A stretch of 64,000 bases of DNA from Shinella zoogloeoides. Lineage in GTDB: Bacteria > Pseudomonadota > Alphaproteobacteria > Rhizobiales > Rhizobiaceae. The notes beneath the pieces were generated by a model. That model was not told where the DNA came from and searched no databases. It worked only from the letters and a program-made list of their open reading frames with translations. Positions 1 to 64,000 of the stretch are shown here, one piece after another (the stretch's first letter is position 1; each line of letters starts with the position of its first letter). The translations under genes and the position numbers were made by a program. Location: positions 62,001 to 126,000 of the forward strand of contig NZ_QNUJ01000013.1 in the NCBI RefSeq assembly GCF_003574625.1, given 5' to 3'.

Positions 1-83
1 GCAAGGTGCAGAAGGCGGATGCCGCGGTCGTGCAGGGCAAGAAGAAGAAAAAGAAGAAGTCCTCGATCACGGTCGTCAACTGA
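1..83 (+). CDS. C-terminal end of an unidentified protein (5' truncated)
   Basis: An open frame enters the window at base 3 and stops at TGA 81-83. Only 26 residues are visible. They contain a run of seven lysines followed by a short hydrophobic tail ending ITVVN. Poly-lysine tails occur on many unrelated nucleic-acid-binding or GTPase proteins, so no family can be named. The stop lies 12 bases before the converging stop of the DMT exporter gene. Reading is by frame continuity only; the start and the bulk of the gene are outside the window. Confidence 0.5.
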   Translation, partial: KVQKADAAVVQGKKKKKKKSSITVVN

Positions 84-95
84 ACGGGCCGGACC

Positions 96-992
96 TCAAG
101 CCGGCAAGGTTCTGCCGGTTGGAAAGCGCCAGCCAAGCCGTACACCGAGCGTTCCGAGGGCAATCAGAACCATGCCGAGCGCCTGCGCGATCCCGAGCGG
201 GTGACCATAGACGATCCAGTCGATGAGAATCGCGACCAGCGGATAGATGAAGGTCAGCACGCCGATGACCGGCGTCGACAGCTTCGGATAGGCCGAATAC
301 ATCAGCACATAGGCAATGCCCGTGTGCAGGATGCCGATGCCGAGAAGCCATCCCCAGGACGCTGTCGGAATGGAACGGAAGATATCGGCAAACGGGGCAA
401 GCAAGATGGTGCCGACAACGGTCTGGCACAAGGCCGTCACCTCCGGGCGTTGCTGCCCGAGGCCTTTCGCGAGAATGGTCGCGATCGCATAAAGTAGCGC
501 GGCGCCAAGCGTCAGCGCGATCCCGACCACCCATGTCGTGTCGACCGCGCCGGAGGAGACGACAAGACCACTGGCGAGAACGACGCCGATAAACGCACCG
601 ACCATCCAGACGACCTGGTCGAGCGTGATCCGCTCCTTGAGGAACAGCACGCCGATCAGGACCACGAAGAAGGGCTGGATATGGTAGACGATCGTCGTCG
701 TGGCGATCGATGTCATCGCGAATCCGGCAAAGAACGCGATCCAGCTCAGGACCATGCAAACACCGCCGAGCGCAGCCAGCGCCAGCCGGGCCGACGAAAG
801 GTCGCGGGCCGGCAGATAGCCGCGTATCAGGCACCATGCACCGAGAAAGACGGTACCGAAGGCGCACCGCCAGAAAACCGTCGTTACCGGGTCCAGTCCG
901 GCCTCGACCGCAAATGCCCCGACCGTGCCGACGATCACCATCGCGGCCACGAGCTTTGCGGCGGGCAAACGTGTGTCGGATGTTCTTTCCAT
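96..992 (-). CDS. DMT-superfamily (EamA) transporter
   Basis: The 298-residue product is an inner-membrane drug/metabolite exporter of the EamA family. It has about ten hydrophobic segments arranged as two EamA repeats (roughly residues 12-140 and 155-285), the usual length and architecture. Typical helix pieces such as FWRCAFGT near residue 40 and LTFIYPLVAILIDW near residue 255 are visible. The ATG at 992 is preceded by GAGAGG. It is transcribed divergently from a LysR gene 99 bp away, the common layout of an exporter and its dedicated activator. The substrate cannot be deduced; amino acids or metabolites are usual. A hairpin in the leader (998-1018) would cover the ribosome binding site. 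Confidence 0.88.
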   Translation of the reverse strand: MERTSDTRLPAAKLVAAMVIVGTVGAFAVEAGLDPVTTVFWRCAFGTVFLGAWCLIRGYLPARDLSSARLALAALGGVCMVLSWIAFFAGFAMTSIATTTIVYHIQPFFVVLIGVLFLKERITLDQVVWMVGAFIGVVLASGLVVSSGAVDTTWVVGIALTLGAALLYAIATILAKGLGQQRPEVTALCQTVVGTILLAPFADIFRSIPTASWGWLLGIGILHTGIAYVLMYSAYPKLSTPVIGVLTFIYPLVAILIDWIVYGHPLGIAQALGMVLIALGTLGVRLGWRFPTGRTLPA

Positions 993-997
993 GCTGG

Positions 998-1018
998 CCT
1001 CTCAAACAGGTTGAGAGG
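998..1018 (-). promoter_or_regulatory. Inverted repeat covering the RBS of the DMT gene
   Basis: CCTCTCAA (998-1005) and TTGAGAGG (1011-1018) form a perfect 8-bp inverted repeat with a 5-nt loop, ending 5 bases upstream of the start codon at 992. In the minus-strand mRNA the proximal arm contains GAGAGG, the likely Shine-Dalgarno sequence, so the hairpin could reduce translation. It could equally be a protein operator, since it lies between two divergent genes. Confidence 0.4.
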
Positions 1019-1047
1019 TCATATTGCGGCTTGGCACAATTCAATCA

Positions 1048-1077
1048 AACGAATAGATTTGGAGAACCCTATTCGTT
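1048..1077. promoter_or_regulatory. Putative LysR operator between the divergent genes
   Basis: AACGAATAG (1048-1056) and CTATTCGTT (1069-1077) form a perfect 9-bp inverted repeat with a 12-bp spacer. It sits 14 bp before the lysR start and about 55 bp from the exporter start. The ATAG-N12-CTAT core resembles the interrupted dyads bound by LysR-type regulators. Binding by the adjacent LysR protein, with autoregulation, is inferred from position. Confidence 0.45.
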
Positions 1078-1091
1078 ATGCTGATAGCGCC

Positions 1092-1940
1092 ATGACAAAC
1101 CCTCTGGATATCGATCTGCTGCGAACCTTCGTTGCCGTTGTCGAAACGGGCAGCTTCTCCAATGCCGCTCCGCGGATCGGGCGCAGCCAGTCGGCCGTGA
1201 GCATGCAGATGCAGCGGCTGGAACAGGCCGTCGGCAAGCAGCTTCTGGTTCGCGGTCCGAAGGCCGTCACTCCCAACGCGGCCGGCTCGGATTTCCTGGT
1301 CCATGCCCGGCGGCTCCTGAAGCTGTCGGATGAGGCGTGGGCGAGCGTCACGCGGCCGGAAGAGAGCGGCCGCGTCCGGCTGGGTGTTCCGGACGACTAC
1401 GCGGCTTTCCTGCTGCCGCCGGTGCTGGCCCAGTTTGCGGCGGAGCATCCGCGCGTCACGGTCGAACTCGTGTGCGAGCCCACGACCGCATTGACGAAGG
1501 CGATAGAGGACGCACGCATAGACTTGGCCATCGTCACCCGCCTGGCCGAGCAGCCCGTCGAGGTCCTGAGGCGGGAGCCCTTCGTCTGGGTCGCCTCTCC
1601 ATCCCACATCGCCTGGGACGACGATCCGCTCCCTGTCGCGCTGTTCGAACCCGGCTGCACCGCGCGGATCAACGTCCTCAAAGCCCTCGCTGAAGGAGAC
1701 CGCGCCTACCGGTGCACCTATTCGAGCGCCAGCCTGATGGGCCTTGTCGCGGTCGTGCAGGCCGGCCTTGCCATCGCCGGTCTGGCCCTGTGCAGCGTGC
1801 CGCCTTCCCTGCGCATTATCGGAGCCAACGAGGGCCTACCGCGTCTCGACGAGCTGGAAATCAGCATCCTGCGAAACCCGCGATCACGCAGCCCGGCGGT
1901 GGAACGCCTGAACGACTTTCTTCGCCGCGCCCTGTCATAA
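1092..1940 (+). CDS. LysR-family transcriptional regulator
   Basis: The 282-residue protein has the LysR layout: an N-terminal winged helix-turn-helix (residues about 6-65, with FVAVVETGSFSNAA and SQSAVSMQMQRLE) and a periplasmic-binding-protein-like effector domain (about 90-280). The frame is open far upstream, but ATG 1092 gives the family N-terminus MTNPLDIDLLRTF and clears the divergent gene. No clear Shine-Dalgarno is seen, only GATAGCGCC. It probably controls the divergent DMT exporter. The effector is unknown. Confidence 0.88.
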   Translation: MTNPLDIDLLRTFVAVVETGSFSNAAPRIGRSQSAVSMQMQRLEQAVGKQLLVRGPKAVTPNAAGSDFLVHARRLLKLSDEAWASVTRPEESGRVRLGVPDDYAAFLLPPVLAQFAAEHPRVTVELVCEPTTALTKAIEDARIDLAIVTRLAEQPVEVLRREPFVWVASPSHIAWDDDPLPVALFEPGCTARINVLKALAEGDRAYRCTYSSASLMGLVAVVQAGLAIAGLALCSVPPSLRIIGANEGLPRLDELEISILRNPRSRSPAVERLNDFLRRALS

Positions 1941-1977
1941 GGCAGGCGAAACGCCGCCAGCTCCGCCGAGGCGCTCC

Positions 1978-4900
1978 TTAAACGAGTTCCACGTCCAGCA
2001 CGCCCGGCGTCGAGCGCATGGCTGCGGCGATTTCGGGAGAGATGCGGAAGCGTTCGTTTAGCTCCACCTCGATCTCGCGCTGGCCGCTTTCCTTGATGAC
2101 GATGAAGGAGACGAGGCCGTCGCCCTTGGTGTTGAGGTGGGCGGCGATGGAGCGCAGCGGGCCGCTGTCGCGCACATAGACGCGCAGCGCCTTCTGGGTC
2201 TGGAGCGATTCCTCCTCCAGCGAGCGCAGGGTCTGGATGCGCAGGCCGATGCCTTCCGGCCGCTCTTCCGCCTGCACCGTCATGACCAGCGACTTGCCGG
2301 CCTCCAGCAGGTCGCGATACTGGTTCAGCATTTCGGAGAACAGCACCGCCTCGAACTGGCCGGAGGAATCGGAGAAGGCGACGATGCCCATCTTGTTGCC
2401 GGTGCGGGTCTTGCGCTCCTGCTTCGACGTCACCGTTCCCGCGAGCCGGCCGGCGGTGGCGCCGCGCTTCACCGCGGCGGAGAAATCGCCGAAGGTCTGC
2501 ACGCGCATCTTGGCAAGGATCGGCGCATAGGTGTCGAGCGGATGGGCGGAGAGGTAGAAGCCGAGCACCTGGAATTCGCGGTGCAGCTTCTCCGAGGCGA
2601 GCCAGGGCGTATAGGAGGGCAGCGTGATGACCTCCGGCCCGGTCGCCGCCCCCATGCCGAAAATGTCGCCCTGCCCGCTCGTCTTGTTCTCCTGCGCGCG
2701 CTGGGCGGCGCCGAGCAGGCGGTCGAGGCCGGCGATCATGGCGGCGCGGTCATGGCCGAAGCAGTCGAAGGCGCCGGCGACGATCAGGCTTTCGAAGACG
2801 CGGCGATTGACGAATTTCGGATCGATGCGCTCGCAGAAATCCTCAAGGCTCCTGAAGGGCGCGTCGCCCCGCACCTCGACGATGTGCTGCACGGCCGCCT
2901 CGCCCACGCCCTTGATGGCCGCGAGCGCATAATAGATGCGGCTCTCGCCGGTCTCGAAATGGGCGAAGGACGTCTGGACGGAGGGCGGGACCACCTCGAT
3001 GCCGAGCCGCCCGGCATCCTGCCGGAAGTCGTTCAGCTTGTCCGTGTTGGACATATCGTAGGTCATCGACGCGGCGAGGAACTCGACCGGGTAATGCGCC
3101 TTCAGATAGGCCGTCTGGTAGGAGACGATGGCATAGGCGGCGGCGTGCGACTTGTTGAAGCCGTAGTTGGCGAACTTGGCGAGCAGGTCGAAGATCAGGT
3201 CGGATTGCGGCTTGGAAACGCCGTTCTTCACCGCACCGTCGACGAAGCGGGCGCGCTGCTTGTCCATCTCCTCCTTGATCTTCTTGCCCATGGCGCGGCG
3301 CAGGAGGTCGGCCTCGCCGAGCGAGTAGCCGGAAAGGACCTGGGCGATCTGCATCACCTGTTCCTGGTAGACGATGACGCCCTGCGTTTCCTTCAGCAGG
3401 TGGTCGATCATCGGATGGATCGATTCGATCTCCTCCTCGCCGTGCTTGCGGGCGTTGTAGACCGGGATGTTCTCCATCGGGCCGGGGCGGTAGAGGGCCA
3501 CCAGAGCGATGATGTCCTCGATGCAGTCCGGCCGCATGCCGATCAGCGCCTTGCGCATGCCCGCGCTTTCCACCTGGAACACGCCGACCGTCTCGCCGCG
3601 CGAGAGCATCTCGTAGGTCGGCGGATCGTCGAGCGGCAGGCTTTCCAGCTTCACCTCGATGTTACGCTTGCGGATGAAATCGACGGCGGTCTTGAGGACG
3701 GTCAGCGTCTTGAGGCCGAGGAAGTCGAACTTCACGAGGCCGGCCTGCTCCACCCATTTCATGTTGAACTGGGTGACCGGCATGTCGGAGCGCGGATCAC
3801 GGTACATCGGCACCAGCTGCGACAGCGGCCGGTCGCCGATCACGATGCCGGCGGCGTGGGTCGAGGCGTGGCGGTAGAGGCCCTCGATCTTCTGGGCGAT
3901 GTCGAGCAGGCGCGCGACGACGGGCTCCTTCTCGGCCTCCTCCTGCAGTTTCGGCTCCTCCTCGATCGCCTTGTAGAGCGGCGTCGGATTGGCCGGATTG
4001 TTCGGCACGAGCTTGCAGATCTTGTCGACCTGACCATAGGGCATTTCGAGCACGCGGCCGACGTCGCGCAGCGCCGCGCGGGCCTGGAGCGAACCGAAGG
4101 TGATGATCTGCGCCACCTGCTCGCGCCCGTATTTCTGCTGCACGTAGCGGATCACCTCTTCGCGGCGGTCCTGGCAGAAGTCGATGTCGAAGTCGGGCAT
4201 CGAGACGCGTTCCGGATTGAGGAAGCGCTCGAAGAGCAGCGAAAAGCGCAGGGGATCGACGTCGGTGATGGTCAGCGCATAGGCGACGAGCGAGCCCGCG
4301 CCGGAGCCGCGGCCCGGCCCGACAGGGATATTGTGCTGCTTGGCCCATTTGATGAAGTCGGCAACGATGAGGAAGTAGCCGGGGAACTTCATGCGCTCGA
4401 TGACACCGAGCTCGAAATCCAGCCGCTCGCGATAATCCTCCTCGCTATAGCCGGGCGTCAGGCCGAGCAGCGCCATGCGGCTCTCCAGACCCTCCACGGC
4501 CTGCCGGCGCAGTTCCGCCGCCTCGGCGCGTTCGGCCTCCTCCGGGTCCGCCGTCGCGCCGGTGAAGCGCGGCAGGATCGGCCCGCGCGTCTTCAGCACG
4601 AAGGAGCAGCGCCGGGCGATCTCCACCGTGTTCTCCAGCGCCTCCGGCAGGTCGGCGAAGAGCGCCGCCATGTCCTTGCGACTCTTGAGGTAATGGTCCG
4701 GCGACAGGCGGAAGCGGTTGTCGTCCGACACCATGGCGTTGTGCGCCACGGCCATGAGCGCATCGTGGGCATCGTAATCGTCAGGCGCCGGGAAGAAGGG
4801 CTCGTTGGTCGCCACCAGCGGCACGTCCCGCGCATAGGCAAGCTCGACCATGCGCCGCTCGTGCTGCCTGTCGTAGCGCCCGTGACGCTGCAACTCGATA

Positions 4901-5472
4901 TAGAGCCGGTCGCCGAAGACGCGCTTCAGCGAATCGAGACGGGCTTCTGCGACAGCCGGCTGGCCGGCGAGGTAAGCCATGTCGACCGGGCCGCCCCGCG
5001 CCCCGGTAAGGGCGATCAGCCCCTCCGTCCCCTCTTCCAGCCAGCGATAGGCGATGTGGATCGCCTGGTTGCCCTCACCGCCAAGATAGGCGCGGCTGAC
5101 GAGGTCGACGAGCCGCGCATAACCGGCATCGCTCGCCGCCAGCACCACGATGGACGGCAGCTTCTGGAGATGTGCCTGCGGGCCGCGCCGTTCCCCCTCG
5201 CCTTCGTCTTCCATGTCGATGGAGAGCTGGCAGCCGATCAGCGGCTGGATGCCCTCGCCGACCGCCTTCTGCGAGAATTCGAGTGCGGCGAAAAGATTGT
5301 TCGTGTCGGTGATGGCGATCGCCGGTTGCTGATCTGAAGTCGCCTTGCCGATGATCTTCTTGATCGGCAGGGCGCCTTCCAGCAGCGAGAAGGCCGAATG
5401 CACGCGCAGATGCACGAATTGCGGCGTCTCCGCGATCTTCCCGTCGTCCGTTCTGGGTGCCTCGTCCGCCAT
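1978..5472 (-). CDS. dnaE: DNA polymerase III subunit alpha (replicative)
   Basis: The 1,164-residue product matches the usual length of replicative DnaE (E. coli about 1,160). The PHP domain starts near residue 18 (FVHLRVHSAFSLLEGALP). The polymerase core carries PDFDIDF at about 426-432, holding the catalytic aspartates, and GPGRGSGAGSLVAYAL just before it. A tandem helix-hairpin-helix region and an OB fold (near AGTVTSKQERKTRTGNKMG, about 1,020-1,040) follow. The protein copies DNA as the catalytic subunit of the holoenzyme. It stands alone on the minus strand. The small SOS-type gene 119 bp upstream on the same strand could read into it. It is the replicative form, not the error-prone DnaE2, because no imuA/imuB genes are adjacent and the length fits. 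Confidence 0.97.
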   Translation of the reverse strand: MADEAPRTDDGKIAETPQFVHLRVHSAFSLLEGALPIKKIIGKATSDQQPAIAITDTNNLFAALEFSQKAVGEGIQPLIGCQLSIDMEDEGEGERRGPQAHLQKLPSIVVLAASDAGYARLVDLVSRAYLGGEGNQAIHIAYRWLEEGTEGLIALTGARGGPVDMAYLAGQPAVAEARLDSLKRVFGDRLYIELQRHGRYDRQHERRMVELAYARDVPLVATNEPFFPAPDDYDAHDALMAVAHNAMVSDDNRFRLSPDHYLKSRKDMAALFADLPEALENTVEIARRCSFVLKTRGPILPRFTGATADPEEAERAEAAELRRQAVEGLESRMALLGLTPGYSEEDYRERLDFELGVIERMKFPGYFLIVADFIKWAKQHNIPVGPGRGSGAGSLVAYALTITDVDPLRFSLLFERFLNPERVSMPDFDIDFCQDRREEVIRYVQQKYGREQVAQIITFGSLQARAALRDVGRVLEMPYGQVDKICKLVPNNPANPTPLYKAIEEEPKLQEEAEKEPVVARLLDIAQKIEGLYRHASTHAAGIVIGDRPLSQLVPMYRDPRSDMPVTQFNMKWVEQAGLVKFDFLGLKTLTVLKTAVDFIRKRNIEVKLESLPLDDPPTYEMLSRGETVGVFQVESAGMRKALIGMRPDCIEDIIALVALYRPGPMENIPVYNARKHGEEEIESIHPMIDHLLKETQGVIVYQEQVMQIAQVLSGYSLGEADLLRRAMGKKIKEEMDKQRARFVDGAVKNGVSKPQSDLIFDLLAKFANYGFNKSHAAAYAIVSYQTAYLKAHYPVEFLAASMTYDMSNTDKLNDFRQDAGRLGIEVVPPSVQTSFAHFETGESRIYYALAAIKGVGEAAVQHIVEVRGDAPFRSLEDFCERIDPKFVNRRVFESLIVAGAFDCFGHDRAAMIAGLDRLLGAAQRAQENKTSGQGDIFGMGAATGPEVITLPSYTPWLASEKLHREFQVLGFYLSAHPLDTYAPILAKMRVQTFGDFSAAVKRGATAGRLAGTVTSKQERKTRTGNKMGIVAFSDSSGQFEAVLFSEMLNQYRDLLEAGKSLVMTVQAEERPEGIGLRIQTLRSLEEESLQTQKALRVYVRDSGPLRSIAAHLNTKGDGLVSFIVIKESGQREIEVELNERFRISPEIAAAMRSTPGVLDVELV

Positions 5473-5591
5473 CGCAATCGTCCTTTCAGTCAGACGGGAA
5501 GCTTAAGCGGATTCGACCCCGTCTCGTCCAGACGGTTCTTGGCTTTGCACCCGGTTTCCACGCCGGGCGCACATGGCGGAAGGCCCCGCCG

Positions 5592-5678
5592 TCAGATGCC
5601 GAAAAGAATGACGGAGAAGCTGGCGACGAACATTGCCATGGAGGCGAATGCAGCAAGATCACGAAGAAAATCGGTCAT
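5592..5678 (-). CDS. 28-residue membrane miniprotein with a LexA box (candidate SOS peptide)
   Basis: ATG at 5678 to TGA at 5592 encodes 28 residues beginning MTDFLRDLAAF and ending SVILFGI. Residues about 9-28 are a single hydrophobic helix; the first eight are polar (D3, R6, D7). The Shine-Dalgarno is strong: GGAAAGGAAG ends 5 nt before ATG. A LexA-type direct repeat (5711-5725) lies 33-47 bp upstream, between a TTGACG -35-like hexamer (5729-5734) and the likely -10. Size, membrane character and SOS-type control recall the 29-residue Caulobacter division inhibitor SidA. I claim no sequence homology. dnaE starts 119 bp downstream. The function is inferred from context only. Confidence 0.65.
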   Translation of the reverse strand: MTDFLRDLAAFASMAMFVASFSVILFGI

Positions 5679-5710
5679 TTTGGCTTCCTTTCCCTTTATG
5701 TTTTTAGTTT

Positions 5711-5725
5711 GTTCTATTTTTGTTC
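5711..5725 (-). promoter_or_regulatory. LexA (SOS) box of the alphaproteobacterial type
   Basis: GTTC (5711-5714), seven bases, GTTC (5722-5725) matches the alphaproteobacterial LexA consensus GTTC-N7-GTTC exactly. It overlaps the presumed promoter of the 28-codon gene at 5592-5678: TTGACG on the minus strand is at 5734-5729, so LexA binding would block RNA polymerase. The plus-strand gene starting at 5948 is more than 220 bp away and is a less likely target. Confidence 0.72.
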
Positions 5726-5947
5726 ATGCGTCAACCGGTTTTCCACAGGCACCCGGAAAAACCTTCCGGCCGAAGATTTATGGTCGGGTCCAAACCAAGC
5801 ATGACGCGCAGAGGCCTTCGGGACTTTGCCGACGGTTCGCCGGCCGGCAGGCTGCTACTTCCTGTTGATTTCCCCCATGGGACGGGTGCAAACCGGCTGC
5901 ATGCTTTCGCGGCGTGCTTTATGGTCGCCTCCACGAATGGAGGAAAC

Positions 5948-6538
5948 ATGATGAAGCCCTGGATTGCCGCCCTACTTCTCTCGGTCACACTGCCCGCCGC
6001 CGCTGCGGCCGCGGACTTTCCGGCCGGTCGTATCATCGCCATGGCGAGCGGCGACTGGGACAAGGACGGCGCGCAGGATCTTGCCGTGGTGGCGACGCCC
6101 GGAGACGACGGCGGCGACGACAACGGGCTTTATGTCTGGCTCGCAAAGAAGACGGAGGGGCGCCTGACGCCGGTCCTGTCGCTGCCCAATTCCGTCTGGG
6201 GCAACTTGACCCTTTACGGGCAGGAGCCGGAGCTGACGGCGCTTGCCAACGGCTCCTTCACGCTGACGACGAAGAACGACGCGGTCGGCCGCGACCGCTG
6301 GCGCCAGTCGCTCACCATCGCCTATCGCAATTTCGACTTCATCGTCGCCGGCTACACCTTCTCCTCCTACGACACGATCGCGGAGGAAGGCGCGGAGAAC
6401 AGCACGAACGAATGCGACCTCAACGTCCTGACCGGCAAGGGCAAGAGCAATGGCCAGCCGGTGGCCGGCAAGGCGCAGTTCGTGCTTTTGAAGGACTGGA
6501 AGGACGAGATCGGCCGCTCGATCTGCGGGCTGGACTGA
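5948..6538 (+). CDS. Secreted FG-GAP/VCBS-like hypothetical protein
   Basis: The 196-residue protein starts with a signal peptide (MMKPWIAALLLSVTLPAAAAAA, likely cleaved near residue 22). The mature part opens with one FG-GAP/VCBS-like motif, GDWDKDGAQDLAVV (about residues 35-48), whose Asp/Gly loop is a potential calcium site. The rest (about 60-196) resembles nothing I can name. Two cysteines near the C-terminus could form a disulphide in the periplasm. GGAGG at about 5939-5943 precedes two in-frame ATGs (5948 and 5951), and either could be used. It converges with lolD, with 6 bp between stops. Confidence 0.72.
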   Translation: MMKPWIAALLLSVTLPAAAAAADFPAGRIIAMASGDWDKDGAQDLAVVATPGDDGGDDNGLYVWLAKKTEGRLTPVLSLPNSVWGNLTLYGQEPELTALANGSFTLTTKNDAVGRDRWRQSLTIAYRNFDFIVAGYTFSSYDTIAEEGAENSTNECDLNVLTGKGKSNGQPVAGKAQFVLLKDWKDEIGRSICGLD

Positions 6539-6544
6539 CAGCCG

Positions 6545-7231
6545 TCAGGCCAGCTCGCGCACGAGGCCGTCCTCGATCGTCACGCGGCGGTCCATGAGGC
6601 CGGCCAGCTCGTGATTGTGGGTGGCGATCAGCGCAGCGAGGCCCGACTGGCGGGCGAGCGCTTCCAGCGCCTCGAAGACATAGCCGGCGGTCTCGGGGTC
6701 GAGGTTGCCGGTCGGCTCGTCGGCGAGAAGGACGAGCGGAGCATTGGCGACAGCCCTTGCGATGGCCACGCGCTGCTGCTCGCCGCCGGAAAGCTCGGAC
6801 GGGCGATGGTCGGCGCGATGACCGATGCGCATATAGTCGAGAAGCTGGGCGGCGCGCTCGCGCGCCTCCCCCTTGGAGAGGCCGCCTATCAACTGCGGCA
6901 TCATGATGTTCTCGAGAGCCGTGAATTCCGGCAGCAGATGGTGGAACTGGTAGACGAAGCCGATCTCGCCGCGGCGGATCGCCGTGCGCTGGTCGTCGGA
7001 AAGCTCGGCGCAGGAATGGCCGTTGACGAGGACCTCGCCCACATCGGGCCTTTCGAGAAGGCCGGCGATGTGGAGCAGGGTCGATTTGCCGGTGCCCGAC
7101 GGGGCGACGAGCGCGACCGTCTCGCCGCTCCGCAGCGTGAAGTCCGCCCCCTTGAGGATGGTCAGCACGGTCTCGCCCTGGCCGTAGTGCCGTTCGATGC
7201 CCTTGAGTTCCAAAGCCACGCGCGCATTCAT
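6545..7231 (-). CDS. lolD: Lipoprotein-releasing system ATP-binding protein LolD
   Basis: The 228-residue ABC ATPase powers extraction of outer-membrane lipoproteins from the inner membrane with the adjacent permease. Walker A is APSGTGKST (about 45-53), the signature is [14 protein letters not shown] (about 145-158) and Walker B is [11 protein letters not shown] (about 170-180). [11 protein letters not shown] is typical of the LolD/MacB/FtsE branch. The frame is open upstream, but ATG 7231 gives the normal N-terminus and starts 11 bp after the permease stop. It forms an operon with the permease and probably proS. Confidence 0.93.
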
Positions 7232-7242
7232 GCGTTCTGTTC

Positions 7243-8550
7243 CTATTCGTACCGAAGGGCCTGGACCGGATCGAGCTTGGAGGCGCGCCAGGCGGGGAAG
7301 ATCGTCGCGAGGAACGAGAGCGCCAGCGCCATGACGACGACCGAAACGGTCTCGCCGGCATTCATGTCGGCCGGAAGCTGGCTGAGGAAATAGAGTTCCG
7401 GGTTGAACAGCGTCGTGCCCGAAATCCACGAGAAGAACTGGCGGATGGATTCGACATTGAGGCAGACGATGACGCCGAGCAGGACGCCGGCAAACGTGCC
7501 GACCGTGCCGATGGCCGCCCCCGTCATGAAGAAGATGCGCATGATGGCGCCGGATGTCGCGCCCATGGTGCGCAGGATCGCGATGTCGCTGCCCTTGTCC
7601 TTCACCAGCATGATGAGGCCGGAGATGATGTTGAGCGCGGCGACGAGCACGATCAGCGTCAGGATCATGAACATGACGTTGCGCTCGACCTCCAGCGCCG
7701 AGAAGAAGGTGCGATTGCGCTGGCGCCAGTCGGTGATGAAGATTTGCCGCCCGGCGGCGGCCTCCAGCGGCTGGCGGAGCTGGTCGACGGCATCCGGGTT
7801 GGAGACGAAGAGCTCGATCGACTGCACGATGCCTTCGGAATTGAAGTAGAGCTGCGCTTCCTCCAGCGGCATGTAGATGATCGAGGCGTCGTATTCCGAC
7901 ATGCCGATCTCGAAGATGGCGGAGACGGTATAGGTCTTCACGCGCGGGTTCACGCCGAGCGGCGTGACGTCGCCCTCGGGCGCGACGAGCGTGATCTGGC
8001 CGCCGGCGCTGAGGCCGAGCTGCTCGGCCATGCGCGCGCCGATGGCAACGCCGCTGCCGGCGGCAAAGCCGACGAGGTCGCCTTCCTTGATATGGTCGGA
8101 GACGGCCTTCATCTTCGCAAGGTCGTCGGCGCGCACGCCGCGCACCAGCGCGCCGGTGCCCGCCCCCGCCGTGCCGGAGGCCAGCGTCTGGCCTTCGACG
8201 AGCGGGATCGCCATCGTCACGCCCGGTACGGCGGAAAAGCGGTCGGCCAGTGCGGCATAGTCGTTCAGCGGGCTGTCGATCGGCTGGACGATCATGTGGC
8301 CGTTGATGCCGAGAATGCGCGAAATCAGCTCGGTGCGGAAACCGTTCATCACCGCCATGACGATGATGAGGGTGGCGACACCGAGCATGATGCCGATGAA
8401 CGAGAAGCCGGCGATCACCGAGATGAAGGCTTCCTTGCGCCGCGAGCGCAGGTAGCGCCAGGCGACCATCCGCTCGAAAGCGGAGAACGGGCGGTTTTTC
8501 CTGAAGACCTGAGCCTCGGTTGCGGGCGCGCCGCTCGCTGCGTCAGCCAT
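7243..8550 (-). CDS. lolC: Lipoprotein-releasing ABC transporter permease (LolC/LolE family)
   Basis: The 435-residue permease has the LolC/E topology: one N-terminal transmembrane helix (about 45-70, in [21 protein letters not shown]), a large periplasmic domain (about 75-290) and three C-terminal helices (about 295-425). [18 protein letters not shown] just before helix 1 is characteristic. Only one permease gene is present, as in many alphaproteobacteria, so it probably acts as a homodimer. LolC and LolE cannot be distinguished by eye. It lies 27 bp after proS and 11 bp before lolD, one transcription unit. Confidence 0.92.
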
Positions 8551-8577
8551 GTTACCTCCCGTTGCCGCCGGTCCGCA

Positions 8578-9906
8578 TCAATTGCCGGACGTCAGGCGAT
8601 TGATGGCTGCCTCGATGGTCAGCGTCTCGCGTTCGCCGGTCTTGCGATCCTTGATCTCGACCTCGCCGTTCGCCACGCCCCGCGGGCCGGCAATGACCTG
8701 CACCGGCGCGCCGATGAGGTCTGCGGTGGCGAACTTGGCGCCCGCGCGCTCGTCCTTGTCGTCGTAGAGCACGTCGACACCGGCGTTCAGCAGCGCGCCG
8801 TAGATCTTTTCGCAGGCCACGTCGCAGGCTTCGTCGCCCGACTTCATGTTGATGACGATTGCCTCGAAGGGCGCGACGGCCTTCGGCCAGATGATGCCGT
8901 TCTCGTCATGCGAGGCTTCGATGATCGCCGGCACGAGGCGCGTCGGGCCGATGCCGTAGGAGCCCATGTGCACGGTATGCTCCTTGCCGTCGGGACCCTG
9001 CACCTTGGCGCCCATGGTTTCGGAGTATTTCGTGCCGAAATAGAAGATGTGGCCGACCTCGATGCCGCGGGCGGACAGGCGCTCACCTTCCGGGATCGCC
9101 TCGAAGGCGGGTGCGTCGTGCATCTCGGACGTCGCGGCGTAGCGCGAGGTCCACTTGTCGAAGATGGCGCGCAGGCCCGCGACGTCGTCGAAATTGGTGT
9201 CCACGCCCGGAATGTCGAAATTCAGGAAGTCCTTGTGGCAGAAGACTTCGGATTCGCCCGTATCGGCGAGGATGATGAATTCATGGCTGAGATCGCCGCC
9301 GATGGGGCCGGTGTCGGCGCGCATCGGAATGGCGCGCAGGCCCATGCGCGAGAAGGTGCGCAGATAGGCCGCGAACATGCGGTTGTAGGCATGCACGGCG
9401 CCTTCGCGGTTGAGGTCGAAGGAATAGGCGTCCTTCATCAGGAACTCGCGCGAGCGCATGGTGCCGAAGCGCGGACGGATCTCGTCGCGGAACTTGAGCT
9501 GGATGTGGTAGAGGTTGAGCGGCAGATCCTTGTAGGACTTCACGAACGAGCGGAAGACGTCCGTGATCATCTCCTCGTTGGTCGGGCCGTAGAGCATCGG
9601 ACGCTCCTGACGGTCCTTGATGCGCAGCATCTCCTTGCCATAGGCGTCGTAGCGGCCGCTTTCCTGCCAGAGCTCGGCCGACTGCAGCGTCGGCATCAGG
9701 AGTTCCACGGCGCCGGAGCGGTTCTGCTCCTCGCGGATGATGGCGTTGACCTTGTCGAGCACGCGCTTGCCGAGCGGCAGCCAGGTATAGATGCCCTGGG
9801 ACTGCTGCTTGATCATGCCCGCACGCAGCATAAGCCGGTGGGAGACGATCTCGGCTTCCTTGGGGTTTTCCTTGAGGATGGGCAGGAAGAAGCGGGAAAG
9901 GCGCAT
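8578..9906 (-). CDS. proS: Prolyl-tRNA synthetase (short alphaproteobacterial form)
   Basis: The class II synthetase charges tRNA-Pro. At 442 residues it is the short form without the large INS editing insertion (E. coli form about 570 residues). Motif 2 region [19 protein letters not shown] (about 145-165) and motif 3 region [16 protein letters not shown] (about 318-335) are visible. The anticodon-binding domain occupies about 345-442. ATG 9906 opens with [19 protein letters not shown], the standard start. It heads a three-gene unit proS-lolC-lolD. Confidence 0.96.
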
Positions 9907-10198
9907 ATCGGGTTCCGGAGTGACTGATCCGCCCTATTCGGGGAATCGGGCAAAATGACGTTGATTTTCATGCGTTCATAAACGCTTCGCCACAGGAAGG
10001 GAACCCGGCAGGGCGGGTGGCGGCATCGGCGCGAAGCACTGTCCACCGTCGTGGACGGCCCAAAGAAATGTGGCGAAAAAATGGGGCCGCAAATAACGGA
10101 AATTGCGCGTGCCTTGTCAACGGAAAAATTTTATTCCACTGTAGCAAAAATGCAAAAAAGCGGATGACAACGCCCAAGCTTTGGGCTAGTTTCAGGCC
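9907..10198. other. Non-coding gap upstream of proS
   Basis: No convincing gene is present. The stretch should hold the proS promoter on the minus strand and the promoter of the plus-strand small RNA. ATGACA (10164-10169) and TAGTTT (10187-10192), 17 bp apart, are a weak sigma-70-like pair whose start point would be near 10199. Open frames here lack ribosome binding sites and normal codon bias. Confidence 0.5.
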
Positions 10199-10263
10199 AC
10201 AAAACAGGCAAGAAGTACAAATTCTCGCCAATTTCGCGGTCAAGTCTTGGGAGGATCAGATCT

Positions 10264-10320
10264 TTGGCGCGCGTAGACGCTGCCACCGCACAACGGATAA
10301 AGATCACGCGATACCTGTAA
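10264..10320 (+). CDS. Candidate 18-codon ORF inside the small RNA
   Basis: TTG 10264 to TAA 10318-10320 would encode 18 residues, beginning (M)ARVDAATAQRI and ending KITRYL. GGGAGG (10249-10254) lies 9 nt upstream, a good Shine-Dalgarno spacing, and the stop codon abuts the first base of the terminator hairpin. It is basic and has no membrane segment. The non-ATG start and small size make this uncertain. It may be a leader or dual-function peptide, or chance. Confidence 0.3.
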   Translation: MARVDAATAQRIKITRYL

Positions 10321-10348
10321 AACAAGGCTTTCAGCCTTGTTTTTTTTT
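10321..10348 (+). terminator. Intrinsic terminator of the small RNA
   Basis: AACAAGGCT (10321-10329), loop TTC, AGCCTTGTT (10333-10341): a perfect 9-bp stem running directly into a T tract through 10348. This is the clearest rho-independent terminator in the window and defines the 3' end of the plus-strand transcript. Confidence 0.9.
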
Positions 10349-10625
10349 GCTTTTCGCCCGAAGGCGCCTCTCCTCTAACAGCTTTCCCGTCCGGGTCCAT
10401 GCGTCAAAGCCGCACACCGGCGGCCGCTGAGGAGACCTCCCCCACATACCGTAAGGCAAGACCGCGCGCAGGCGCTTCACGCTGGGTCGGGCATTCCCGT
10501 AAGACGGTTAGTTCCCGGCAATATACGAAGAAGGGCAATCGGAAGACTTTTTCTTCCCATCCCGGCAGTGGCGGAATGTCTTGCTTCCGGCCTGCTAACG
10601 ACGCGTTAACGCCTGTGGCGGCCGC
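10349..10625. other. Non-coding gap between the small RNA and the DUF1467 gene
   Basis: I see no supported gene, repeat or RNA in these 277 bases. Open frames here lack codon bias and ribosome binding sites. Confidence 0.5.
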
Positions 10626-10895
10626 TCAGTCGTAGCTCGGATAGAATTGCGGGATCGCGTCGATGCCGTAGCCGAAGCGCACCGAGAGGATATACCAGGC
10701 GCCGTAGACGATGGCGGAGACGATGGTGTTCAGCAGCATGACACGGCCGCCGCGAAAGCGCGCGGGAGCGCTTTCCACCGTACCGGGCACCACCTCGTTC
10801 GCCTCGGCCTGGGTCTTCAGACCGAAGGGCAGGACGGCGAAGAGCGTCATCCACCAGACGACGAAATAGACGGCGAAGAAGGAAAACAGCTGCAT
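10626..10895 (-). CDS. DUF1467 family small membrane protein
   Basis: The 89-residue protein has two hydrophobic helices: residues about 4-25 (FFAVYFVVWWMTLFAVLPFG) and about 53-75 (LNTIVSAIVYGAWYILSV). It carries the conserved GLKTQAE piece just after helix 1, typical of the DUF1467 family found in alphaproteobacteria next to mce and proS. No function is known. It is the last gene of the nuo-birA-rnj-mce string, 77 bp after mce, and may share its transcript. Confidence 0.85.
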   Translation of the reverse strand: MQLFSFFAVYFVVWWMTLFAVLPFGLKTQAEANEVVPGTVESAPARFRGGRVMLLNTIVSAIVYGAWYILSVRFGYGIDAIPQFYPSYD

Positions 10896-10972
10896 GGTCG
10901 GTCCCTTGTGACAGCGGCCCTTTTACGCCTCTCGGCGAAGAAGTTCAAACGGGCGGTCGGCGCGACGTGCTG

Positions 10973-11392
10973 TCACACCTCTTCCAGCTCGACCAGCGTG
11001 CCGAGGAAATCCTTGGGATGGAGGAACAGCACCGGCTTGCCATGCGCGCCGGTCTTCGGCGTGCCGTCGCCGAGCACGCGCGCGCCGCTCGCCACCAACC
11101 GGTCGCGGGCGGCGAGAATGTCGCCCACCTCGTAGCAGATGTGATGCATGCCGCCGGCGGGCGCCTTTTCCAGGAAGGCGGCGATGGGAGAGCCCTCGCC
11201 CAGCGGCTCCAGCAGCTCCACCTTGGTGTTCGGCAGCTCGACGAAAACCACGGTCACGCCGTGCTCCGGCAGGACCTGAGGGGCGGAAACGGTGGCGCCG
11301 AGCGTGTCGCGATAGGTCGCGGTCGCGGCGGCGAGATCCGGCACGGCGATGGCGATGTGGTTGACCCTTCCGAGCATGCGCGTCTCTCCCAT
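10973..11392 (-). CDS. mce: Methylmalonyl-CoA epimerase
   Basis: The protein (139 residues from ATG 11392, 134 from ATG 11377) is a vicinal-oxygen-chelate fold enzyme that interconverts (R)- and (S)-methylmalonyl-CoA in propionyl-CoA metabolism. Metal ligand positions are visible: His in VNHIAIAV (start), His in HHICYEV (middle) and Glu in GTLVELEEV (end). The shorter start gives MLGRVNHIAIAV, the usual N-terminus, and may be the true one. It lies 179 bp downstream of rnj, beyond a RIME-like repeat, and 77 bp before the DUF1467 gene. Confidence 0.88.
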   Translation of the reverse strand: MGETRMLGRVNHIAIAVPDLAAATATYRDTLGATVSAPQVLPEHGVTVVFVELPNTKVELLEPLGEGSPIAAFLEKAPAGGMHHICYEVGDILAARDRLVASGARVLGDGTPKTGAHGKPVLFLHPKDFLGTLVELEEV

Positions 11393-11413
11393 GGGGCAAT
11401 TGGTCTACAGCAA

Positions 11414-11562
11414 GCCCCTCATCCGGCTGCCGCCACCTTCTCCCGCAAGTGGGGAGAAGGGGATGTCGTGCAGGTCCACCCAACGTCGTTCGAGGCAACG
11501 CCTCACCCCACCCTCCTCTCCCCGTTTACCGGGAGAAGGTCGCGGCAGCGGGATGACGGGCT
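11414..11562. repeat. RIME1-like palindromic intergenic element, copy 1
   Basis: The spacer between rnj and mce is a nested palindrome. The outer arms begin CCCCTCATCCGGCTGCC and end GGCAGCGGGATGACGGG; inner arms contain CCTTCTCCC and GGGAGAAGG. A clearly related copy lies at 42,482-42,644. This matches the rhizobial intergenic mosaic element RIME1, a non-coding repeat scattered in Rhizobiaceae genomes. The RNA could fold strongly and may stabilise or separate the flanking messages. Confidence 0.8.
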
Positions 11563-11571
11563 GCGCGGCAA

Positions 11572-13239
11572 TCAGACCTTCGTCAGGAACACCGTCACGA
11601 CGGGCTTCTTGCCCCAGATCTCGTTGGCCGTCGAACGGACAGCGCGGCGCACGGCCTCGCGCACCATTTCCAGATCCTTGCGACGAGCGCGCGGGATGCT
11701 TTCGACGGCGCCGAGCACAGCGTCGTAGAGCGTGTCGCCCATATCCTCGCCCTCGTCGTCGAACTGCGGCAGGCCGAAGGGCTCGACTTCCGGGTCGCCC
11801 ATGAAGTCGTAGCGGCTGTCGAGCAGGACGCTGACGGCGACGTGGCCGACGAAGGCGAGCTTGCGGCGGTCGCCGATGCCCATTTCCTCGTAATCGCCGA
11901 TGAGGTTGCCGTCCTTGAAGATGCGGCCGAAGGGCGCGTGGTCGACGACCTCGGGCGCGCCGGGGGCGAGCTTCAGCACGTCGCCGTTGCGCACCCGCGG
12001 CACCTCGGCGATACCGGACTGCTCGGCAAGCTCGGCATGGGCCGTCAGATGCGCGGCCTCGCCATGCACCGGCACGACCATCTTCGGGCGCACCCAGCCG
12101 TACATCTGCTGCAGCTCATGGCGACGCGGATGGCCGGAGACATGCACCAGCGCCTCGGAATCGGTGACGATGTGGATGCCCTGCTCGATCAGGCCGTTCT
12201 TGATGTCGTTGATCGCCTTCTCGTTGCCCGGAATGGCGCGCGAGGAGAAGATGATCGTGTCGCCTGCGGTGAAGGCGACGTTGCGCATCTCGTCGCGGGC
12301 GATCTTGGCCAGCGCGGCGCGCGGCTCGCCCTGGCTGCCCGTCAGGATCACGACGACCTTGTCGCGCGGAATATAACCGAACTCGTCCTCGGCGATGAAG
12401 GGCTTCAGGCCCTCCATGAGGCCGATGTCGCGCGCCACCTCCGTCACGCGTTTCATGGAACTGCCGAGCAGCAGCACCTCGCGGCCGGCGGCTTCCGCGG
12501 CCTGCGCGATGGAGCGGATGCGGCCGACATTCGAGGAGAAGGTGGTGATACCCACCCTGCCCTCGGCGCTTTCGATGATCTTCGTCAGGCTCTCGGAAAC
12601 CTCGCGCTCGGAGGGCGAGATGCCGTCGCGCACCGCGTTGGTGCTGTCGCAGATCAGCGCCAGAACGCCCTCGTCACCGAGCTTGCGGAAGCGCGCCTCG
12701 TCCGTCAGCGGCCCGAGCGAGGGTTCGAGGTCGATCTTCCAGTCGCCCGTGTGGACGACGGTGCCGAGCGGCGTCTTGATCGCCAGCGACATGGGCTCGG
12801 GGATCGAGTGGTTGACGCCGATGGCCTCGATCTCGAACGGGCCGAGATTGATCCTGTCGCCCTGCTTGAAGATCGTCACCGGGATCTCGACGCGGCTGCG
12901 CTCGAAGTCGCGCTTGGCTTCCAGCATGCCGGCCGTGAAGGGCGAGGCATAGACCGGCACGTTGAGGCCCGGCCACAGCTCGTTCAGCGCGCCGTAATGG
13001 TCCTCGTGGGCGTGGGTGATGATAATGCCCTTGAGGTTCTTGCGCTCCTCGGCGAGGAAGCGGATATCGGGCAGAACGAGGTCGACGCCCGGCAGGTCCG
13101 GCCCCGGGAAGGTGACGCCGCAATCGACCATGATCCACTGGCGGTTCGTCTTCGGGCCGTAGCCGTAGAGCGCGAGGTTCATGCCGATTTCGCCGACGCC
13201 GCCAAGCGGCAGGAACACCAGTTCGTCTTCTTTTGCCAT
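11572..13239 (-). CDS. rnj: Ribonuclease J
   Basis: The 555-residue metallo-beta-lactamase/beta-CASP ribonuclease takes part in 5'-to-3' decay and maturation of mRNA and rRNA. The zinc motif THAHEDHYGAL (about 72-82) and TGDWKIDLEPS (about 160-170) are present. The beta-CASP part contains TGSQGEPRAAL (about 340) and the C-terminal metal motif VSGHPRRHEL (about 372). I chose ATG 13239, giving MAKEDELVFLPLGGVGEIGM, over an in-frame TTG three codons upstream. It follows birA by 15 bp, so it probably shares the distal nuo transcript. Confidence 0.94.
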   Translation of the reverse strand: MAKEDELVFLPLGGVGEIGMNLALYGYGPKTNRQWIMVDCGVTFPGPDLPGVDLVLPDIRFLAEERKNLKGIIITHAHEDHYGALNELWPGLNVPVYASPFTAGMLEAKRDFERSRVEIPVTIFKQGDRINLGPFEIEAIGVNHSIPEPMSLAIKTPLGTVVHTGDWKIDLEPSLGPLTDEARFRKLGDEGVLALICDSTNAVRDGISPSEREVSESLTKIIESAEGRVGITTFSSNVGRIRSIAQAAEAAGREVLLLGSSMKRVTEVARDIGLMEGLKPFIAEDEFGYIPRDKVVVILTGSQGEPRAALAKIARDEMRNVAFTAGDTIIFSSRAIPGNEKAINDIKNGLIEQGIHIVTDSEALVHVSGHPRRHELQQMYGWVRPKMVVPVHGEAAHLTAHAELAEQSGIAEVPRVRNGDVLKLAPGAPEVVDHAPFGRIFKDGNLIGDYEEMGIGDRRKLAFVGHVAVSVLLDSRYDFMGDPEVEPFGLPQFDDEGEDMGDTLYDAVLGAVESIPRARRKDLEMVREAVRRAVRSTANEIWGKKPVVTVFLTKV

Positions 13240-13254
13240 CGGGTTCAAAAAATC

Positions 13255-14022
13255 CTATCCAAAAAATACGTCGCCGGCCGCGATCAGGCGCGTGCCGTCG
13301 TCATCCGTCTCCAGTTTCAGGAGACCTGTATCATCAATTCCGGCAAAGCGCCCGGAAATAGAATGGTCGGGGAGATTCACGGTTATGTTTTCCCCGATGC
13401 CGCCGGCGACCTGTTTCCAGCGCTCCATGATGCCCGCAATGCCGCGCCCGCGGTTCCAGAGCGAGAGCGTTTCCGCCATGGACTGGAAGAGCCAGGCGAA
13501 GAGTTCCTCGGGCGCGGCGGAGGCACCAAAATCGCGCAGCGTCGCGACCGGATAGAGCCCGGCATCCGGCGCGATAGCGACATTGATGCCAATGCCGATC
13601 ACCAGGGCATGGCGGCCATCGGGCAGCGGCTCGCCCTCGACGAGGATGCCGCAGACCTTGCGCCGGTCGATCAGGATGTCATTCGGCCATTTGACCAGCA
13701 CATCGGGCGCGTCGGGCGGCATAATGCGGCGGACGGCATCCTGCACGGCGACGGCAACGGCGAGCGGCAGGGAGCCGAGGCGGTCCATCGGCGCGGGATC
13801 GATCAAGAGCAGCGAGGCATAGAGATTGCCGGGCTCGGAAAACCAGGCGCGCCCGCGCCTGCCACGCCCGACGGTCTGCCGGCCGGCGGTGATCCAGAGA
13901 CCGGAAAGCGCGCCCTTTCGGGCGCGCTCCAGGCATTCCGTATTGGTGGAGCCCACTTCTGCGAGCGCCTCGTGCCGGAAGTCGTCGAGCGACAACCGGC
14001 GAGGACTATCGGACCCGCTCAA
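13255..14022 (-). CDS. birA: Biotin--[acetyl-CoA-carboxylase] ligase BirA
   Basis: The 255-residue enzyme attaches biotin to carboxylase carrier proteins through biotinyl-AMP. The biotin-binding piece [13 protein letters not shown] (near the N-terminus), [19 protein letters not shown] and [19 protein letters not shown] are all present, followed by the small C-terminal SH3-like domain. There is no N-terminal DNA-binding domain, so it is ligase-only. The frame extends further upstream into nuoN. The best start is TTG 14022, which overlaps the nuoN stop as TTGA and gives a normal length. The overlap implies translational coupling to nuoN. Confidence 0.85.
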
Positions 14023-15461
14023 AAGAAGGTCCGCGCCGCAGCTTCGGCCGCATTGCCGATCGGCCCGCCGATCAGCACATAACCGAGCACGAAGAGGCCG
14101 GCGAGGCCGAAGACCAGCTTCAGTTCGCCCGAGGTGCGGGCGAATTCGCCGGTCGGATCGTCGAACCACATCACCTTGATGACGCGCAGGTAATAGTAGG
14201 CGCCGACGACCGAGGAGAGCACGCCGATGATGGCGAGCGCATAGAGCTGCGCCTCGATGGCCGCCATGAAGACGAAGTACTTGGCGAAGAAGCCCGCCAG
14301 CGGCGGAATGCCGGCCAGCGAGAACATCATGATCGTCATCGCCGTCGCCATGAACGGATTGGTCGAGGACAGGCCCGCCAGATCGTTGATCTCCTCGACA
14401 TTGCCGCCTTCCTTGCGGCGCATGGCGAGGATGCAGGCGAAAGTGCCGAGCGTCATGACCATGTAGATGAGCATGTAGAGCGCCACGCCGCGCACGCCGG
14501 CCATGGAGCCGGAGGCAAGGCCGACGAGCGCGTAGCCCATGTGGCCGATCGAGGAATAGGCCATCAGGCGCTTGATGTTGCGCTGGCCGATGGCCGCGAA
14601 CGAGCCGAGAAGCATCGAGGCGATCGAGATGAAGACCACGACCTGCTGCCAGTCGGCAACGACCGGCTCGAAAGCGTCGATGACGATGCGAACCAGCATG
14701 CCCATGGCGGCGACCTTCGGGGCGGCCGCGAAGAAGGCCGTGACCGGAGTCGGCGCACCTTCATAGACGTCCGGCGTCCACATGTGGAACGGCACGGCCG
14801 AGATCTTGAAGGCAAGGCCGGCAAGGATGAACACGAGGCCGAAGACGAGGCCGATCGAACGGCCTTCCGCTGTCAGGGCCGCGGCGATCTCCTGGAAGCC
14901 GATATGGCCGGTGAAGCCGTAGACCAGCGACATGCCGTAGAGCAGCATGCCCGAGGAAAGCGCGCCGAGCACGAAATACTTCAGGCCGGCTTCCGTCGAG
15001 CGCAGGCTCTCGCGGTTGATCGCGGCGACCACGTAGAGGGCGAGCGACTGGAGTTCGAGCGCGAGGTAGAGCGACAGCAGGCTGTTGGCCGAGAGCATCA
15101 GCAGCATGCCGAGCGTCGAGAGCACGATCAGCACCGGAAACTCGAAGCGGTCGAGCTGCTCGGAGCGGGCATGGCCGACAGTCATCACCATGGCGGTGAT
15201 GGAGCCGATCAGCGCCAGCACCTTCATGAACTTGGCGAAGGCGTCGGAGACGAAGGCACCGCCATAGGCCTGCCCCTCGCCCGTCGCCAGCACCAGCCAG
15301 AGGCCGGCGATGATAAGAACCGCGACGGCGAGCCCGGTCACGGTCGTTCCCGACCGTTCGCCCGAGAAGACACCGATCATCAGCAGGACCAGGCCGCCGA
15401 CGGCGAGGATGATCTCCGGCGTCGAGAGCTGAAGGCTGGCAAGGATTGTATCAGCAGTCAT
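14019..15461 (-). CDS. nuoN: NADH-quinone oxidoreductase subunit N
   Basis: The 480-residue proton-pumping antiporter-like membrane subunit of complex I has about 14 hydrophobic helices. The core motif around [22 protein letters not shown] (split here for length: key residues K, H and P-D-V-Y in helix 7-8) and [15 protein letters not shown] are diagnostic of this family. ATG 15461 gives the usual N-terminus [11 protein letters not shown]; the frame is open a little further up. It is the last complex I gene and overlaps birA by 4 bp. Confidence 0.96.
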
Positions 15462-15477
15462 GTCTTGGGTCCCGTCG

Positions 15478-16992
15478 TCAGTTCGCCAGGAGCGCAACGG
15501 ATTGCTGCGCCGCCTGCAGAGCCGCGGAATATTGGTTGAGAAGCGCGTCGACCGAGGCCGCCGTCACATTGAACACCGGAGCCGGATAGACGCCGAAGAA
15601 GATCGTCAGGATCACGAGCGGATAGAGCAGCAGCTTCTCGCGGCCCGACAGGTCGAGCAGCGACTTCAGGCTTTCCTTCTCGAGCGCACCGAAGATCACG
15701 CGGCGGTAGAGCCACAGCGCGTAGGAGGCCGAGAGGATGACGCCCGTCGTGGCGAAGAACGCGACCCAGGTATTGGCGCGGAAGGCGCCGAGCAGGGTCA
15801 TGATTTCGCCGACGAAGCCCGAGGTGCCCGGCAGGCCGACATTGGCCATGGTGAAGACCATGAAGGCGACGGCGTATTTCGGCATGTTGTTGACGAGGCC
15901 GCCATAGGCGGAGATCTCGCGGGTATGCAGCCGGTCGTAGACGACGCCGACGCAGAGGAAGAGCGCGCCGGAGACGATGCCGTGCGAGAGCATCTGGAAG
16001 ATGGCGCCCTGGAGACCCTGTGCGTTCGCCGCGAAGATGCCCATGGTGACGTAGCCCATGTGGGCGACCGACGAATAGGCAATCAGCTTCTTGATGTCGT
16101 CCTGCATCATCGCGACCAGCGAGGTGTAGATGATGGCGATGACCGACAGTGCGAAGACGAAGGGCGCGAAATAGTCGGAGGCAAGCGGGAACATGGCCAG
16201 CGAGAAGCGGATGAAGCCGTAGCCGCCGAGCTTCAGGAGGACGCCGGCCAGGATGACCGAGCCCGCCGTCGGCGCCTGAACGTGCGCGTCGGGAAGCCAG
16301 GTATGGACCGGCCACATCGGCATCTTCACCGCGAAGGAGGCGAAGAAGGCGAGCCATAGCCAAGTCTGCATATGGGCCGGGAAGTTATAGGCGAGCAGTT
16401 CCGTGATGTCGGTCGTGCCGGCCTGCCAGTACATCGCCATGATGGCGAGCAGCATCAGCACCGAGCCGAGCAGCGTATAGAGGAAGAACTTGTAGGATGC
16501 GTAGACGCGATCCTTGCCGCCCCACACGCCGATGATGATGAACATCGGGATGAGGCCCGCTTCGAAGAAGACGTAGAAGAGAACGATGTCGAGCGAGACG
16601 AAGACACCGACCATGAACACTTCCAGAAGCAGGAAGGCGATCATGTATTCCTTCAGGCGCTTCTCGATGGTGTTCCAGCTTGCAAGCACGCAGAACGGCA
16701 TCAGGAAGGTCGACAGGATGACGAACAGCATGGAGATGCCGTCGATGCCGAGATGGTAGGAAATGCCGGTGCCGAGCCATTCATGCTTCTCGACCATCTG
16801 GAAGCCGGGGTTCGAATAATCGAAGCCGACCCAGATGAAGAGCGAGAGGACGAAGGTGAAGACCGTCGTCAGCAGCGCCACGTTGAGAATGTTGCGGCGG
16901 CCGTACGGGCTGTCCTCGCGGGTCAGCAGCAGGAGCGCCACGCCGACGAGCGGGAGGAAGGTGACCGCTGAAAGAATGGGCCAATCGGTCAT
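15478..16992 (-). CDS. nuoM: NADH-quinone oxidoreductase subunit M
   Basis: The 504-residue antiporter-like subunit of complex I has about 14 transmembrane helices. [20 protein letters not shown] carries the conserved lysine and HTWLPDAH of the NuoL/M/N family, and [15 protein letters not shown] follows. ATG 16992 shares its A with the nuoL stop (TGATG), so the two are translationally coupled. A longer frame starting upstream would run into nuoL and is not needed. The nuoN start follows after 16 bp. Confidence 0.96.
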
Positions 16993-18989
16993 CAGAGGGA
17001 ACTCCCGAGCATCATCCATGTGACGAGTGCCGCAATACCGAGCAGCATCGCGAATGCGTAGTGATAGAGGTAACCGGTCTGGAGGCGGACGACGCGGTTG
17101 GTGACGTCGACGACGCGGGCGGCGATGCCGTTCGGGCCGAAGCCGTCGATGACGGTGCCGTCACCCTTCTTCCAGAGGAACTTGCCGAGCGCCTTCGCCG
17201 GACGGACGAAGATGGCGTCGTAGAGCTCATCGAAGTACCACTTGTTGAGCAGGAACTGGTAGAGACCGCGGTGCTGCTCGGCGAGGTATTTCGGGGTTTC
17301 CGGCGAACGGATGTACATGTACCAGGCGGTGACGAAGCCGATGGCCATGGCGGCGAACGGGCTCCACTTCACCCAGAGCGGGACGTTGTGGAACTCGTGC
17401 ACGAGGTGGTTTTCGGCACCCGTGAAGAGCGCGCCCTGCCAGAACTCGTCGTAGTGGTGGCCGTAGAAATATTCCACGAAGAGCCAGCCGGCGAAGATCG
17501 CGCCCGCGCCGAGGATGAAGAGCGGAACCAGCATGACGGCCGGCGACTCGTGGACGTGGTGCATGACGTCGGCGGAAGCGCGCGGCTTGCCGAAGAAGGT
17601 CATGAAGGCCAGGCGCCAGGAGTAGAAGCTCGTGAAGAGCGCGGCGATAACCAGCAGCACGAAGGCGAAGCCGGCGATCGGGCTGTGCGAGGCGAAGGTG
17701 CTCTCGATGATCGCATCCTTCGAGAAGAAGCCCGCGAAGCCGATAACGGTGCCGGGAATGCCGACGCCCGTCAGCGCCAGCGTGCCGATCGTCATCATCC
17801 AGAAGGTGATCGGGATGTGCTTCCTCAGGCCGCCCATGTAGCGCATGTCCTGCTCGCCGTCGACGGCATGGATGACCGAGCCGGCGCCGAGGAACAGGAG
17901 AGCCTTGAAGAAGGCGTGCGTGAAGAGGTGGAAGACGGCCGCGCCATAGGCGCCGATGCCGAGCGCCACGAACATGTAGCCGAGCTGCGAGCAGGTCGAA
18001 TAGGCGATGACGCGCTTGATGTCGTTCTGCACGAGGCCGACGGTCGCCGCGAAGAAGGCGGTGATGGCGCCAATGAGCGTCACGACCATCAGGGCGTTGT
18101 GCGAGAGTTCGAAGATCGGCGACATGCGGGCGACGAGGAAGACGCCGGCGGTGACCATGGTGGCGGCATGGATGAGGGCCGAGACCGGGGTCGGGCCTTC
18201 CATGGCGTCCGGCAGCCAGGTGTGCAGCAGGAACTGCGCCGACTTGCCCATCGCGCCCATGAAGAGCAGCAGGCAGGTGGCGGTCAGCGCCTGCGACTTG
18301 TCGAGGCTCATGCCGAAGAGGTTGATGACCGGCTCGGCGGCATCCGCGGCGCCTTCGGCCGGAAGGTAGGTCGCGGCGGTCGCGAAGATCGTCTCGAAGT
18401 TGATCGAGCCGAAGAGCACGAAGACCGAGAAGATGCCGAGCGCGAAGCCGAAGTCGCCGACGCGGTTGACGATGAAGGCCTTCATGGCGGCGGCGCTTGC
18501 CGAGGGCTTCTTGTACCAGAAGCCGATCAAGAGGTAGGACGCCAGGCCCACGCCTTCCCAGCCGAAGAACATCTGCAGCAGGTTGTCCGACGTCACCAGC
18601 ATGAGCATGGCGAAGGTGAAGAGCGAGAGATAGGCGAAGAAACGCGGCCGGTGCGGGTCGTGGTGCATGTAGCCGATGGAATAGACATGCACGAGCGTCG
18701 AGACCGTGTTCACGACCACGAGCATGACGGCCGTCAGCGTATCGACGCGGAAGGCCCATTCGACATCGAAGCTGCCGGACTGGATCCAGGTCAGCACGCT
18801 CACCTTGATCATTTCCGTCTCGCCCATGGCGACGTCGAAGAAGACGATCCAGGACAGGACGGCCGCAATGATCATGAAGCCGGACGTAACGTATTCGGAC
18901 GCCTTGGCGCCGATGGCGTTGCCGCCGAGGCCGGCGATCAGGAAGCCGATCAGCGGAAGGAAGACGATTGCCTTGATGATGGTATCCAT
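16992..18989 (-). CDS. nuoL: NADH-quinone oxidoreductase subunit L
   Basis: The 665-residue distal proton-pumping subunit has about 16 transmembrane helices, including the long C-terminal lateral helix extension typical of NuoL (about residues 510-665). Family motifs [19 protein letters not shown] (about 245-263) and [11 protein letters not shown] are present, with lysines in helices 7-8 and 12 for proton transfer. It starts 7 bp after nuoK and ends in a TGATG coupling with nuoM. No truncation is seen. Confidence 0.97.
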
Positions 18990-18996
18990 GACCCGA

Positions 18997-19305
18997 TCAG
19001 CCCTTCATCATATTGACGTCTTCGACGGCGATCGAACCGCGGTTACGGTAGAAGACGACGAGAATTGCAAGACCGATGGCCGCTTCCGCAGCCGCGACGG
19101 TCAGAATGAACAACGCGAAGACCTGGCCGACGATGTCGTTCAGGAAGTGCGAGAACGCCACCATGTTGATGTTGACCGAAAGCAGGATGAGTTCGATCGA
19201 CATCAGGATGACGATGACGTTCTTCCGGTTCAGGAAGATGCCGAAAACGCCGAGGATGAAGAGGATGGCGCTGACGGTGAGATAGTGGGAAATACCGATT
19301 TCCAT
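18997..19305 (-). CDS. nuoK: NADH-quinone oxidoreductase subunit K
   Basis: The 102-residue subunit has the standard three transmembrane helices (about 4-22, 28-50, 62-84). Conserved acidic residues lie in helix 2 ([17 protein letters not shown], Glu near 36) and helix 3 ([13 protein letters not shown], Glu near 72), both needed for proton transfer in the membrane arm. Spacing is 25 bp after nuoJ and 7 bp before nuoL, fitting one operon. Confidence 0.96.
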
Positions 19306-19330
19306 GATGCTTTTCCTTGTCCGCGCGGCC

Positions 19331-19945
19331 TCAGATACCCTGCCCCGGCTTCACCTTGACCACCTCGACGGCGGTTTCCGGCGAGCGGGCGACCTGCTGC
19401 GAGATGTTCTGGCGCTTGATGTGCGGCTTGTGGCGCAGCGTCAGCACGATCGCGCCGATCATCGCGACCAGCAGCACGAGGCCGGCGATCTGGAAGTAGT
19501 AGACGTAATGCGTATAGAGCACGTCGCCGAGGGCGGCGGTGTTGGTACGCTCGGCGATCGGCGGGATCGGCATCGAGACGGTCTTGGCAAGCTCCGGCGA
19601 CAGGACCCAGCCGCCGGCGACCACCAGCAGCTCGATCGCCAGGACGATGCCGATCAGCGCGCCGACGGGAGCATATTCAAGCGCGCCCGCGCGCAGCTCG
19701 GCAAAGTCGATGTCGAGCATCATCACGACGAAGAGGAAGAGGACCGCGACGGCGCCGACATAGACGACAAGGAGGATCATCGCCAGGAACTCGGCACCCG
19801 TCAAAAGGAACAGGCCCGCCGAATTGAAGAAGGTGAGGATCAGGAACAGCACGGAATAGACCGGGTTCCTGGACGCGATCACCATGAAGGCGGACGCCAC
19901 CGCCACGAAGGCGAACAGATAGAAGAATAGAGCCTGAAGACCCAT
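19331..19945 (-). CDS. nuoJ: NADH-quinone oxidoreductase subunit J
   Basis: The 204-residue membrane subunit has five hydrophobic helices, with the conserved helix 3 region [20 protein letters not shown] (about 57-76) that contains the pi-bulge and tyrosine important for coupling. The C-terminal 30 residues are polar and basic. It follows nuoI after a 103-bp gap that contains a hairpin, the largest gap in the nuoG-N part of the operon. Confidence 0.96.
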
Positions 19946-19995
19946 TTTGGTGCCTTTTCGTCTTCCCCGGAGAAGGTTCCCCCTCCCCCGTCGAA

Positions 19996-20017
19996 GCCTG
20001 ACGACCCTTCGTCAGGC
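19996..20017 (-). other. Hairpin in the nuoI-nuoJ gap
   Basis: GCCTGACGA (19996-20004), loop CCCT, TCGTCAGGC (20009-20017): a perfect 9-bp stem with no T tract, in an otherwise gene-free 103-bp gap inside the nuo operon. It is not a classical terminator. Roles as an mRNA processing or stability element are possible. Confidence 0.55.
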
Positions 20018-20048
20018 ACGTGCTTTCGTTTTGCCTTTCCGCTGCGTA

Positions 20049-20540
20049 TCAGCGGTAAGGCGAGTCCATAGCGATGTTGCGGGCGATCTCCCGCTCCCAG
20101 CGGTCGCCATTATCGAGGAGCTTCTGCTTGTCGTAGTAGAGCTCTTCGCGCGTCTCGGTCGAGAACTCGAAGTTCGGACCTTCGACGATGGCGTCGACCG
20201 GGCAGGCTTCCTGGCAGAAACCGCAATAGATGCACTTCACCATGTCGATGTCGTAGCGCACCGTGCGGCGCGTGCCGTCGTTGCGGCGGGGACCCGCCTC
20301 GATGGTGATGGCCTGGGCAGGACAGATGGCCTCGCACAGCTTGCAGGCGATGCAGCGTTCCTCGCCGTTCGGATAGCGGCGCAGCGCATGCTCGCCGCGG
20401 AAGCGCGGGGAGACCGGGCCCTTCTCGAAGGGATAGTTCACCGTCGCCTTGGCGCGGAAGAAGTAGCGCATCGACAGGAAGAACGCGCCGACGAATTCCT
20501 TGAGGAACAGCGAATTTACGGCTTGCGAAAGACTAGCCAT
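20049..20540 (-). CDS. nuoI: NADH-quinone oxidoreductase subunit I
   Basis: The 163-residue ferredoxin-like peripheral subunit (TYKY type) carries two 4Fe-4S motifs for clusters N6a and N6b: [12 protein letters not shown] (about 61-72) and [12 protein letters not shown] (about 100-111). It links the N5 cluster of NuoG to N2 of NuoB. The N-terminal amphipathic region attaches to the membrane arm. It starts 34 bp after nuoH. A short gap with a hairpin separates it from nuoJ. Confidence 0.97.
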
Positions 20541-20574
20541 GCTTAAGCTCCAATGCTGCTGAAATCCCGGGCGG

Positions 20575-21621
20575 TCATGCGGACCAGCCCGTGAGCTTCA
20601 GCACGAATGCAACGATGACGACCATGGCGAGCGAGATCGGGAGGAAGACCTTCCAGCCGAGACGCATGAGCTGGTCGTAGCGGTAGCGCGGCACGAAGGC
20701 CTTCACCATCGCGAACATGAAAAAGACGAAGAGCGCCTTCAGAACGAACCAGACGATGCCCGGGACCCAGTTGAGGAACCAGACGTCCACCGGGGGCAGC
20801 CAGCCGCCGAGGAAGAGGATCGTCGTCAGGGCGCACATCAGGCAGATGGCGGCATATTCGCCGAGCATGAACATCATGTACGGGGTCGAGCCATATTCGA
20901 CCATGAAGCCGGCGACGAGTTCGGATTCGGCTTCGGGAAGGTCGAAGGGCGGGCGGTTCGTCTCGGCGAGCGCCGAGATGAAGAACACCACGAACATCGG
21001 GAACAGCGCCAGCCAGTGCCAGTCGAGGAAGGACGGCGGCAGGCCGAGGCGCGTGCCGAGGCCGTCATGCTGGGCATTGACGATGTCGGACAGGTTCAGC
21101 GAGCCGACGCAGAGCAGGACGGTGACGATGACGAAGCCGATGGAGACTTCGTAGGACACCATCTGCGCGGCCGAGCGCAGCGCGCCGAGGAACGGGTACT
21201 TCGAGTTCGAAGCCCAGCCGCCCATGATGATGCCGTACACTTCGAGCGAGGAGATCGCGAAGATGTAAAGGATGCCGACATTGATGTTGGCGATCATCCA
21301 GCCGTCGTTGACCGGCACGACCGCCCAGGTGGCGAGCGCCAGCGTCACGGAGACGAGCGGGGCGAGCAGGAAGATCGCCTTGTTGGCGCTGGCCGGGATC
21401 ACCGGCTCCTTGAAGACGAACTTCAGAAGGTCGGCGAAGGACTGCAGCAGGCCGAAGGGACCGACGACGTTCGGGCCGCGGCGAAGCTGCACGGCAGCCC
21501 AGATCTTGCGGTCGGCCAGCAGGATGAAGGCGATGGAGACCAGGAGCAGCACCAGAAGCAGCAGCGACTGGGCCACGATGATCACGCCAGGCCAGACATA
21601 GGTCGAAATGAAAGCGTCCAT
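20575..21621 (-). CDS. nuoH: NADH-quinone oxidoreductase subunit H
   Basis: The 348-residue membrane subunit forms most of the quinone-binding chamber. It has eight hydrophobic helices. [20 protein letters not shown] (about 34-53) is the conserved loop, and [20 protein letters not shown] (about 213-232) is the hallmark quinone-site loop with its Glu and Arg residues. Spacing is 20 bp after nuoG and 34 bp before nuoI. Confidence 0.97.
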
Positions 21622-21641
21622 AATGCTTTATCCCTTCGCGC

Positions 21642-23720
21642 TCATTCCGCCGCGACTTTGAAATTGTTGCGGGCCAGAGCCGAGCATTCGGCCATGACCG
21701 CGGAGGCGCGCGCTATCGGGTTCGTCAAATAGAAGTCTTTGACCGGAGACGCAAACCCGGAATTCGCCATCGTCCCGCCTTTTTTCGCAAGGGCGGAGAG
21801 ATCGGCGATATCGCCGGCTGCAATCTCGTCGATCGCGGCGAAATGCGGATGCGCCGCATAGAGCTTCGCGCGCAGCTCGGCGAGCGAATCGAAGGGCAGC
21901 TTCTTGCCGAGCACGTCGGAAAGCGCGCGCAGGATCGCCCAGTCCTCGCGGGCGTCGCCCGGCGCGAAGCCGGCGCGATTGCCCATCTGGACGCGGCCTT
22001 CGGTGTTGACCCAGGTGCCCGACTTCTCGGTGTAGGTCGCGCCCGGCAGGATGACGTCGGCGACATGCGCCGCGTTGTCGCCGTGCGAGCCGATATAGAC
22101 CGTGAAGGCGGTCTTCCTGGAGAAGTCCATCTCGTCCGCGCCGAGCAGGAAGAGCACGTCCGTGCCCGTCAGCATGTCGGCTGCCGTCTTGCCGCCCTCG
22201 CCCGGCACGAAGCCCAGGTCGAGGCCGCCGACGCGCGAGGCCGCCGTATGGAGGACGGCGAGGCCGTTCCAGTCCGCTTTCACCGCACCGACCTTTTCCG
22301 CGAGCGCAGAGACGGCCGAGAGAACGGCAAGGCCATCGGCGCGCGACAGCGCGCCCTGGCCGACGATGATCATCGGACGCTCGGCCTTCTTGAGCTTGGC
22401 GGCGAACTTGACCGAACCGTCGATGAGGCCGGAGAGCGTGTCCGTGCCGGCGCCGAGATATTCGTAGCCGTAACGCAGTTCGCCCTCTTCGCCGATCACG
22501 CCGATCGGGAAGTTGTCCATGCGCCAGCGCTTGCGGATGCGGGCGTTGAGCACGGCCGCTTCCAGGCGCGGATTGGAGCCGACGATCAGCAGCGCGTCAG
22601 CCTGCTCGATGCCTTCGATGGTCGGGTTGAAGAGGTAGCTGGCCCGGCCGAGCGACGGGTCGAGCACCGAACCGTCCTGGCGGCAGTCGACGTTCTTCGA
22701 GCCGAGCGCGGTCATCAATTCGCGCAGCGCATAGATTTCCTCGACGGAGGCGAGGTCGCCAGCGATGGCGCCGATGCGGTCGCCCGCCTTGCCGGCAACG
22801 GCGGCCTTGACGGCGCCGAAGGCTTCCGCCCAGCTTGCCGGCTGGAGACGGCCATCCTTGCGGACATAGGGCCGGTCGAGACGCTGGGTCTTCAGGCCAT
22901 CCCAGATGTAGCGGGTCTTGTCGGAGATCCACTCTTCGTTGATCTCTTCATTGACGCGCGGCAGGATGCGCATGACTTCGCGGCCGCGCGTATCGACGCG
23001 GATGGCCGAGCCGACCGCGTCCATGACGTCGATGGATTCCGTCTTGTTCAGTTCCCACGGGCGGGCCGTGAAAGCGAAGGGCTTGGAGGTCAGCGCGCCG
23101 ACCGGGCAGAGGTCGACCACGTTGCCCTGAAGCTCCGACGTCATCGCCTGCTCGAGATAGGTGGTGATCTCGGCATCCTCGCCACGGCCGATCAGGCCAA
23201 GCTCGGTGATGCCGGCGACTTCCGTCGTGAAGCGGACGCAGCGCGTGCAGTGGATGCAGCGGTTCATGACCGTCTTGACGAGCGGGCCGATATACTTGTC
23301 CTCGACCGCGCGCTTGTTCTCGGCATAGCGCGAACTGTCGATGCCGAAAGCCATCGCCTGGTCCTGCAGGTCGCATTCGCCGCCCTGGTCGCAGATCGGG
23401 CAATCCAGCGGGTGGTTGATGAGCAGGAATTCCATCACGCCTTCGCGCGCCTTCTTGACCATCGGCGTGGTCGTGAAGACTTCCGGCGGCTCGCCGTTCG
23501 GGCCGGGACGCAGGTCGCGCACGCCCATGGCGCAGGAAGCAGCCGGCTTCGGCGGGCCGCCCTTCACCTCGACGAGGCACATGCGGCAGTTGCCGGCAAC
23601 CGACAGCCGCTCGTGGAAACAGAAGCGCGGAACTTCGGCACCCGCCTCCTCGCACGCCTGAAGCAGCGTGAAGTGATCCGGGACTTCAATTTCTTTTCCG
23701 TCGACTATCAGCTTTGCCAT
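21642..23720 (-). CDS. nuoG: NADH-quinone oxidoreductase subunit G
   Basis: The 692-residue iron-sulphur subunit carries the N1b, N4 and N5 clusters. Cysteine motifs are visible: an N-terminal 2Fe-2S ferredoxin (CRMCLVEV and CAMGV), HxxxC-type [15 protein letters not shown] (about 108-122) and [10 protein letters not shown] (about 155-164). The C-terminal two thirds is a molybdopterin-oxidoreductase-like domain without a catalytic role. Length matches the alphaproteobacterial form. It is followed by nuoH after 20 bp and preceded by the 214-residue accessory gene after 119 bp. Confidence 0.97.
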
Positions 23721-23839
23721 ATCTCAATCCCGCTTCTGACGCGGGGAATCCCGCGTCCTGCCAGCGCCATTCTCCGGCTTCCGTTCCGGGCCTTCGCCCT
23801 TCCCTTCGGCCTTTGTTCCATCTGCCGGTTCCGGCGGGC

Positions 23840-24484
23840 CTAGCCCCTGCCCTTCGCCAGCGTCCTTGCCTGCTCCACCCAGCCGTCGCGGGCGATGCGC
23901 CCGCCGAGACCGAGTTCGGCTTCGATCCTTGCGACATCCGCGTCCGTCAGGGCCGCGATGTCGGCGTAACGCTTGAGCCCCATGCCGTTCAGCACCTGCT
24001 CCAGCTTCGGCCCGATGCCCGAAATCGCCTTCAGGTCATCGGCCTTCCCGGCTTTCCCCGCCGGCGCCCTGCGCGCCGGTTTGGCTTCCGCCGTCTTCGG
24101 CGTCGCGCTCTTCTCGCGCGCCACCTTCATCTCCGGTTCCGCCTTCGGAACCATCCGCAGTTCCGGCTTCGCCTTCACGGGCGCCGCCGTCTCTTTCGCG
24201 GCTTCGGCCTTGGCGGTAAGTTCCGCCGCCTCGTCCAGCATCGCCTTCGTCCGCTCCGCCGCGCTCTGCATCACGCCCAGCATCGCCCCGGCCATCTGGC
24301 CCGCAATGCCGAAGCCGATCGCGGTCGTGGCGGCCATCGCCGCCATCGGATGCGCCATCAGCGGATGCAGCGGCATGTCCGGCATCTGCTTCAGCCACGG
24401 CGACAGCCCGAACGGATCGTCGCCGGCAGCTTCAGCCGGCGGGACGTGGGTCGCATTCGCATCCTGTCCAACCGGCTTCGTCAT
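23840..24484 (-). CDS. Complex I operon accessory protein with helix-hairpin-helix-like domain
   Basis: The 214-residue protein is embedded between nuoF (4 bp upstream) and nuoG. ATG 24484 gives MTKPVGQDANATHV; the longer frame would overlap nuoF. Residues about 38-70 are a hydrophobic Ala/Gly/Met-rich stretch (HPMAAMAATTAIGFGIAGQM and following), then a charged Lys/Glu linker to about 145. The last 65 residues are a helix-hairpin-helix-like domain (DDLKAISGIGPKLEQVLNGM) that closely resembles the C-terminal extension of NuoE in the same operon. Proteins of this kind occur in rhizobial nuo operons without a known role. A complex I assembly or stabilising role is only inferred from position. 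Confidence 0.82.
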   Translation of the reverse strand: MTKPVGQDANATHVPPAEAAGDDPFGLSPWLKQMPDMPLHPLMAHPMAAMAATTAIGFGIAGQMAGAMLGVMQSAAERTKAMLDEAAELTAKAEAAKETAAPVKAKPELRMVPKAEPEMKVAREKSATPKTAEAKPARRAPAGKAGKADDLKAISGIGPKLEQVLNGMGLKRYADIAALTDADVARIEAELGLGGRIARDGWVEQARTLAKGRG

Positions 24485-24488
24485 CGTC

Positions 24489-25793
24489 CTACTCCGCGGC
24501 TTCCAGCACCGCGCCATGCGCCATGGCATTGGCGGTGTACTGGTCGATGCGCGCCTCGATCTCGGGGCGGAAGTTGCGGATGAGGCCCTGGATCGGCCAG
24601 GCCGCGGCGTCGCCGAGCGCGCAGATCGTGTGGCCTTCGATCTGCTTCGTCACGTCGAAGAGCATGTCGATCTCGCGCTTCTGCGCGTTGCCGCGCACCA
24701 TGCGCTCCATGACGCGCATCATCCAGCCGGTGCCTTCGCGGCAGGGCGTGCACTGGCCGCAGCTCTCGTGCTTGAAGAAGGCCGAGATGCGCCAGATCGC
24801 CTTGATGATGTCGGTCGAGCGATCCATGATGATCATGCCGCCGGTGCCGAAGGAGGACTTCACCTCGCGCAGGCCGTCGAAGTCGAGCGTGACATTCATC
24901 ATGTCCTCGGCCTTGACGACCGGGCACGACGCACCGCCCGGGATGACGGCGAGCAGGTTGTCCCAGCCGCCGCGGATGCCGCCGCCGTGCTTCTCGACCA
25001 TTTCGCGGAAGGAGATGCCCATGCTCTCCTCGACCGTGCACGGCTTGTTGACGTGGCCGGACATCATGAAAAGCTTGGTGCCGACATTGTTCGGGCGGCC
25101 GAAGCTGGAGAACCAGCTTGCGCCGCGGCGCAGGATCGTCGGCGTAACGGCGATGGACTCGACGTTGTTGACGGTCGTCGGGCAGCCGTAGAGGCCCATA
25201 TTCGCCGGGAACGGCGGCTTGAGGCGCGGCTGGCCCTTCTTGCCTTCGAGGCTTTCGAGCAGCGCGGTCTCTTCACCGCAGATGTAGGCGCCGGCGCCGT
25301 GGTGAACGTAGATGTCGATATCGTAGCCGAGCTTGTTGTTCTTGCCGAGCAGGCCCGCATCGTAGCACTCGTCGATGGCAGCCTGGAGCGCTTCACGCTC
25401 GCGGATGAACTCGCCACGCACGTAGATATAGGCCGCATGCGCACCCATGGCGAAGGAGGCGACGACGCACCCTTCGATCAGCGTGTGCGGATCGTGGCGC
25501 AGGATATCGCGATCCTTGCAGGTGCCGGGCTCGGATTCGTCGGCATTGACGACGAGGTAATGCGGACGGCCGTCGCTCTCCTTCGGCATGAAGGACCACT
25601 TGAGGCCGGTCGGGAAGCCGGCGCCGCCACGACCGCGCAGGCCCGAGGCCTTGACCTCGTTGATGATCCAGTCACGGCCCTTTTCGAGCAGCTGCTTGGT
25701 GCCGTCCCAATGGCCGCGAGCCATGGCGCCCTTCAGCGACTTGTCTTTGGTGCCGTAGATATTGGTGAAGATGCGATCCTGGTCTTTAAGCAT
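24489..25793 (-). CDS. nuoF: NADH-quinone oxidoreductase subunit F
   Basis: The 434-residue flavoprotein oxidises NADH with FMN and cluster N3. The FMN/NADH site [19 protein letters not shown] (about 58-76) and the 4Fe-4S motif [19 protein letters not shown] (about 348-366) are present; the fourth cysteine is further down in [13 protein letters not shown]. Length is normal. It starts 11 bp after nuoE and is followed 4 bp later by the accessory gene. Confidence 0.97.
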
Positions 25794-25804
25794 GATTCAC
25801 CCCT

Positions 25805-26938
25805 TTACCGCGGCTTCTTGCCGAAGACGCGGATGTATTCCGCTTCACCGCCCTTGGCGAGCGCCTTGGCCTGCTTGACCCAGTCGTCGCGCTCGATGCG
25901 GCCCTTGAAATTCAGATAGAGATCGACCCACTCGCGCTCCGCCTTCTTCCAGGACGCGACTTGCGCGAAGGTGAAGATGCCGAGCTCGTGCAGGATGCCC
26001 TCGATCTTCGGGCCGACGCCGGAGATGAGCTTGAGGTCGTCGGGCGTCGCCGGGCGTTCCATGCCGGCCGGACGGTTCTTGTCCTCCAGCGACGGCTTGA
26101 CGGCGGCCGCGAGCGGCTGCCTGGCCGCTGCGTCGCCGCCTTCGGCGCGCGTCTCGCCTTTTGCCTCGGCATTGGCGGCGGCTTCCTTCCTGGCGGTCGC
26201 GGGCGTCTTCAGCTTCGGGTCGGTCTCGTCGGCGTCCGTCTTGGCGCGGGCGGCGTTCGACGGGGGAACGCTGACGCTGTCCTCGTCGACCTTCTTGGCG
26301 CGCGTCGTGGTCTTCTTCGCAGCCGCTTCCGGCTCGTTCAGGCTGGTGAGGCCACCGGCAGGAGCCGAATAGATGCGGTCGATCTGCGTGCCCGGCTTGA
26401 CGTCGGCGCCCTTGCCGGCGTCGAAGCGGTCGATGATGTGCTCAAGCTGCGTCGGCGTCAGGTCTTCATAGCTGTCCTTGAAGATCATGATCATCGGCGC
26501 GTTGACGCAGGCGCCCTGACACTCGACCTCTTCCCAGGAAAGCGTGCCGCTCTCGTTGAGATGGAAGGGCTCTGCGTGGATGCGCTTCTTGCAGACATTG
26601 ATCAGGTCTTCCGCGCCGCGCAGCATGCAGGGCGTCGTGCCGCAAACCTGGACATGGGCGCGCGTGCCGACCGGCAGCAGCTGGAACTGCGTGTAGAAGG
26701 TCGCGACCTCGAGCACGCGGATATAGGCCATGTCGAGCATGTCGGCGACATATTCGATGGCCGCCTTGGTGACCCAGCCGTCCTGTTCCTGCGCCCGCAT
26801 CAGCAGCGGAATGACCGCCGATTGCTGGCGGCCCTTCGGATACTTGTTGATCGTGGCCTTGGCCCAGGCCGCATTCTCCTTGGAGAAGGCGAAGCTGGCG
26901 GGCTGGACATTGTCATCGGCTAGTCGACGAACGGACAT
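25805..26938 (-). CDS. nuoE: NADH-quinone oxidoreductase subunit E with long C-terminal extension
   Basis: ATG 26938 (MSVRRLADDNVQPASF) gives 377 residues, about twice the length of E. coli NuoE. Residues about 15-175 form the thioredoxin-like 2Fe-2S domain (cluster N1a) with cysteine pairs in CGTTPCMLRG and VECQGACVNAP. Residues about 210-310 are a low-complexity Ala/Lys/Thr linker. Residues about 312-377 are a helix-hairpin-helix-like domain (DDLKLISGVGPKIEGILHEL) shared with the 214-residue accessory protein of the operon. The longer frame upstream lacks family similarity. The extension is typical of Rhizobiales as far as I know. Confidence 0.94.
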   Translation of the reverse strand: MSVRRLADDNVQPASFAFSKENAAWAKATINKYPKGRQQSAVIPLLMRAQEQDGWVTKAAIEYVADMLDMAYIRVLEVATFYTQFQLLPVGTRAHVQVCGTTPCMLRGAEDLINVCKKRIHAEPFHLNESGTLSWEEVECQGACVNAPMIMIFKDSYEDLTPTQLEHIIDRFDAGKGADVKPGTQIDRIYSAPAGGLTSLNEPEAAAKKTTTRAKKVDEDSVSVPPSNAARAKTDADETDPKLKTPATARKEAAANAEAKGETRAEGGDAAARQPLAAAVKPSLEDKNRPAGMERPATPDDLKLISGVGPKIEGILHELGIFTFAQVASWKKAEREWVDLYLNFKGRIERDDWVKQAKALAKGGEAEYIRVFGKKPR

Positions 26939-26954
26939 TCTGTAACGCCTTGTC

Positions 26955-27134
26955 TCAGTTAATCTGCCGGCGCCGCGTTCCCGCCTTGTCGGCGGAAGCG
27001 CGGCCGTGGGCCGGCGTGTCGTTCTGAAGGAATACGAAAGCACAGCCTGCGGACGCATGCGCCCGAACACCGGCCTTCGCGAAGGCGGCGGCGGTCGGGA
27101 TCGCGGCGGTCACGGCAAGGGCTGCGTTCGGCAT
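26955..27134 (-). CDS. 59-residue hypothetical ORF between nuoD and nuoE
   Basis: ATG 27134 shares one base with the nuoD stop (TGATG) and the frame runs 59 codons to TGA at 26955, 16 bp before nuoE. GCGAGG lies about 10 nt before the ATG inside nuoD. The N-terminus ([19 protein letters not shown]) is Ala-rich and mildly hydrophobic; the rest is polar and ends RRRQIN. It has no recognisable domain. The coupling overlap and the fact that it fills the whole gap favour a real gene, but its codon use gives no independent proof. Confidence 0.45.
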   Translation of the reverse strand: MPNAALAVTAAIPTAAAFAKAGVRAHASAGCAFVFLQNDTPAHGRASADKAGTRRRQIN

Positions 27135-28324
27135 CAGCGGTCAACCTCGCCGAACACGATGTCGAGGGAACCCAGGATCGCCGAGACGTCGGCGAGCTGG
27201 TGGCCGCGACAGATGAAGTCCATGGCCTGCAGGTGGGCATAACCCGGGGCGCGGATCTTGCAGCGGTAGGGCTTGTTGGTGCCGTCGGCGACGACATAGA
27301 CGCCGAACTCGCCCTTCGGCGCTTCCACGGCCGCATACACTTCACCGGCCGGCACATGGTAGCCTTCCGTGTAGAGCTTGAAGTGGTGGATCAGCGCTTC
27401 CATCGAACGCTTCATCTGGCCGCGCTTCGGCGGAACCATCTTGCCGTCGATGGAGGAGACCGGGCCGACCTTGGCGTCGCCGAGCAGACGGTCGACGCAC
27501 TGGCGCATGATCTTGGCAGCTTCGCGCATTTCGATCATGCGGATGACGTAACGGTCGTAGCAGTCGCCGTTCTTGCCGATCGGGATGTCGAAGTCGAGGT
27601 CGGAATAGCATTCGTAGGGCTGCGAGCGACGCAGGTCCCACGCCGCGCCCGAACCGCGCACCATCACGCCCGAGAAGCCCCAGGCCCAGCAATCTTCCAG
27701 CTTTACGACGCCGATATCGACGTTACGCTGCTTGAAGATGCGGTTGCCGGTCAGCAGCTCGTCGATGTCGTCGACGGTCTTCAGGAACGGATCGATCCAC
27801 TTGCCGATGTCTTCCACCAGTTCGTGCGGCAGGTCCTGGTGGACGCCGCCCGGGCGGATATAGGCCGAGTGCATGCGCGCGCCGCAGGCACGCTCGTAGA
27901 ACACCATCAGCTTCTCGCGCTCCTCGAAGCCCCAGAGCGGCGGCGTCAGCGCGCCGACGTCCATGGCCTGGGTCGTCACGTTGAGGAGGTGCGAAAGGAT
28001 ACGGCCGATCTCGGAATAGAGCACGCGGATGAGCTGGCCGCGGATCGGAACCTCGGTGCCGGTCAGCTTCTCGACGGCGAGCGCGAAGGCATGCTCCTGG
28101 TTCATCGGCGCCACGTAGTCGAGGCGGTCGAAATAGGGCACGGCCTGAAGGTAGGTCTTCGTCTCGATCAGCTTCTCGGTGCCGCGATGCAGCAGGCCGA
28201 TATGCGGGTCGACGCGCTCGACGATTTCGCCGTCGAGCTCGAGGACAAGACGCAGAACCCCATGCGCCGCAGGGTGCTGCGGGCCGAAGTTGATGTTGAA
28301 GTTGCGAACGTTGTGCTCGTTCAT
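27134..28324 (-). CDS. nuoD: NADH-quinone oxidoreductase subunit D
   Basis: The 396-residue 49-kDa-type subunit forms the quinone site with NuoB and NuoH. It descends from the large subunit of NiFe hydrogenases. [19 protein letters not shown] (about 12-30) with the quinone-binding His, and GLLHRGTEK (about 43-51), are visible. NuoC and NuoD are separate genes here, unlike the fused E. coli form. It follows nuoC by 48 bp and overlaps the next small ORF by one base. Confidence 0.97.
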
Positions 28325-28372
28325 GCCGCTTGCTCCAGAGGCCGGCGCCCTAGCGGGTCGCCCGACCCAAAA

Positions 28373-28978
28373 TCAGTTCGTCTTCGCCTTCTCGTCGCCC
28401 GGCAGCACGTAATCCGTGCCTTCCCAGGGAGAGAGGAAGTCGAAGTTGCGGAATTCCTGCTTCAGTTCGACAGGCTCGTACACGACACGCTTGACCTCGT
28501 CGTCATAACGCACTTCCACGAAGCCGGTCGTCGGGAAGTCCTTGCGCAGCGGGTGCCCCTCGAAACCGTAGTCGGTGAGGATGCGGCGCAGGTCCGGATG
28601 GCCGGTGAAGAGGATGCCGTACATGTCGTAGGCTTCGCGCTCGAACCAGTCGGCGCCCGGATAGACCGGGCAGGCCGACGGAACCGGCTGGTCCTCGCCC
28701 GTCGCGACCTTGACGCGGATGCGCAGGTTCTGGCGCGGCGACAGAAGGTGATAGACCACGTCGAAGCGCTCGGCGCGGGCCGGCCAGTCCACGCCGCAGA
28801 TGTCGACGAGGTTGACGAAGCCGCACTGCACGTCGTCGCGCAGGAAGGTCAGAAGCTCGACGACGCGGGCGCCGTCCGTCTTCAGGGTGAGTTCGCCAAA
28901 GGCGATATCGGCGGAGGCGACGAGACCGCCGGCCGCTTCGCCGATATGGGAGGAAAGCTCCTGGAGGGCTTCGCTCAT
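28373..28978 (-). CDS. nuoC: NADH-quinone oxidoreductase subunit C
   Basis: The 201-residue 30-kDa-type peripheral subunit contains the family signature [20 protein letters not shown] (about 113-132) and the following [12 protein letters not shown]. It has no cofactor and supports the NuoD/NuoB interface. It is separate from NuoD, as normal for alphaproteobacteria and mitochondria-like enzymes. Spacing is 18 bp after nuoB. Confidence 0.97.
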
Positions 28979-28996
28979 CGTGTCAGTCCCCTGCCC

Positions 28997-29578
28997 TTAA
29001 CGTTCGATCGTACCGGTCCGGCGGATCTTCTTCTGCAGCAGGAGCACGCCGTAGAGGAGCGCTTCCGCCGTGGGAGGACAGCCTGGTACATAGATGTCGA
29101 CCGGCACCACGCGGTCACAGCCGCGCACCACCGAATAGGAATAGTGATAGTAGCCGCCGCCGTTCGCGCAGGAGCCCATCGAGATGACGTAGCGCGGCTC
29201 GGGCATCTGGTCGTAGACCTTGCGGAGCGCGGGGGCCATCTTGTTGGTCAGCGTGCCGGCGACGATCATGACGTCCGACTGGCGCGGCGAGGCGCGCGGC
29301 GCGAAGCCGAAGCGCTCGACGTCGTAGCGCGGCATCGAGAGCTGCATCATCTCGACGGCGCAGCACGCCAGGCCAAAGGTCATCCACATCAGCGAGCCGG
29401 TACGGGCCCAGGTGATGAGTTCATCCGTGGAGGTGACAAGAAAGCCCTTGTCGGCGAGCTCGTTGTTGATCTCGCCGAAGAAGGCATCGTTGCTGCCGAC
29501 GGGCTTTCCCGTGTTGGGATCGATGATCCCCTTGGGCTGCGGCGCGACGAGCGTGTTGTTCGTATGAGCTACTCCCAT
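28997..29578 (-). CDS. nuoB: NADH-quinone oxidoreductase subunit B
   Basis: The 193-residue PSST-type subunit holds cluster N2, the final electron donor to quinone. Tandem cysteines appear in [12 protein letters not shown] (about 71-82); the other ligands are in [17 protein letters not shown] (about 136) and [14 protein letters not shown] (about 167). ATG 29578 gives [11 protein letters not shown], the normal start; it lies inside the end of nuoA, a 10-bp overlap that couples translation. An earlier in-frame start would give six extra residues without support. Confidence 0.97.
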
Positions 29579-29934
29579 TCGAGTGCTCCCTTCTTCCATT
29601 CATAGATGAAGCCGATGGTCAGGACACCGAGGAAGACCATCATGGACCAGAAGCCGAACCAGCCCATGTCGCCGAACGAAACGGCCCAGGGGAAGAGGAA
29701 GGCGACTTCCAGGTCGAAGATGATGAAGAGGATCGACACCAGATAGAAGCGGATATCGAATTTCATGCGCGCATCATCGAACGCATTGAAGCCGCACTCG
29801 TAAGCGGAGAGCTTTTCCGAATCGGGGGCCTTGTATGCGACGGCGAACGGCGCGACCAGCAAGGCAATGCCGATCACGAGTGCGATACCGATGAAGATGG
29901 CGATCGGGATATAGGAACCGAGAAGTTCAGTCAT
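29569..29934 (-). CDS. nuoA: NADH-quinone oxidoreductase subunit A
   Basis: The 121-residue subunit has three transmembrane helices (about 8-30, 64-85, 90-110). The conserved loop [21 protein letters not shown] (Cys near 47, with the flanking acidic residues) sits between helices 1 and 2 near the quinone chamber. It is the first gene of the operon, which runs about 16 kb to nuoN. ATG 29934 gives [15 protein letters not shown]. The operon promoter should lie in 29,935-30,110, but I cannot pick it out with confidence. Confidence 0.96.
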
Positions 29935-30210
29935 TGGCGTCCATCCTGCCTGCTCGTGGCGCCGGAGAGACGCCTGATGGTCGAAGACCTGCAAGCCGAT
30001 AAAGTATGTTGCAACGCCACGTCGTTAGCGCAGTGAGCGTCCCCGCGCAAGGCTTTGTCCGGCTTTCGCCGCAATCATTGTGTTCTTTTCCCTGTCGCTC
30101 CGAAGGCCGGGGACGGGCCTTTTTAAATCGTTACGATTCGATGAAAGGCGGAGCGCGGGACGTTTCGCCGCAGGCGCGGCGGAAAAGCCCGCCGCGGCCC
30201 CGCCCTTCCC

Positions 30211-31098
30211 TTAGTTCGCATTGAGATTGAGCATGGGGATCGAGCCGCCCGGCAGCATGGTGCGCGGCAGTTGTCCGTCCCATTTTTCCGCCTGCGTCAG
30301 CGAGACGAGGCCGGGATTGTCGCGCAGCGCATCGCCGCGCAGCTTGATGGCGCCGGCTTCCGCCTCCCCGCGCAGCTTGATCGCTTCCGCTTCGGCCTGC
30401 GCGGCCAGCCGCACGGCGTCGGCCTGGGCCTGCGCTTCGGCGCGGCGGGCGTCGGCCTGGGCCCGCGCCTGCGTCACGGTGATCTCCGCCTGCACCTTCT
30501 CGCGCTCGGCGTTCTGGCGCAGGCGCTGCACCTCGACCTCCGCCAGCATGCGCTGCTCGATGCTCGCCTCGTAGGCATCGGAGAAGTCGATGTTCTCGAT
30601 CTGCACGCTATCTATGATGACGGGGCCGGAAACGCCTTCCTGGATCGCCGTCGCGACCTCGGCATTGAGGCGCCCGCGCTCCTGGATGGCCGTCACCGCA
30701 TTGAAGCGGCCGAAGACCGTCTTCGTCTCCTCGAAGACCTTGCGCTCGATGAGGCGCGACATCAGCCCGTCCTCGCCGCCATAGGTCGCGTAGACGTCCT
30801 GCACGCGATCGGCCGGGATGCGGTAGTTCACGGAAAGCCGAATATCGGCCGGCTGCTGGTCGCGGCTATAGGCTTCCATCTTCTCGTAGACGACGGCCTT
30901 GGACTGAACGGAGATTCGCACGACCGAATCGATCAGCGGCAGCTTGAAGCCGAGGCCCGGCTCCGCGGTGCCGGCGACGGCGCCGTAGCGCAGGATGACC
31001 CCGCGCTCGCCCTGGTCGATGGTGTACCACGAACCGAACAGGATGCTGAGCGCCACGAGCGCGGCAAGGCCCGTCAAGGCCATGGTGACATTACGCAT
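30211..31098 (-). CDS. SPFH/prohibitin-family membrane protein (HflC-like)
   Basis: The 295-residue protein has one N-terminal transmembrane helix (about 5-25) and an SPFH/band-7 domain (about 25-190, with DQGERGVILRYG). A long coiled-coil tail (about 180-260) is rich in Ala, Glu, Gln and Arg and contains degenerate repeats around AEAEAIKLRGEAEAGAIKLR. Such proteins form ring or cage assemblies in the inner membrane that often modulate FtsH or membrane order. There is no HflK partner next to it, so it is a stand-alone prohibitin type. GAGAGGGGA precedes the ATG at 31098. Confidence 0.88.
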   Translation of the reverse strand: MRNVTMALTGLAALVALSILFGSWYTIDQGERGVILRYGAVAGTAEPGLGFKLPLIDSVVRISVQSKAVVYEKMEAYSRDQQPADIRLSVNYRIPADRVQDVYATYGGEDGLMSRLIERKVFEETKTVFGRFNAVTAIQERGRLNAEVATAIQEGVSGPVIIDSVQIENIDFSDAYEASIEQRMLAEVEVQRLRQNAEREKVQAEITVTQARAQADARRAEAQAQADAVRLAAQAEAEAIKLRGEAEAGAIKLRGDALRDNPGLVSLTQAEKWDGQLPRTMLPGGSIPMLNLNAN

Positions 31099-31241
31099 GC
31101 AAATCCCCTCTCTTCGCTCGGCAAGCTATACGAAGACGGGAAGGCGGCCAGAAACATTCGGCGCGACGGGAAGAATTTCCACGAAAATGTGCCTCATGCG
31201 ATGCATGAGGAAACGACGACAATGGCCTGAAAGGAAAGAAA

Positions 31242-31318
31242 TGGCGCGAGTGACGGGGCTCGAACCCGCGACCTCCGGCGTGACAGGCCGGCACTCTAAC
31301 CGACTGAGCTACACCCGC
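31242..31318 (-). tRNA. tRNA-Asp (GTC), copy 2
   Basis: The 77-nt cloverleaf reads GCGGGTG as the 5' acceptor strand, paired with CACTCGC, then discriminator G and an encoded CCA. The anticodon loop CTGTCAC gives GTC. TTCGAGC is the T loop. The sequence is identical to the copy at 31,366-31,442, which lies upstream on the same strand; the two are 47 bp apart and probably cotranscribed. Confidence 0.96.
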
Positions 31319-31365
31319 GCATCTTTGTGGCCTTGCGGCCCCGAACGATCGTCCGGTCCTTCGAG

Positions 31366-31442
31366 TGGCGCGAGTGACGGGGCTCGAACCCGCGACCTCC
31401 GGCGTGACAGGCCGGCACTCTAACCGACTGAGCTACACCCGC
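31366..31442 (-). tRNA. tRNA-Asp (GTC), copy 1
   Basis: Same 77-nt cloverleaf as the next gene, base for base, anticodon GTC, CCA encoded. A promoter-like TTGACA with a 17-bp spacer lies 67-95 bp upstream (31,509-31,537). Confidence 0.96.
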
Positions 31443-31508
31443 ATTCCTCGAAAGCGACCGGATGACGAAGCATCCGTCCCGAGCGGCCTGAGCCGTTCGA
31501 TGAGCGGC

Positions 31509-31537
31509 TAACTACGGGGTTCGGGTTTGGGTGTCAA
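31509..31537 (-). promoter_or_regulatory. Probable sigma-70 promoter of the tRNA-Asp pair
   Basis: On the minus strand TTGACA (31537-31532), a 17-bp spacer and TAGTTA (31514-31509). The -35 is perfect and the -10 is weak. The predicted start point near 31,502 is about 60 bases before the first tRNA. Confidence 0.45.
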
Positions 31538-31687
31538 GCAGGTTTCAAGACAAAAGAATGACGCGTCGCGAAATGTTTCCACACCCTTGCACATCTTCAT
31601 GGGGCCGTTCAAAAAAATGCAAAAAACTTTGCGATTGCCTCTTGCGGTTCGATCCGGTTCCGCATAGATCACAGCCACCAACGCGGC

Positions 31688-31763
31688 GGGCGATTAGCTC
31701 AGTTGGTAGAGCGCCTCGTTTACACCGAGGATGTCGGGAGTTCGAGTCTCTCATCGCCCACCA
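31688..31763 (+). tRNA. tRNA-Val (TAC)
   Basis: The 76-nt cloverleaf has acceptor strands GGGCGAT and ATCGCCC, an encoded CCA at 31,761-31,763 and anticodon loop TTTACAC giving TAC (valine). TTCGAGT is the T loop. It is divergent from the tRNA-Asp pair and followed by a terminator 26 bp downstream. Confidence 0.96.
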
Positions 31764-31788
31764 TTCTTCCTCCGGAATTCGCACGCAG

Positions 31789-31812
31789 GCCCCGTAAAAA
31801 CGGGGCTTTTTT
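31789..31812 (+). terminator. Intrinsic terminator after tRNA-Val
   Basis: GCCCCG (31789-31794), loop TAAAAA, CGGGGC (31801-31806), then six T residues to 31,812. The position fits termination of the tRNA-Val transcript. Confidence 0.85.
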
Positions 31813-31877
31813 CGTTCTGGCGTTGCCCTTCCCTGCCATAACCGGCCCGGCTATGCGGGCCGGTCCGGGGCGCCGCG

Positions 31878-32150
31878 TCAATGCGTTGTCGGCGGTTCTT
31901 CTTCCTCGTCGTCCTCCAGGAACGAATGGATGCCGTCCCTTGCGATCGTGGCCAGGAATTCGTCGAAGGCTTCGCGGTCGGTGGCGAAGGGCTCGTCCCA
32001 TTCGAAGAGGTCTTCGTTCTGGGTGACGACCTCCAGCTTCCAGTCGTTCTGGGTGCCGGCGGGGCGGGAGATGTCGACGAGCACGGTGACGCCGTCTTCC
32101 GTGAATTCTCCCGAAAGCTCGGAATGCTCCAGTTTGGGCTTCTTGGTCAT
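31878..32150 (-). CDS. Small acidic conserved-type hypothetical protein
   Basis: The 90-residue protein begins MTKKPKLEHSELSGEFTEDG and ends in an acidic run DDEEEEPPTTH. It has no signal peptide or membrane helix. The middle alternates charged and aromatic residues (NDWKLEVVTQNEDLFEWDEP), suggesting a small beta-rich soluble fold. AGGAT lies about 9-13 nt before the ATG. I do not recognise the family. It converges with tRNA-Val and is separated from hutC by about 190 bp. Confidence 0.72.
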   Translation of the reverse strand: MTKKPKLEHSELSGEFTEDGVTVLVDISRPAGTQNDWKLEVVTQNEDLFEWDEPFATDREAFDEFLATIARDGIHSFLEDDEEEEPPTTH

Positions 32151-32344
32151 GGCGGGCGATCCTGCGGGCGTCTAGCCGGATTCGGGATCCGGCAGGGTCG
32201 AAATGGTGAAATCAGAACGGCCAGCGTGATCTCGCGGCAGCGACGTGACGTCAATCGGTCGCCCGACCCCGATCTAAAACTATCGGCAGTCGCGTTCTGG
32301 AATCCCTTGTGACAGAGCGGAGGGTATCCGTCCACCCTCGGAGT

Positions 32345-33151
32345 TCAGACGACCTGCTTGGGATGCGTCGGGGCGAATTCGGCGACGAGTTCGTGCTTTT
32401 CGCCGGGATAGGTCAGACGCACATGGGTAATGTAAAGGCCACCGCTCCAGGTGCGGCGTTCCACGACGAGGCAGGGCGTGCCGGGCGCGATGGCCAGAAG
32501 TTCGGCGGCGCGGACATCGGCGCCGACGGCGCGGATGCGGTGCTCGGCGGCGCTCCAGGGGACGCGGCTGATCAGCCAGGCGCCGGGGGCGACATCCTCG
32601 AACGTCTCTCCGGAGGCCTCGGGCACGGCTTCGAGGTTGATGAGGCGATCTTCCAGGCAGAAGGGCTGCGCGCCGGCAAAGTGAAGCGCCGAGATATCCG
32701 TCAGCCGGGCAGAATCGGAAAGCTCCATCAGCCGGCGGTCGACGGCCTTGGCCGCGCGGTCGAGGCGCGTGCGGCGCTCGTAGCGATAGGGAAGCCCGAG
32801 CGATTCGACTTCAAGCCGGATATCGTGGATTTCGAGAACCGCGGACTGGGCGTGCGGATGGGTGACGTAGCTGCCCGATTTGCGGCGGCGCTCGATGAGG
32901 CCGCGCTTGACCAGCTCGGTGATTGCCTTGTTCACCGTCATGCGCGAGCATTGATACTGTTCGGTCAGCTCGTGCTCGAAGGGGATTCGGTGGCCCGGCG
33001 GCCATTCGCCCGACAGGATCTTGCCCTCGACATCATCGAGGATGCGCCGGTGCAGCGAAGGCTCCCTGGCCTCGACCTCTGTTCTGTCCCCGTCGATGGA
33101 AATGGTCGCCTCCGCTCCGGGCGTGGATTCGCCCGGTCTCAGGAAAGTCAT
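32345..33151 (-). CDS. hutC: Histidine utilisation repressor HutC
   Basis: The 268-residue GntR/HutC-family repressor senses urocanate and shuts off the hut genes. The winged helix-turn-helix spans about residues 28-95 (FEHELTEQYQCSRMTVNKAI, RRRKSGSYVTHPH) and the UTRA effector domain about 115-260. ATG 33151 (MTFLRPGESTPG) is chosen because the longer frame overlaps hutF. It lies 31 bp after hutF in the same direction, so the repressor is in its own regulon. The probable operator is the palindrome at 34,597-34,608. Confidence 0.93.
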   Translation of the reverse strand: MTFLRPGESTPGAEATISIDGDRTEVEAREPSLHRRILDDVEGKILSGEWPPGHRIPFEHELTEQYQCSRMTVNKAITELVKRGLIERRRKSGSYVTHPHAQSAVLEIHDIRLEVESLGLPYRYERRTRLDRAAKAVDRRLMELSDSARLTDISALHFAGAQPFCLEDRLINLEAVPEASGETFEDVAPGAWLISRVPWSAAEHRIRAVGADVRAAELLAIAPGTPCLVVERRTWSGGLYITHVRLTYPGEKHELVAEFAPTHPKQVV

Positions 33152-33182
33152 AGGAAAGGCCCGGTCGGCTTTCAATACGGCC

Positions 33183-34526
33183 TCAGGCCGTGGCGAGCGC
33201 CCGCATGGTCGCGGTGAAGCGCCGGCCGACCGCTTCGCGGGCGACGTGCCGGCCACCCTCGACCTGTTTGCGGCCATTCACCCAGACGCAATCGACTTCG
33301 GCACCGTTCGCGAAGATCCAGCCGTCGAGCAGGCCGTCGCCGGCAAGTTCGAGGCCGTGGCGGGCCTTGATACTGACGAAATCGGCTGCCCTGCCTGCGG
33401 CAAGACCGGCTTCCGCACCCAGCGCTGCCGCGCCGCCGACGAGCGCGCCGTCGAACAGCGCACGGCCCGTCGAGCCGCCCGGCTCCGCCAGGACATTGCG
33501 GGCGCGATGATAGAGGCGCTGGGAATATTCGAGCTGGCGCAGTTCGTCCGGCAGGCCGATCAGCACGTTCGAATCGGAACCGACGCCGTAGCGGCCGCCA
33601 GCGGCGAGGAAATCGGGCGCCGGGAAGGTGCCGTCGCCGAGATTGGCTTCCGTTACCGGGCAGAGGCCGGCAATGGCGCCGGCTTTCGCCATGCCCAGCG
33701 TTTCGGCATCCGTCATGTGGGTGGCGTGGATGAAGCACCAGCGGCCGTCGACCTTCTGGTTCTCCAGCAGCCATTCCACCGGGCGGCGGCCGGACCAGGC
33801 GATGCTGTCCTCCACTTCCTTCACCTGTTCGGCGATGTGGATATGGATCGGCTTGTCGCCGGCCATGGTGACGACGGCGCTCAGCTCATCAGGCGTGACG
33901 GCGCGCAGACTGTGCGGGGCGACACCCGTGACACCATCCGGCAACGAACCCGTGAGGGCGCGGCAGCGCTCCAGAAGGGCCGCATAGGAATCGCGGTCGT
34001 TGATGAAACGGCGCTGCCCCTCGCCCGGCGCGGTGCCGCCGAAACCGGCATGGGCATAGAAGACGGGAAGCAGCGTGAGGGCGATGCCGGTCTCGGACGC
34101 GGCCGAGGCGATCCGCGTGGCCATTTCGGCGATGTCGCCATAATGCCCGCCGTCCTTGTCGTGGTGCAGGTAATGGAACTCGCCGACGCGGGTGAAGCCG
34201 GCTTCCAGCATTTCCACATAGAGCTGCGCGGCAACCGCCTCGACATCGTCAGGCGTCATGGAGAGCGCAAAGCGGTACATGACATTGCGCCAGCTCCAGA
34301 AGCTGTCGCTGCCGGGGCCGCGCGTTTCGGCAAGGCCCGCCATGCCGCGCTGGAAGGCGTGGCTGTGCAGGTTCGGCATGCCGGCGACGAGGGTGTCGTG
34401 GCGTTCGTCGCCCGGCGCGGCCGCCCTGCTCTCGATTCCCGTGATCCGCCCGCCCTCGACGCTGATGCGGACATTGTTCGCCCAGCCGCTTGCGAGCAGC
34501 GCCTGCCTTGCATGAATGACGGCCAT
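33183..34526 (-). CDS. hutF: Formimidoylglutamate deiminase HutF
   Basis: The 447-residue amidohydrolase-superfamily enzyme converts N-formimino-L-glutamate to N-formyl-L-glutamate plus ammonia. The metal motif HSHAFQRGM (about 54-62), the HIHIAEQ piece (His ligands, about 228-234) and [16 protein letters not shown] near 310-325 (Asp ligand) match HutF. Together with HutG it makes the five-step histidine pathway. It is divergent from hutI and shares its promoter region and the HutC palindrome. Confidence 0.94.
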
Positions 34527-34596
34527 GGCCGGTCTCCTCTCCCGATGTGCACCCCTGACGCCGATCCGAAAAATGGCTCTTGCGTCCGATGTGATT

Positions 34597-34608
34597 ATGT
34601 ATATACAT
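34597..34608. promoter_or_regulatory. HutC operator in the hutF-hutI promoter region
   Basis: ATGTATATACAT is a perfect 12-bp palindrome, containing the TGTATATACA core expected for HutC. It lies 31 bp upstream of hutI and 71 bp upstream of hutF. TTGCGT (34,580-34,585) spaced 16-17 bp from TATACA suggests that it overlaps the -10 region of the rightward promoter. Occupancy would repress both hut arms until urocanate accumulates. Confidence 0.75.
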
Positions 34609-34638
34609 TATCTCCATCACAGGGAAGAGGCAATCACG

Positions 34639-35862
34639 ATGACGGCAACGGAAAACGACATCGCCCGCGTCTGGCGCAATGCCCGGCTTGCGACGCTCAA
34701 CGAAAGCCTGCCCGGCCTCGGCATCGTGGAAAACGGCGCGATCGCCGTCGTCGACGGGCGCATCGCCTTTGCGGGTCCGGAAGCAGAGCTTCCCGCCATG
34801 TTCGCCAAGGCGGAGAGCATCGATTGTGAAGGCCGCTGGATCACGCCCGGCCTCATCGACTGCCATACCCATCTCGTGCATGCCGGCGACCGCGCCCATG
34901 AATTCGAGCTTCGCCTTGCCGGCGCCTCCTATGAGGAGATCGCGCGGGCCGGCGGCGGCATCGTCTCCTCGGTGAAGGCGCTGCGCGCGGCAAGCGAGGA
35001 CGATCTGGTGCGGGAAACCCTGCCCCGCCTCGATGCGCTGATCGCCGAAGGCGTGACGACGGTCGAAATGAAGTCCGGCTATGGCCTCGACACGGAAAAC
35101 GAACTGAAGTCGCTGCGTGCGGCCCGCCGCATCGCCGACGAGCGCGACGTCACCGTGCGCACCACCTTCCTCGGCGCCCATGCGTTGCCGCCGGAAATGA
35201 ACGGCGACAAGACGGCCTATATAAAGAAGGTCGTCACCGAGATGCTGCCGGCCGTCGCGGCCGAGGGGCTTGCCGATGCGGTGGACGGCTTCTGCGAGGG
35301 CATCGCTTTTTCGACCGCCGAGATGACCGAGGTCTTCGAGGCCGCGAAGGCGCATGGCCTGCCGGTCAAGCTCCATGCCGACCAGCTTTCCAATCTGCAC
35401 GGCGCCGAACTTGCCGCCCGCTACGGCGCGCTTTCGGCCGATCACCTCGAATATACCGACGATGCGGGCGCAGCCGCGATGGCGAAAGCCGGCACCGTCG
35501 CCGTCATCCTGCCCGGCGCCTTCTACTTCATTCGTGAAACCAAGAAGCCGCCGGTTGATCTCTTCCGCAAGCACGGCGTGAAAATGGCGGTCGCAACCGA
35601 CGCCAATCCCGGCACGTCGCCGCTCACCTCCCTCCTCCTCACCATGAACATGGCCGCAACCCTCTTCGGCATGACCGTCGAGGAATGCATCGCCGGCACG
35701 ACACGCGAAGCCGCTCGCGCGCTTGGGCTGGTCGACGAGGTGGGGACGCTGGAGGCCGGAAAATGGGCCGATTTCGTTCTCTGGAACATCGGCCGGCCGG
35801 CGGAACTGGTCTACCGCATGGGCTTCAACCCCATGCATGCCCGTATCCGCAGCGGACACTGA
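34639..35862 (+). CDS. hutI: Imidazolonepropionase HutI
   Basis: The 407-residue amidohydrolase opens the imidazolone ring of 4-imidazolone-5-propionate to give N-formimino-L-glutamate. The metal motif [12 protein letters not shown] (about 74-85), [12 protein letters not shown] (about 140-151), KLHADQLSN (about 244-252) and [10 protein letters not shown] (about 318-327) match HutI. The frame is open upstream, but ATG 34639 is preceded by GGAAGAGG and gives a normal start. It is the first gene of hutI-H-G-U-D. Confidence 0.95.
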
Positions 35863-35904
35863 TCACATCATACGCAGCCTGTGCGCTGCATCGGGAAATG
35901 AAAC

Positions 35905-37440
35905 ATGACGATCACGCTTCATCCGGGCTCCGTGCCCCTGAAAACCCTCGAAACCATCTACTGGACCGGCGAAGCCGCCAAGCTTGACGCGTCCTTCGAT
36001 GCCGGCATCCAGAAGGCCGCCGCGCGCATCGCGGAAATCGCCGCCGGCGACGAGCCGGTCTACGGCATCAATACCGGCTTCGGCAAACTCGCCTCCATCA
36101 AGATCGCACCGGCCGATGTCGCGACGCTCCAGCGCAACCTGATCCTGTCGCACTGCTGCGGCGTGGGCAAACCGCTTGCGGAAAACATCGTGCGCCTCAT
36201 CATGGCGCTGAAGCTGATCTCGCTCGGCCGCGGTGCGTCCGGCGTGCGTATCGAGATCGTCCGCCTGCTCGAAGCCATGCAGGCCAAGGGCGTCATCCCG
36301 GTCATTCCGGAACAGGGCTCCGTCGGCGCTTCGGGCGACCTCGCTCCCCTCGCCCACATGACCGCCGTCATGATCGGCGAAGGCGAAGCCATCTATGCCG
36401 GCGACCGTATGCCGGGTGGCAAGGCCCTCGAAAAGGCCGGCCTGAAGCCGGTCGTTCTGGCCGCCAAGGAAGGTCTCGCACTGATCAACGGCACACAGGT
36501 CTCCACCGGCCTTGCGCTTGCCGGCCTCTTCCGCGCCCACCGCGCAGCGCAGGCCGCGCTCGTCACCGGCGCGCTCTCCACCGACGCTGCGATGGGTTCC
36601 TCCGCGCCGTTCCATCCCGACATCCACACGCTGCGCGGCCACAAGGGCCAGATCGATGCGGCCGCCTCGCTTCGTGCACTGCTGGCCGGCTCCGTCATCC
36701 GCGACAGCCACATCACCGGCGACGAGCGCGTGCAGGATCCCTATTGCATCCGCTGCCAGCCGCAGGTCGATGGCGCATGCCTCGATCTCCTGCGCTCGGC
36801 CGCCCATACGCTCGAAATCGAAGCCAATGCCGTGACCGACAACCCGCTCGTCCTGTCGGATAACAGCGTCGTTTCCGGCGGCAACTTCCATGCGGAGCCC
36901 GTGGCCTTCGCCGCCGACCAGATCGCGATCGCGACCTGCGAGATCGGCGCTATCGCCCAGCGCCGCATCGCGCTGCTGGTCGATCCGGCCCTCTCCTTCG
37001 GCCTGCCGGCCTTCCTCGCCAAGAAGCCGGGCCTCAATTCGGGCCTCATGATCGCGGAAGTCACCTCGGCCGCGCTGATGAGCGAGAACAAGCAGATGTC
37101 GCATCCGGCCTCGGTCGACTCCACCCCGACCTCCGCCAACCAGGAAGACCATGTCTCCATGGCCTGCCACGGTGCCCGCCGCCTGCTGCGCATGACGGAA
37201 AACCTCTCCGCCATCATCGGCATCGAGGCGCTGACGGCTGCCCAGGGCATCGAGTTCCGCGCACCGCTCACCACAAGCCCGGAGCTGCAGAAGGTCGTCG
37301 CCGCACTGCGCACCGTCGTGCCGACGCTGGAGGAAGACCGCTACATGGCCCCGGACCTCGCCGCCGCCGGCACGTTCGTCTCCTCGGGCGCGCTCGCCGC
37401 TTCCGTCACCAAGGGTATCCTGCCGGTTCTGGAGGCCTGA
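35905..37440 (+). CDS. hutH: Histidine ammonia-lyase HutH
   Basis: The 511-residue enzyme eliminates ammonia from L-histidine to give trans-urocanate. The Ala142-Ser143-Gly144 triad in [15 protein letters not shown] forms the MIO electrophile, at the same position as in the Pseudomonas enzyme. [11 protein letters not shown] (about 53-63) supplies the active-site tyrosine. It follows hutI by 42 bp and precedes hutG by 1 bp. The protein is the first step of the pathway and the source of the inducer urocanate. Confidence 0.97.
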
Positions 37441-37441
37441 C

Positions 37442-38242
37442 ATGGCACTCTTCGAAACCCACCAGGGCACCTCGCCCGTCATTCTCGCCTTCCCGCATAC
37501 CGGCACGGATGTTCCTGCCGATATTTGGGAGCGCCTGAACGACAATGGCCGCATCCTCGCGGATACGGACTGGCACATCGAACGCCTCTATGACGGCCTG
37601 CTGCCGAACGTGACGACCGTGCGCGCCACGTTCCACCGCTATGTCATCGATGCCAACCGGGATCCGGCTGGCGTCAGCCTCTATCCCGGCCAGAACACGA
37701 CGGGCCTCGTTCCGGAGACGGATTTCGACGGCAAGCCGATCTGGAAGGATGGCGAAGCGCCGACCGAGGCCGACATCGCCTACCGGCTCGCCAATTTCCA
37801 TGCGCCCTACCACGCGGCCCTCGCCGCCGAGATCGAGCGTGTGAAGGCGATCCATGGCGTGGCAATCCTCTACGACTGCCACTCGATCCGCTCGCTGATT
37901 CCCTTCCTGTTCGAGGGCCGGCTGCCGGACTTCAACGTCGGCACCGACATGGGGCGCACCTGCGCGAAGGAAATCGAAACGGCGACGTTCGAGGCCTGCG
38001 CGAAGGCCGAAGGCTATACCAGCATCCTCAACGGCCGCTTCAAGGGCGGCTGGACGACGCGCCACTACGGCAAGCCGGAAACCGGCGTGCACGCCATCCA
38101 GATGGAGCTCGCCCAGGTGAGCCATCTGTCCACGGAAGTCCCGCCCTTCGATCTGGACGCGGAAAAGGCCGCACGGCTCCGCGTTCACCTGAAAGACATT
38201 CTGCAACGCATCGAGGCGCTCGCCTCCACCCTCAAACGCTGA
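37442..38242 (+). CDS. hutG: N-formylglutamate deformylase HutG
   Basis: The 266-residue zinc-type amidohydrolase cleaves N-formyl-L-glutamate to glutamate and formate, the last step of the five-step histidine route. [10 protein letters not shown] (about 16-25), [10 protein letters not shown] (about 41-50), YDCHSIRS (about 144-151) and the C-terminal [11 protein letters not shown] (about 218-228) are typical of the N-formylglutamate amidohydrolase family, not of the arginase-like formiminoglutamase that shares the HutG name. Coupled to hutH by a 1-bp gap. Confidence 0.93.
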
Positions 38243-38258
38243 TCCGGGAGAACCAGCC

Positions 38259-39935
38259 ATGACCGACAATCCCCGCCACAATATCCGCGAAGTCCGCGCC
38301 GCCACCGGCACCGAACGCACCGCCAAGAGCTGGCTGACCGAAGCGCCGCTGCGCATGCTGATGAACAACCTCGACCCCGACGTCGCGGAAAACCCGCACG
38401 AACTGGTCGTCTATGGCGGCATCGGCCGCGCCGCCCGTACCTGGGCCGATTTCGACAAGATCGTCGCCTCGCTGCGCGACCTTGAAGAAAACGAGACGCT
38501 GATCGTGCAGTCCGGCAAGCCGGTCGGCATCTTCCGCACGCACAAGGATGCGCCGCGCGTTCTCATCGCCAACTCCAACCTCGTGCCGCACTGGGCCACC
38601 TGGGATCACTTCAACGAGCTGGATAAGAAGGGCCTTGCCATGTACGGCCAGATGACGGCCGGCTCGTGGATCTATATCGGCTCGCAGGGCATCGTTCAGG
38701 GCACCTACGAGACCTTCGTGGAAGCCGGCCGCCAGCACTATAACGGCAACCTCAAGGGCAAGTGGGTCCTCACCGGCGGCCTCGGCGGCATGGGCGGTGC
38801 CCAGCCGCTCGCCGCGGTCATGGCCGGCGCTTCGTGCCTTGCCGTCGAGTGCAACCCGGACTCGATCGATTTCCGCCTGCGCACCCGCTACATCGACGAG
38901 AAGGCCGAGACGCTCGACGAAGCCATGGCGATGATCGACCGTTGGACGAAGGCCGGCGAAGCCAAGTCCGTCAGCCTGCTCGGCAACGCAGCCGAGATCC
39001 TGCCGGAAATGATCCGCCGCGGCATCCGCCCCGACATGGTCACCGACCAGACCTCCGCCCACGACCCGATCAACGGCTACCTGCCGAAGGGCTGGACGAT
39101 GGCCGAGTGGAAGGCAAAGCGCGAAAGCGACCCGAAGGCTGTCGAAAAGGCCGCCCGCGCTTCCATGCGCGAGCACGTCGAAGCCATGATCGCCTTCCAG
39201 GACATGGGCATCCCGACCTTCGACTACGGCAACAACATCCGCCAGGTCGCCAAGGAAGAAGGCCTCGAAAACGCCTTCGCCTTCCCGGGCTTCGTGCCGG
39301 CCTATATCCGCCCGCTGTTCTGCAAGGGCATCGGTCCGTTCCGCTGGGCCGCTCTCTCGGGCGATCCGGAAGACATCTACAAGACCGACGCCAAGGTGAA
39401 GGAGCTGCTGCCCGACAACAAGCACCTGCACAACTGGCTGGACATGGCGAAGGACCGCATCGCCTTCCAGGGCCTGCCGGCGCGCATTTGCTGGGTTGGC
39501 CTCGGCGACCGCCATCGCCTCGGCCTCGCCTTCAACGAGATGGTCAAGAACGGCGAACTGAAGGCTCCGATCGTCATCGGCCGCGACCACCTCGATTCGG
39601 GTTCCGTCGCCTCGCCGAACCGCGAGACGGAATCGATGAAGGATGGCTCGGACGCCGTATCCGACTGGCCGCTGCTCAACGCCCTGCTCAACACCGCATC
39701 CGGCGCGACCTGGGTGTCGCTCCACCACGGCGGCGGCGTCGGCATGGGCTTCTCGCAGCATTCGGGCGTCGTCATCTGCTGCGACGGCACGGATGAAGCC
39801 GCCGAGCGCGTTGGCCGCGTATTGTGGAACGACCCGGCGACCGGCGTCATGCGCCACGCCGATGCGGGCTACGACATCGCGCTCGATTGCGCCCGTGAAA
39901 AGGGCCTGCGCCTGCCGGGCATCCTGGGCAACTGA
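38259..39935 (+). CDS. hutU: Urocanate hydratase HutU
   Basis: The 558-residue enzyme hydrates urocanate to 4-imidazolone-5-propionate using NAD+ as an electrophile. The NAD-binding glycine loop [15 protein letters not shown] (about 172-186) and the catalytic-cysteine region near [12 protein letters not shown] are present. The sequence is full length and well conserved. It starts 16 bp after hutG and ends in TGATG with hutD. Confidence 0.97.
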
Positions 39936-40513
39936 TGAGCCGGTTGCTCCGCAACGCCGACCATCGCCGCATGCCGTGGAAGAACGGCGGCGGCGAGACG
40001 GTCGAGGTGATCGTGCATCCGGAAGGCGCGAGCCTTTCGGATTTCGGCTGGCGCGTCAGCATGGCGGGCGTGGCGAGCGACGGTCCCTTCTCCGTCTTCC
40101 CCGGCATCGACCGCACGCTGGCGGTGCTTACGGGCGACGGTATGGAACTGTCCATCGAAGGGCTTGGCGAGAGGCTGCTGACACCAAAGTCCGCACCGCT
40201 CCCCTTCCCGGCCGATGCGCCGACCACGGCACGCCTTCCCGGCGGGCCGATCACCGACCTCAACGTGATGACGCGGCGCGGCGTTTTCGGGCACAGCCTC
40301 GCGCATTACGTCGCCGAGGGCGCGAAGGCGCTCCCGGCATCGTCGGGCCAGCGTCTGCTGCTGGCGCTCGAACCGCTCGGCGTCTCCACGGCGGATGGCC
40401 TCCTCGGCCTCCAGCCGCTCGACGCCCTCGTGCTCGATAGCGCGGAGGAGGCGGAAGTGGTGCCGGCGGGCGCAAGCGCCGCCTTCTACCTCGTCGAAAT
40501 CACGTCGGCCTGA
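39935..40513 (+). CDS. hutD: HutD family protein
   Basis: The 192-residue cupin-like (double beta-barrel) protein starts with [25 protein letters not shown]; RxxPWKNGxGxT is the HutD signature. HutD proteins accompany hut operons; in Pseudomonas they appear to limit the level of hut induction, possibly by binding formylglutamate or urocanate. ATG shares one base with the hutU stop, so it is translationally coupled. It is the last hut gene. Confidence 0.92.
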   Translation: MSRLLRNADHRRMPWKNGGGETVEVIVHPEGASLSDFGWRVSMAGVASDGPFSVFPGIDRTLAVLTGDGMELSIEGLGERLLTPKSAPLPFPADAPTTARLPGGPITDLNVMTRRGVFGHSLAHYVAEGAKALPASSGQRLLLALEPLGVSTADGLLGLQPLDALVLDSAEEAEVVPAGASAAFYLVEITSA

Positions 40514-40549
40514 CCGGCGTTCCTTGTCCGTCCCTTCCTGGGATGTTAC

Positions 40550-40578
40550 CTCCCGGCAAATTCATTTTTTGCCGGGAG
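40550..40578 (+). promoter_or_regulatory. Hairpin covering the RBS of the aldo/keto reductase gene
   Basis: CTCCCGGCAAA (40550-40560) pairs perfectly with TTTGCCGGGAG (40568-40578), an 11-bp stem with a 7-nt loop. The right arm ends in GGGAG, the only Shine-Dalgarno candidate, 6 nt before ATG 40585. The fold would block ribosome entry. It is 36 bp after hutD and may also weakly terminate the hut transcript, although no long T tract follows. Confidence 0.55.
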
Positions 40579-40584
40579 ATTTTC

Positions 40585-41571
40585 ATGAGACATCGCACAT
40601 TCGGCCGTACGGGCTTCACCACCACGGATATCGGCTTCGGCGCCTGGCAGATCGGCGGCGCCTGGGGTGACGTCAGCGAAGCGGATGGCCGCGCCGCCCT
40701 TCACGCTGCACTCGATGCCGGCATGACCTTCATCGACACCGCCGACGTCTATGGCGACGGCCGCTCGGAAAAGATCATCGCCGACGTGCTGAAGGAACGT
40801 GGCGGTGAGCGCCCGATGGTGGCGACCAAGGCCGGTCGCCGGCTCTCCCCGCATGTCGCTGACGGTTACAACAAGGCCAATCTCGAAAGCTTCATCGACC
40901 GCAGCCTGAAGAATCTCGGCGTCGAATGCCTCGACCTCGTGCAGCTGCATTGCCCGCCGACCGAAGTCTATTACCGCCCCGAGGTCTTCCAGGCACTGGA
41001 AGAGATCAAGGCCGCCGGCAAGATCGCCGATTACGGCGTCAGCGTCGAGAAGGTCGAGGAAGCGCTGAAGGCGATCGAATATCCCGGCGTCGTCAGCGTG
41101 CAGATCATCTACAACATCTTCCGCCAGCGCCCGGCGCGGCTCTTCTTTGAGGAGGCCGCCCGCCGCAAGGTCGCGATCATCGCCCGCGTGCCGCTGGCAA
41201 GCGGCCTGCTCTCCGGCAAGATCACGCGGGACACCGCGTTTGCCGCCGACGATCACCGCAACTTCAACCGCAACGGTGACGCGTTCGACGTCGGCGAGAC
41301 CTTTGCCGGCGTGCCTTTCGAGACGGGCCTGCAAGCCGTCGAGGAAATCCGTGCACTGGTGCCGGCGGGCGAGAGCATGGCCGCCTTCGCGCTGCGCTGG
41401 ATCCTGATGGCGGATGCCGTCAGCGTGGTCATCCCGGGCGCTCGCAACGGCGAACAGGCGAAAGCCAATGCGGCGGCCGCAAGCCTGCCCGCCATCCCGG
41501 AAAACGTGATGGAAGCGACGCGCGAGGTCTATGAGCGCCTCGTCGCACCGCATGTCCACCAGCGCTGGTAA
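40585..41571 (+). CDS. Aldo/keto reductase
   Basis: The 328-residue (alpha/beta)8-barrel NADPH-dependent oxidoreductase begins MRHRTFGRTGFTTTDIGFG. The catalytic tetrad is visible: Asp and Tyr in FIDTADVYGDGRSE (about 46-59), Lys in VATKAGRRL (about 80) and His in DLVQLHCPP (about 118). The C-terminal RNGEQAKAN piece is typical of the COG0667-type branch. Substrate unknown. It sits 71 bp after hutD on the same strand. Its RBS is enclosed in a hairpin, which separates its expression from simple hut read-through. Confidence 0.9.
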   Translation: MRHRTFGRTGFTTTDIGFGAWQIGGAWGDVSEADGRAALHAALDAGMTFIDTADVYGDGRSEKIIADVLKERGGERPMVATKAGRRLSPHVADGYNKANLESFIDRSLKNLGVECLDLVQLHCPPTEVYYRPEVFQALEEIKAAGKIADYGVSVEKVEEALKAIEYPGVVSVQIIYNIFRQRPARLFFEEAARRKVAIIARVPLASGLLSGKITRDTAFAADDHRNFNRNGDAFDVGETFAGVPFETGLQAVEEIRALVPAGESMAAFALRWILMADAVSVVIPGARNGEQAKANAAAASLPAIPENVMEATREVYERLVAPHVHQRW

Positions 41572-41581
41572 AACAGGCAAA

Positions 41582-41635
41582 GCGCATAAACTGAAATGAT
41601 AGCCAACATTATGGCTATCTATTTCGTTTATGCGC
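41582..41635. repeat. 54-bp interrupted palindrome upstream of the binding-protein gene
   Basis: The left arm carries GCGCATAAAC, then GAAAT, then GATAGCC (to 41,604). The right arm mirrors it with GGCTATC (41,613-41,619), ATTTC, then GTTTATGCGC (41,626-41,635). The arms differ only by a base or two of slippage and flank a centre AACATTAT. No T tract follows, so it is not a standard terminator. It could be a dyad operator, a processing hairpin or a repetitive palindromic element. I see no second copy in this window. Confidence 0.6.
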
Positions 41636-41686
41636 GGCCCCGCGCTACCGTTCCCCATTGCTCGCAATCACAACTGGGGAACAACC

Positions 41687-42463
41687 ATGAAAAGAATGCT
41701 TCTTGCGCTGGCTCTCGCAAGCTCCACCCTGCTTTCGGCCACCGCATCCGCCGAGACGCTGAAGATCGGCACGGAGGGCGCCTACCCGCCCTTCAACTTC
41801 CAGGATTCGGCCGGCAAGCTCGGCGGCTTCGACGTGGAGATCGGCCTTGCGCTCTGCGAGAAGATGAAGGTCGAATGCGAAGTCGTCGGCCAGGACTGGG
41901 ACGGCATCATTCCGGGCCTCATCGCCAAGAAATACGACATGATCATCGCCTCGATGTTCATCACCGAGGAGCGCAAGAAGCAGGTCGCCTTCACCGACCC
42001 CTACTATCTTGCCGCCATGACCCATGCCGCGCCGAAGAATTCCGGCATCACCGACTTCACCAATGAAGGCATGAAGGGCAAGACCATCGGCGCCCAGTCC
42101 GGCACCACGCAGGCCGACTACGCCGCCGCCGTCTATCCGGACGCCGACATCAAGCTCTACCCGACACAGGACGAAGTGAACCTCGACATGGCCAACGGCC
42201 GTCTCGACCTGCAGGTCGGCGACATGATCCCGCTGCTCGACTGGGTCACCAAGAACGACGACGGCAAGGCCTGCTGCGAATTGATCGGCAAGCCCATCAC
42301 CGATCCGAAATTCGTCGGCGAAGGCGTCGGCATCGCCGTGCGCCAGGACGACAACGACCTGCGCGAGAAGCTGAACGCCGCGCTGAAGGCCATCCGCGAG
42401 GACGGGACGTATCAGAAGATCAACGACAAGTACTTCTCGATCGATATCTATACGATGAAGTGA
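41687..42463 (+). CDS. Periplasmic amino-acid binding protein (ABC type), no permease nearby
   Basis: The 258-residue protein starts with a signal peptide (MKRMLLALALASSTLLSATA, cleavage near SASA/E, residue 23) and matches the SBP family 3 (Lys/Arg/Orn/His or polar amino acids). ETLKIGTEGAYPPFNF, DVEIGLALCEKM and GQDWDGIIPGLIAKKYDMI are family hallmarks. Two adjacent cysteines occur late in the chain (KACCEL). No permease or ATPase gene is present in the window, so it must share a transporter encoded elsewhere or act as a receptor. It is read from its own start, 115 bp after the aldo/keto reductase, behind a large palindrome. Confidence 0.9.
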   Translation: MKRMLLALALASSTLLSATASAETLKIGTEGAYPPFNFQDSAGKLGGFDVEIGLALCEKMKVECEVVGQDWDGIIPGLIAKKYDMIIASMFITEERKKQVAFTDPYYLAAMTHAAPKNSGITDFTNEGMKGKTIGAQSGTTQADYAAAVYPDADIKLYPTQDEVNLDMANGRLDLQVGDMIPLLDWVTKNDDGKACCELIGKPITDPKFVGEGVGIAVRQDDNDLREKLNAALKAIREDGTYQKINDKYFSIDIYTMK

Positions 42464-42481
42464 GCGTGGGAAGCGTAGCGC

Positions 42482-42644
42482 GCCCCTCATCCGGCCTGCC
42501 GGCCACCTTCTCCCCGCAAGCGGGGAGAAGGAAACAAGCGGAACCGCTTTCCTTCCTCTCTGCCGGAGTTGCTTGAGGAAAAGCAGTGCACCATCCCCTT
42601 CTCCCCACTTGCGGGGAGAAGGTCGCAGCAGCGGGATGAGGGGC
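42482..42644. repeat. RIME1-like palindromic intergenic element, copy 2
   Basis: Outer arms GCCCCTCATCCGGCCTGCC and GCAGCGGGATGAGGGGC are inverted complements. Inner palindromes CCTTCTCCCC-GCAAG-CGGGGAGAAGG and CCTTCTCCCC-ACTTG-CGGGGAGAAGG are present. It shares arms and order with the copy at 11,414-11,562. It fills the gap between the binding-protein gene and the LysR gene and has no ORF. Confidence 0.82.
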
Positions 42645-42705
42645 AGCCCGGCCGCACAGGGCAAGAGCCCTTGCCTTCCCCCGCCCCGCCGTCCTAGCTA
42701 GGCGC

Positions 42706-43659
42706 ATGCCGATCAACCGCCTCGAACGCTTCGCCCACAATCTCGACTGGAACCTCCTGCGCACCTTCGTCGTCGTGGTGGAGGAAGGCTCGATCACGCG
42801 GGCGGCGAACCGGCTGCTGCTGCAACAACCGGCCGTCAGCATGGCGCTGAAACGGCTGGAGCAATCGGTCGGCCACCGGCTGATCGACCGCAGCCCCGGC
42901 CGCTTCGAGCTGACGGAAGCCGGCGAGCGCCTCCATGCGCTCTGCCGCGACATCTTCACCGCCATCGTGCGCCTGCCGGAGGCGATGGAGCCCTCCGGCG
43001 AGGACATTGCCGGGCACATCACCATCCACGCCGTCAGCCACGCCATGAACCCGGAATGGGACCGGGCCATCGCCGATTTCTTCCGGTTGCATCCGCGCGT
43101 CACCGTCGGCGTGACGGTCGAGACGACGACGGACGTGATCCGCTCGGTCGAGCGGGGCGTCGCGACGCTCGGCCTTTCGGACGGCATCATTCCCGAGGGG
43201 CTGGACAAGGTGCCCTTCTGCTTCGAGCGCTATGCGCTTTATTGCGGGCGCGGACACCGGCTGTTCGGCAGGCGCGACGCGCGGCTCGAGGACCTGCGCG
43301 GCGAGCCCTATGTCAGCTTCCTCGCCGACGTGCTCGGCGGGCCGCATATGGGGCCGGTAACGGCGGTGCGCGCCGTCGGCTCCTTCGGCCAGCAGGTGCG
43401 GGCGCTGGCCTTCAACGTCGAGGAGGTGCTGCGCCTCGTCGTCGCCAATGCCGGCATCGGCATGCTGCCGGCCCACCTCACCGATCCGGCGCTGGCCGCC
43501 GGCGAGCTCTGGCAATTGCCGCCCTATGACGACCTACCGGTGACGGAGACCTTCCGCATCACCAATCCCGGCTCGGCGCTCAACCCGGCCGAGCGCGCCT
43601 TCCTCACCCATATCGCCGACGTGCCCGTCTGGCGCTGGGGCGAGCCGCATCAATCCTGA
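42706..43659 (+). CDS. LysR-family transcriptional regulator
   Basis: The 317-residue protein has the LysR winged helix-turn-helix at about 14-75 (FVVVVEEGSITRAANRLLLQ, AVSMALKRLE) and the effector-binding fold at about 100-300. It begins MPINRLERFAHNLDWNLLR. It lies 82 bp before a D-arginine-dehydrogenase-like gene in the same direction and 242 bp after the binding-protein gene. Control of either neighbour is likely but unproven. No operator is obvious because a RIME-like element fills the upstream gap. Confidence 0.9.
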   Translation: MPINRLERFAHNLDWNLLRTFVVVVEEGSITRAANRLLLQQPAVSMALKRLEQSVGHRLIDRSPGRFELTEAGERLHALCRDIFTAIVRLPEAMEPSGEDIAGHITIHAVSHAMNPEWDRAIADFFRLHPRVTVGVTVETTTDVIRSVERGVATLGLSDGIIPEGLDKVPFCFERYALYCGRGHRLFGRRDARLEDLRGEPYVSFLADVLGGPHMGPVTAVRAVGSFGQQVRALAFNVEEVLRLVVANAGIGMLPAHLTDPALAAGELWQLPPYDDLPVTETFRITNPGSALNPAERAFLTHIADVPVWRWGEPHQS

Positions 43660-43741
43660 TGATACCCGCCTTCAGCGCTATAAATTTGAAGAATATCGGC
43701 AGCTTTCGTAGGCCTTTCTCCACGAACAGACGGAGGCGGCC

Positions 43742-44866
43742 ATGCAGACTTTCGACATCGCAATCATCGGCGGCGGCATTGCCGGCCTGTCGCTCGCCTA
43801 TTTTCTGAGCCCGCACCGCTCCGTCGTGGTGCTGGAGCGGGAGGAGGCGCTCGGCTACCACAGCACCGGCCGCTCGGCCGCCGAATTCACCCTGCGCGAC
43901 AACGCCCCCCTCGTGAACGCGCTGGCCCGCGCCAGCCATGCCTTCATGATAAGCCCGCCGGAGGGCTTTGCCGCCGTGCCGCTTCTCGTCGCACGCGGCA
44001 GCATCCTGTTCGGCGCCGAGGACAAGGCTGCGCTGGTGCGCGAACGCTTCGAGCAGACGAAGGCGCTCGGCGTCGCCGTCGAGTGGCTGGACGAGGCTGC
44101 GCTTCTTGCCCGCACGCCCATCATGAACCCGGCCTATGTCGCGGCCGCCTATTTCGACCCGGACTATTGGGACATCGAGGTGGACGCGCTCCTGCAGGCC
44201 TATGCTCGCCACGCCCGGCACAACGGCGCGCAGGTCCTCGAAAGGCGTCCCTTCACCGGCGCCCGACGGGACGGCGGCCGGTGGCTGATCGAGACCAATG
44301 GCGAAACCCTTTCCGCCGGCGTGCTCGTCAATGCGGCGGGCGGCTGGGCGGACACGGTCGCCAGCCTGTCCGGCGTCAAGCCCCTCGGCATCCTGCCGCA
44401 CCGGCGCACCGCCGTCACGGTCGACCTGCCGGAGGGCGTGGATGCGGGCAGCCTGCCGGAAATGAACGAGATCGAGGACACGTTCTATTTCAAGCCGGAA
44501 GGCGGCCGCCTGCTTGCCTCGCCCGCCGACGCCACGCCCTGCGAGCCCGCCGACGTGCAGCCGGAGGAAATCGACATCGCCTATGCCGCCCATTATGTCG
44601 AGGAGGCGACGACGCTCAGTGTGCGCCGGGTCTTCCGCAGCTGGGCCGGCATGCGCAGCTTTTCCGCCGACCGCCTGCCCATCGTCGGGCCGGCTCAGGA
44701 CGAGCCGTCCTTCTTCTGGCTCGCCGGCCAGGGCGGCTACGGCATCCTCACCTCGCCCGCCCTCGGCAGCCTTGCCGCCGCCCTCCTCACGGAAAGCCCG
44801 GTGCCGGAGCCGCTCGCCCGCGAGGGCATCGGGGCCGAGACCTTCAGTCCCGCACGCTTCCCCTGA
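43742..44866 (+). CDS. FAD-dependent D-amino-acid oxidoreductase (D-arginine dehydrogenase-like)
   Basis: The 374-residue DAO-family flavoprotein has the dinucleotide motif IIGGGIAGLSLAYFL (about 8-22), then VLEREEALGYHSTGRSAAEF (about 31-50). The middle contains DTFYFKPEGGRLLASPAD and the C-terminal FAD motif FFWLAGQGGYGILTSPA (about 318-335). These features, including GYHSTGRSAA and GGYGI, closely resemble Pseudomonas D-arginine dehydrogenase DauA, which oxidises basic D-amino acids to keto acids. Substrate is inferred from that resemblance. Preceded by LysR; no dauB-like partner is present in this window. Confidence 0.85.
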   Translation: MQTFDIAIIGGGIAGLSLAYFLSPHRSVVVLEREEALGYHSTGRSAAEFTLRDNAPLVNALARASHAFMISPPEGFAAVPLLVARGSILFGAEDKAALVRERFEQTKALGVAVEWLDEAALLARTPIMNPAYVAAAYFDPDYWDIEVDALLQAYARHARHNGAQVLERRPFTGARRDGGRWLIETNGETLSAGVLVNAAGGWADTVASLSGVKPLGILPHRRTAVTVDLPEGVDAGSLPEMNEIEDTFYFKPEGGRLLASPADATPCEPADVQPEEIDIAYAAHYVEEATTLSVRRVFRSWAGMRSFSADRLPIVGPAQDEPSFFWLAGQGGYGILTSPALGSLAAALLTESPVPEPLAREGIGAETFSPARFP

Positions 44867-44871
44867 AACGA

Positions 44872-44896
44872 AACGGGCGCCTCGAGGGCGCCCGTT
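44872..44896. terminator. Hairpin between the converging DAO-type gene and secDF
   Basis: AACGGGCGCC (44872-44881), short loop, GGCGCCCGTT (44887-44896): a strong 10-bp stem in the 35-bp gap between converging stops. T tracts are short on either side, so it probably serves as a bidirectional but weak terminator. Confidence 0.7.
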
Positions 44897-44901
44897 CTGC
44901 T

Positions 44902-47439
<2,538 letters not shown>

Positions 47440-47545
47440 GGGGTTGTTCCACTTCAACTGCCGGAACGGCGCGACCGAAAAGGCCGGCGCCGACCGTGGG
47501 ATCGGAATTCAATCGAATGGCGCGGCGCGTTAGCGCCGGAGGGCC

Positions 47546-47968
47546 TCAGGCGGCAAAAGCCGGAGGCGCGCGGCTGCGGAAGGCAGCACTGCCGGCCGAT
47601 ACCGGCGCCGCATCTTCCGCCGCCGGGAAGACGACGACGGACGCGGTTTCAAAGGGATAGAGCAGCGCGCCCGCGGACGGCAGGAGCGCCTTGCCGGCGG
47701 AATCGCCGTCCGCAAGGCCCGTCTTGGCCTTGGCGACGCGCCGTTCCGCATGGCTGCCGGCCGGGAACCAGAGGTCCTCGCCGGCAGACGAGAGCGGCGA
47801 CGGCGCGAGTCCGCCCTCAGCGGCCGCGCGCTGCGGATGGCCCGGCGTTCCCGCATCGCCCGAAAGGGGAAATTGCGAGAAGAACAGCGTGAAAAGCAGC
47901 ACGAGGAAGCCGACGGGTGCAAAACCCCGCTCCCAGATCGCCGCCTCTTTGCCTGTTCCGGTCGTCAT
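47546..47968 (-). CDS. Small membrane-anchored hypothetical protein upstream of secDF
   Basis: The 140-residue product of ATG 47968 (MTTGTGKEAAIWERGFAPVG) has one hydrophobic helix at about 16-33 (FAPVGFLVLLFTLFFSQFPL) and a long Ala/Gly/Ser-rich periplasmic or cytosolic tail with no known domain. TAAGGACAGGC precedes the ATG. It sits where yajC is found in many bacteria, 106 bp upstream of secDF, but has none of the YajC sequence features. Codon bias and the RBS support a real gene; the function is unknown. Confidence 0.55.
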   Translation of the reverse strand: MTTGTGKEAAIWERGFAPVGFLVLLFTLFFSQFPLSGDAGTPGHPQRAAAEGGLAPSPLSSAGEDLWFPAGSHAERRVAKAKTGLADGDSAGKALLPSAGALLYPFETASVVVFPAAEDAAPVSAGSAAFRSRAPPAFAA

Positions 47969-48133
47969 GCCTGTCCTTAGCCTTCCCGCAATTCCCGATG
48001 GAGGAATTGCCGGGCGGAACGCCGCGCGAAGCAGTCTGCGCAGGCATTGCCGATGGTGCGCCAAGAAACATTTAACCCCCGGCAAGTCAAGTTCGCGGCG
48101 CCCATTCCGGCCGCTTCCGGGCCGTTTCAGCCG

Positions 48134-51100
48134 TCACAGTTCGTGGATCGTGACGTCCGGGCAGGCTTCCCGCGCAAGCTCCTTCAGGTGCTGGTGGTGG
48201 GTCAGGTAGATCACCTGCCCGCTTCGTGCCATCCCGCCCATGACGCGCAGCGCGTTCAGCGCCCGCCGGTCGTCGAAGGTCTCCATGATGTCGTCGGCGA
48301 TGAAGGGCACGATCTCGCGGCTTGCGGCGATCTCGTGATAGCCGGCAACGCGCAGGGCGAGATAGAGCTGGAAGCGCGTTCCCTTGGAAAGGTCCCGCGC
48401 GAGCTTCGAGCCGCCCGCGGCGGCATTGACGACGAGGAATTCGCTGTCCTTCTCCAGCACCGTGGAAAGGCCGGCATATTCGCCGCCGGTAATGTCGCGG
48501 AAGGTGTGCGAGGCCCGCTCCATCATCGCGCTGCGATGGCGCTCGCGGTAAAGGCGAAGAGCCTGTTCGGCGGCCATGATGCCGGCGCGCGTCGAAAGAT
48601 AACGCCGCGACCTTTCCGCAAGGTCGACCAGCGCGGTGCGCCGCCGCTCCTCCAGCGCCGCCGCCGCGTCGCTGCCGGCGATGGCGGCGAGCGCCTCCTC
48701 GGCCTTCGCCCGTGCGAGGTGCTGTTCCTGCACCGCCCGGTCCAGTTCGTCCAGCCGGGCCGAAAGGTCGCCGCGCTCGGCGGCAAGCTGGTCCTCGTCG
48801 ACGACGGCGAGCAGCGCCTCGGCCTCGTCGACCGTTTCCGCGCGCATCTGCTGCACGAGATCGCGCGCGGCATCCTCCGCGCGGCTGCGCACCTCGTCGC
48901 GCTTGCGGTAGGCTTCGAGCAGGATCTCCGCCTCCGCGAGGCTTTCGCAGCCGAGGAAGGCAAAGATATCCGACTGGCGCGAGGCGAGCACCGCGCGGCG
49001 CTCGTCCAGCGCCCTCTCCTCCTCGTCGAGCCGCGCGAGGGCCTTGTCGATGGCCTCGCGGCGGTCGCGGACCATTTTCGCCGCTGCAAGGCGGCTTGCG
49101 AGCCCGGCGACGGTCGCCAGAGGATCGGCGGGATCGAAGGGTTCCGTCAGGCGATCGGCCAAGCGATCGGCAAGTCGGCCCGCATGGCCGGCATAATCCT
49201 CCTGGTCGCGGCGCATGGCCGCGATGCGATGCTCCAGTTCGCGCTGCCGCTCGACATTCTGGGCAAGCGCCTGCAAGGCGGGCAGCAGGGTCGCGAGGCG
49301 ATCCGGATCGGCCGGGGCGCTGCCGCTCGCAAGCCACGTGCCGGCAATCGCCGTGTCCCAAACCTCCTGCCATGCCGCCAATGCGCTTGCGGCCTCGTCC
49401 ATGGCCTTCCCGCGCGCCTCGACATCCGCCTTTGCGCGCGCAAGGCGCTCGGCGGTGGCAAGGCGCTCGGCGCGGGCGGTCTTCAGCGCCTCCAGCCTGT
49501 CCTCCGCAAGGAAAAGGGTCTCGTCGAAGCCCGCATCCTTTACCACCCCTTCGGGAAGGTAGGCGGAGAGGCGGGAAGAGACATCGCCCGCTTCCCGCGC
49601 GACAAGCCCCGCCTCCATCTCCTGCCGTGCAAGCATGGCGAGTTTCTCCAATGCCACGGCGCGGCGCTCCAGCCAGGAAACCACATCGGCAAGGGAGGCC
49701 TGCGGCGCGAGCCCGAGGCCGACAGCAAGGGCGGAGGATTCCGCCTCGATATCCGCCCTCTGCCGTTCCAGCCGCAGCGTCTCGGCGCCGAGGGTTTCGA
49801 GCCTTGCCGCCCCTTCGGAGACGGTGCGTTCGAGGACGCGGATTTCCGACAGGCGGTCGGCATTGCGCAACCGCGCTTCCGTCGCGCGGTCGTCCTCGCG
49901 CATCGCCGCCTCGAAGGTCCCGGCGGACGGTGCGTCCAGTTTCGCCAGATGCGCCTGCCATGCCGCTTCGCGCGCGGCGCGCAGGTGAGCGACCTCTTCC
50001 TCCCCCGCCGCGCCCGTTGCCTTGCGAAGCGCATCGAGCGTTGCCCTTGCGGCGGCGACATCGCGCTCCAGCACCGCGACCTGTTCCCGCTGCCGGTTCA
50101 AAGCATCGGCCGCCGCGTCGGATTGCCGGCGCAGGCGCTCCAGTTCGTCCGTTGCCGGAGCAGCGACGGCTTCCAGCGCAGCCGCGGAGCCCGTCCATGG
50201 CGCGAGGCGGGACAGGGCGCCATCCGCCTCCTGCTTTGCCAGCGCCGCAAGGCGCCGGGCCTCGCGCAGGCGGGCGGGCAGATCGCCGGCGCGGGCGGCG
50301 CGGACGATGGCGCCAAGGGCCGACTGGGCCTCCTCGTCGCGCTGTCTTTCCGCGTCGGAGGCGCTGCCGCCCCCGTCGCCAATGGCAGCAAGGGTCTTTT
50401 CCGCCTCCGCGCGCTCCCGCCCGGCGGCTTCGAACCGCTCGGCAAGCGCCACGCGCCGCGACAGGAGGGAGCCGAGCCGTTCGGCAAGGCCGGCGGGCAG
50501 CAGGATTTCAAGTGGATCGGCCTCGGCGGGCAGGCCCAGCGTGGCAATGCCGGCGGCGATGGTCGCGGCAGCGCGGTCACGGTCCGCCTCGCGGGCGGCA
50601 AGGTCCATGGCGGCGGTGCGGAAGCGGGCTTCCAGCGCCGAGCCGGAAAGCGCGGCGATATCGGCCTCGGCGGCGAGCACCGCAAGGTCTTCGGCAAGCG
50701 CGGCGCGCTCCGCCACATGGCGCTCGCGCTCGTCGACGACGCGCGTGGCCCGCGCGGCGATCTCCGCCTCTTCGCGCGCAAGCTCGCCGAGCAGCATGCG
50801 CCAGGCGGGCGGCGGCGAATCGCCGAGGTCGAAGCCGCCGAGCTCCGTGCGCAGCGCTCGCAGGCGATGGAGGTAAGGCAACGCGGAAAGGCTGCGCTCC
50901 GCCTGCGCAAGCGCTGCCCGCGCTTCTCCGCGCGCGGCCGTCGCCTTTTCGTGGCGCTGGGCCGCGGCATCGCGGTCGCGGACGAGCTGGCCGTAATCAC
51001 GCGCGGCGACGTCGAGCGCCTTGCGCTCGGCGGCCAGCGCCTCGATTTCCGCCTTCAGGACCGACAGGCCGTGCTTGCGGCCGGAGGGGCGGTAGAAGTC

Positions 51101-51616
51101 GTCGGCTTCCGCCTTCAGCGCGGCGAGGCCGGAGGCCATGTCGGACAGGCCGGAGCTGGCGGAAAACAGCATGGAGCCGAGCTCGCCCTCGCTCTTCAGG
51201 ATATCCTCGCCGCCCTTCTCGATGCTCTCGTCGTCCAGCGAGAACATGGTGCGATAGGCGTTGCGGTCCATCCCGCCGAGCACGGAGGCGAAGAGCCCGT
51301 CCGGCAACGCCCGGTCGTCGGCCGTGACGAGCGAGCCCTGGTTCTTCTTGAGGCGATAGGCCTCGTGCCGCTGCGCGCCGATGGAGAGCGCGCCGCCGAC
51401 GCGCATCAGCGCATAGGGGTGGAGGAAGCCGTAGGCGCTCGATTTCTCGATGCCGAAGAGGAGATCGAGATAGGCGGAGAAAAGCGTCGACTTGCCCGCC
51501 TCGTTGGGGCCGTGGACGAGGTGGAAATCGGCCCTGCCCGGCTGCGCGCTGCCGAAATCCAGGCTGCGGTCGGTGAACTTGCCGTAGCGGACGAGGTCCA
51601 GTCTGTCGAGGCGCAT
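48134..51616 (-). CDS. SMC-like AAA ATPase, YhaN family (SbcC-type partner)
   Basis: The 1,160-residue protein has an N-terminal ATPase half with Walker A GPNEAGKSTL (about 36-45), a very long central coiled-coil-rich Ala/Glu/Arg region (about 170-1,000), and a C-terminal half with the signature-like LSKGTRFQLYLALRVAG (about 1,060-1,076) and Walker B VPFIADDIMETFDD (about 1,090-1,104). The layout matches YhaN/AAA_27 proteins, larger than the B. subtilis form. With the 3-bp-upstream nuclease gene it forms an SbcCD/Mre11-Rad50-like DNA-end processing pair. The exact role in rhizobia is not known to me. Confidence 0.9.
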   Translation of the reverse strand: MRLDRLDLVRYGKFTDRSLDFGSAQPGRADFHLVHGPNEAGKSTLFSAYLDLLFGIEKSSAYGFLHPYALMRVGGALSIGAQRHEAYRLKKNQGSLVTADDRALPDGLFASVLGGMDRNAYRTMFSLDDESIEKGGEDILKSEGELGSMLFSASSGLSDMASGLAALKAEADDFYRPSGRKHGLSVLKAEIEALAAERKALDVAARDYGQLVRDRDAAAQRHEKATAARGEARAALAQAERSLSALPYLHRLRALRTELGGFDLGDSPPPAWRMLLGELAREEAEIAARATRVVDERERHVAERAALAEDLAVLAAEADIAALSGSALEARFRTAAMDLAAREADRDRAAATIAAGIATLGLPAEADPLEILLPAGLAERLGSLLSRRVALAERFEAAGRERAEAEKTLAAIGDGGGSASDAERQRDEEAQSALGAIVRAARAGDLPARLREARRLAALAKQEADGALSRLAPWTGSAAALEAVAAPATDELERLRRQSDAAADALNRQREQVAVLERDVAAARATLDALRKATGAAGEEEVAHLRAAREAAWQAHLAKLDAPSAGTFEAAMREDDRATEARLRNADRLSEIRVLERTVSEGAARLETLGAETLRLERQRADIEAESSALAVGLGLAPQASLADVVSWLERRAVALEKLAMLARQEMEAGLVAREAGDVSSRLSAYLPEGVVKDAGFDETLFLAEDRLEALKTARAERLATAERLARAKADVEARGKAMDEAASALAAWQEVWDTAIAGTWLASGSAPADPDRLATLLPALQALAQNVERQRELEHRIAAMRRDQEDYAGHAGRLADRLADRLTEPFDPADPLATVAGLASRLAAAKMVRDRREAIDKALARLDEEERALDERRAVLASRQSDIFAFLGCESLAEAEILLEAYRKRDEVRSRAEDAARDLVQQMRAETVDEAEALLAVVDEDQLAAERGDLSARLDELDRAVQEQHLARAKAEEALAAIAGSDAAAALEERRRTALVDLAERSRRYLSTRAGIMAAEQALRLYRERHRSAMMERASHTFRDITGGEYAGLSTVLEKDSEFLVVNAAAGGSKLARDLSKGTRFQLYLALRVAGYHEIAASREIVPFIADDIMETFDDRRALNALRVMGGMARSGQVIYLTHHQHLKELAREACPDVTIHEL

Positions 51617-51619
51617 GCG

Positions 51620-52888
51620 CTAGGCTCCCCCGCTCTCGCCGCCGAGGCGGGCGAGCACGGCGTCCGAGCCCTGAAGGGCGAGGTCCGACAGCAGCGCCTC
51701 CTCCTCCGCCTCGTCCGTGGCAAGGAGGCTGCGCGCCTCCCGCGGAAGCTGGCGCAGGAGATCGCCCAGCGTCTCGCGCAGCTCTTCCCGATAGGCATGG
51801 TTCTCCACGACGTCCTCGCGCATCAGGCGCGCCAGCTCGGCGAGCGGGCCGGCATCGGCGCCCGCTTCCGCAGCGGGTACGGAAACGGCAAGCTCCACCG
51901 CCTCGATCCAGCATTCGCCGAGCGAGGCGGCAAGGTTCTGCAATTCGGCAAGCAGCAGGTCCTCGTCGCGGCGCAGGCGCCAGGCGAGCGGCGTCGCGCC
52001 GGTCACGGCAAGGCGGGCGACGAGATGCGCGCCGCCTGCGGCCGCCCGCGCCGCGCCGAGCAGGCTTTCGGCCCGGTCGAGCATGCCGTTCCAGTCGTCT
52101 ATGCCGGCAAGGTCGAGCGAAAGTCGCTCGAAGACCGCGACGGCGACACGGCGTTCCTCGCAGGTGATCGAACCGTCTTCGGCGACGGTGGCGAGCGTCA
52201 CGCCCTTCGGCCCGCCCTCGTTGATGTCGCGGCCCTGCGGGTTGCCGGGCATGACGATCCAGGGCTTTTCCAGATGGACGCGCCGCTGATGGATATGGCC
52301 GAGCGCCCAGTAGTCGAAGCCGTGCGCCGAAAGATCGGCAAGCCCCACCGGGGCATAGGGATCGTGCCGGCTCGCGCCGGCAAGGCTCGTATGCATGAGG
52401 CCGATATTGACCGCATCCGGCACCGGCGCACGGAAGGTCGGCAGCAGCGAGGCGGGGGCGTGCGGATTGGCGAAGCTGACGCCGTGGACATGAACCTCGC
52501 GGCCATTTTCCAGCGCCCCCGCGCGCACCGGCTTGCCGCGCCCGTCGAAGACGTGGACGTTGGGCGGGAAGGTCAGCTCGCGGGTAATCTGCGACTGCGC
52601 ATCGTGGTTGCCACGAATGATGTAGACGCGGATGCCGGCCGCCTCCAGCCGCCGCATCTGGCCCATCAGGAAGAGCGCGGTCGCCATGGAAGTCTGCGAA
52701 CCGTCATAGAGATCGCCGGCGACGATCACCGCATCCACCGCCTCGGCGATGGCAAGGTCGACGATACGCTCCAGCGCCTTGCGGGTCGCCCCGCGCACGA
52801 GGTCGCCGAGGTCGGCGTTGCGCAGCGCGAGCGAGGCGAGTGGCGAATCGAGATGCAGGTCGGCCGTGTGGATGAAGCGGAATGGCAT
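51620..52888 (-). CDS. Metallophosphoesterase nuclease, YhaO family (SbcD-like)
   Basis: The 422-residue protein has all calcineurin-like phosphoesterase motifs: HTADLHLDSPL (about 8-18), VAGDLYDGS (about 54-62), IRGNHDAQ (about 92-99), LMHTSLAG (about 160) and GHIHQRRV (about 188-195). This fits a Mn-dependent DNA exonuclease/endonuclease of the YhaO type that works with a YhaN ATPase. It is the first gene of the pair, 3 bp before the ATPase gene, and is divergent from marR by 241 bp. Confidence 0.92.
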   Translation of the reverse strand: MPFRFIHTADLHLDSPLASLALRNADLGDLVRGATRKALERIVDLAIAEAVDAVIVAGDLYDGSQTSMATALFLMGQMRRLEAAGIRVYIIRGNHDAQSQITRELTFPPNVHVFDGRGKPVRAGALENGREVHVHGVSFANPHAPASLLPTFRAPVPDAVNIGLMHTSLAGASRHDPYAPVGLADLSAHGFDYWALGHIHQRRVHLEKPWIVMPGNPQGRDINEGGPKGVTLATVAEDGSITCEERRVAVAVFERLSLDLAGIDDWNGMLDRAESLLGAARAAAGGAHLVARLAVTGATPLAWRLRRDEDLLLAELQNLAASLGECWIEAVELAVSVPAAEAGADAGPLAELARLMREDVVENHAYREELRETLGDLLRQLPREARSLLATDEAEEEALLSDLALQGSDAVLARLGGESGGA

Positions 52889-53093
52889 GGCCGGACCATC
52901 GCCCCGGCCACCCGCCCGGTCAATGCTTGCGGCCGCGCCCGCGACCTTATGGGCGGGTTATGCAGGGAAGAAATCGCCCCTCCCCGAAAAAGACCGAGAA
53001 GAGCCAAGAAAAACCGCCTGTTACCGAACAGTTCGCATTTACAGGGATCGTTCAATATCTATGATCAAATTCAACGAAAAACTTCGTGATCAT

Positions 53094-53122
53094 TTGACAT
53101 GGTCCCTCATAATACCTATATT
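53094..53122 (+). promoter_or_regulatory. Sigma-70 promoter of marR placed for a leaderless mRNA
   Basis: TTGACA (53094-53099), a 17-bp spacer and TATATT (53117-53122) form a near-consensus promoter. The expected start point, six to eight bases after the -10, falls on the ATG at 53,130, and no Shine-Dalgarno is present. Two TGATCA palindromes (53,062-53,067 and 53,087-53,092), the second immediately upstream of the -35, could be autoregulatory sites. Confidence 0.68.
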
Positions 53123-53129
53123 CCACCTC

Positions 53130-53627
53130 ATGAGTAGCACGATAGAAATCTCCCAAGGCATGTTCAAACTCTACCATCAGGTGAGTCGCCTGGTGAATGA
53201 GTGCATGATGGACGAAGGCGTCTCGCTCGCCCGCAGCAAGTTCCTGCTTCTTCTGGAATGTCAGGGCCCGCAGCGGTCGACGGATATCGCCTGCGCGCTT
53301 GGTTTCGCACCCCGTACGGTAACGGAAGCGATCGATGGCCTGGAACGCGACAAGCTCGTAAAACGCGAGCCCGACCCGAAGGACCGCCGCGCCAAGATCG
53401 TCTCGATCACGGATATGGGCCGGACCGTCATTTCGGCCGCCCAGCAACCGCAGCACAAGACGATCGAAGCGATCTTCAACGCTCTGACCGAAGATCAGAA
53501 GCAGCATCTGAAGGACATCATCGGCTGCCTCAGCGCCAAGACCGAAGAGCTGCAACGGGAAAGAGACAGGAACGCAAGCGAGCTGCCCGAGGCAGCGCCC
53601 GCGGCTTCATTGCGCGTCGTCGGCTAA
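53130..53627 (+). CDS. MarR-family transcriptional regulator
   Basis: The 165-residue protein begins MSSTIEISQGMFKLYHQVSR and has a winged helix-turn-helix at about 40-105 (RSTDIACALGFAPRTVTEAI, VKREPDPKDRRAKIVSITDMG). The D-x-R of DPKDRR in the wing is the family signature. The dimerisation helices are at each end, and the C-terminal 25 residues are disordered. I chose ATG 53130 because it is set by the promoter, even though it has no Shine-Dalgarno. It could regulate the divergent yhaO-yhaN pair, the converging secreted protein or itself. Effector unknown. Confidence 0.85.
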   Translation: MSSTIEISQGMFKLYHQVSRLVNECMMDEGVSLARSKFLLLLECQGPQRSTDIACALGFAPRTVTEAIDGLERDKLVKREPDPKDRRAKIVSITDMGRTVISAAQQPQHKTIEAIFNALTEDQKQHLKDIIGCLSAKTEELQRERDRNASELPEAAPAASLRVVG

Positions 53628-53649
53628 GACCGAACGACAACGAGAAACG

Positions 53650-53686
53650 AAAAGGCCGGGATCGCAGGATCCCGGCCTTTTCGTTT
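53650..53686. terminator. Bidirectional terminator between marR and the phytase-family gene
   Basis: AAAAGGCCGGGATC (53650-53663), loop GCAG, GATCCCGGCCTTTT (53668-53681), then CGTTT. The long GC-rich stem has A residues on one flank and T residues on the other, so it can end both the plus-strand marR and the converging minus-strand gene. Confidence 0.88.
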
Positions 53687-53739
53687 GGACGTGGAAAACC
53701 GCGCCCTCCCCCGCACGAGGAGGACGCGGGACCCGCCGC

Positions 53740-55932
53740 CTACATGGCGTTGAGCGGGCCGATACCGAAGAACAGCGTTTCGCCGGACGAATCGTCCACG
53801 CCGTCATTGTCCGTCACGACGAAGCCGTTGCCGGCCGCATCGATCGTAAAGCCCTCGACCTTGTCAACGACATAGCCGTTGGTGGCCTTGAGGTCAGGAA
53901 TGAGGTCGCGGACCTCCTCCTTCTTCACGACCGGCAGTTCACCGCCGAGCTTGGCCGGCTTCAGGTCGGCCAGCGCCACACGGTAGAGCTTCTTCAGCTT
54001 GGCGGCCTGGCCGATCAGGTTGTCACGCTCGATGATATAGGCGTGATCACCGTTCGCCGTGATTTCGGAGAGGCCGACCCAGCCGCTTTCCGTCTTGTCG
54101 AGCGGATAGCGGACGGCGCCCCATTCCTTGTCGGAGGGCTTGTAGGAGACGAGCTTCACGAAGCCCTTCTCATCATCGCCCCATTCGCGCTGCACTGCCA
54201 TCCAGAGCACCGTGTCGTCACCCTCGCCGACGCTGGTGATACCTTCGAAGCCGAAGCGCTTTTCGCCGGCGCGCAGCTCGGCGGGAATGGCGATCTCCTT
54301 GTCGATCTCGCCCTTCGCGTTCACGTGGATGATGGCATGGGCATAGAGCTTGTCGGCATCGCCTTCGTTGGCCAGCCAGAAGCCGCCTTCGCCATCCGGC
54401 GTCAGGCCTTCGCTATCGAGCTTCTGCGCGGCGGCACCATTGCGGGTGATGCGCAGGGCATCGACGATCTTCGCCGGCTTCGCGGTGGCATCGATCGTGA
54501 AGATCGTCGGCTGCGAGGCATAGAAGGAATCATTGACGGCATAGAGCATGCCCGGCTTGTCCTTGACCGGGGCAAGGCCGGAAAGCGCGCCGAAGCCGAT
54601 CAGCTCGCCGTCCTTCTCGGTGGAGACGATCTGCGGATAGGCAGCCTCCCCTTCCGCGCGTTCATAGATCATGACATGCGAGCGCGCGCCGCCGTCCTCG
54701 ACGAGGTCGGCCTCGTTGGCCGTCACGAGGAGGTTGCGGGCAGGAATGGCGACGGCACCTTCAGGCGCGATACCGGACGGCAAGAGCTGCAGAAGCTCGG
54801 GCTCTGCGCCGGTGTCCTTGTAGACGCCGACGATGGAGGCGCGCTCGGCCAGCACGAAGAACAGGTTGTCCTCGCCGAATTTCGCGGCTTCCAGGCCTTC
54901 CGGCTCGACGCCCTTCTTGTTGCGCTTGTCCGGATAATGGCCGATCTTGGCGATCTCGCGTTCGAAGGCCGGGCCGTTCTCGTAGAGAACCTTGCCCTGC
55001 TTGTCGAAGATGGTGAAGCCGCGGGCGCCACCCTTCCAGTCGCCCTCGTTGGCGACGACGAGGCGGTTGTCGTCCAGCCACTTCACGGCGTCGGGTTCGC
55101 GGGCGACGTCCTCGACCTTGCCGGTGAACTTCAGTGCACCGTCCTTCTTGGTATCGACGCCTTCGAGGCTGACGGTGCCGGCGGAGAAGTGGTTTTTCAC
55201 CGCGCCCGTCTTGCCGTCGACGATGACGATATGGTTGTTTTCCTGCAGGGTCACGGCGACTTCGTCGAGACCGTTGAAGGAGACGAATTCAGGCTCGGGG
55301 TCCTCCCCGGCGATTTCGGCAAGGCCGGTCAGGGCTACGTGCTTGATCGAGCCGCAATCGACGACGCCGTCCTTCAGCGACAGCAGTACCAGATCGCCGG
55401 CCGGCATCTGCGGGATGGCGCCGTCATTGACCTCTTCGTCGCGCTCGTTTTCGATGGCGATGGCGGCGAGCGTCTTGTCCTTGTTGAGTGCGATCGAATC
55501 CGGCTGGCCGCCGAGATCGCAGGTCGCATCGACTGCCTTCGAGGCGACGTCGACCTGGGCGAGGATGCCGGAAGGCTTCACATAGCTCTCGCGCGTGTTG
55601 ACGGCGACCAGCGCCTTGCCGGCCGCAAAGGTCACGGAGGTCGGTTCGCCTTCGAAGGCGACGGTGCCGCCGGCCTTCGGCGCGCTGGCGTCGGTGATGT
55701 CGATGAAGCCGATCGCCTTGTTCGGGCTGTCGGAATAGACGAGCGTGTTGCCGTCCTCGGAGGCGGCGATGATTTCGGACGAGGTCGGCTTCGCCTTGTC
55801 CGCGCCTTCCGGCAGGTTGTCGGCGACGGCAAAGGACGCAATGCGATTGAATACGGGCTCGGCGCTGGCGGCAGAGGCCACCGATGCGGCGAGGAGCGCT
55901 GCCAGCGCAGCGGTGAGCGAACGGGTTTTCAT
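53740..55932 (-). CDS. Secreted esterase-like-of-phytase family protein with beta-propeller
   Basis: The 730-residue protein starts with a signal peptide (MKTRSLTAALAALLAASVASA, about residues 1-24). Residues about 30-430 look like a seven-bladed propeller (repeated short strands with DGNTLVYSD, ALVAVNTR, KWLDDNRLVVANEGDW). Residues about 430-720 match the esterase-like activity of phytase domain (GFGALSGLAPVKDKPG, DSEGLTPDGEGGFWLANEGD, GFEGITSV, GWVGLSEI, KVEGFTIDAAGNGFVVTDND). It is probably a periplasmic or extracellular hydrolase with calcium-binding loops. The substrate is not known; a phosphoester is only suggested by the family name. It stands alone and converges with marR. Confidence 0.82.
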   Translation of the reverse strand: MKTRSLTAALAALLAASVASAASAEPVFNRIASFAVADNLPEGADKAKPTSSEIIAASEDGNTLVYSDSPNKAIGFIDITDASAPKAGGTVAFEGEPTSVTFAAGKALVAVNTRESYVKPSGILAQVDVASKAVDATCDLGGQPDSIALNKDKTLAAIAIENERDEEVNDGAIPQMPAGDLVLLSLKDGVVDCGSIKHVALTGLAEIAGEDPEPEFVSFNGLDEVAVTLQENNHIVIVDGKTGAVKNHFSAGTVSLEGVDTKKDGALKFTGKVEDVAREPDAVKWLDDNRLVVANEGDWKGGARGFTIFDKQGKVLYENGPAFEREIAKIGHYPDKRNKKGVEPEGLEAAKFGEDNLFFVLAERASIVGVYKDTGAEPELLQLLPSGIAPEGAVAIPARNLLVTANEADLVEDGGARSHVMIYERAEGEAAYPQIVSTEKDGELIGFGALSGLAPVKDKPGMLYAVNDSFYASQPTIFTIDATAKPAKIVDALRITRNGAAAQKLDSEGLTPDGEGGFWLANEGDADKLYAHAIIHVNAKGEIDKEIAIPAELRAGEKRFGFEGITSVGEGDDTVLWMAVQREWGDDEKGFVKLVSYKPSDKEWGAVRYPLDKTESGWVGLSEITANGDHAYIIERDNLIGQAAKLKKLYRVALADLKPAKLGGELPVVKKEEVRDLIPDLKATNGYVVDKVEGFTIDAAGNGFVVTDNDGVDDSSGETLFFGIGPLNAM

Positions 55933-56030
55933 GAAATCCTCCGGAATCCGGTCAATAGGAACCCGGCGGTTCTGAGGCTTTCCTGTTACAGCGCGATGAC
56001 AATCGAGATGGTGAGGTGCGCCTTCCGCGC

Positions 56031-56062
56031 AAATAAAAAGGGGCCCGGACGAACCGGACCCC
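56031..56062 (-). terminator. Intrinsic terminator downstream of hupB
   Basis: On the minus strand GGGGTCCGG, loop TTCGT, CCGGGCCCC (one G:U pair) followed by TTTTTATTT (56,039 down to 56,031). It lies about 150 bp after the hupB stop; the gap between holds no gene. Confidence 0.8.
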
Positions 56063-56210
56063 AGATCCTGAAATCAGGATGGCGGCGGAGTGGATAACCG
56101 CTCTGCCCTCCAGCGCCGCGCGTCGGTGACGACGCGCGAAAGGCCGAGAGCGTTTTAGCTGCCGCAGGACCGGCCGCGCTTGCACGCGGGGATCACACGG
56201 CGGCTGAAGA

Positions 56211-56486
56211 TCAGCCGTTGACGGCGTCCTTCAGGCCCTTGCCGGCCGAGAACTTCGGCACGTTGCGAGCCGGGATCTCGATCTCGGCGCCCGTCGAAAG
56301 GTTGCGGCCCTTCGAAGCTTCACGACGCGATACGGAGAAATTGCCGAAACCGACGAGACGAACGTCGCCGCCGTTCTTGAGTTCGCCCTGGATCGTCTCG
56401 AAAACGGCGTCGACAGCAGATGCTGCGTCCGTCTTGGAGAGGCCAGACTTCTCAGCCACTGCGGATACGAGTTCATTCTTGTTCAT
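56211..56486 (-). CDS. hupB: DNA-binding protein HU-beta
   Basis: The 91-residue nucleoid protein bends and compacts DNA as a dimer. [40 protein letters not shown] and the arm tip [20 protein letters not shown] are the classical HU pattern; the arm has Arg instead of the usual proline pair (IPARN). Length matches HU. It sits 205 bp downstream of lon, separated by a terminator, in the common clpX-lon-hupB order. Confidence 0.96.
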
Positions 56487-56618
56487 GTTTCCACCCCTTT
56501 CTTACGGTTTGAAACGACTCATACAAGTCGGGGGCAGAATACGCATCGGCCTTCGCCCCGCAAGAATATTTCGCCCGAAAAGCCTGAGAATCCGGGGTTT
56601 ACACACTCTTTTCGACGA

Positions 56619-56646
56619 AAAAGACCGGCCCAGGGGCCGGTCTTTT
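56619..56646. terminator. Terminator between lon and hupB
   Basis: AAAAGACCGGCC (56619-56630), loop CAGG, GGCCGGTCTTTT (56635-56646). On the minus strand the stem runs into TTTTT then CGTCG, fitting the end of the lon mRNA 46 bp after its stop and an independent promoter for hupB. Confidence 0.85.
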
Positions 56647-56691
56647 GGCATTTTCCAGTCATGGCCGGGCAAATTGCCCCGGGCGGAAGGC

Positions 56692-59115
56692 TCAGTGCGC
56701 GACCGCTCCGGCGCCGTCCTCGGTCGATTCGACGGGCGGCACCTTGGCCGCCTCGACCGTGCCGTCCCACTCGATCGGCTCGGGCTTGCGGGTGAGCGCA
56801 TGCGCGATCACCTCGCCCATCCGCGAGACCGGGACGATCTCCATGCTGTTCTTCACATTGTCCGGAATGTCCGCCAGGTCCTTGGCGTTCTCTTCCGGGA
56901 TCAGCACCTTCTTGATGCCGCCGCGAAGCGCCGCGAGCAGCTTTTCCTTGAGGCCGCCGATCGGCAGGACCCGGCCACGTAGCGTCACTTCGCCCGTCAT
57001 CGCGATATCCTTCGAGACCGGGATGCCGGTCATGATGGAGACGATGGCGGTCGCCATGGCGATACCGGCCGACGGACCGTCCTTCGGCGTCGCGCCTTCC
57101 GGCACGTGCACGTGGATATCCGTCTTGTCGAAGCGCGGCGGCTCGATGCCGAAATCGACGGCGCGCGAGCGGACATAGGAGGCCGCCGCCGAGATCGATT
57201 CCTTCATCACGTCCTTCAGGTTGCCGGTGACCGTCATGCGGCCCTTGCCACCCGGCAGGCTGACGCCTTCGATGGTGAGCAGCTCGCCGCCGACTTCCGT
57301 CCAGGCAAGGCCCGTGACGACGCCGACCTGGTCCTCGCGCTCGGCTTCGCCGTGGCGGAAGCGCGGAACGCCGAGGAAGTCATGGATGTTGTCAGCCGTG
57401 ACCTCGACCTTCTTCGCCTTGCCCTTGATGATCTCGGTGACCGCCTTGCGGGCGAGCTTCATCAGTTCACGCTCGAAGTTACGAACGCCCGCCTCGCGGG
57501 TGTACTGCTGGATGACCGCCATCAGCGCGCCGTCGGTGACCGAGAATTCCTTCGGCTGCAGCGCGTGGTCGCGGATCGCCTTGGGCAGCAGGTGCCTTTT
57601 CGCGATTTCCAGCTTCTCTTCTTCCGTGTAGCCGGCGATGCGGATCACTTCCATGCGGTCCATCAGGGGCGCAGGAATGTTCAGCGTGTTCGCCGTCGTC
57701 ACGAACATGACGTTGGACAGGTCGTATTCGACTTCCAGGTAGTGATCCATGAAGGTCGAGTTCTGTTCCGGATCCAGCACCTCGAGCAGGGCCGAAGACG
57801 GATCGCCGCGGAAGTCCATGCCCATCTTGTCGATCTCGTCGAGCAGGAAGAGCGGGTTGGACTTCTTCGCCTTCTTCATCGACTGGATGACCTTGCCGGG
57901 CATCGAGCCGATATAGGTGCGGCGGTGACCGCGGATTTCGGCCTCGTCACGCACGCCGCCAAGCGCCATGCGGATATATTCGCGGCCGGTCGCCTTGGCG
58001 ATCGACTTGGCGAGCGAGGTCTTGCCGACGCCCGGAGGACCGACGAGGCACAGGATCGGGCCCTTGATCTTGGTCGAGCGGGCCTGCACGGCGAGATATT
58101 CGACGATGCGCTCCTTGACCTTGTCGAGGCCGAAATGATCCTCGTCGAGGATCTTCTCGGCGGCGTTGAGGTCGGTCTTGATCTTCGACTTCTTGCCCCA
58201 CGGAATGCCCGTGAGCCAGTCCAGATAGTTGCGCACGACGGTGGCTTCCGCCGACATCGGGCTCATCTGGCGCAGCTTCTTCAGCTCGGCATCCGCCTTC
58301 TCGCGGGCCTCCTTGGAGAGCTTGACCTTGGCGATCTTCTCTTCCAGCTCGGCCATCTCGTCACGGCCGTCCTCGCCGTCGCCGAGCTCCTTCTGGATCG
58401 CCTTCATCTGTTCGTTGAGGTAGTATTCGCGCTGGGTCTTCTCCATCTGGCGCTTGACGCGCGAGCGGATGCGCTTTTCGACCTGCAGGACCGAGATCTC
58501 GCCTTCCATGAAGCCGAGCGCCTTTTCGAGGCGCAGCTTGACGCTGGTCGTCTCGAGCATTTCCTGCTTTTCGACGATCTTGATGGAGAGGTGCGAAGCG
58601 ACGGTGTCGGCGAGCTTCGAGTAGTCCTCGATCTGGCTCGCGGCGCCGACGACTTCCGGCGAAATCTTCTTGTTGAGCTTCACATAGTTCTCGAACTCGG
58701 AGACGACCGAGCGCGACAGCGCCTCGATCTCGACCGGGTCCTCGTCCGGCTCGGGCAGCACATGCGCCATCGCCTCGTAGAACTCTTCGCGCTCGGTGTA
58801 GCCGTCGATCTCCGCGCGGGCGCGGCCCTCGACGAGAACCTTCACGGTGCCGTCGGGCAGCTTCAGGAGCTGGAGAACGTTGGCGACGGTGCCGATACGG
58901 TAGATGGCGTCGGTCTCCGGATCGTCGTCGGAAGCGTTGATCTGGGTGGCAAGCATGATCTGCTTGTCGGTGCCCATCACCTCTTCCAGCGCGCGGATCG
59001 ACTTCTCGCGACCGACGAACAGCGGCACGATCATGTGCGGGAACACCACGATGTCGCGCAGGGGCAGGACCGGATAGGCCGTGGAATCGTGCGGCGCAGA
59101 CGTCTTTTTCGTCAT
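56692..59115 (-). CDS. lon: ATP-dependent protease Lon
   Basis: The 807-residue AAA+ serine protease degrades damaged and regulatory proteins. The N-terminal LON domain begins [20 protein letters not shown] (about 18-37). Walker A is [10 protein letters not shown] (about 360-369). The proteolytic Ser-Lys dyad is in [18 protein letters not shown] (Ser near 685) and the downstream lysine in [16 protein letters not shown] 59115 ([11 protein letters not shown]) has GAAAGGAAAT 5' to it; the longer frame is unsupported. Upstream are clpX and clpP. Confidence 0.97.
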
Positions 59116-59221
59116 GTCATTTCCTTTCAAACGTCCCGTTTCCGGGAACCGGTCCACTCGGTGCCTGGGAACACCGGGCCGGCTATCTTTTCCATCCACA
59201 GGTGGCGTGCGGCTAACGCTT

Positions 59222-59228
59222 TTTCAAG
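59222..59228 (-). promoter_or_regulatory. Possible RpoH -35 box for lon
   Basis: CTTGAAA on the minus strand, about 105 bp before the lon start, matches the alphaproteobacterial heat-shock -35 consensus. lon is usually heat-shock induced. The -10 part is not convincing. Confidence 0.25.
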
Positions 59229-59485
59229 CCCGGCGCCGAGGTGCCCCACCCCCGCGCCGAACCAGACGAACCATCAAGGAAGTCTAGTCTTCCGCGCTGT
59301 CGCGGAACTTGCGGCCTTCCCCCGGCAATCATTGCCGGAGCATACGCGAAACAGAATCGAAGTCTTTCATATTCGCGCGGCGCGTGCCGTTTCGCAACGC
59401 CTCACCTGCGCGCCGGATCAGTCGCATATCATGCCCTCGATGGGCAGAAGCGGCTAGTCACGAAATATCACCAGTGATTTTCAAA

Positions 59486-59510
59486 CGAAAAGACCCGCCG
59501 TGGGCGGGTC
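59486..59510 (-). terminator. Intrinsic terminator of clpX
   Basis: On the minus strand GACCCGCC, loop CAC, GGCGGGTC (59,510 to 59,492), then TTTTCGTTT. It lies 28 bp after the clpX stop. Confidence 0.85.
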
Positions 59511-59538
59511 CAGATCGTTGGCAAGGAGAGCCGGAGGT

Positions 59539-60816
59539 TCAGGCCGAGACGTTCGCCTTCTCCTCGGAGCGCTCCGAGTAGATGTAGAGCGGACGGGCCG
59601 CGCCCTTGACCACCTCGTCGGAGATGACGACCTCGCGGACGCCTTCCAGCGTCGGCAGTTCGAACATCGTGTCGAGCAGGATCTTCTCCATGATCGAGCG
59701 CAGGCCGCGGGCGCCGGTCTTGCGGACGATCGCCTTGCGGGCGATCTCGCGCAGAGCGTCCTCGTGGAAGGTCAGTTCCACGTCTTCCATCTCGAACAGG
59801 CGCTGGTACTGCTTGATCAGCGCGTTCTTCGGCTCGGACAGGATCTGGATCAGCGCATCCTCATCGAGGTCTTCCAGCGTCGCCAGAACTGGCAGACGGC
59901 CGATGAATTCCGGGATGAGGCCGAACTTTACCAGATCTTCCGGCTCCAGGTCGCGCAGGACTTCGCCGACGCGGCGATCTTCCGGCGAGCGAACCGTCGC
60001 GCCGAAGCCGATGGAGGTCTTCTCGCCGCGGGCCGAGATGATCTTGTCGAGGCCGGCGAAGGCGCCGCCGCAGATGAACAGGATGTTCGTCGTGTCGACC
60101 TGCAGGAATTCCTGCTGCGGATGCTTGCGGCCGCCCTGCGGCGGTACGGAGGCAACCGTGCCTTCCATGATCTTCAGAAGCGCCTGCTGCACGCCCTCGC
60201 CCGAGACGTCACGGGTTATGGACGGGTTATCGGACTTGCGCGAGATCTTGTCGACCTCGTCGATATAGACGATGCCGCGCTGCGCGCGCTCGACATTGTA
60301 GTCGGCCGCCTGCAGGAGCTTGAGGATGATGTTCTCCACGTCCTCGCCGACGTAACCGGCTTCGGTCAGCGTCGTGGCGTCGGCCATGGTGAAGGGCACG
60401 TCGATGATGCGGGCGAGCGTCTGGGCGAGGTAGGTCTTGCCGCAGCCCGTGGGGCCGACCAGCATGATGTTCGACTTCGCCAGTTCCACGTCCGAGCCCT
60501 TGGCGGCATGCGCCAGGCGCTTGTAGTGGTTGTGCACCGCGACCGACAGAATGCGCTTGGCCTGCTGCTGGCCGATGACGTATTCGTCGAGGACCTTGAT
60601 GATATCCTGGGGCGTGGGAACGCCGTCGCGGGATTTCACCATCGAGGTCTTGTTCTCCTCGCGGATGATGTCCATGCACAGTTCGACGCATTCATCGCAG
60701 ATGAACACCGTCGGTCCGGCAATCAGCTTGCGGACCTCGTGCTGGCTCTTGCCGCAGAAGGAGCAGTAAAGGGTATTCTTGGAGTCGCCGCCGTTGCTGC
60801 CGCTGACCTTGCTCAT
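59539..60816 (-). CDS. clpX: ATP-dependent Clp protease ATP-binding subunit ClpX
   Basis: The 425-residue AAA+ unfoldase feeds substrates into ClpP. The N-terminal zinc finger is [17 protein letters not shown] with CDECVELC (Cys at about 18, 21, 40 and 43). Walker A is [15 protein letters not shown] (about 119-133), Walker [11 protein letters not shown] (about 181-190) and the C-terminal IGF-type loop for ClpP docking is in the IGFGATVRS region. GGAAGGAAAG precedes ATG 60816. It is 287 bp downstream of clpP. Confidence 0.97.
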
Positions 60817-61103
60817 ATCACTTTCCTTCCAGCACGCCGTTCATCTTCAGGAAGATGGCCGGACCACTCAAACCACCTTCTCGGGGGGCCGCTCGCGCCG
60901 CCCTTCGAAGGCTCCAGGGGTACTGACCGGCATGGGCACCGCCCGAACCGGTGGCAACGAAGCCCCACCGAATTACCGAATGCTAGGTCTGTCAAATCAA
61001 CATAGCATTAACGGCCAATATTAACGGGTTTGCCGTGCGGATAAAGCCCGTGACCATTACAAATGCGTCACAATATGCCTCATCCGCACACAAAACCTTG
61101 ACT

Positions 61104-61736
61104 TCAGGCGTTTTCGCCGCCCTCGGTCTCGGCGCGGCTGGTGATGACCTGGTCCACCAGACCCCACTCCTTCGCCTCGTCCGCACTCATGAAATGGTCG
61201 CGATCGAGGGTCTGTTCCACTTCCTCGTAGGTGCGGCCGCAGTGCTTGACATAGACCTCGTTCAGCTTGCGCTTCATCTTGAGGATGTCCTTGGCGTGGC
61301 GCTCGATGTCGGACGCCTGGCCCTGGAAGCCGCCCGAGGGCTGGTGCACCATGATGCGGGCATTGGGCGTTGCGAAGCGCATGTCCTTGTGGCCGGCGGC
61401 CAGCAGCAGCGAGCCCATGGACGCGGCCTGGCCGATGCAGAGCGTCGACACGGCCGGCTTGATGAACTGCATCGTATCGTAGATCGCCATGCCCGAGGTC
61501 ACGACGCCGCCCGGCGAATTGATGTAGAGCGCGATCTCCTTCTTCGGGTTCTCGGCCTCGAGGAAGAGAAGCTGCGCGCAGACGAGCGTGGCGATATGAT
61601 CCTCGACGGGACCCGTCAGGAAGATGATGCGCTCCTTGAGGAGGCGCGAATAGATGTCGTAGGAACGCTCGCCGCGGTTGGTCTGCTCAACGACCATCGG
61701 CACCAGAGCCATGGCGGTATCTACGGGATTTCTCAT
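61104..61736 (-). CDS. clpP: ATP-dependent Clp protease proteolytic subunit ClpP
   Basis: The 210-residue serine peptidase has the catalytic triad Ser in [11 protein letters not shown] (about 104), His in [12 protein letters not shown] (about 129) and Asp in [14 protein letters not shown] (about 178). [17 protein letters not shown] is the oxyanion segment. AAGGATTGAT precedes ATG 61736. It is the first gene of the clpP-clpX-lon group. Confidence 0.97.
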
Positions 61737-61998
61737 ATCAATCCTTCATCTCAGGTGGCTCTGAAACCCTTCGCAAACGTTGGGAATCAGCAAGTTTCGT
61801 CTTCCCTACATAGAGTGTCAGGGTATGCGACTTCAAGACGGCCAAGCGTTTTGCGGCGCTCTATGCCAGAATGCGGTTAACCGGCGCGAGGTGGAACCGC
61901 GATTTCCACAACCGAACCGGAGGCAAGGTGAAGGAAGGATGAATCCGGCCATCCCTCCCGCTCCATCCCATCGCCCCAGCCGCCGGACGGAGGCAGCC

Positions 61999-63753
61999 AT
62001 GACGAGACCATCGATCGCAGCCCTTTCGCTGCTTCTCATGACCGCGACGGGCGCCTTCGCCCAGCAGGCGTCGGACACGATTGCCCCCGAGCGGGCGACC
62101 GGCCTTGCCGCGGCGAGCGTCGCGACCGCGAAGGACCATATGGTCGCCGCCGCCCATCCGCTCGCGGCGGCGGCAGGCGAGAAGGTCCTTGCCGAGGGCG
62201 GCAGCGCCATCGATGCGATGGTCGCCGTCCAGACCGTGCTCGGCCTCGTCGAGCCGCAGTCCTCCGGCCTCGGCGGCGGCGCCTTCCTCGTCTATTACGA
62301 CGCCGAGGCGAAGCGCGTCGTCACGCTCGACGGGCGCGAGACCGCGCCGATGGAGGCGACACCCAAGCTCTTCCTCGACAAGACGGGCCAGCCGCTCGAT
62401 TTCTTCGATGCCGTCGTCGGCGGGCGCTCGGTCGGCACGCCCGGCACCGTCATGCTGCTGCAGCAGGCGCACAACCGCTGGGGCCGCAAGCCGTGGAAGG
62501 ACCTCTTCACGCCGGCGGAAACACTGGCGCGCGAGGGATTTGCCGTCTCGCCGCGCCTTTCCGGCCTCATCGCCGCGGAAGGCGAGCGGCTGAAGACCTT
62601 CGAGGCGACAGCCGCCTACTTCTTCGGCGCCGACGGCGCGCCGCTGAAGGCCGGCACCGTGCTGAAGAACCCCGCCTATGCCGAAACCCTCGCCACGATT
62701 GCCAAGGGCGGCGCGCAGGCCTTCTACAGCGGTCCGATCGCCGAGGGGATCGTCGACACGGTGCGCATGTCCGGCAGGAACGCCGGCGTCCTCTCGCTGG
62801 AAGATCTCGCCAACTATCGGGTGAAGGAGCGCCGGCCGGTCTGCGCCCACTACCGGGCGCTCGACGTCTGCGGCATGGGGCCGCCCTCCTCCGGCGCGGT
62901 CGCCATCGGCGAGATGCTCGGCATGCTGGAGAACTTCGATCTCAAGGCGCTCGGCAAGGACAATCCGGAAAGCTGGCGGCTGATCGGCGACGCCCAGCGC
63001 CTCGCCTTCGCCGACCGGGAGCGCTACCTCGCCGATACCGACTTTGTGCCCGCCCCGATCGAGGGCCTTCTCGACAAGACCTATCTCGGCGAGCGGGCGA
63101 AATTGCTCGACGGCGAAAAGGCGCTCGGCGACGACGCCGTGGCTGCCGGCAGGCCGGAATGGGACCACGCCTTCAACTTCGGCCGCGACGCAGCGCTCGA
63201 ACTGCCCTCCACCAGCCATTTCGTCATCGTCGACAAGGCGGGCAACGTCGTCTCCATGACGACGACCATCGAGAACGGCTTCGGCTCGCGGCTGATGACG
63301 GGCGGCTTCCTGCTGAACAACGAGCTGACCGACTTCTCCTTCAGGACGCATGACGAGGGCGTGCCGGTCGCCAACCGCGTCGAGCCGGGCAAGCGCCCGC
63401 GCTCCTCGATGTCGCCGACCATCGTGCTCAAGGACGGCAAGCCGCTCCTTGCCATCGGCTCGCCCGGCGGCAGCCAGATCATCGGCTATGTGGCACAGGC
63501 GCTCGTCGCCTATATCGACTGGGGCATGGATATCGGCGACGTCGTCGCCATGCCCCATCTCATCAACCGCTTCGGCCCCTACGAGATCGAGGCGGGCACG
63601 GATGCGGAAAAGCTGGCCGGGCCGCTGAAGGCGCTCGGCTACGAGGTCAAGCCCGGCGAGATGAATTCCGGCCTCCACGCCATCGAGCTGACCGAGGGCG
63701 GCATCCGGGGCGCCGCCGATCCCCGCCGCGAGGGCGTGGCGGTCGGGAAATAG
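61999..63753 (+). CDS. ggt: Gamma-glutamyltransferase (gamma-glutamyltranspeptidase)
   Basis: The 584-residue N-terminal nucleophile hydrolase cleaves gamma-glutamyl bonds in glutathione and transfers the group to acceptors in the periplasm. It has a signal peptide (MTRPSIAALSLLLMTATGAFA), PQSSGLGGGAFLVYYD (about 90-105), the autoprocessing site with the catalytic Thr405 in STSHFVIVD, and SPGGSQIIGY near the C-terminus. ATG 61999 after GGACGGAGG is preferred over ATG 61939 because it gives a clean signal peptide. It is transcribed opposite to clpP, 262 bp away, and converges with a cupin gene. Confidence 0.93.
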   Translation: MTRPSIAALSLLLMTATGAFAQQASDTIAPERATGLAAASVATAKDHMVAAAHPLAAAAGEKVLAEGGSAIDAMVAVQTVLGLVEPQSSGLGGGAFLVYYDAEAKRVVTLDGRETAPMEATPKLFLDKTGQPLDFFDAVVGGRSVGTPGTVMLLQQAHNRWGRKPWKDLFTPAETLAREGFAVSPRLSGLIAAEGERLKTFEATAAYFFGADGAPLKAGTVLKNPAYAETLATIAKGGAQAFYSGPIAEGIVDTVRMSGRNAGVLSLEDLANYRVKERRPVCAHYRALDVCGMGPPSSGAVAIGEMLGMLENFDLKALGKDNPESWRLIGDAQRLAFADRERYLADTDFVPAPIEGLLDKTYLGERAKLLDGEKALGDDAVAAGRPEWDHAFNFGRDAALELPSTSHFVIVDKAGNVVSMTTTIENGFGSRLMTGGFLLNNELTDFSFRTHDEGVPVANRVEPGKRPRSSMSPTIVLKDGKPLLAIGSPGGSQIIGYVAQALVAYIDWGMDIGDVVAMPHLINRFGPYEIEAGTDAEKLAGPLKALGYEVKPGEMNSGLHAIELTEGGIRGAADPRREGVAVGK

Positions 63754-63785
63754 GCAAGGCCGGGAGGCGGTAGCGCGGCGCGATC

Positions 63786-64000
63786 CTAAAGCCGGATCAC
63801 ATAGTCCTTGCGAGTCGTTTCAACGACTTCCCAGGTTCCCTTGAAGCCGGGTCTGAGAATCAGGCGGTCGCCGGCCTTGAGCTCGAAGGTTTCGCCATCG
63901 TCGGAGGTCACGATGGAATGGCCTTCGAGGATGTGGAAATATTCCCACTCGTCGTACTGGATGCGCCACTTGCCCGGCGTCGATTGCCAGATGCCGGAAT
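63786..64000 (-). CDS. Cupin-domain protein (5' truncated by the window)
   Basis: A minus-strand frame enters from the right edge and stops at TAG 63788-63786, giving the last 71 residues. GKWRIQYDEWEYFHILEGHS and VTSDDGETFELKAGDRLILR with RPGFKGTWEVVETTRK are a cupin-3/DUF861-type double-stranded beta-helix C-terminal half. No catalytic assignment is possible. It converges with ggt; stops are 32 bp apart. Confidence 0.78.
   Translation of the reverse strand, partial: SGIWQSTPGKWRIQYDEWEYFHILEGHSIVTSDDGETFELKAGDRLILRPGFKGTWEVVETTRKDYVIRL

Follow-up and report, generated by a model that had tools for sequence, protein, structure and literature searches.

A conserved SidA-like micropeptide gene behind a putative LexA box ahead of dnaE1 in Shinella zoogloeoides and other Rhizobiaceae

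Introduction

To our knowledge, little is known about SOS division arrest in alphaproteobacteria beyond Caulobacter, including the polar-growing rhizobia. The closest described system is SidA of Caulobacter, which the available text of PMC4211646 describes as a 29-aa inner-membrane inhibitor that interacts with FtsW and FtsN and whose suppressors lie in FtsW/FtsI; the same text states that neither yneA nor sidA is related to sulA. According to the accessible part of PMC5189948, the sidA promoter is strongly induced by mitomycin C. Gene numbers found in excerpts of three other papers (dnaE is CC1926 and recN is CC1983 in PMC1839093, sidA is CCNA_02004 in PMC10769358, and recN is ccna_02062 in PMC12700426) give a numbering offset at recN; provided that the offset varies by no more than one or two, sidA would be the neighbour of dnaE, to within about a gene.

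In Sinorhizobium meliloti, Ribo-seq revealed a translated small ORF, sORF25, in the 5′-UTR of dnaE1, and some of the 5′-UTR sORFs of this species could be upstream ORFs (uORFs), as stated in the available sections of PMC10117765. LexA and SidA have 0 occurrences in the main text of that paper. Literature searches joining SidA to rhizobia found no paper; their coverage did not extend to the first description of SidA (doi 10.1101/gad.2038911) or to the 2004 study of the LexA regulon (PMC545464). The string "sida" in PMC11031950, PMC10811719 and PMC9638019 stands for Sidak (statistics), not for SidA.

The present analysis concerns a window of 64,000 nucleotides of Shinella zoogloeoides DNA, in which a first-pass annotation made from the sequence had pointed to a very short ORF upstream of dnaE.

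Results

The window carries on its minus strand an unannotated 28-codon ORF (5592..5678 with its stop; ATG at 5678-5676, stop at 5594-5592) encoding MTDFLRDLAAFASMAMFVASFSVILFGI, a predicted single-helix membrane peptide that profile matches and pN/pS identify as a SidA-like gene product. Its 28 aa and one hydrophobic helix, the latter judged from hydrophobicity alone, fit the size of about 29 aa expected for SidA. A Shine-Dalgarno sequence, GGAAAGGAAG (5684..5693, minus strand), is read 5 nt before the ATG. The putative LexA box (5711..5725, minus strand), supported by an exact pattern match and by its conservation, reads GTTCTATTTTTGTTC on the plus strand (GTTC-N7-GTTC) and GAACAAAAATAGAAC in the sense of the gene (GAAC-N7-GAAC). 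It sits in the promoter spacer, after a -35-like TTGACG (5729..5734, minus strand) whose TTGAC is conserved before the box in relatives, and it is followed one 11-bp step downstream by AAAC (5700..5703, minus strand), which may act as a degenerate third half-site. The first-pass annotation had claimed a 28-codon ORF with a strong Shine-Dalgarno at 5 nt, which is confirmed, coding being further supported by the pN/pS and the conserved stop described below. It had also placed the exact box between the TTGACG and an expected -10; the box and the -35 are found as described. The hexamer 17 nt from the -35 is CAAACT and a consensus scan finds no sigma-70 promoter. Therefore, the -10 is weak or unusual. 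The gene for the replicative DNA polymerase III alpha, dnaE1 (1978..5472, minus strand; TIGR00594, 1208 bits), begins 119 nt downstream of the micro-ORF, and no terminator-like site was found between the two in the window.

A search with the window peptide alone revealed matches in 56 of the 151 genomes of the family Rhizobiaceae at E<=0.1, and profile A1 matched 73 of the 151 at E<=0.01 (own genome included in both counts). This profile was built from 28 of the 30 fetched loci, with the omission of L026 and L032, whose peptides are the same as those of L027 and L033, respectively. Among the 30 best of the 56 matching loci (own included), dnaE is located downstream of the ORF in all cases. The coding test, done on 28 of these 30 rows because the starts of L035 and L038 differ, gave a pN/pS of 0.34 over 378 pairs (controls: 0.92 in frame +1 and 3.43 in frame +2). 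Furthermore, third codon positions are the most variable ones in the alignment, and a stop immediately follows codon 28 in 28/28 rows. At the level of sequence comparison, this ORF is a real gene under purifying selection.

More divergent members of the family show some variation, with R6 replaced by Q, H, Y or K. Among the weaker profile matches (E 1e-5 to 0.0042; 20 of 30 fetched), an exact box is present at <=130 nt in 18/20 loci. The two boxless loci are second SidA-like copies of 32 and 29 aa (L282 on G016:C27 and L284 on G078:C17, respectively), and both genomes also carry a boxed copy of the gene. No profile match was obtained in 78 of the 151 genomes; in 20 of these 78, the region upstream of dnaE contains a box and a hydrophobic ORF (n = 7), the peptide without an exact box (n = 1) or neither (n = 12). 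A plasmid search for the peptide gave no match.

Within the 64-kb window, the exact box is found once for 1.65 occurrences expected by chance, and genome-wide there are 122 exact sites compared to 60 for the reversed control pattern. As a lone box in 64 kb is within chance, the case rests on conservation and context. Of the 30 best Rhizobiaceae loci (own included), 27 show an exact box in the 100 nt preceding the ATG, always in the GAAC sense, compared to a mean of 0.18 and a maximum of 2 in shuffles and to 6 of 780 other 100-nt windows taken from the same 30 loci. This conservation removes the doubt about a chance box. The box is mostly positioned at -47 to -50 or at -36 to -37. Taking the first box of each locus, TTGAC is found 9-10 nt ahead of it in 21 of the 27 boxed loci, and a third half-site [AG]AAC one 11-bp step past it in the same 21 loci; some relatives, for example four Sinorhizobium loci, have a full triple GAAC array. 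More generally, GAAC half-sites recur with an 11-bp period ahead of the rhizobial micropeptide genes, in some cases as three consecutive copies (5700-5725 in the window, and relatives). The third half-site could allow the binding of a second LexA dimer or tune repression. The co-conservation of ORF and LexA box in rhizobia, which the first-pass annotation had put forward as a check, is thus found with dnaE in 30/30 loci and with the exact box in 27/30. The dnaE neighbourhood, in which it saw added interest, is the usual arrangement in the family and does not set this genome apart.

The same pattern precedes SOS genes of the genome to which the window belongs. Among the 122 sites, 19 surrounding regions were read, chosen mostly for AT-rich cores. 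According to their best NCBIfam names, the genes that follow an exact box include lexA, uvrA, dinB (DNA polymerase IV), uvrC and recQ, and a PcrA/UvrD-like helicase gene also follows one. The parE gene is probably also behind an exact box, the position of its start with respect to the box being uncertain. Three of these genes (uvrA, parE and that of the helicase) are truncated at the region end, and their scores are below whole-protein cut-offs. With the same exact GTTC-N7-GTTC as these SOS genes, the box upstream of the micro-ORF matches, by its sequence, the sites of the alphaproteobacterial LexA regulon. An exact GAAC-N7-GAAC was also observed ahead of the cytochrome oxidase accessory gene ccoG, at a distance of about 170 nt (L175, G000:C22:219700-222700), and may reflect LexA control or chance. 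Besides dnaE1, the genome carries two further DnaE-like genes (G000:C4:101646-104582 and G000:C21:356677-359625), both with an exact box at a distance of about 2 kb; they would fit what is expected for imuAB-dnaE2 cassettes.

The gene was found in 32 of the 33 Sinorhizobium genomes, and both box and dnaE are present in all 30 fetched loci of this genus. Since Sinorhizobium carries the gene at this place almost without exception, sORF25, as located in the available part of PMC10117765, is probably this micro-ORF, an identity deduced from position. In other families of the order, dnaE adjoins the match in 19 of the 20 fetched loci (L075-L080, L083-L090, L093-L097, L099), which are best matches and not a random sample; 17 of these 19 have an exact box, in either sense, at most about 700 nt upstream. 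In one genus (g74; L081, L082, L091, L092 and L098), a box and a divergent peptide like MTDLIQDVASLVCMSAFLVSMAMWIGAM are present and there is no dnaE within 1.5 kb. From their translations, the neighbours at these g74 loci resemble lolC/lolD or other genes. Similarly, nine of the 20 weaker Rhizobiaceae loci have the box and no dnaE within about 0.7 kb. As box and peptide persist without an adjacent dnaE, the box stays with the peptide and not only with dnaE.

These distributions bear on two alternative explanations that start from dnaE1. The ORF might be an upstream ORF, or leader, that tunes dnaE1 translation, an explanation compatible with the 119 nt and the lack of a terminator-like site between the two genes, as well as with the translation of sORF25 in the dnaE1 5′-UTR and the proposal, in the available sections of PMC10117765, that some such sORFs could be uORFs. 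However, the peptide is conserved in its residues, its length and its hydrophobic helix, the five g74 loci and the nine weaker loci retain box and peptide with no dnaE next to them, and the RNA leader of the window folds no better than shuffles (z -0.01), so we regard a leader as unlikely. Alternatively, the LexA box might serve dnaE1 alone and the ORF be a non-functional passenger, given that dnaE1 could itself be the gene to which the promoter belongs and that nothing like a terminator intervenes; the purifying selection on the peptide and the loci where the box accompanies it away from dnaE make this explanation barely credible.

Four genomes labelled Caulobacter, located by way of an S-layer protein, contain a box, GAACATCTTGTGAAC, and a 29-aa ORF directly before dnaE, two of them sharing one peptide sequence. 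The one Caulobacter sequence tested, that shared by these two genomes, matches NCBIfam NF033228 (cell division inhibitor SidA) with 74 bits for a cut-off of 35, over 29/29 positions. No match to this equivalog model was obtained for the window peptide and one Sinorhizobium peptide, very weak matches being hidden by HMMER filters; this shows that, for a peptide of 28 residues, a sequence model derived from a single lineage can overlook relatives. For the family to which the Caulobacter genome G823 belongs, matches were obtained in 44 of 60 genomes (E<=0.1). All of the 30 loci fetched from these 44 are followed by dnaE, the peptide has 29 aa in 29 of them and 30 aa in one, and 22 boxes are exact, the other eight departing from the pattern at one position.

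The rhizobial profile A1 and the Caulobacter profile A2 (21 of the 30 Caulobacter-family rows, selected with a motif filter) give an ungapped alignment starting at Met1, with an hhalign probability of 88.9 and an E of 2.4e-6. An HMM of the rhizobial rows gives a median of 10.8 bits on SidA rows (28 of 10500 shuffles as high), and the reverse search, with a SidA HMM on rhizobial rows, gives 13.8 bits (4 of 14000 shuffles as high). Homology to SidA is also supported through a set of intermediates, A3; the weakest of the six cross-comparisons, that of the A2 HMM on A3 rows, has a median of 8.9 bits (51 of 6500 shuffles as high), and comparisons with A3 lean towards the R[DE].A motif, since 11 of its 13 rows passed a filter for this motif and two came from a separate source. 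Residues R6, S13 and F17 are invariant in A1 and A2, and A10 is invariant in A2 and present in 27/28 rows of A1; the unfiltered Caulobacter-family rows agree (R6 in 29/30, S13 in 30/30 and F17 in 30/30). Conservation by position correlates between the rhizobial and Caulobacter families (Spearman 0.54, p 0.004). No significant clustering of conserved positions on one side of the helix was seen (p about 0.09-0.14). By the profile evidence, the window peptide is a divergent SidA homologue outside the curated NF033228 family. The first-pass annotation had proposed a SidA-like membrane peptide as an analogy; the dnaE site, the box, the length and the ungapped similarity make the tie closer.

Given its small size, its hydrophobicity and the LexA box ahead of its gene, the product could also depolarise the membrane upon SOS induction, in the manner of TisB or DinQ, and thereby slow growth or generate persisters through loss of proton motive force. 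However, its homology, its genomic place and its length all connect it with SidA, and the charged residues of the window peptide lie only near its N-terminus (D3, R6, D7). Depolarisation, the other effect named in the first-pass annotation, finds no support in these data; we consider it improbable and favor a SidA-type peptide.

At the level of the class, a profile search retrieved 29 new loci of which only one (L054) is by dnaE. The profile alone being nearly useless at this distance, fixed regions upstream of dnaE were read instead: 100 regions from 69 families, 97 of them full length, hand-picked from 385 genomes of which 361 have DnaE. GAAC-N7-GAAC is present in the sense of dnaE in 26 of these 100 regions, compared to 0 for five other box patterns, three for the GTTC sense and 0 for the other strand. 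In 25 of the 26 boxed regions, belonging to 14 families, the box is followed after 15-110 nt by the start of a 25-50-codon ORF that includes a strongly hydrophobic stretch, compared to 4.3% for a hydrophobic micro-ORF after a random anchor. Recognised by box and hydrophobicity, these 25 micro-ORFs are candidate SidA relatives only; KD, RD or QD precedes the helix in 15 of them. The other 74 regions have no box in the sense of dnaE, which indicates that the box-micropeptide-dnaE unit is absent or has moved in much of the class. Overall, the survey suggests that the use of SidA-like peptides to arrest division in the SOS response is widespread in the class, and that annotation has largely missed it.

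Discussion

This work revealed a gene, a box co-conserved with it, purifying selection on its product, and homology and a shared site with Caulobacter SidA. We think it probable that this real gene encodes a SidA-type, LexA-repressed inner-membrane micropeptide, induced during the SOS response, that holds division through the late divisome. By analogy with SidA, LexA would bind the box, DNA damage would activate RecA, and the ensuing cleavage of LexA would open the promoter and allow induction of the peptide. Its single helix would insert in the inner membrane and bind the late divisome, most likely FtsW with its partners FtsI/FtsN, and the resulting division arrest would hold septum synthesis back until repair is complete. 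Homology to SidA implies that the rhizobial peptide should act like SidA. Furthermore, since no terminator-like site precedes dnaE1, read-through is likely and may also raise the level of the polymerase.

More tentatively, and with somewhat less confidence than doubt, sidA can be viewed as an ancestral alphaproteobacterial checkpoint gene, long kept as a LexA-controlled sidA-dnaE1 unit in which one promoter would both stop the septum and adjust the polymerase; the peptide, in step with its divisome partner, would have drifted fast enough to escape annotation in many families. The present data suggest an old and largely overlooked way to stop division upon DNA damage. Recognised through its position and its putative LexA box, this conserved SidA-like gene is a directly testable candidate for division arrest and offers a function for the uncharacterised translated sORF ahead of dnaE1 in S. 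meliloti. The peptide family also becomes available for the study of covariation with FtsW.

Several known systems resemble this locus to various degrees. Like the window peptide, Caulobacter DidA is a small division inhibitor with a single helix, and the effects of its overproduction are suppressed by changes in FtsW and FtsN, as reported in the available text of PMC4211646; however, it has 71 aa, is SOS-independent (DriD) and binds FtsN. Bacillus YneA, Staphylococcus SosA and E. coli SulA are likened to it by description only, from partial sources, as SOS-induced division inhibitors. E. coli DinQ, also compared by description only and from partial sources, is an SOS-controlled single-helix peptide but is paired with antisense RNAs. 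E. coli TisB is likewise an SOS-controlled single-helix peptide paired with an antisense RNA. Sinorhizobium meliloti sORF25 is, like the window ORF, located ahead of dnaE1, and is a translated sORF. The closest system is Caulobacter SidA (NF033228; CCNA_02004). The C-terminal half of the window peptide is unlike that of SidA, its N-terminus is MTD and not mostly M[IV]R, and position 19 is Ala, whereas Trp19 is found in 30/30 Caulobacter-family loci and is special to that family. However, both genes are located immediately upstream of dnaE behind a GAAC-N7-GAAC box, both peptides have 28-29 aa with one hydrophobic helix and align without gaps, and they have in common M1, R6, A10, S13, A15, F17 and V18.
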